A stretch of 20,119 bases of DNA from a virus. Where the stretch lies: positions 1 to 20,119 of IMG/VR virus record IMGVR_UViG_3300028925_001481; one strand, given 5' to 3'. The position numbers and the translations under genes are program-made. A model generated the notes under the pieces. That model saw only the letters and a program-made list of their open reading frames with translations. It did not search any database and was not told the origin of the DNA. Shown here piece by piece: positions 1-20,119 of this stretch. Every line of letters begins with the position of its first letter. Position 1 is the stretch's first letter.

Positions 1-1
1 A

Positions 2-157
2 ATTACACATACTATTAGTAAGGATAAAAATATTAATAAGTCTAGCAAGGTAGATTATGAAAAAATAGGAGATGAAGGACACTATTGGATAGTTAAAAAG
101 AATAATATAAAGTATTTGAAACATAAATTTAAGGATATTCCATTGGAAAAATACTAA
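2..157 (+). CDS. C-terminal fragment of an unidentified protein (5' truncated)
   Basis: An open frame enters from the window edge and stops at TAA 155-157, giving the last 51 residues of a protein. The fragment is rich in Lys, Asn and Ile, contains GDEGHYWIV followed by a basic stretch, and ends PLEKY. No domain can be recognised from this piece. It is probably coding because the stop is followed directly, with no gap, by the ATG of the next small gene, the tight packing seen through the rest of the region. Start and function lie outside the window. Confidence 0.55.
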   Translation: MTHTISKDKNINKSSKVDYEKIGDEGHYWIVKKNNIKYLKHKFKDIPLEKY

Positions 158-292
158 ATGAAAGCTATACTGCGAATTTTTAAGTATTGTAGAAAACGAA
201 TAATTGCTTTAAGTATTGAAAATAGGCAATTAAAATTACAAATAGAATATTTAAGGGCAGTATTAAATCAAGACGACAATACAAAGCATTGA
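158..292 (+). CDS. Small basic coiled-coil-like protein (44 aa)
   Basis: The ATG follows the previous TAA with no spacer, and the TGA stop overlaps the TTG start of the next gene (TTGA, 289-292), so translational coupling is likely on both sides. The 44-residue product has a basic N-terminal half (KYCRKRIIAL) followed by a heptad-like helix (IENRQLKLQIEYLRAVL) that could form a short coiled coil. There is no signal peptide, metal-binding motif or recognised domain. Function is unknown. The main support is position and overlap rather than homology. Confidence 0.5.
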   Translation: MKAILRIFKYCRKRIIALSIENRQLKLQIEYLRAVLNQDDNTKH

Positions 293-597
293 CACAATTA
301 GAACACATTTTATATGGGAGAAAAAAGATTAAAGTTAAATTTAAAATCTTAACTAATCTCTATGGATATTATACTCCAAATAAAAATACACTTGTTATTG
401 ATAAAAGAGTTAAAGGTTTAAAATTATTTAATACTATAATGCACGAATTATTTCATATTATAATTGACTATGCTAATATTGATGTAAATGGTAGAGGAGA
501 AGAACCTATTGCACAAGCTGTTGGAGATGGCTATGAGAAAGTATTTAAACAAAACCCTAAACTATGGACTCTACTGACTAAACTACTCAAAGTATGA
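289..597 (+). CDS. Small HExxH metallopeptidase-like protein
   Basis: A 102-residue protein has HELFH at residues 52-56, the zinc-binding and catalytic motif of metallopeptidases, within a hydrophobic helix. Glu71/Glu72 follow about 15 residues later in GRGEEPIAQAVGDG, a plausible site for the third zinc ligand. The preceding strand NTLVIDKRVKG fits the edge strand of minimal ImmA/IrrE- or SprT-like folds. The start is TTG at 289, overlapping the upstream TGA; no ATG lies nearby in frame. Members of such families cleave phage repressors or act on DNA-protein crosslinks, but this copy lacks the N-terminal regulatory or C-terminal zinc domains, so substrate and activity are unknown. The motif is seen; enzyme activity is inferred. 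Confidence 0.7.
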   Translation: MTQLEHILYGRKKIKVKFKILTNLYGYYTPNKNTLVIDKRVKGLKLFNTIMHELFHIIIDYANIDVNGRGEEPIAQAVGDGYEKVFKQNPKLWTLLTKLLKV

Positions 598-667
598 TAC
601 CATTCCCTTTGCTAGACAAAAAGTAGAGGGTTGGGATTCTTGGGGAAATGAGGTATAAATTAACATT

Positions 668-1036
668 ATGAAAAGCGACATTAATAAGGCAATTAACACA
701 GTTAAGCCTAAATCTATGGGTAGACCTAATAAAAAGGTAGATGAGAAAGTAATAGCAAATTTAAGCCAAATAGGTTGCACTCAAGAAGAAATAGGTTCTG
801 TTGTAGGAATATCTGCTAGAACATTACAAAGAAGATTCTCCGATTTAGTAGAGAATAATAAAAACATTGGAAAAGCGAGTTTAAGAAAGAGAATGTGGAG
901 TTCTGCTTTAAAAGGCAATCCAAATATGATGATCTGGTTATCTAAAAATTATCTAGGTATGAAAGATCGTACAGTTCAAGAAACTATTGTTGAACCTTTA
1001 CCTTTAATTATTGAAGCTAAAGTTGAAGATGTGTAA
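668..1036 (+). CDS. terS: Probable terminase small subunit (HTH protein)
   Basis: This 122-residue protein has a helix-turn-helix at about residues 37-57 (TQEEIGSVVGISARTLQRR), the DNA-recognition fold of many small terminases. The segment at about 79-101 (ALKGNPNMMIWLSKNYLGM) matches a pattern I recall from phage TerS-like proteins. The small subunit would recognise the packaging site and load the large subunit encoded at 3733-4968. A GAGG at 650-653 lies about 14 nt from the ATG, a long spacing. The gene is unusual in being separated from terL by about 2.7 kb of mini-genes. The alternative is a transcription regulator, but the C-terminal motif and capsid-module context favour TerS. Confidence 0.7.
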   Translation: MKSDINKAINTVKPKSMGRPNKKVDEKVIANLSQIGCTQEEIGSVVGISARTLQRRFSDLVENNKNIGKASLRKRMWSSALKGNPNMMIWLSKNYLGMKDRTVQETIVEPLPLIIEAKVEDV

Positions 1037-1170
1037 TGGCAAAACAAAATTTTTCATTTTATACTAAAAGAGATCAAAATAAGAAAAGACCACAAAGACA
1101 TAAGAAAACTTTAAATAAGGCAGAAAAAAGACAAAAGAAAACAACAAGATATAAAGGACAAGGAAGATGA
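1036..1170 (+). CDS. Very basic 44-aa hypothetical protein
   Basis: The ATG overlaps the TAA of the small terminase gene (TAATG), and the TGA overlaps the next ATG (ATGA at 1167-1170), so this is a coupled gene although short. The 44-residue product opens MAKQNFSFYTKRD and is then almost continuous Lys, Arg and Gln, including KRPQRHKKTLNKAEKRQKK, ending YKGQGR. It resembles a small Lys/Arg-rich protein I recall beside the small terminase in marine alphaproteobacterial phages, but this cannot be checked here. The charge suggests nucleic-acid binding. Function is unknown. Confidence 0.65.
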   Translation: MAKQNFSFYTKRDQNKKRPQRHKKTLNKAEKRQKKTTRYKGQGR

Positions 1171-1370
1171 AACATTTAATAAAATTCATATATCATTGGT
1201 CAACCTACTTAACGAGTTGGTCATGGCAAAAACTATATGGAGATAGAAAAACAGGACTTGGATATAAAAACAATAAAGGGCAAGTCATGGATAATATATT
1301 TATTATTATCTTTAGCTGTTTAGGGTTTATGGTTCTTTTATCACTCTATATGTTAATGACTTTAAATTAA
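1167..1370 (+). CDS. Small membrane protein, one C-terminal TM helix
   Basis: The ATG overlaps the upstream stop (ATGA). The 67-residue product has an aromatic, basic N-terminal half (HWSTYLTSWSWQKLYGDRK) and one long hydrophobic helix at about residues 43-65 (NIFIIIFSCLGFMVLLSLYML). A second in-frame ATG at 1287 would yield a version with little more than the TM helix. The dual-start arrangement recalls some holin/antiholin pairs, but no clear ribosome site precedes the inner ATG, so that is only a possibility. No family was recognised. Confidence 0.55.
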   Translation: MKHLIKFIYHWSTYLTSWSWQKLYGDRKTGLGYKNNKGQVMDNIFIIIFSCLGFMVLLSLYMLMTLN

Positions 1371-1397
1371 ATTAAATCAACACTATAAGGAGATAAC

Positions 1398-1559
1398 ATG
1401 GAAATAATACAAACAATAGGAGAGAATATTAATCTCAAATTAAGATTAGAAAAAGAGAAGTTAAAAGAAGAACTAGAGCAAGTAAAGATTCAAAGAGATA
1501 TAGCTTTAAGAAAATTAAAAAAAATAGAGGAAAGAGATAATGGACAAAAAAAGGTCTAA
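1398..1559 (+). CDS. Small coiled-coil protein (53 aa)
   Basis: AAGGAG at 1387-1392 lies five bases before the ATG, the best ribosome binding site in this part of the window. The 53-residue product is highly charged and helical, with a continuous predicted coiled coil from about residue 12 to 46 (for example LRLEKEKLKEELEQVKIQR). It has no Cys and no membrane segment. The gene overlaps the start of the next gene by 20 nt in another frame. The sequence suggests an oligomerising or scaffold-type accessory protein, with no specific function assignable. Confidence 0.6.
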   Translation: MEIIQTIGENINLKLRLEKEKLKEELEQVKIQRDIALRKLKKIEERDNGQKKV

Positions 1560-1749
1560 TTTTTACCCTAATGGAGAGATAATTGATTATTCATTACCTC
1601 AATCATTCCATAAGAGTCTAACAAAAGAAGCCTGTGGCAACTGTGGTTTATACTCCAGCAGAAGATCGTTCTGTGGTAGATGGGGAAGTAAAGCTGTGAA
1701 AGATACTTATGTTTGCCACGAATGGAGAAAGAGATTCTTTAAAAGATAA
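1540..1749 (+). CDS. Small four-Cys putative metal-binding protein
   Basis: This 69-residue protein has four cysteines: Cys32, Cys35, Cys45 and Cys59, in the pattern C-x2-C-x9-C-x13-C (ACGNCGLYSS ... FCGRWG ... YVCHEW). It also has a basic tail. The spacing is compatible with a zinc-ribbon-like or iron-sulfur-binding fold, though it is not a match to a family I can name. The gene starts 20 nt inside the preceding coiled-coil gene and ends in a TAATG overlap with the next. Metal binding is inferred from the Cys arrangement alone. Confidence 0.65.
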   Translation: MDKKRSNFYPNGEIIDYSLPQSFHKSLTKEACGNCGLYSSRRSFCGRWGSKAVKDTYVCHEWRKRFFKR

Positions 1750-1970
1750 TGGTTAAAACATTAATAGTATTAATACTATTATTTGATGGAACTTTAGTAA
1801 AAGAAAAATTATATTTTGCTAAACCAGTTACAATTTTAGAATGTTTAGAATTTTCTGATCGGCATAGAGAAGAAATAGCTACTCACTTTTGGGTTAAAGA
1901 TGTTATGAAATCTGGTTATTATCTAAATGATGGTAGAGGTACAGTTCAAGGATTTATTTGTTCAAATTAA
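1749..1970 (+). CDS. Small predicted exported protein with two Cys
   Basis: The ATG overlaps the preceding stop. The 73-residue product begins with a short hydrophobic segment (VKTLIVLILLF) and then DGTLVKEK, with Cys32 in ECLEF and Cys71 near the C-terminus (GFICSN). The N-terminus may be a signal peptide or a buried strand. The two cysteines could form a disulfide if exported. The layout (hydrophobic start, KE, then ECL and a late Cys) parallels the protein at 3515-3727. Function is unknown. Confidence 0.6.
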   Translation: MVKTLIVLILLFDGTLVKEKLYFAKPVTILECLEFSDRHREEIATHFWVKDVMKSGYYLNDGRGTVQGFICSN

Positions 1971-1995
1971 GACCCTAGTATGATAAATGTCTTTT

Positions 1996-2103
1996 ATGGA
2001 CAAATACATTTACAAATTTTTAGATCTTATAGATAGATATACGTCATTTATTGGCAATCTATTTGCACCCAGATGTAAATGTAAAAGAAAGAAAAAAAAA
2101 TGA
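1996..2103 (+). CDS. Small basic protein with C-terminal CxC motif (35 aa)
   Basis: The ATG at 1996 gives 35 residues; an in-frame ATG at 1987 would add three. The product has an amphipathic N-terminal helix (KYIYKFLDLIDRYTSFIGN) followed by LFAPRCKCKRKKKK, so it ends in a CxC pair embedded in Lys/Arg. The stop overlaps the next start (ATGA, 2100-2103). The gene is too short for statistical support, but the coupling and the non-random composition favour it being real. It may associate with membranes or nucleic acid. Function is unknown. Confidence 0.5.
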   Translation: MDKYIYKFLDLIDRYTSFIGNLFAPRCKCKRKKKK

Positions 2104-2267
2104 ATGATAAAATAGATATAGTTAAATATGGTAATTTAGACTTACCAGTACCTGATTGTAAAGTTTGTTTTACTAATAGACATGGAAAAAAATATAAGGT
2201 TGAATTAACTCGTTTGATACAAGTATTTAATAATAATGTTTGGAACAATAGTAAGAGTGTTAAATAA
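2100..2267 (+). CDS. Small protein with CxxC motif (55 aa)
   Basis: The ATG overlaps the previous TGA by four bases, and the stop TAA is followed three bases later by the next ATG. The 55-residue product contains a single CKVC at residues 20-23 after LDLPVPDC, then a basic region and an Asn-rich end (VFNNNVWNNSK). One CxxC could bind metal as a dimer or act in thiol chemistry, but it lacks thioredoxin-like context. It is one of several adjacent mini-genes carrying CxC or CxxC pairs. Function is unknown. Confidence 0.55.
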   Translation: MNDKIDIVKYGNLDLPVPDCKVCFTNRHGKKYKVELTRLIQVFNNNVWNNSKSVK

Positions 2268-2269
2268 AA

Positions 2270-2386
2270 ATGAATATAGATAAGTGCAAGGATTGTAATT
2301 GTGATTGTCATTGTAATGTTAAAGACCACCCTAATTCCAAAGGTGTTTGTCCTTGTGAAGATTGTAAATGTAAAGAAAAGAAATAA
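2270..2386 (+). CDS. Metallothionein-like Cys-rich mini-protein (38 aa)
   Basis: ATG at 2270 and TAA at 2384-2386 give a 38-residue protein with nine cysteines (6, 9, 11, 13, 15, 27, 29, 32, 34) and His14 and His20. The N-terminal cluster CKDCNCDCHC has C-x2-C-x-C-x-C-x-C spacing. The C-terminal cluster CPCEDCKC has C-x-C-x2-C-x-C. A Cys-free linker with Asp-His-Pro separates them. Two dense CxC clusters, no aromatics and many Lys/Asp are the hallmarks of metallothioneins, which bind Zn, Cu or Cd through thiolates. It does not match the cyanobacterial SmtA layout that I know. No clear SD precedes it, so it probably depends on coupling to the gene upstream. Metal binding is inferred. Confidence 0.7.
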   Translation: MNIDKCKDCNCDCHCNVKDHPNSKGVCPCEDCKCKEKK

Positions 2387-2401
2387 TTTATGAGGTTAAA
2401 T

Positions 2402-2473
2402 ATGAACTACTATTTTACAGGTTGGTTAATTCTAGCATTAATTTTATTTACACTTTTTGTAAGTCCTCACTAA
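2402..2473 (+). CDS. 23-aa single-TM peptide
   Basis: The ATG at 2402 has GAGG at 2392-2395, six bases upstream, and is preferred over an in-frame ATG at 2390, which has no such site and would add four residues. The product is almost entirely one hydrophobic helix (TGWLILALILFTLFV) with a short polar start and end. Its stop overlaps the next ATG (TAATG). A peptide of this kind could be a pinholin-like or regulatory membrane peptide, or simply a leader that couples translation of the next gene. No homology is recognised. Confidence 0.45.
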   Translation: MNYYFTGWLILALILFTLFVSPH

Positions 2474-2694
2474 TGAAGTTTTTATTAGTTATGTATATCT
2501 GCTCATCAGTTCTTGGAGATACTTCTTGTAAGCAAATAGAAGTAGAAATTTCACAGTTTAAAGATCATTACGAATGTGCTATAAATGGGTATAAATTTTC
2601 ACAAGATACTCTATTAGGATTTGATAGAGAATTTATTAATAAACATAGGGCTTATATCAAGTTTATGTGTAAGGAACAGAATAACCAAGTATGA
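2473..2694 (+). CDS. Small predicted secreted protein with four Cys
   Basis: The chosen start is ATG 2473, overlapping the preceding TAA. A longer open frame reaches back to 2422 but would ignore this coupling and bury the signal. The 73-residue product starts with a signal-peptide-like segment (MKFLLVMYICSSVLG) with likely cleavage near residue 15. The mature part has Cys19, Cys35 and Cys66, and Cys10 is in the signal. The mature region is charged (IEVEISQFKDHYEC, FDREFINKHR). Export to the periplasm or envelope is predicted; function is unknown. Confidence 0.6.
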   Translation: MKFLLVMYICSSVLGDTSCKQIEVEISQFKDHYECAINGYKFSQDTLLGFDREFINKHRAYIKFMCKEQNNQV

Positions 2695-2707
2695 ATAAGA
2701 TATAAAA

Positions 2708-2926
2708 ATGGATTTAAAAGATAAAATAGTAGGTTTAGCTTTAGCAGCTTTAATTGCATTAGTTGGTTGGAATTTAAAAGAAACTTGGACTATGAAAGAA
2801 GAAGTTTTTAAACTCAAACAAGGACAAATATTTTTATCTGAGCAGATGAAAAAGAATAATAATATTGTTAAACGTAATATTAGAAAACAAAATAAGAAAA
2901 ATAAGAAGAAGAAAAATGATAACTGA
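2708..2926 (+). CDS. Small membrane protein with Lys-rich tail (holin-like candidate)
   Basis: The 72-residue protein has one TM helix near the N-terminus (about residues 7-22, IVGLALAALIALVGWN). A short helix follows (MKEEVFKLKQGQIFLSEQM) and then an extremely basic tail (KNKKKKNDN). By the positive-inside rule the tail should be cytoplasmic, which is more holin- or anchor-like than inner-membrane spanin-like. It overlaps the following lipoprotein gene by 11 nt. The context of a lipoprotein and another TM/coiled-coil protein next door makes a lysis role possible but unproven. Confidence 0.55.
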   Translation: MDLKDKIVGLALAALIALVGWNLKETWTMKEEVFKLKQGQIFLSEQMKKNNNIVKRNIRKQNKKNKKKKNDN

Positions 2927-3137
2927 AAAAACAATCATATTATTGCTTTTCCTAACTTTAGTTGGAGTGGGTTTAGCTGGTTGTAAAACTAATATTCTTA
3001 ATACTGCTGTATGTCCTGATAAGACAAGTATAGAAATTGGAGTAACTGAAACAGATGCTAAAAACGATAAGTTACAAGAAAAGAAATCTATAACTCAAAC
3101 TTGGAAATGGGGAAAGAAGAAGTGTAATGAAAGTTAA
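2916..3137 (+). CDS. Small lipoprotein (possible outer-membrane spanin)
   Basis: The ATG at 2916 is preceded by an AAGAAGAAG tract and gives a 73-residue protein. An upstream in-frame start at 2865 would put 17 basic residues before the signal and is less likely. The N-terminus is a type II signal peptide: TEK, a hydrophobic core, then LAGC with the lipobox Cys at residue 23. The mature part of about 51 residues has two further Cys and is polar with KWGKKK near the end. It overlaps the preceding gene by 11 nt and the following one by 11 nt. Lipoproteins overlapping a TM/coiled-coil gene are typical of spanin pairs, though the order here is reversed and no proline-rich segment is seen. Confidence 0.65.
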   Translation: MITEKTIILLLFLTLVGVGLAGCKTNILNTAVCPDKTSIEIGVTETDAKNDKLQEKKSITQTWKWGKKKCNES

Positions 3138-3522
3138 TTCAAATACATCTGTGGATATGCCATTAAAGAATTTAATTGGAATTGTTTGTAGTGTTGCTGT
3201 TGGAGTGTGGGCATACTTTGGAGTAATAGAAAGAATCAATCTTTTAGAAACTGATAGTACATTAGTTAAAAAAGATTTATCAAAAGCAGTTGAGTTTTCA
3301 ATAAAGTGGCCGCGTGGAGAATTAGGAAGTTTACCTGCTGATTCTGAGCAGTTCCTTTTAATCGAATCTTTGCTAGGTGATGTTGAATACATTCAATTAG
3401 AAATTAAAGAATCAAGACATAACGCAGTTAATATAAAAAGACTTCAACAAGATGTGGATAAAATTTTAGCAGCAATAGAAATTCTTAAAGACAAAGTAAG
3501 AAACAACGGCAGTAATGATTGA
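3127..3522 (+). CDS. TM plus coiled-coil protein (possible inner-membrane spanin)
   Basis: A 131-residue protein has an N-terminal TM helix at about residues 15-31 (LIGIVCSVAVGVWAYFG) followed directly by a coiled coil (VIERINLLETDSTLVKKDL). A central segment contains KWPRGELGSLPADSEQF, and a second helical region (IKRLQQDVDKILAAIEILK) follows. The central motif resembles one I recall as conserved in marine phage proteins of unknown role. An N-in, C-out topology with a periplasmic coiled coil fits an inner-membrane spanin, and a lipoprotein gene overlaps its start. The 3' end overlaps the next gene by 8 nt. Confidence 0.65.
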   Translation: MKVNSNTSVDMPLKNLIGIVCSVAVGVWAYFGVIERINLLETDSTLVKKDLSKAVEFSIKWPRGELGSLPADSEQFLLIESLLGDVEYIQLEIKESRHNAVNIKRLQQDVDKILAAIEILKDKVRNNGSND

Positions 3523-3727
3523 GGTAGTAGTAGCTTTGTTGATGATAGTTAATAACGAAATCAAAGAACATAGAATACAGCCCTCAATGAGTGAATGTTT
3601 AAAAGGTAAACGTATTGCTACTAGAGTTTATAATGCTAATGTACAATATCAATGTATCAAATCAAAAGCAGAAACAGAAATTTATATGGGTGAAAAATCA
3701 ATTAAAAAACTTATATTATCTGAATAA
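3515..3727 (+). CDS. Small conserved-looking protein with two Cys
   Basis: A 70-residue product begins with a short hydrophobic stretch (IEVVVALLMIV), then NNEIKEHRI, Cys28 in SECLKGKRIA and Cys47 in YQCIKSKAE, ending in KSIKKLIL. It starts 8 nt inside the previous gene and ends five bases before the large terminase start. The hydrophobic start, KE, ECL and late Cys are arranged as in the protein at 1749-1970. The hydrophobic start is too short for a convincing signal peptide. It resembles small proteins I recall next to terL in marine phages. Function is unknown. Confidence 0.6.
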   Translation: MIEVVVALLMIVNNEIKEHRIQPSMSECLKGKRIATRVYNANVQYQCIKSKAETEIYMGEKSIKKLILSE

Positions 3728-3732
3728 ACTAA

Positions 3733-4968
3733 ATGAAAATATCCCTCACTAAACCTCAACTAGAGGTTAGTAGTTCTAAAGCTAGATTCAGAATATTAAT
3801 ATCAGGAAGAAGATTTGGTAAGACTTATCTTTGTATAACCGAGATGATGAAATATGCTACTCAACCTAATCAGAAAATATGGTATGTAGCACCAACATTT
3901 AAGATGGCTAAAGAGATCGCTTGGGCAAGTCTTAAAGAAATGCTTAATTCTTTTAATTGGATAGAAGATATTAACGAAACTACTATGACGATTAGAATAA
4001 GAAAATCTAATAGTACAATCTCATTAAAGGGTGCTGATAATTATGATAGTTTAAGAGGTAGTGGATTAAACTTTCTTATATTAGATGAATTTGCAGATAT
4101 AGATAAACGAGCATGGTTTGAAGTATTAAGGGCTTCTGTTTCTGATACTTTAGGTAGAGTATTAATGTGTGGAACTCCTAAAGGCTATGGAAACTGGTCT
4201 TATGAAATGTATTTAAAAGGAAAGCAAGATGCAGAATGGGATAGTTACCAATACACTACTTTAGAGGGTGGTATAGTTTCAGCAGACGAAATAGAACAAG
4301 CTAAACAAGATATAGATATTAGAACTTTTAGACAAGAATTTGAGGGTACATTTGAGAACTATGCTGGTTCTGTTTATTACAACTTCCACCCAGTTGATAA
4401 TGTTGTTAAGAAAACTATTGATTGGGAAAAACCTTTACATATAGGAATGGACTTTAATGTTGACCCTATGTCAGCTTGTGTAGGGCAAATGGAAAAAGAT
4501 AAAATGTATTTTGTTGATGAAGTAATCATTTATGGAAGCAATACAGACGAAATGGTTCAAGAATTAAGAGATAGATATGGTACTAAAATACCAATCTTTA
4601 TATATCCTGACCCAGCTTCTAAACAAAGAAAAACATCAGCTGGTGGAAGAACTGACTTATCTATTCTTCAAAATGCTGGTTTCAAAGTTAAAGTTAAAAA
4701 TAAACACCCAGCAATTAGAGATAGAGTCAATGCTGTGAATAGTAGATTAAAAGATTCTACTGGAGTAAGGCATATTTTTGTTTCACATTCTTGCAAAACA
4801 TTGATAAAAGGATTACAAAGACAGATATACAAAGAGAATACAAATATTCCTGATAAGGAAGATGGATTCGACCATATGAATGACGCACTAGGTTATATGA
4901 TTGATTATTTAAAACCATTAACTACTCAGACAGTATTTAGTTCTCCTACAAGATGGACAATGAAATAA
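3733..4968 (+). CDS. terL: Terminase large subunit
   Basis: This 411-residue protein is the DNA-packaging motor ATPase and headful/cos nuclease. Walker A is SGRRFGKT at residues 24-31, Walker B is FLILDE with Asp118 and Glu119, and the coupling motif is CGTPKGYGN at 146-154. The C-terminal RNase H-like nuclease domain has GMDFN with Asp240, YPDPAS with Asp293, and DGFDHMNDALGY with candidate acidic ligands Asp380 and Asp384. The length is typical of compact terminases. Only five bases separate it from the preceding stop and one base from the portal start, so it is in an operon with portal. Confidence 0.96.
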   Translation: MKISLTKPQLEVSSSKARFRILISGRRFGKTYLCITEMMKYATQPNQKIWYVAPTFKMAKEIAWASLKEMLNSFNWIEDINETTMTIRIRKSNSTISLKGADNYDSLRGSGLNFLILDEFADIDKRAWFEVLRASVSDTLGRVLMCGTPKGYGNWSYEMYLKGKQDAEWDSYQYTTLEGGIVSADEIEQAKQDIDIRTFRQEFEGTFENYAGSVYYNFHPVDNVVKKTIDWEKPLHIGMDFNVDPMSACVGQMEKDKMYFVDEVIIYGSNTDEMVQELRDRYGTKIPIFIYPDPASKQRKTSAGGRTDLSILQNAGFKVKVKNKHPAIRDRVNAVNSRLKDSTGVRHIFVSHSCKTLIKGLQRQIYKENTNIPDKEDGFDHMNDALGYMIDYLKPLTTQTVFSSPTRWTMK

Positions 4969-4969
4969 T

Positions 4970-6376
4970 ATGGCATACACAAGAGATTTAATCACAGAAC
5001 TTCATAAAGATTATAAAGAAACAGTTTCAAATTGGGAATATTTTATTAGATCATATAATGGTGGCTTTGACTATACATCTGGGAAATATCTTAACAGATA
5101 TAATTTAGAATTAGATACAGAGTTTAATCAAAGACTTTCTAATACTCCTTGTGATAATCATTGTAAAAACATTATTCAAATTTATTCATCATTTTTATTT
5201 AGAGTTAGACCGAGTAGAGATTTTGCAGATATGCAAGATGAATCTAGTTTAGAATCATTTTTAAAAGATGCAGATTTGAATGGTAACAACTTAAACTCAG
5301 TAATAAGACAAGCACAGAATTATGCGTCTATCTATGGTCATTGTTTTATGATTTTAGATAAACCTAATATTACGACAAGTACAAAAGCAGACGAACTAGA
5401 TCAAGATATAAGACCTTATGTATCAATACTTACACCTGAAAATGTATTTGATTGGAACTACACAAGACAAGCTAATGGTAAGTATGAACTTGATTATTTA
5501 AAAGTAAGAGAAGAAGTTGATAGAGAGGGTGGACAATATTTTAGATTATGGTTTCCTGATAGGATTGATACAGTTTATCTTCCAAAGGATTCAGAACCTA
5601 GATTAATGGATACTGCCACAAACCTGATTGGCAAAATACCAGCAGTTATTTTGTACAATGCCAAATCTCATAAGAGAGGAATTGGTCAATCAGATTTAAC
5701 TGATATAGCTGATCTTCAAAAATCTATTTATAATGAATATTCTGAAATGGAACAATTAATCAGATTAACAAACCACCCTAGTTTAGTTAAGACTCCTAGT
5801 GTAAATGCTAGTGCTGGTGCTGGTGCAGTTATAGAAATGCCTGATGAATTAGAACCAAACTTAAAACCTTATTTACTACAACCCTCTGGCCAGAACTTAC
5901 AATCTATTATGGATTCAATTAAACACAAAGTAGATGCTATTAATAGAATTGCACATACTGGTGCAGTAAGAAGTACCAAGTCAGGTATTAGTTCTGGTGT
6001 AGCTTTACAAACTGAATTTGAATTACTTAATGCTAGACTATCTGAAAAAGCAGATAACTTACAATTAGCAGAAGAACAATTATTTAAACTATATGCACTA
6101 TTTCAAAACACAAAATTTGATGGAGAAATTAACTATCCTGATTCATTTAACATTAGAGATTATGCTTCTGATCTTGCTTACTTCCAACAAGCTAAAGCAT
6201 TAAACATTGGTTCTCCTACTTTTAATAAAGAAGTTGATAAAGAAATAGCTAGAGCAGTAATAGATGATGATTCAAAACTAAATGATATATTTGATGAGAT
6301 AGATATTAAATCAGAAGTTGGAGAATTTACACAAGACGAAGTTCAAGAAGAAACAGTAGAAGAAGAACAGATATAA
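4970..6376 (+). CDS. Portal protein
   Basis: A 468-residue protein directly follows the large terminase, the canonical portal position, and its size is in the portal range. The N-terminal part contains YLNRYNLELDTEF and CDNHCKNIIQIYSSFLF, and the middle contains QSDLTDIADLQKSIYNEYSEM, typical of SPP1/DUF4055-type portals in which a long helix lines the crown. A stretch near ALQTEFELLNARLSEKADN matches the common portal stem/clip-end pattern. The C-terminus is very acidic (EEETVEEEQI-like). It forms the dodecameric ring through which DNA enters and leaves the capsid. No intact domain is missing. Confidence 0.9.
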   Translation: MAYTRDLITELHKDYKETVSNWEYFIRSYNGGFDYTSGKYLNRYNLELDTEFNQRLSNTPCDNHCKNIIQIYSSFLFRVRPSRDFADMQDESSLESFLKDADLNGNNLNSVIRQAQNYASIYGHCFMILDKPNITTSTKADELDQDIRPYVSILTPENVFDWNYTRQANGKYELDYLKVREEVDREGGQYFRLWFPDRIDTVYLPKDSEPRLMDTATNLIGKIPAVILYNAKSHKRGIGQSDLTDIADLQKSIYNEYSEMEQLIRLTNHPSLVKTPSVNASAGAGAVIEMPDELEPNLKPYLLQPSGQNLQSIMDSIKHKVDAINRIAHTGAVRSTKSGISSGVALQTEFELLNARLSEKADNLQLAEEQLFKLYALFQNTKFDGEINYPDSFNIRDYASDLAYFQQAKALNIGSPTFNKEVDKEIARAVIDDDSKLNDIFDEIDIKSEVGEFTQDEVQEETVEEEQI

Positions 6377-6401
6377 AAAAGGCGACCATTTCTGATCGCC
6401 T
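6375..6401 (-). terminator. Rho-independent terminator of the reverse-strand gene
   Basis: AGGCGA at 6380-6385 pairs with TCGCCT at 6396-6401 around a 10-nt loop, with one extra C-G and A-T possible inside after a mismatch. Read on the reverse strand, the stem is followed by six T residues (complement of 6375-6380). That is a good intrinsic terminator for the leftward gene ending at 6413. On the + strand the stem is followed only by TAATTACAT, so termination of the portal transcript would be weak. Confidence 0.75.
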
Positions 6402-6412
6402 AATTACATAAG

Positions 6413-6787
6413 TTAGTGATTCTTTTTAGATTTTAAAGCAATAGAGTTAGGTCTATCAGATTTTTTAGAACGAATACTAACTATTAAAATATGTTCAAAA
6501 TCAAAATAACAATATGTATCATCTTCAATTAGAACTCTATACCAAACTCCCTTGTGTTCTAATTTACCTTTAACACAAATTGATGGAATATAAGTATTTG
6601 AACCATCATTGTTATTTAAAGTATGACCTTCAATAGACCAATATACTCTAACAACTTTACCTACTAAATGTTGGTCAATAATATATTCTTGATATTCTTT
6701 TGAACCAACTCCACCATGCCCTTGAACACCACCTTTGTTAAGTGGGTCTAGGGTCTTATCTTCGAACACGATTAATTTATTAATCAT
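6413..6787 (-). CDS. Reverse-strand moron protein of unknown function
   Basis: This 124-residue protein is the only convincing reverse-strand gene in the window, sitting between portal and the head morphogenesis gene. An AAAGGAG ribosome site lies just upstream of its ATG. A TATAAT promoter lies at 6820-6825 and a hairpin plus T-run terminator lies past its stop, so it is a self-contained unit. The sequence begins MINKLIVFEDKTLDPLNKGG, has a Gly-rich HGGVGSKEY, then alternating strands (VGKVVRVYWS, YIPSICVKGKLE, WYRVLIEDDTYCYFDF) that suggest a small beta-barrel, and a basic tail. No family was recognised. Morons of this layout are often expressed independently of the lytic programme. Confidence 0.8.
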   Translation of the reverse strand: MINKLIVFEDKTLDPLNKGGVQGHGGVGSKEYQEYIIDQHLVGKVVRVYWSIEGHTLNNNDGSNTYIPSICVKGKLEHKGVWYRVLIEDDTYCYFDFEHILIVSIRSKKSDRPNSIALKSKKNH

Positions 6788-6989
6788 TTTTTTTCTCTCC
6801 TTTTGTTATTTATATATATATTATACCACACCCACTTTTTGGAAATGCCCTAGAAGTTAGCAAAGTCAATAAAGGCAAGAATAAAAAAAAATAAGTCGCC
6901 ACCATCAAACAAACTAAATGCACTTAAATAAAAGAAAAGGCTTTTTTTGTTTTTTGAGTTTTTGTTTTTTTTATGATAAAGACTTGTAT
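6788..6989. other. Intergenic region between divergent moron and head genes
   Basis: This 202-nt gap is the longest without a gene in the window. Its left part holds the reverse-strand ribosome site and promoter. The right part is A- and T-tract rich (T7, T6, T5 and T8 runs between about 6943 and 6972). It includes an ATG at 6918 in frame with the following gene, but that would encode a Phe/Cys-rich extension produced by the T runs. I see no convincing + strand promoter. Confidence 0.5.
6820..6848 (-). promoter_or_regulatory. Extended -10 promoter of the reverse-strand gene
   Basis: On the reverse strand the sequence reads TGGTATAAT, a perfect -10 hexamer (complement of 6825-6820) with an immediately upstream TGn extended element. 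The -35 region at optimal spacing (6848-6843) reads GCATTT and is weak, as extended -10 promoters tolerate. Transcription would start a few bases to the left of 6820, giving a short AT-rich leader that contains the AAAGGAG ribosome site before the ATG at 6787. Confidence 0.7.
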
Positions 6990-7979
6990 ATGGCAGATAT
7001 AATTCAAAAAACTACCCAATACCGAATCAAGCAAATAGAACTTGCCGAAGCAGAATTTTATAAAACATTAATCAAAACATTAGACAATATAGAGCAAGAA
7101 GTAGTATCACTTGCTGGAAAATTACCTTTAACAGATGGAAAACTAATAGAACTACAAGCTGCTATTGCTATAAGACCTCAAATAAAAGCTATACTTGAAA
7201 GAGAATATTTAGCATGGTCAGATACAGTTGTTAGAGATGGTTTTAATAAACAAGCTAAAAGAATTGAGAAAACATTTAAAAGAATTGGTAATATACCTAT
7301 TGAATTTCAGGAATTAACTAAAGGAGATTTATCTTTAATACAAAATCTAAAGCAACAATACTTTACACAGTTTAAAGATGTATCTAATACATTCACAAGA
7401 AAGTTATCAGAAAAGGTTTATCAGAATACGTTAATAGGTTCTGATTTTACAGTATTACAAAAAGAATTAAGACAAACAATCAATGGAATCTATGCAAGTT
7501 CAGATGATGTAGAAGCACAGAAATTAGTTGATTATATAAATAAAAATAAGTTTAATAAATCAAAACAATCAGAAGTTGATAAAGCAGTTCAATCATTACA
7601 ATCTAAATTTGCTAGAGATCGTACTGGAGAGAACATGAAACGATATGCTGGGCAGATTTTAAATGATTCTTTAAGGGATTTTGACGCAACTCTAAACTTT
7701 AACAAGTCAAATGATGCTGGTTTAACTTATGTAAAATACTATGGAGATGTTATTCCAACTACTAGACAGTTGTGTAGAAGTGTAGTAAGTGGAGTATATA
7801 ACAAAAGACAAGGTGGGCTTTTTACGATTGACGAAGTTAGTAGAATTTGGTCAAGCACAAGTTGGAAAGGTAAGAAGTCTGGTAATCCTTTAATAGTTCG
7901 AGGGGGTTATAATTGTCGACACCAATGGAGTTATGTCAATCCTGATTGGTATAATAAAGCTGGAGAACTAATAATATAA
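6990..7979 (+). CDS. Phage head morphogenesis protein (SPP1 gp7 / Mu F-like)
   Basis: Starting at ATG 6990 gives 329 residues beginning MADIIQKTTQYRIK. The alternative ATG at 6918 adds 24 residues encoded by T-runs (GFFCFLSFCFF) and is rejected, although neither start has a strong ribosome site. The N-terminal two-thirds is long helical coiled-coil-like sequence. The C-terminal domain has TTRQLCR, a Trp/Ser-rich stretch and RGGYNCRHQW with Cys309 and His311, the hallmark of minor head/morphogenesis proteins of the Mu gpF-SPP1 gp7 superfamily. These sit in the procapsid near the portal and help assembly. Its place after portal and before scaffold agrees. Confidence 0.88.
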   Translation: MADIIQKTTQYRIKQIELAEAEFYKTLIKTLDNIEQEVVSLAGKLPLTDGKLIELQAAIAIRPQIKAILEREYLAWSDTVVRDGFNKQAKRIEKTFKRIGNIPIEFQELTKGDLSLIQNLKQQYFTQFKDVSNTFTRKLSEKVYQNTLIGSDFTVLQKELRQTINGIYASSDDVEAQKLVDYINKNKFNKSKQSEVDKAVQSLQSKFARDRTGENMKRYAGQILNDSLRDFDATLNFNKSNDAGLTYVKYYGDVIPTTRQLCRSVVSGVYNKRQGGLFTIDEVSRIWSSTSWKGKKSGNPLIVRGGYNCRHQWSYVNPDWYNKAGELII

Positions 7980-7996
7980 ACTAATAAGGAGTCTTA

Positions 7997-8698
7997 ATGA
8001 CGAAAGAAACAGAGGTAGTTCAACCGAAAAACGAACAAACAGAAGTACCAAAAGAAGAAGTAAAAGTAGAAACACCAAAACAACAAACTTTTACACAAGA
8101 ACAATTAGATAACATAATCAAAACAAGATTAGATGCTGAACAAAGAAAGCATGATAAGAAACTTCAAGAAGAAGAATCTCATAAATCTGAAATCATAAAA
8201 GAACAGCAATTAAAAGAAGCAAAATCTAAAGCTGATATTGAAAAGATTATGCAAGATAGATTATCTGAAAAAAACGAAGAAGTTAATAAATATAAAAATC
8301 AGATTAAAAAAGAAAAAGTTGATAATTCAATTCTATCTATTGCCAATGAAAATAAAGCAATTAATGCTGGACAAGTCGTATCTTTACTTAAAAATGAAGT
8401 AAAATATAATGATGATGGTAGAATAGAAATTCTTGATAATAATTCTAATGTAAGATATAACACAAAAGGAGAACTATTAACGATAGAAGATAGAGTTAAA
8501 GAGTTTTTAGATAGCAACCCACACTTCCGACAAGGGTCACTGTCTGGTTCAGGAAGCCAGAGTGCTATTGGTGGTAATACTGTTAAACCCTTTACATTAC
8601 AGGATTTAGATTTAACTAAAGCAGAAGATCGTAAAGCCTATTCTGATTATAGGAAAAAACGAGATACTGGTGCAGTTAAGTTAAACTTAAACAAATAA
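7997..8698 (+). CDS. Capsid scaffolding protein
   Basis: AAGGAG at 7986-7991 precedes the ATG by five bases. The 233-residue protein is highly charged and helical: an acidic, Pro/Val/Glu-rich start (VPKEEVKVETPKQQ), then a long coiled coil (about 35-110), then a more structured region (NAGQVVSLLKNEVKYNDDG) and a basic end (YSDYRKKRDTGAVKLNLNK). This is the typical layout of siphovirus scaffolds (GP20/DUF4355-like), which guide procapsid assembly through a capsid-binding C-terminus and then leave. Its position just before the major capsid gene supports the call. Confidence 0.85.
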   Translation: MTKETEVVQPKNEQTEVPKEEVKVETPKQQTFTQEQLDNIIKTRLDAEQRKHDKKLQEEESHKSEIIKEQQLKEAKSKADIEKIMQDRLSEKNEEVNKYKNQIKKEKVDNSILSIANENKAINAGQVVSLLKNEVKYNDDGRIEILDNNSNVRYNTKGELLTIEDRVKEFLDSNPHFRQGSLSGSGSQSAIGGNTVKPFTLQDLDLTKAEDRKAYSDYRKKRDTGAVKLNLNK

Positions 8699-8716
8699 CT
8701 TAATAAGGAATAAAAT

Positions 8717-9562
8717 ATGTCTAACGAAACAACAAGTTCCACACTATCGGAACTATACACAGAGATAGTAGCAGAAGCACAATTTGTAGCTTCTGAAAAA
8801 TCTATCATGAGAAACCTAGTTAAAAACTATGCGATTTCTGGTGGTGGAAAAGTAGTTGAAGTGCCAGTTTATGCAGCAGTAAGTGCAGCAGCAGTTGCAG
8901 ATGCGACTGATTTGGCAAACACAGCAATCGACCCAACATCAGTAAGTATTACTGCATCAGAAGTTGGTGTTATGACTACTCTAACTGATTTAGCAAGAAA
9001 CTCTGCACCAAGAAATGTTGCAGCAGATATTGGTAAATTATTTGGTGAAGCATTAGCAATTAAACAAGACGCAGATTTAACTGCTTTGTTTGATGGTTTT
9101 AGTGTTACATTAGGAGATGGTTCAGCAGCAATAAGTGCAGCTGTATTATTTAATGCTCTTTCTACTTTAAAAGAAAACGCATTATCTACTGATGAGTGCA
9201 ACGTGGTACTACACCCTAAAATCGCTTATGATTTAAAATCTACAATGACTAATACCTTTGCTGGATTATCAACAGACAGTTCTAATGAAGCCCTAAGATC
9301 AGGCTTAATTGGTAGAATAGCTGGAATGAATGTTTATGAAACTTCAAACATGGCTAATACTGGTACTGCTGGTGATTATAAAGGTGGTGCGTTCCATAAA
9401 GACGCATTGGCTATAGCTATGATGCAAGATGTTAAAATCGAAACTCAAAGAGATGCTTCTCTAAGAGCAGACGAGATTGTAGCAACTTCTGTATATGGTG
9501 TTGGAGAAATCCATAACTCATACGGAATAGAGTTACATTACGATTCATCTATCCAAGCATAG
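8717..9562 (+). CDS. Major capsid protein (HK97-fold)
   Basis: A 281-residue protein, Ala/Thr/Ser-rich and less Lys-rich than its neighbours, with the composition and length of HK97-fold capsid proteins without a protease-cleaved delta domain. Landmarks are the N-terminal helix (LSELYTEIVAEAQFVASE), a strand-rich E-loop-like region (GGKVVEVPVYAAVSAAAVAD), the spine-helix zone (GKLFGEALAIKQDADLTAL), NVVLHPKIAYDLKSTM, and a P-domain end (IVATSVYGVGEIHNSYGIEL). AAGGA sits about eight bases before the start. It lies after the scaffold gene and is followed by a strong hairpin. Its codons are slightly more GC-rich than its neighbours, consistent with high expression. Confidence 0.9.
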   Translation: MSNETTSSTLSELYTEIVAEAQFVASEKSIMRNLVKNYAISGGGKVVEVPVYAAVSAAAVADATDLANTAIDPTSVSITASEVGVMTTLTDLARNSAPRNVAADIGKLFGEALAIKQDADLTALFDGFSVTLGDGSAAISAAVLFNALSTLKENALSTDECNVVLHPKIAYDLKSTMTNTFAGLSTDSSNEALRSGLIGRIAGMNVYETSNMANTGTAGDYKGGAFHKDALAIAMMQDVKIETQRDASLRADEIVATSVYGVGEIHNSYGIELHYDSSIQA

Positions 9563-9573
9563 TTTGAATAATT

Positions 9574-9599
9574 TGTGAGGGCTAGAAATAGCCCTTACA
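9574..9599 (+). terminator. Strong hairpin after the capsid gene (attenuator or mRNA stabiliser)
   Basis: TGTGAGGGCTA pairs with TAGCCCTTACA across a GAAA tetraloop (9585-9588), an 11-bp stem with one G-U pair. It lies 12 bases past the capsid stop. No T tract follows (TTAACTT), so it is a poor intrinsic terminator. It may partly terminate or protect the 3' end of capsid mRNA, lowering downstream gene dosage. Confidence 0.6.
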
Positions 9600-9621
9600 T
9601 TAACTTAAAAAGGAAAACACA

Positions 9622-9846
9622 ATGGTACAATTAGTACAAGATAAATTATCAAAAATTAAATTACAAAAAGGCAATAGAATTATTGAGAGAACTTTAATCG
9701 ACTATGAAACTAATATCAAAGTATGGGAGTTTAGAGGTTTCAAACCAGTACAAGATGTTGTAAAAGAAGTTAAAGAGGTTCAACAAGAAAATGTTGTAGA
9801 ACTTAAACCTAAAAAGAAAAAAACAAAGAAGAAAAAAGATGAATAA
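9622..9846 (+). CDS. Small Lys-rich-tailed protein after capsid gene
   Basis: An AAAAAGG ribosome site lies upstream of the ATG. The 74-residue protein has an N-terminal structured half (LSKIKLQKGNRIIERTLIDY, then KVWEFRGFKPVQ) and ends in KKKKTKKKKDE. Its location directly after the capsid gene is where decoration or head-associated proteins often lie, but no such fold is recognised. The poly-Lys tail might contact packaged DNA. It overlaps the following TM gene by 8 nt. Confidence 0.6.
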   Translation: MVQLVQDKLSKIKLQKGNRIIERTLIDYETNIKVWEFRGFKPVQDVVKEVKEVQQENVVELKPKKKKTKKKKDE

Positions 9847-9961
9847 ACTAATTAAACTTAAATTAAAGAAATGGTGTAAATGGGTGTGGATTAAAGCTAA
9901 AAATAATCCTATGTACTCAATCCCTTTAGCTATTCTAATAATTTATCTACTAGTAAAGTAA
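9839..9961 (+). CDS. Small single-TM protein (40 aa)
   Basis: The ATG lies 8 nt inside the preceding gene and the TAA ends three bases before the next ATG. The 40-residue product has a basic, Trp-rich N-terminal half (KLKLKKWCKWVWIKAKNNP) and one hydrophobic helix (IPLAILIIYLLV). The layout resembles small holin-like or membrane-anchored peptides. A membrane gene inside the connector region is odd and unexplained. Function is unknown. Confidence 0.5.
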   Translation: MNKLIKLKLKKWCKWVWIKAKNNPMYSIPLAILIIYLLVK

Positions 9962-9964
9962 TAT

Positions 9965-10450
9965 ATGGCTAATTATACTGGTGCAAATGTTGTAGTAGCT
10001 GCTGACATAACAAAGTATCAACCTGATGCCTTTGATTTTGGTGTTTCATCAACTTCAACAGAAACAGCAAACTTCTTTGCACAAACTACTAATGATATAT
10101 TAAGAGAATTAAGAGCCAAATGGTTTCCAGTATATAAAAATAATATTTATACAGATATTACATCATTACAAACTGCTGAAATGGATAATACGAAAATTAA
10201 TTTAGATCAGTTTGAACGTGCTGGTGTTTATCTATTTTTATCAAGATTCTTTTTACCAGCATTAACTAAATTTAGACCAGAAACAGATAAAGATAGGTTT
10301 GAAAGAATGAGTGAATTTTATTCTTCTGAATATGCAAAAGAAATGAGATCAATATTAGAAGATGGTGTTGAATATGATAGTGATGATTCTGCTAGTATAT
10401 CTGTTGGAGAAAGAGAAGTTTTACATGGGTATAGACGATTAACTAGATAA
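9965..10450 (+). CDS. Head-tail connector / adaptor protein
   Basis: A 161-residue helical protein beginning MANYTGANVVVAADITKYQP, with a central helical region (ANFFAQTTNDILRELRAKWF) and a second helix (FERMSEFYSSEYAKEMRSIL). The size, helical content and place between the capsid gene and the Mu G/HK97 gp10-like gene match head-completion adaptors that bind under the portal. No sequence family is named with certainty. The stop overlaps the next start (TAATG), so it is coupled. Confidence 0.65.
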   Translation: MANYTGANVVVAADITKYQPDAFDFGVSSTSTETANFFAQTTNDILRELRAKWFPVYKNNIYTDITSLQTAEMDNTKINLDQFERAGVYLFLSRFFLPALTKFRPETDKDRFERMSEFYSSEYAKEMRSILEDGVEYDSDDSASISVGEREVLHGYRRLTR

Positions 10451-10932
10451 TGGTTGTATCAGTAAAAATTAAAACTAATACCGAGTTCCTTAAAACAAGA
10501 TTAAAAAAAGTAGAGAGAAAAATTAAAAGCATTATTGAAAAAGGAATACTACAAGGTGGTTTTCAATTATTAGATATTATCAGAACTAAAACTGCTAAAG
10601 GAATGGACTTTAGAGATAGACCTTTTGCACCTTATTCACAAGGCTACTTAAAACATCTACAAAAAAAAGGCTATCCAACAAAAGTAGATTTATTTTATTC
10701 TGGTAGAATGTTGGGTGCTTTAACTCCTAGTGGAAAAACAGTTAGAAAAACTGGAACAAATAAGGTATCAGTAGGATTTAGTAATAGCCAAATGCTTAAA
10801 AGAGCAGTATTCAATCAAGTATTAGGTAAAACAAAACGTGAATTTTTTGGATTTAATGATAGAACTGCTAATATAATAGGCAGACAATTTAATAAATTTG
10901 TAGCCAAAGAATTTAGGAAAGCAAGAATATGA
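10450..10932 (+). CDS. Tail-completion / neck protein (HK97 gp10 or Mu G-like)
   Basis: A 160-residue basic protein whose central motif GMDFRDRPFAPYSQGY followed by VDLFYSGRMLGAL matches the signature I know from the HK97 gp10 / phage virion morphogenesis (Mu gpG) families: G-x-DF-x-G-x-x-FAPYS ... L-x-x-SG-x-ML. These proteins form the ring that joins the connector to the tail tube. The N-terminal helical region (KKVERKIKSIIEKGILQ) is as expected. Start and stop overlap both neighbours, in the usual connector order. Confidence 0.82.
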   Translation: MVVSVKIKTNTEFLKTRLKKVERKIKSIIEKGILQGGFQLLDIIRTKTAKGMDFRDRPFAPYSQGYLKHLQKKGYPTKVDLFYSGRMLGALTPSGKTVRKTGTNKVSVGFSNSQMLKRAVFNQVLGKTKREFFGFNDRTANIIGRQFNKFVAKEFRKARI

Positions 10933-11366
10933 GCATAAGAGAAGATATAGCATCAAACTTACTGACAGTTATTTCAAATATATCTAGTCCAGATATTAAG
11001 AAAGCTACAAGACAACCTTTCTTGTTAGACGAATTATCTATGCAACAATACCCAGCAGTTATAGTTCAAACATCAGAAGAAAATCGAGATGATAGTGAAC
11101 TTGGTAGTGGTGCTAAAACAAGACATGGAACTATTGATTTTGTAATACTAGGCTTTGTTAAAGGTGCAGAAGATAATATAGATACTGCTAGAAATACTTT
11201 AATTACAGCTATTGAAACTGCAATAGAAACTGATATTACCAGAAATGGTAAAGCACTTGATTCGGAAGTTATACAAGTAGAAACTGACGAGGGTTCTCTA
11301 TTTCCAGTAGGTGGAATAAAAATGACAATTAGATGTATGTATGAATATCAATCAGGAACACCATAA
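10929..11366 (+). CDS. Tail terminator protein candidate
   Basis: A 145-residue protein starts at an ATGA overlap with the preceding gene. It has an N-terminal helix (SIREDIASNLLTVISNI), a beta-rich core with YPAVIVQTSEE and TIDFVILGF, a helical segment (TARNTLITAIETAIET) and a final strand (IKMTIRCMYEYQS). This alpha/beta arrangement and length resemble gpU-type tail terminators, which cap the tail tube and bind the head connector. The place directly before the tail genes agrees, although the family match is by pattern rather than by a diagnostic motif. Confidence 0.68.
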   Translation: MSIREDIASNLLTVISNISSPDIKKATRQPFLLDELSMQQYPAVIVQTSEENRDDSELGSGAKTRHGTIDFVILGFVKGAEDNIDTARNTLITAIETAIETDITRNGKALDSEVIQVETDEGSLFPVGGIKMTIRCMYEYQSGTP

Positions 11367-11375
11367 GGATAAGTT

Positions 11376-11606
11376 ATGAAAATAGAAAAAACATTAGATA
11401 AAATTTCAAAGAAAGTAAATCAGATAGAAAAATTTCACGATAAGGAGTCTTTACTTTGTGAGGAAGTAAAAGATTTAGTTGAAGAAATTAGAGAAAATTA
11501 TATTGATGAATCAGAACATGATAAATGGGAAGAAACTGATAATGATGAATTAGATGATGATTTAGATGAAGATGAAGAAGATATTGACGAAGAAGATGAA
11601 AAGTAA
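11376..11606 (+). CDS. Small acidic-tailed coiled-coil protein
   Basis: AAGGA lies upstream of the ATG at 11376. The 76-residue protein has a helical N-terminal half (IEKTLDKISKKVNQIEKFH) and a C-terminal tract composed almost entirely of Asp and Glu from about residue 50 onward. It is not a known tail component. Acidic tails of this kind occur on chaperones and DNA mimics, but no function can be assigned. Confidence 0.6.
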   Translation: MKIEKTLDKISKKVNQIEKFHDKESLLCEEVKDLVEEIRENYIDESEHDKWEETDNDELDDDLDEDEEDIDEEDEK

Positions 11607-11617
11607 TAAAAGGACTT

Positions 11618-11782
11618 ATGGCTAAAGACATAAAACTATATAAAGGCGATTCAGAGATTACGATTAATGAAACTAACCTTGAACATTTTTTAAGTTTAGG
11701 TTATAAGGAAGAACAAAAGCAACCAACGAAAATTAATAAGGATAAAAAATGGCAACACATCACGGAAAAGAAGGACAAGTAA
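11618..11782 (+). CDS. Small hypothetical protein (54 aa) overlapping the tail tube gene
   Basis: ATG 11618 is preceded by AAAAGGA. The 54-residue product begins MAKDIKLYKGDSEITINETN and then LEHFLSLGYKEE, resembling small proteins with KLYKG ... LGY that I recall beside tail tube genes in marine phages. The last 34 nt overlap the next gene in another frame, so the C-terminus (HITEKKDK) may be constrained by the overlap. Function is unknown. Confidence 0.58.
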   Translation: MAKDIKLYKGDSEITINETNLEHFLSLGYKEEQKQPTKINKDKKWQHITEKKDK

Positions 11783-12135
11783 AAGTCGCTGGTACAGCTT
11801 GTGGCGAACTAACTGGATTTACAATAGAAACAACTGGAGATGTAGTAGAAGATACTGCTTTAACAGACTCAACTAAATCATTTATAACTGGAAGAACTTC
11901 ATTTTCAGGTACTTTAGAAATGCACTTTGATGAAGGTTCGGCTCAACAAGAAGCCTTACTTGCTGGTGCATCTATTGCTTTTATTTTATTACCAGAGGGT
12001 GCAACTTCTGGAGATGCAAGTTATACTGGAACAGGAATTATTACTGGTATGAGTATTAATAATACAATAGACGCAGTAATTTCAAGATCAGTTACTTTTC
12101 AAGGAACTGGTGCTTTAGCAGTATCAACTGTATAA
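11749..12135 (+). CDS. Major tail protein (tail tube)
   Basis: A 128-residue beta-rich protein, Ala/Gly/Thr-rich like other bulk structural proteins, starts MATHHGKEGQVKVAG and ends in SRSVTFQGTGALAVSTV. A pattern of G-x-V-x-x-T-A-L-T-D-S (VEDTALTDSTKSFITGRTS) and LEMHFDEGSAQQEALLAG is typical of short siphovirus tail tube proteins. It would form hexameric rings along the tail. Its place before the G/GT frameshift pair and the tape measure gene is the canonical order, which strengthens the call. Confidence 0.85.
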   Translation: MATHHGKEGQVKVAGTACGELTGFTIETTGDVVEDTALTDSTKSFITGRTSFSGTLEMHFDEGSAQQEALLAGASIAFILLPEGATSGDASYTGTGIITGMSINNTIDAVISRSVTFQGTGALAVSTV

Positions 12136-12143
12136 TCTAATTT

Positions 12144-12497
12144 ATGTTGATTATCGATAGGGTTAAATCCCATTTTGAGACTCTTAAAACTATTACAATC
12201 GAAGTAGAACAATGGAAAGACGAGCATGGAAATGCTAGTATATTCTATTCAGAACCTGTAACCCTTGAAGAAAAAAACATTATCTTTAAAAAGTCTAATA
12301 ACTTTCAAGACTTAACTATCCTAGTTGATTTACTTATAATGAAACTAAAAGTTAAAGATGATAAGGGAGAATTAATTAAAGCATTTGATGTTAATGATAA
12401 ATTTGCTTTAAGAAAAAAAGCAGATTCAAATATTATAGGTTTTATTGCTAATAAAATACTTGCAGACACAAGTCAAGAGGAAGCCGAAAAAAAGTAG
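12144..12497 (+). CDS. Tail assembly chaperone, short form (G-like)
   Basis: The 117-residue zero-frame product begins LIIDRVKSHFETLK and has IFYSEPVTLEEKNIIFKK, the G-like N-terminal domain of siphovirus tail assembly chaperones. The zero-frame stop TAG at 12495-12497 comes directly after A AAA AAG, a -1 slippery heptamer, so a fraction of ribosomes should continue into the T domain. The short form coats the tape measure protein and the fused form recruits the tail tube. It lies between the tail tube gene and the tape measure gene, as expected. Confidence 0.88.
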   Translation: MLIIDRVKSHFETLKTITIEVEQWKDEHGNASIFYSEPVTLEEKNIIFKKSNNFQDLTILVDLLIMKLKVKDDKGELIKAFDVNDKFALRKKADSNIIGFIANKILADTSQEEAEKK

Positions 12498-12673
12498 ATA
12501 GCGACCCTGAAATAAGGTCGCTTTTAGTAGTAGCAGACAGACTCCACATTACAATTCAACAAGTATTAGATATGCCAGTAAGTCATTATAATTTATGGTT
12601 AGCCTACTTGAAAAAAGAGCAAGATCAGTATAAAAGAAATCAATCACTAGCAGAAGCAAAGAATTATAAATAA
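12144..12673 (+). CDS. Tail assembly chaperone, -1 frameshift fusion (GT-like)
   Basis: After slipping at 12488-12494 the frame continues with GTA at 12494, reaching TAA at 12671-12673, whose last base is the A of the tape measure ATG. The fusion would be 176 residues: 117 from the G part and 59 from the T part, joined at EKKVDSDPE. The extension (LLVVADRLHITIQQVLDM, then VSHYNLWLAYLKKEQ) has the look of the DUF4035/gpT domain, with ADRL and a W-x-A-Y ending. No independent start with a ribosome site serves the extension, so frameshifting is the simplest explanation. Confidence 0.85.
12488..12522 (+). promoter_or_regulatory. Programmed -1 ribosomal frameshift element
   Basis: The heptamer A AAA AAG (12488-12494, read in the zero frame) is the type used in E. 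coli dnaX. TAG follows directly. A five-base spacer (TAGAT, 12495-12499) leads to a perfect 7-bp stem, AGCGACC (12500-12506) with GGTCGCT (12516-12522), around a 9-nt loop. GC-rich stems are rare in this AT-rich sequence. Slippery site, spacer and stem together make a complete cassette for G/GT expression. Confidence 0.88.
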
Positions 12674-14349
12674 TGGCACAAAAACTTAAAATAGACATTG
12701 TAGCAAAAGATAAGTCCAAACAAGCCCTAACAGGAGTTAGAGGTGGTTTAGATAGACTTAAAAAATCTGTGTTTAGCTTACAAAGTGCTTTTATTGGTTT
12801 AGGTGCTGGACTTGCTATTAGATCATTAGTTAATACAGGAAAACAAATTGAGGGATTACAAGTTAGATTAAAATTCTTATTTGGAAGTGCTAAAGAGGGT
12901 GCAAAAGCCTTTGATGAAATGGCAAAGTTTGCTTCTAAAGTTCCTTTCTCACTAGAAGAAATTCAAGCTGGTTCAGGTGTTCTTGCAGTTGTTTCTAAAG
13001 ACGCAAAAGAACTTGCTAACCTTATGGAAATTACTGGTAATGTTGCAGCTGTAACAGGACTAGATTTTAAAACTACAGCAGAGCAAATACAAAGATCAAT
13101 GAGTGCTGGTATTAGTGCAGCTGATCTATTTAGAGATAGAGGTGTTAAATCTATGTTAGGATTTAAAGCTGGTGCAGTAGTAACAATAGAACAAACAGCA
13201 GAAGCACTTCAAAAAACATTTGGTAAGAGTGGAAAATTTGGTGGTGCAACAAAAGAATTAGCAAACACATTTGAGGGTACTCTATCAATGATAGGGGATA
13301 AATTTTTCAATTTTAAAAGAACATTATTAGATGCTGGTTTTTTTAATGAATTAAAAAGACAATTTGGCGATCTAAATAAAGAACTAGAATTACAAGCAAA
13401 ATCATTAGATGAAGTAGCAACTAAAATAGGTAAGAATTTAGCAGAAGCAGTAATAGTTGGGGCAAAAGCTATTAAAGTTCTTAATGATAATTTTAAAGAA
13501 ATAGAAGCTACATTAGGAATATTACTTATTGCATTGGGTGGAACATTAAAATTTCTAATTGGTATAGCAGCATTAATAGATTCAGCTAATAGAAATTTAG
13601 AAAAATTTAGAAAAATTGCAACAGATATAAAAAGTCCTTTTGACAAAATTAGAAAAAGAACAGAATTTATTCATGTAAATATGAGAGAGATAACTGGGGA
13701 AGCAAAAAAAACAAAATCTGTAATGGAAGAAATAACATCACAAATTAAAAAACACAATGATGCTTTTAAAATTCAAAATGAAATAGTTAAGATGATAAAA
13801 GGTGGTGTAAGTAGTGTTTCAAAAAGTATTGCTGAATCTATAGTATTAGGTAAAGAACTAACTGCTTCATTTAAAGCATTAGCACAACAAATATTAGTGA
13901 ATATTATTTCTAAAACTATTGAAAGATTAGCTTTACTTGGAATAGAAAAATTATTATTAGGAGAGATTGTAAATAAAGAAGCAGAAAAAGATAATCTAAT
14001 TAGAAAACAAAACACTAATCTAAAAAGACAAATAATGCTTAATGCTCTAACTGGTGGTGGTGGCAATATAATGAGTATGTTTGGTGGTGGTAAAGCAAGT
14101 GGTGGTGCAGTATCAAAAGGACAACCAACACTAGTAGGAGAAAATGGTGCTGAAATGTTTGTACCAAATTCATCAGGACAAATTACTCAATCAGCTAGAG
14201 GAACTGATGGTGGAAGTACAACAGTTAATTTTAATATTAATACAGTAGATGCTAGAGGATTTGACGAACTATTAACTCAAAGTAGAGGAACAATAACACA
14301 ATTAATTAATCAAGCTGTTAATGAGAGAGGTGCGAAAAGTATTATATAA
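12673..14349 (+). CDS. Tail length tape measure protein
   Basis: The 558-residue helical protein starts at a TAATG overlap with the frameshifted T frame. The N-terminus has the usual KLKIDIVAKDKSKQALTG and the Gly/Ala-rich SAFIGLGAGLAIRS. A hydrophobic segment sits at about 281-302 (LGILLIALGG ... LIGIAALI). The C-terminal part has a Gly-rich stretch followed by GQPTLVGENGAEMFVPNSSG, an end signature that I know from many tape measure proteins. It is small for a tape measure, implying a rather short tail. It spans the tail lumen during assembly and is released into the host on infection. Confidence 0.94.
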   Translation: MAQKLKIDIVAKDKSKQALTGVRGGLDRLKKSVFSLQSAFIGLGAGLAIRSLVNTGKQIEGLQVRLKFLFGSAKEGAKAFDEMAKFASKVPFSLEEIQAGSGVLAVVSKDAKELANLMEITGNVAAVTGLDFKTTAEQIQRSMSAGISAADLFRDRGVKSMLGFKAGAVVTIEQTAEALQKTFGKSGKFGGATKELANTFEGTLSMIGDKFFNFKRTLLDAGFFNELKRQFGDLNKELELQAKSLDEVATKIGKNLAEAVIVGAKAIKVLNDNFKEIEATLGILLIALGGTLKFLIGIAALIDSANRNLEKFRKIATDIKSPFDKIRKRTEFIHVNMREITGEAKKTKSVMEEITSQIKKHNDAFKIQNEIVKMIKGGVSSVSKSIAESIVLGKELTASFKALAQQILVNIISKTIERLALLGIEKLLLGEIVNKEAEKDNLIRKQNTNLKRQIMLNALTGGGGNIMSMFGGGKASGGAVSKGQPTLVGENGAEMFVPNSSGQITQSARGTDGGSTTVNFNINTVDARGFDELLTQSRGTITQLINQAVNERGAKSII

Positions 14350-14969
14350 TGTCAGGTGCTTTCCCTATATCAACTGCAAAATTTGGAACTTTAGGAATAA
14401 AGTCTATTCAGAATACTATTATATCTAAATCAGTATCAGGTAAAAGATTAGTTAGACAAATAGATAATCAAAGATGGGCATTTTCAGTTCAAATAATTAC
14501 TGCAAAAAGATCAGATGTTTATGGTGATTTAATGGCTTTTATTGTTAAACAAAGAGGTCAAAAAGAAACCTTTACAATCATTCCACCAGAACTTGAAGAT
14601 GCTAGAGGTAATGAAGCTGGAACAGTATTAATAGATGGTATTCACGCAGTAGGAGATACAACAATCGTTATGAATGGTTTTGGTGCAGATGGTGCTGGAA
14701 GATTTAAAGCTGGAGATTTCTTAAAGTTTGCTTCACATAATAAAGTTTATATGGTTGTTGCAGATGTAACAAGTTCAAGTAATGCTGCAACAGTTACAAT
14801 AGAACCACCTTTACTTACAGCACTAGCAAATGATGGAGTAGTTACTTATGATAATGTTCCTTTTACAGTATCTTTAACAACTGATGTTCAAGAATTTGGA
14901 GTATCTGGTACAGATAAAGATGGAAATTTATATTATGAATACCAATTTGATGTTGAAGAAGCCTTATAG
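14349..14969 (+). CDS. Minor tail / distal tail protein
   Basis: The ATG overlaps the tape measure stop (TAATG). The 206-residue, beta-rich protein begins MSGAFPISTAKFGTLGIKS, with a middle containing QRWAFSVQIITAKRSD and FIVKQRGQKETFTIIPPE, and a second half with GRFKAGDFLKFASHNKVYMV followed by VTIEPPL and a strand-rich end. Similar halves occur in minor tail proteins that sit between the tape measure gene and the tip gene. The place and composition favour a distal tail component. No diagnostic motif was seen. Confidence 0.75.
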   Translation: MSGAFPISTAKFGTLGIKSIQNTIISKSVSGKRLVRQIDNQRWAFSVQIITAKRSDVYGDLMAFIVKQRGQKETFTIIPPELEDARGNEAGTVLIDGIHAVGDTTIVMNGFGADGAGRFKAGDFLKFASHNKVYMVVADVTSSSNAATVTIEPPLLTALANDGVVTYDNVPFTVSLTTDVQEFGVSGTDKDGNLYYEYQFDVEEAL

Positions 14970-15194
14970 ATGAAATATAAAGTCAAGTATTGGTTTAGTG
15001 TTGATTTTTTAGCTGAAGAAATAATTGAAGCTGATGATTTTAATACTCAATCTTTTAATCAAGGCAAATATAGTGACCCATCTAAAAATGCTAATTATAT
15101 TGTTAATGATAAAATTAAAGTAACTAGAAGAACATTCGAGGAACATGACGAGAAGCCTGACAACAGCATTAAAGAACGAACTAGCAACAAATGA
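14970..15194 (+). CDS. Small hypothetical tail-region protein (74 aa)
   Basis: The ATG follows the preceding TAG with no gap. The 74-residue product starts with a beta-like stretch (KYKVKYWFSVDFLAEEIIEA), has an Asn/Asp/Ser-rich middle (NTQSFNQGKYSDPSKNANY), and ends polar (KPDNSIKERTSNK). Its last 50 nt overlap the next gene in another frame. It may be a small assembly factor or an accessory tip component, but there is no recognised fold. Confidence 0.6.
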   Translation: MKYKVKYWFSVDFLAEEIIEADDFNTQSFNQGKYSDPSKNANYIVNDKIKVTRRTFEEHDEKPDNSIKERTSNK

Positions 15195-15711
15195 TATTAG
15201 ACCATTCCATCTTATTACAATTGGGTTTGGTACTCCTATTAATATTACAGATTGTTCATTTCCATTAACATCTTCTATATCAGGTGGTTCAGTTACTTAT
15301 GCAACAAGTGATTTTATATTAGGTTTTTCTAATTTTACAGAACAAGCAGATGTAACTAAATCAAGTTTAACAATATCTTTATCAGGTGCAGATCAATCAT
15401 TTATATCAATTTGTTTAAATGAAAATGTAGTTAATGATGCTGTAACAATTTATAGAGGTTTATTAGCTGATGATAATTCTATTATTGCAGACCCATTTCT
15501 TTTGTATTCAGGTAACATAGAAAGTTTTTCTGTTAATGAATCTGAAACTTCTAGTACAGTTAATTTAGCAGTAGTATCTCATTGGGCAGACTTTGATAAA
15601 AAGAATGGTAGAAAAACAAACAACACTTCACAACAAAGATTCTTTAGTGCAGATGTAGGAATGGATTTTAGTTCTGAAACAGTGCAAGATGTTAAATGGG
15701 GTAGAGCATAA
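15145..15711 (+). CDS. Tail hub / DUF2163-like minor tail protein
   Basis: The ATG at 15145 gives 188 residues. The N-terminal part (RSLTTALKNELATNDIRPF, then HLITIGFGTPINITDCSF) and the later YSGNIESFSVNESETSS and VVSHWADFDKKNGRKTN, followed by SQQRFFSADVGMDF, match the pattern that I associate with DUF2163-like / baseplate hub proteins of siphoviruses. The motif near the end (SHW, NGRKTN, SQQRFF) is conspicuous. The gene starts 50 nt inside the previous one and its stop overlaps the next start. No NlpC/P60 hydrolase gene follows, unlike in lambda. Confidence 0.78.
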   Translation: MTRSLTTALKNELATNDIRPFHLITIGFGTPINITDCSFPLTSSISGGSVTYATSDFILGFSNFTEQADVTKSSLTISLSGADQSFISICLNENVVNDAVTIYRGLLADDNSIIADPFLLYSGNIESFSVNESETSSTVNLAVVSHWADFDKKNGRKTNNTSQQRFFSADVGMDFSSETVQDVKWGRA

Positions 15712-18700
15712 TGGGGTGGGGTGGTATTGGAAAGATTATTAGTGCTGTTTTTAATTATGCTGCCAAGATAAATCCTATTGTTGGTTTAGTTATTAGTATT
15801 GGACTAGCTTGGTTAATGCGACCTAAAGTTCCTGAAATTCCAGACTTTGGTACTAATGATTTTGATAATTACGAAAAAGGAATCTTATTAAACAAACAAT
15901 CTAATGACGCAAACATTCCTGTAATTTATGGAACAAGAATGATTGGTGGAACTAGAGTGTTTATGGAAACTTCTGGTACAGATAACACTCATTTATACAT
16001 GGCAATAATTTTATCAGAGGGAGAGATTAACGATATAACTTCAATTAAAATAGATGATAAAACTGTAACTTGGTCAGGCGATCTATCAGACAATGTTCAA
16101 AGAACAGTAGGAAGTGGAGATAGTAATTTTTATAAAGATTCAGCAAGTTTAATTACAGTTGAACCACATTATGGAACAGATGGACAATCTGCATCATCAT
16201 TATTATCAACATTATCTAGTTGGGGAAGTACACATAAACTATCAGGTCTTTCTTATTTAGCTTTAAAATTTACTTGGAATCAAGACGCATTTACTGGAAT
16301 TCCAAAAGTTCAATCAATAGTACAAGGTAAAAAAGTAGTAGCTTATACAGAGGGTACAGATGCAACAACAACTCTATCAGCTAATATTACAGCAACTCAA
16401 GATTACATTCCAGTTGCATCAACAAGTTCATTTACAACTACAGATGAAGCAAAAATTAATAATTCTGAAGAAGTGACATTTACTGGTATCACTACAAATT
16501 TACAAGTGTATTCTCAAGACATTGATAATGCTGCTTGGTCAAAAAGTAGAGTAACAGTAGCAGCTAATAGCACAACTGCTCCAGATGGGACAACGACAGC
16601 AGACACACTAACAACAACTACAGCAACTGGTGGTCATCTTATTTATGATTCACTTGGTAGTACAGTAGGAGCATATGCTTATTCAGTATATCTTAAAGCA
16701 AATGCTTCGAATTTTGGATTTATAGGTCAATATGATGGTTCTAATTATAATGGAATAGTTGTCAATTTATCTACTGGAGCAATAACGGATACCTCAGGAA
16801 GTGTAACATCTTCAAGTGTTGAAGATGTTGGTAGTGGTTGGTATAGATTAAAATGTGTTAAAACTTTTAGTACAAATCCTAGTTATATACTAATCGCTCT
16901 GAGTGATTCAGGAACACCCAGCTATACCAGTGGTAGACCTAATTTTACAGGTGTTGATGAATCAATTTTTGTTTGGGGTGTGCAAGTAGAAGAGGCATCT
17001 TCTGTTACAGGATATTTACCTACAACTTCTGCATCTTTATCTGGATTAACTACTGTAACTAGAGGTCAAGCTGGAACTACAGCTACAACAGCTAGTAGTG
17101 GACAAACTGTTCTTCAAAAAAGTTTCTCTGCTCAAACTGCTGCTTATTCTGATAACCCATCATGGTGTTTATTAGATTATTTAACAAACGCAAGATATGG
17201 AAAAGGTTTAGCAATAGGAAATATTGATATACCAAGTTTTTATACTGCATCAGGCATTTGTGATACAGATGTTACAGCTTATGGTTCAACTACAATAGAT
17301 GTAATGGATTGTAATGCTGTTATAGATACATCAAGTCCTGTTATAGATAATGTTAGAGAATTTTTAAAAGGTTGTAGAGGTTATCTTCCTTATGTTGGTG
17401 GAAAATATAAGTTAATTGTTGAAACAACAGGCTCATCATCAATCACAGTTACAGAAGATGATATTATTGGTGGTTATACTTTAGCAAGTCCAACTAAAAA
17501 TTCAAAATATAATAGAGTAATTATTTCTTATGTTAATCCATCAAGAAATTATCAAGTTGATGAAGTACAATTTCCTGAAATAGATGATAGTGCATATTCA
17601 GCAGCAGATAAACACGCAGCTATGAAAACAGTTGATGGTGGATTTTTGTTAGAGGGAAGATTTGATATGAAAACAATAACAAGTCCATATCAGGCTTTAG
17701 AACTAGCAGAAGTTATATTAAGAAGATCAAGAGAAGCATTAGGTTTAACAATCAATGTTAGCTTTAGTGCTTATGATGTAGCAATAGGAGATATTTTAGG
17801 AGTAACACATTCTAGTCTAGGATTTACTAATAAACAATTTAGAATATTAGGAATTAATTTTAATGCTGATTTCACATTAGGTTTAGACTTAATGCAGCAC
17901 GAAGATTCACATTATACATGGGCTACAAAAACACAAGTATCATCAACTCCATCTACTAATTTACCAAACCCATATACTATCCAACCACCAGCAAGTGTTA
18001 CATTAGATGATGAATTAATTGAATATAATGATGGAACTGTAATTGTAGCTTTAAATGTAACTGTTGGTGCAAGTACAGATAAATTTGTGGACTATTACCA
18101 AGTGGAATATAAATTAAGTACAGATTCAGATTATATTATTTATGCACAAGGTTCAGGATTAAATCATAGAGTCTTAAATGTAATAGATCAAAAAATTTAT
18201 GATGTAAGAGTTAAAGCTGTCAATGCTATGGGTGTATCATCAACTTATGTAACAGCAACAAGAACTATAATTGGTGCTATTGAACCACCACAAGATGTTG
18301 AAGATTTTGCGTGTAATATTTTAGGACAAGAAGCACATTTATCATGGACACAAGTACCAGATTTAGATTTAGCTTATTATCAAATTAGATATTCTTCTTT
18401 AACAAATGGAAATGGAGATTGGGCAAACTCGGTATCTTTAGTTGAAAAAGTTTCTCGCCCAGCTACCAGTATTAACGTACCAGCTAGGATCGGAACTTAT
18501 TTATTAAAAGCAGTTGATAAACTAGGAAACTTTAGTTCTAACGCAACAGCTATTATTTCTAATGTTACAGGGGTTCAAAATTTTAATAATATTACATCAG
18601 TATCAGAACACCCTGATTTTGATGGAACATTAACAAATACAGCAATAGTAGATGATACTTTAAGATTAGATTCATCAGAATTATTTGATGCAGCTGCTGG

Positions 18701-19343
18701 AAATTTTGATACAGAAACAACTAGATTTTTTGACTCTGGTGTAGCTAATGCAGATTTCTATGCAAGTGGTAATTATTTATTTGCAGATGTAGTTGATATA
18801 GGTGCTAAACATACTTGCCGACTTACAGCTAGTTTAACACAAACTTCTGATGACCCAGACGATTTATTTGATAATAGAACAGGATTATTTGATTCTGCTT
18901 CTTCTGCTTTTGATGGAGATACACCATCTAACTCTAATGCTCATATTGAGATTTCAACAAGTGATGATAACTCTACTTATACAGCTTTTCAAAACTTTGT
19001 TATTGGTAATTATACTGCTAGATATTTTAAATTTAGAGTTGTTTTAACTTCAAGTGATTTAGCTTCAACTCCTGTAGTAGAAGAAGTATCAATTACAATA
19101 GATATGGAAGATAGAATATTTAGTGGAAATGATATAACATCAGGTGCAACAACTAAAACTGTATCATTTACAAACCCTTATAAAACTGTTAATTATGCAG
19201 TTGGAATTACAGGACAAGGAATGGCAACGGGAGATTTCTTTTTAGTAGAGTCAAAAACTATTAATGGATTTAACGTAACATTTAAAAATTCAGGTGGAAC
19301 ATCAGTATCTAAAACATTTGATTATATTGCAAAAGGGTACTAG
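15711..19343 (+). CDS. Tail-tip / host specificity protein (J-like)
   Basis: This 1210-residue protein is the largest gene. The N-terminus has a hydrophobic segment (about 20-36) and RPKVPEIPDFG, then NKQSNDANIPVIYGTRMIGG, both typical of J-like tip proteins. A hub-like part lies at about 480-735 (NPSWCLLDYLTNARYGKG; FLKGCRGYLPYVGGKYKL). Two fibronectin-III-like domains follow at about 757-855 and 858-952. A C-terminal zone has repeated FD motifs (LFDAAAGNFD, LFDNRTGLFD, SAFDGD). Residues about 262-446 form an inserted module in the upstream domain. The stop TAG lies in a 14-bp tandem duplication. It should form the central fibre that contacts the receptor. Confidence 0.9.
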   Translation: MGWGGIGKIISAVFNYAAKINPIVGLVISIGLAWLMRPKVPEIPDFGTNDFDNYEKGILLNKQSNDANIPVIYGTRMIGGTRVFMETSGTDNTHLYMAIILSEGEINDITSIKIDDKTVTWSGDLSDNVQRTVGSGDSNFYKDSASLITVEPHYGTDGQSASSLLSTLSSWGSTHKLSGLSYLALKFTWNQDAFTGIPKVQSIVQGKKVVAYTEGTDATTTLSANITATQDYIPVASTSSFTTTDEAKINNSEEVTFTGITTNLQVYSQDIDNAAWSKSRVTVAANSTTAPDGTTTADTLTTTTATGGHLIYDSLGSTVGAYAYSVYLKANASNFGFIGQYDGSNYNGIVVNLSTGAITDTSGSVTSSSVEDVGSGWYRLKCVKTFSTNPSYILIALSDSGTPSYTSGRPNFTGVDESIFVWGVQVEEASSVTGYLPTTSASLSGLTTVTRGQAGTTATTASSGQTVLQKSFSAQTAAYSDNPSWCLLDYLTNARYGKGLAIGNIDIPSFYTASGICDTDVTAYGSTTIDVMDCNAVIDTSSPVIDNVREFLKGCRGYLPYVGGKYKLIVETTGSSSITVTEDDIIGGYTLASPTKNSKYNRVIISYVNPSRNYQVDEVQFPEIDDSAYSAADKHAAMKTVDGGFLLEGRFDMKTITSPYQALELAEVILRRSREALGLTINVSFSAYDVAIGDILGVTHSSLGFTNKQFRILGINFNADFTLGLDLMQHEDSHYTWATKTQVSSTPSTNLPNPYTIQPPASVTLDDELIEYNDGTVIVALNVTVGASTDKFVDYYQVEYKLSTDSDYIIYAQGSGLNHRVLNVIDQKIYDVRVKAVNAMGVSSTYVTATRTIIGAIEPPQDVEDFACNILGQEAHLSWTQVPDLDLAYYQIRYSSLTNGNGDWANSVSLVEKVSRPATSINVPARIGTYLLKAVDKLGNFSSNATAIISNVTGVQNFNNITSVSEHPDFDGTLTNTAIVDDTLRLDSSELFDAAAGNFDTETTRFFDSGVANADFYASGNYLFADVVDIGAKHTCRLTASLTQTSDDPDDLFDNRTGLFDSASSAFDGDTPSNSNAHIEISTSDDNSTYTAFQNFVIGNYTARYFKFRVVLTSSDLASTPVVEEVSITIDMEDRIFSGNDITSGATTKTVSFTNPYKTVNYAVGITGQGMATGDFFLVESKTINGFNVTFKNSGGTSVSKTFDYIAKGY
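16494..17048 (+). other. Inserted carbohydrate-binding-like domain in the tail-tip gene
   Basis: Residues about 262-446 of the J-like protein begin NLQVYSQDIDNAAWSKSR, then APDGTTTADTLT, AYSVYLKANASNFGF, VNLSTGAI, GSGWYRLKCVKTF and FVWGVQVEEAS. This is the order of a jelly-roll carbohydrate-binding-type module of phage tail and fibre proteins. It interrupts a small domain that starts YIPVASTSSF ... INNSEEVTFTGI and resumes LSGLTTVTRGQAGTTATT, which in other phages is continuous. Local base use is richer in G and C in parts. Confidence 0.72.
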
Positions 19344-19356
19344 CAAAAGGGTACTA
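19329..19356 (+). repeat. Perfect 14-bp tandem duplication spanning the tip-gene stop
   Basis: GCAAAAGGGTACTA occurs twice head to tail, at 19329-19342 and 19343-19356. The tip gene TAG (19341-19343) uses the junction. With one copy the frame would read GGG TAC TAA, so the duplication replaces TAA with TAG without lengthening the protein. It looks like a replication slippage event. Confidence 0.85.
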
Positions 19357-19377
19357 AAAAGGATATAAGAAAACATT

Positions 19378-20119
19378 ATGGCACAACACGATTATAACAT
19401 AGCAAACGCATCTTTTCCTACAGTTAGAACAGACATAAACAATGTTTTGTCTGCTATTAATACTTGTAATTCAGGTTCTTCAAGACCTACTGGTGCTGTC
19501 GCTGGAACGATTTGGTTAGATACTTCTGGTGCTGCAACTGCACATCTTTTAAAATTTTATGATGGTGCTGCTGATATTCTTTTAGGAACTATTAACACAA
19601 CAGCTAACACAGTTGATTGGTCAGACTCTAGTGTAACTTTAGCTGATGATTCTGTTACTTTAGCAAAAATGGCTAGTGGTACAGATGGCAATATTATTTC
19701 TTATGATGCTTCAGGAAACCCAGTTGCAATAGCAACAGGAAGTGATGGACAAGTATTAACATCAACTGGTGCTGGTTCTCCACCAGCTTTTGAAAATACA
19801 ATTTTATTTAAACAAGCTGGAACAAATTTTACAAATTCTTTATTAGTTGGTCATGCAACAACAGGAACTTTAAGTTCAGCAGATGCAAATACTGGATTGG
19901 GTATTGGTGCATTAGATGCACTTAGTTCAGCAGATGAAAACACATCTATTGGTTATAATTCTGGATCACAAATTACTACATCAAAAAAAAATACAGCAGT
20001 TGGGGCTTCTGCGTTAGCATCTCAAACAACAGGCGATAGTACAAATGGATATAATACAGCTTTTGGAAGAAGTGCATTACAATTAACTACTGGACAATAT
20101 AATACTGGACTTGGTGGTG
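19378..20119 (+). CDS. Tail fibre protein with YadA-head-like repeats (3' truncated)
   Basis: From ATG 19378 the frame stays open to the window end, giving 247 residues. The N-terminus (MAQHDYNIANASFPTVRTDI, then WLDTSGAATAHLLKFYDG) resembles tail-attachment ends of fibres. A linker with DDSVTLAKMASG and GSDGQVLTSTGAGSPPAF resembles the beta-helical linker of trimeric fibres. From about residue 171 come repeats NTGLGIGALDAL, NTSIGYNSGS, NTAVGASALAS, NTAFGRSALQL and NTGLGG, like the left-handed beta-roll head of trimeric autotransporters. AAGGA lies about 15 nt upstream of the ATG, a long spacing. It follows the tip gene and should be a side or terminal receptor-binding fibre. Confidence 0.88.
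   Translation, partial: MAQHDYNIANASFPTVRTDINNVLSAINTCNSGSSRPTGAVAGTIWLDTSGAATAHLLKFYDGAADILLGTINTTANTVDWSDSSVTLADDSVTLAKMASGTDGNIISYDASGNPVAIATGSDGQVLTSTGAGSPPAFENTILFKQAGTNFTNSLLVGHATTGTLSSADANTGLGIGALDALSSADENTSIGYNSGSQITTSKKNTAVGASALASQTTGDSTNGYNTAFGRSALQLTTGQYNTGLGG

Follow-up and report, generated by a model that had tools for sequence, protein, structure and literature searches.

A large, conserved family of probable metallothionein-like proteins in viruses of SAR11

Introduction

What use does a phage have for a gene of 38 codons whose product is nearly one-quarter cysteine? The question is raised by the window analyzed here, a virus record 20,119 bases long in which such a gene lies upstream of the large terminase gene, itself followed by the portal and major capsid genes. 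Trace metals limit the microbes of the open ocean, and SAR11, the ocean's most abundant bacteria, ranks together with its phages among the most abundant biological entities of that environment. A preliminary description of the window had proposed a metallothionein-like gene of possibly distinct phage type; what emerges is not a feature of one phage but a family with many members, most of them in pelagiphages. The sequences reveal, in SAR11 viruses, a large and strongly conserved family of probable metal-binding (metallothionein-like) proteins that had not yet been catalogued. A phage-specific family of this kind, almost universally present at a single locus in a major lineage of pelagiphages, would tie viral infection to metal handling, and it would give unannotated open reading frames a testable function and metallothionein chemistry a new Cys9His2 scaffold.

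A cysteine-dense open reading frame between the terminase genes

Translation of the plus-strand reading frame (Table 1) yields the 38-residue product MNIDKCKDCNCDCHCNVKDHPNSKGVCPCEDCKCKEKK, followed by a stop codon, and bears out the 38 codons, nine cysteines, two CxC-rich clusters, and Cys-free, His-containing linker of the preliminary description. Five of the nine cysteines (24% of residues) lie in CKDCNCDCHC and four in CPCEDCKC; His14 is inside the first cluster, and the linker holds His20. The start codon is supported by an MNIDKC start that is common to the nearest relatives (for example, L143, L160, L191, L206, and L213). Structure prediction with AlphaFold2 gave low confidence (pLDDT 61.5), as would be expected of a peptide organized by metal, and so says little either way. 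The proposed profile search against phage and metallothionein families came back empty for the window protein, with no match in Pfam, PHROGs, NCBIfam, PADLOC, or PDB or by tblastn in phage records.

The gene lies between a terminase small subunit (TerS)-like gene and the terminase large subunit (TerL) gene, which agrees with the packaging region named in the preliminary description, but its immediate neighbors are not packaging genes: it sits in a variable stretch of small reading frames, most of which look like membrane or secreted proteins. A reading frame this short might be a functionless product of chance. When the window was shuffled 300 times with dinucleotides preserved, no ATG-initiated reading frame of 20 to 60 residues contained nine cysteines, the maximum being eight, reached once; with homologs at about 190 loci and a dN/dS of about 0.1, a chance origin is refuted by conservation and can be set aside.

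Table 1. Coordinates of the metallothionein-like gene, its motifs, and neighboring features in the window
Feature	Position	Strand	Evidence or remarks
Terminase small subunit, left border of variable region	668..1036	+	phrog_309, E=7.7e-11
ORF for 38-residue amphipathic helix with polybasic tail	1987..2103	+	Homologous to N-terminal part of fused proteins
Metallothionein-like gene	2270..2386	+	ORF and translation; homologs at ~190 loci; dN/dS ~0.1
Cysteine cluster 1, C6-x2-C-x-C-x-C-H-C15 (CKDCNCDCHC)	2285..2314	+	Invariant positions; reciprocal search
Linker His20, probable metal ligand as judged from sequence	2327..2329	+	Invariant in alignment of 93
Cysteine cluster 2, C27-x-C-x2-C-x-C34 (CPCEDCKC)	2348..2371	+	Reciprocal search
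Small transmembrane and coiled-coil ORF, i-spanin-like, cassette neighbor	2708..2926	+	In 19/191 carrier loci
Transmembrane and coiled-coil protein, phrog_20984, recurrent neighbor	3127..3522	+	In 90/191 carrier loci
Small secreted or transmembrane protein, recurrent neighbor	3515..3727	+	In 74/191 carrier loci
Terminase large subunit, right border	3733..4968	+	81-88% identity to HTVC202P, HTVC111P, HTVC112P, HTVC026P

The family is conserved at Cys and His positions

Homologs were gathered from viral contigs by DNA-pattern and gene-neighbor searches, which recovered about 190 loci (191 in the tabulation of carriers) with the consensus CKxCNCxCHC-x4-H-x6-CxCxxCx[C/H]. Independent DNA patterns were used for the two halves of the gene, one covering cluster 1 alone and the other the linker together with the beginning of cluster 2, so that each half could be read from the set picked by the other: 116 of the 118 unique sequences picked by cluster 1 alone contained cluster 2 in the form CxCxxCx[C/H], and cluster 1 was present in 91 of the 94 picked by the linker and the start of cluster 2. 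C6, C9, C11, C13, H14, C15, H20, C27, C29, and C32 are invariant in an alignment of 93 members, and position 34 is occupied among 144 unique members by Cys (112) or His (32) and by no other residue. The window copy is free of aromatic residues, as the preliminary description had it; most relatives are not, since 98 of 134 unique cores have a single Tyr in the linker.

Since the search patterns themselves determine part of the counts among pattern-found sequences, a further survey dispensed with the cysteine motif and took the adjacent upstream gene (phrog_3704) as its anchor (80 loci, 76 of them with enough downstream DNA). About 70 of the 76 informative loci contained a Cys-rich homolog, 50 of the classic form and about 20 variants, mostly CKKC[N/G]HLCHC; a few relatives in this survey had reduced ligand sets (CNKMCHC variants). 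In an alignment of 69 locus-anchored sequences, selected by the presence of a CHC motif and of six or more cysteines, the main ligand columns held only Cys or His, gaps aside, with the third Cys column split 48 C to 17 H, the ninth 53 C to 16 H, and the linker His column containing H in 60, C in 2, and neither in a few others. The composition of the linker varied widely among these relatives.

Pairwise Nei-Gojobori dN/dS values, which are rough since synonymous divergence is high, were 0.08 to 0.10 in the locus-anchored set, 0.08 in the pattern-found set, and 0.27 in alignment columns free of the search patterns. Two checks named in the preliminary description, conservation of the cysteines among homologous phages and a Ka/Ks distinct from 1, thus came out in its favor: the Cys positions are kept, with Cys/His swaps the sole changes, and dN/dS across relatives (0.08 to 0.10) is far from 1. 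The family is real and conserved, and it is under purifying selection at ligand positions filled by Cys and His.

Carriers are pelagiphages

The carriers are pelagiphages of the HTVC027P/023P-like and HTVC202P-like (window) groups, together with one T7-like phage. Among the 191 loci, 136 had an HTVC027P-like replication block (polA and/or phrog_3704), 10 belonged to the TerL/portal lineage of the window, about one had T7-like structural genes, and 43 were without lineage assignment; the nearest polA relatives of the carriers were mostly pelagiphages. The gene is near core in HTVC027P/023P-like pelagiphages and accessory in the HTVC202P-like lineage of the window, where it was present in 2 of 42 viral contigs having at least 3 kb upstream of TerL. 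Both of these contigs encoded an identical protein, and the gene lay elsewhere in the same cassette, downstream of the homolog of the reading frame at 3515; its rarity and its different place indicate that it is accessory and mobile in this lineage and therefore not essential there. Seven regions from related isolates or references were read (HTVC202P/111P/112P/026P, HTVC027P/023P, and 023Pt_psg01), and all of them lacked the gene. HTVC202P, HTVC111P, HTVC112P, and HTVC026P share the terminase of the window but lack the gene in the region read around TerL, and HTVC027P and HTVC023P have the replication block seen in carriers but lack the gene in the regions read. The main text of a survey of HTVC023P-type genomes mentions neither metallothionein nor cysteine (PMC9599517).

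The genes are so short that standard annotation misses them; an unannotated copy sits in the gap between the scaffold and capsid genes of KT997847.1, a deep Mediterranean Chosvirus. A further copy was found in the SAR11 single-cell genome RIS_SAG_32 (L338), on a contig that also has polA and helicase genes of phage type. This was the one true homolog in bacterial genome contigs among the at least 126 matches listed, the others listed being low-complexity or antisense Cys stretches, and no further match came from 297 sampled genomes of the SAR11 family, 385 of the class, and 398 of the phylum. PF02069, the bacterial metallothionein profile, matched 0 of 197 SAR11 family genomes, with a positive Synechococcus elongatus control. 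Judged from these sequences, and for bacteria from the matches listed, the gene looks phage specific and resident in hosts without a known metallothionein.

The gene upstream of the family in the HTVC027P-like lineage (for example, L338:4886-5530) encodes 216 to 219 residues with few cysteines, and its names conflict, being ferredoxin in PHROG 3704 and phosphoribosylaminoimidazole synthetase (PurM) in HTVC027P.

Tails, fusions, and cassette neighbors

A C-terminal tail such as VVDDTxECESCQ follows the core in 129 of 144 unique members; the ECExCQ tail is missing from the window copy and from L206 and L213. The family tails (VIDDTNDCEWCQ; RTY..DH..D.SFENE) appear again on small phage proteins that are unrelated. 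The VVDDTxECESCQ type is also found on another small protein (L447:3777 and L459:3783), and the alternative tail resembles the N terminus of a DUF3310 protein in isolate HTVC033P (MZ892993.1 13915-14214), recurrences that mark the tails as modular. Such recurring tails may be shared short docking or processing motifs.

A second module is attached at the other end of the protein in some phages. In the window, 166 bases upstream of the metallothionein-like gene, a separate reading frame (1987-2103) encodes MSFMDKYIYKFLDLIDR...CKCKRKKKK, a predicted amphipathic helix with a polybasic tail. The corresponding sequence, MIDKxIYKFFGxLD...KKRKKRK, is fused to the metallothionein-like domain in six loci (L088, L112, L122, L141, L162, and L164) and stands alone in four (L028, L029, L040, and L055). 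AlphaFold2 predicted a helix at residues 2 to 28 of the fused form with modest confidence (pLDDT 55.5).

The cassette between TerS and TerL is made up of small secreted, lipoprotein, transmembrane, and coiled-coil reading frames (2473-2694, 2708-2926, 2916-3137, 3127-3522, and 3515-3727), some of them spanin-like. A neighbor-cluster protein with the transmembrane and coiled-coil layout of 2708-2926 weakly matched the Rz-like spanin phrog_739, and the neighbor cluster homologous to 3515-3727 matched phrog_24646. Cassette members have homologs that repeatedly lie next to the metallothionein-like gene in pelagiphages that are unrelated, which suggests a shuffled lysis or envelope module.

This setting, together with the basic-helix fusions, could indicate a membrane or adaptor role instead of soluble buffering. 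The protein would then be a structural zinc knuckle in which one to three Zn only fold a small platform for a host or phage partner, in host takeover or in a membrane or lysis-cassette function, and metal handling would not be its purpose. Conserved nonligand residues (K7, G25, and the D of HsDxYGV) are consistent with such an adaptor, as are the polybasic helix fused in several phages, the recurrent small membrane, lipoprotein, or spanin-like neighbors, and the modular tails common to other small phage proteins. We nevertheless consider it unlikely, since 11 candidate ligands in 29 residues with almost no hydrophobic core exceed what mononuclear sites need and the linker is highly variable in composition.

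Other small reading frames were noted. A 69-residue reading frame of the same cassette (1540-1749) contains CGNC...C...C, a possible small zinc ribbon, and a 102-residue reading frame at 289-597 has an HELFH (HExxH) motif and weak matches to putative metallopeptidases (phrog_1233, phrog_87, and DUF6782). Another Cys-rich small protein, RYCKKCNCRCHCYAPECPxCANDxCYxCxCK (L147:887 and, on the minus strand, L195), has cluster 1 alone in common with the family and is possibly a second phage family.

A putative zinc buffer in infected SAR11 cells

That eleven Cys and His residues are conserved within 29 positions, that Cys and His interchange, and that a hydrophobic core is absent all speak for a multinuclear metal-thiolate cluster, and the participation of His along with its exchange for Cys favors Zn(II). 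The proteins probably form a new metallothionein-like family of phages. The core probably holds about three Zn(II) in a thiolate cluster, with its nine Cys and one or both of its His folded around the metal; relatives with two extra tail cysteines might bind about four. No signal peptide was seen by eye, and the protein would be cytosolic. During infection of SAR11, in which bacterial metallothioneins appear to be missing, the protein would capture zinc and buffer it, and possibly Cu(I) or Cd as well, with the metal coming, for example, from degraded host proteins or answering a need of phage Zn enzymes. We infer metal binding, the preference for Zn, the stoichiometry, the cytosolic location, and the buffering role, and we favor with reasonable but far from full confidence the whole reading of a cytosolic metallothionein-like Zn-thiolate protein that buffers zinc in infected cells.

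A Cu(I)-binding, MymT-like metallothionein guarding against copper or oxidative stress in infection would share the CHC motif, the cytosolic type, and the CxC-rich composition, which is typical of Cu-thioneins. It is improbable, because the repeated Cys/His interchange at three ligand positions suits Zn better than Cu(I) thiolate clusters, and no copper genes were noticed near the gene. Very little likelihood attaches to a redox, disulfide, or iron-sulfur protein whose cysteines would serve as thiol switches or as ligands of a cluster. In its favor, phrog_3704, to which the upstream gene of the HTVC027P-like lineage belongs, is labeled ferredoxin, but that name is unreliable because the same gene is called PurM in HTVC027P; moreover, classical Fe-S spacing is absent, the core Cys number is odd, and His swaps at Cys positions would break disulfides.

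Within the zinc-binding reading, the physiological role might be that of a buffer, a sink, a supplier of Zn to phage enzymes, or a membrane-associated function. More speculative, and in our judgment doubtful, is the idea that a pelagiphage metallothionein family unrelated to SmtA seizes SAR11 zinc, starving host Zn proteins or supplying phage enzymes, tethered to the membrane by the basic amphipathic helix in some phages and near core in some lineages. If true, zinc piracy would be a general takeover strategy in the ocean's most abundant host-virus system.

Comparison with known metallothioneins

The preliminary description had set the protein apart from the cyanobacterial SmtA type. At the level of homology the distinction stands: PF02069 matched neither the window protein nor 93 family members, and hhalign of the family against SmtA homologs gave a probability of 2.7% over 15 columns, so homology to SmtA is not supported. 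More broadly, searches of Pfam, NCBIfam, PHROG, PADLOC, and PDB and the hhalign comparison with SmtA turned up no known metallothionein with significant similarity in sequence or profile. At the level of ligands the separation is less clear. SmtA proteins (PF02069 Metallothio_Pro; PDB 1jjd, 6gv7, and 6grv) are likewise small and Cys dense, and their set of 9 Cys and 2 His equals the 9 Cys, His14, and His20 of the phage family, the metal-binding His of the latter being predicted only. The N-terminal CxCxxCxC of SmtA has the form of phage cluster 2, and its C-terminal H-x6-C-x-H-x2-C-x-C corresponds to H-x6-C-x-[C/H]-x2-C-x-[C/H] in 143 of 147 phage members, a likeness that was noticed post hoc and whose half-spacing arises in about 0.3% of residue shuffles. 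The full SmtA spacing, CxCxxCxC-x15-Cx3Cx3Hx6CxHxxCxC, is not matched by the phage family, which shares the spacing of the C-terminal half alone; the family is also without the zinc-finger-like middle conserved in SmtA, CxC...(Y)YC-x3-C, and differs in its 29-residue core, its carriage by phages, and the ECExCQ tail of many members. No SmtB/ArsR regulator was noticed among those neighboring genes that were scanned. The likeness may be either convergence or very remote descent.

No paper on a phage or viral metallothionein was found in the open-access literature, which was the scope of the search. Metallothionein-like proteins are a known kind; what appears to be new is this family, with its arrangement of Cys and His and its distribution among phages. 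A Pseudomonas metallothionein holds a Zn3Cys9His cluster, close to the Cys9 plus His set of the phage family (PMC7387436). The window protein has the high Cys fraction in CxC/CxxC motifs and the paucity of aromatic residues that characterize metallothioneins as a chemical class, and the family has conserved ligand positions under selection. Like the vertebrate beta-domain (M3Cys9), fungal, and plant representatives of that class, the phage proteins place nine Cys in CxC/CxxC clusters with few aromatics; they differ in their conserved His ligands, and no sequence relation to these representatives was found.
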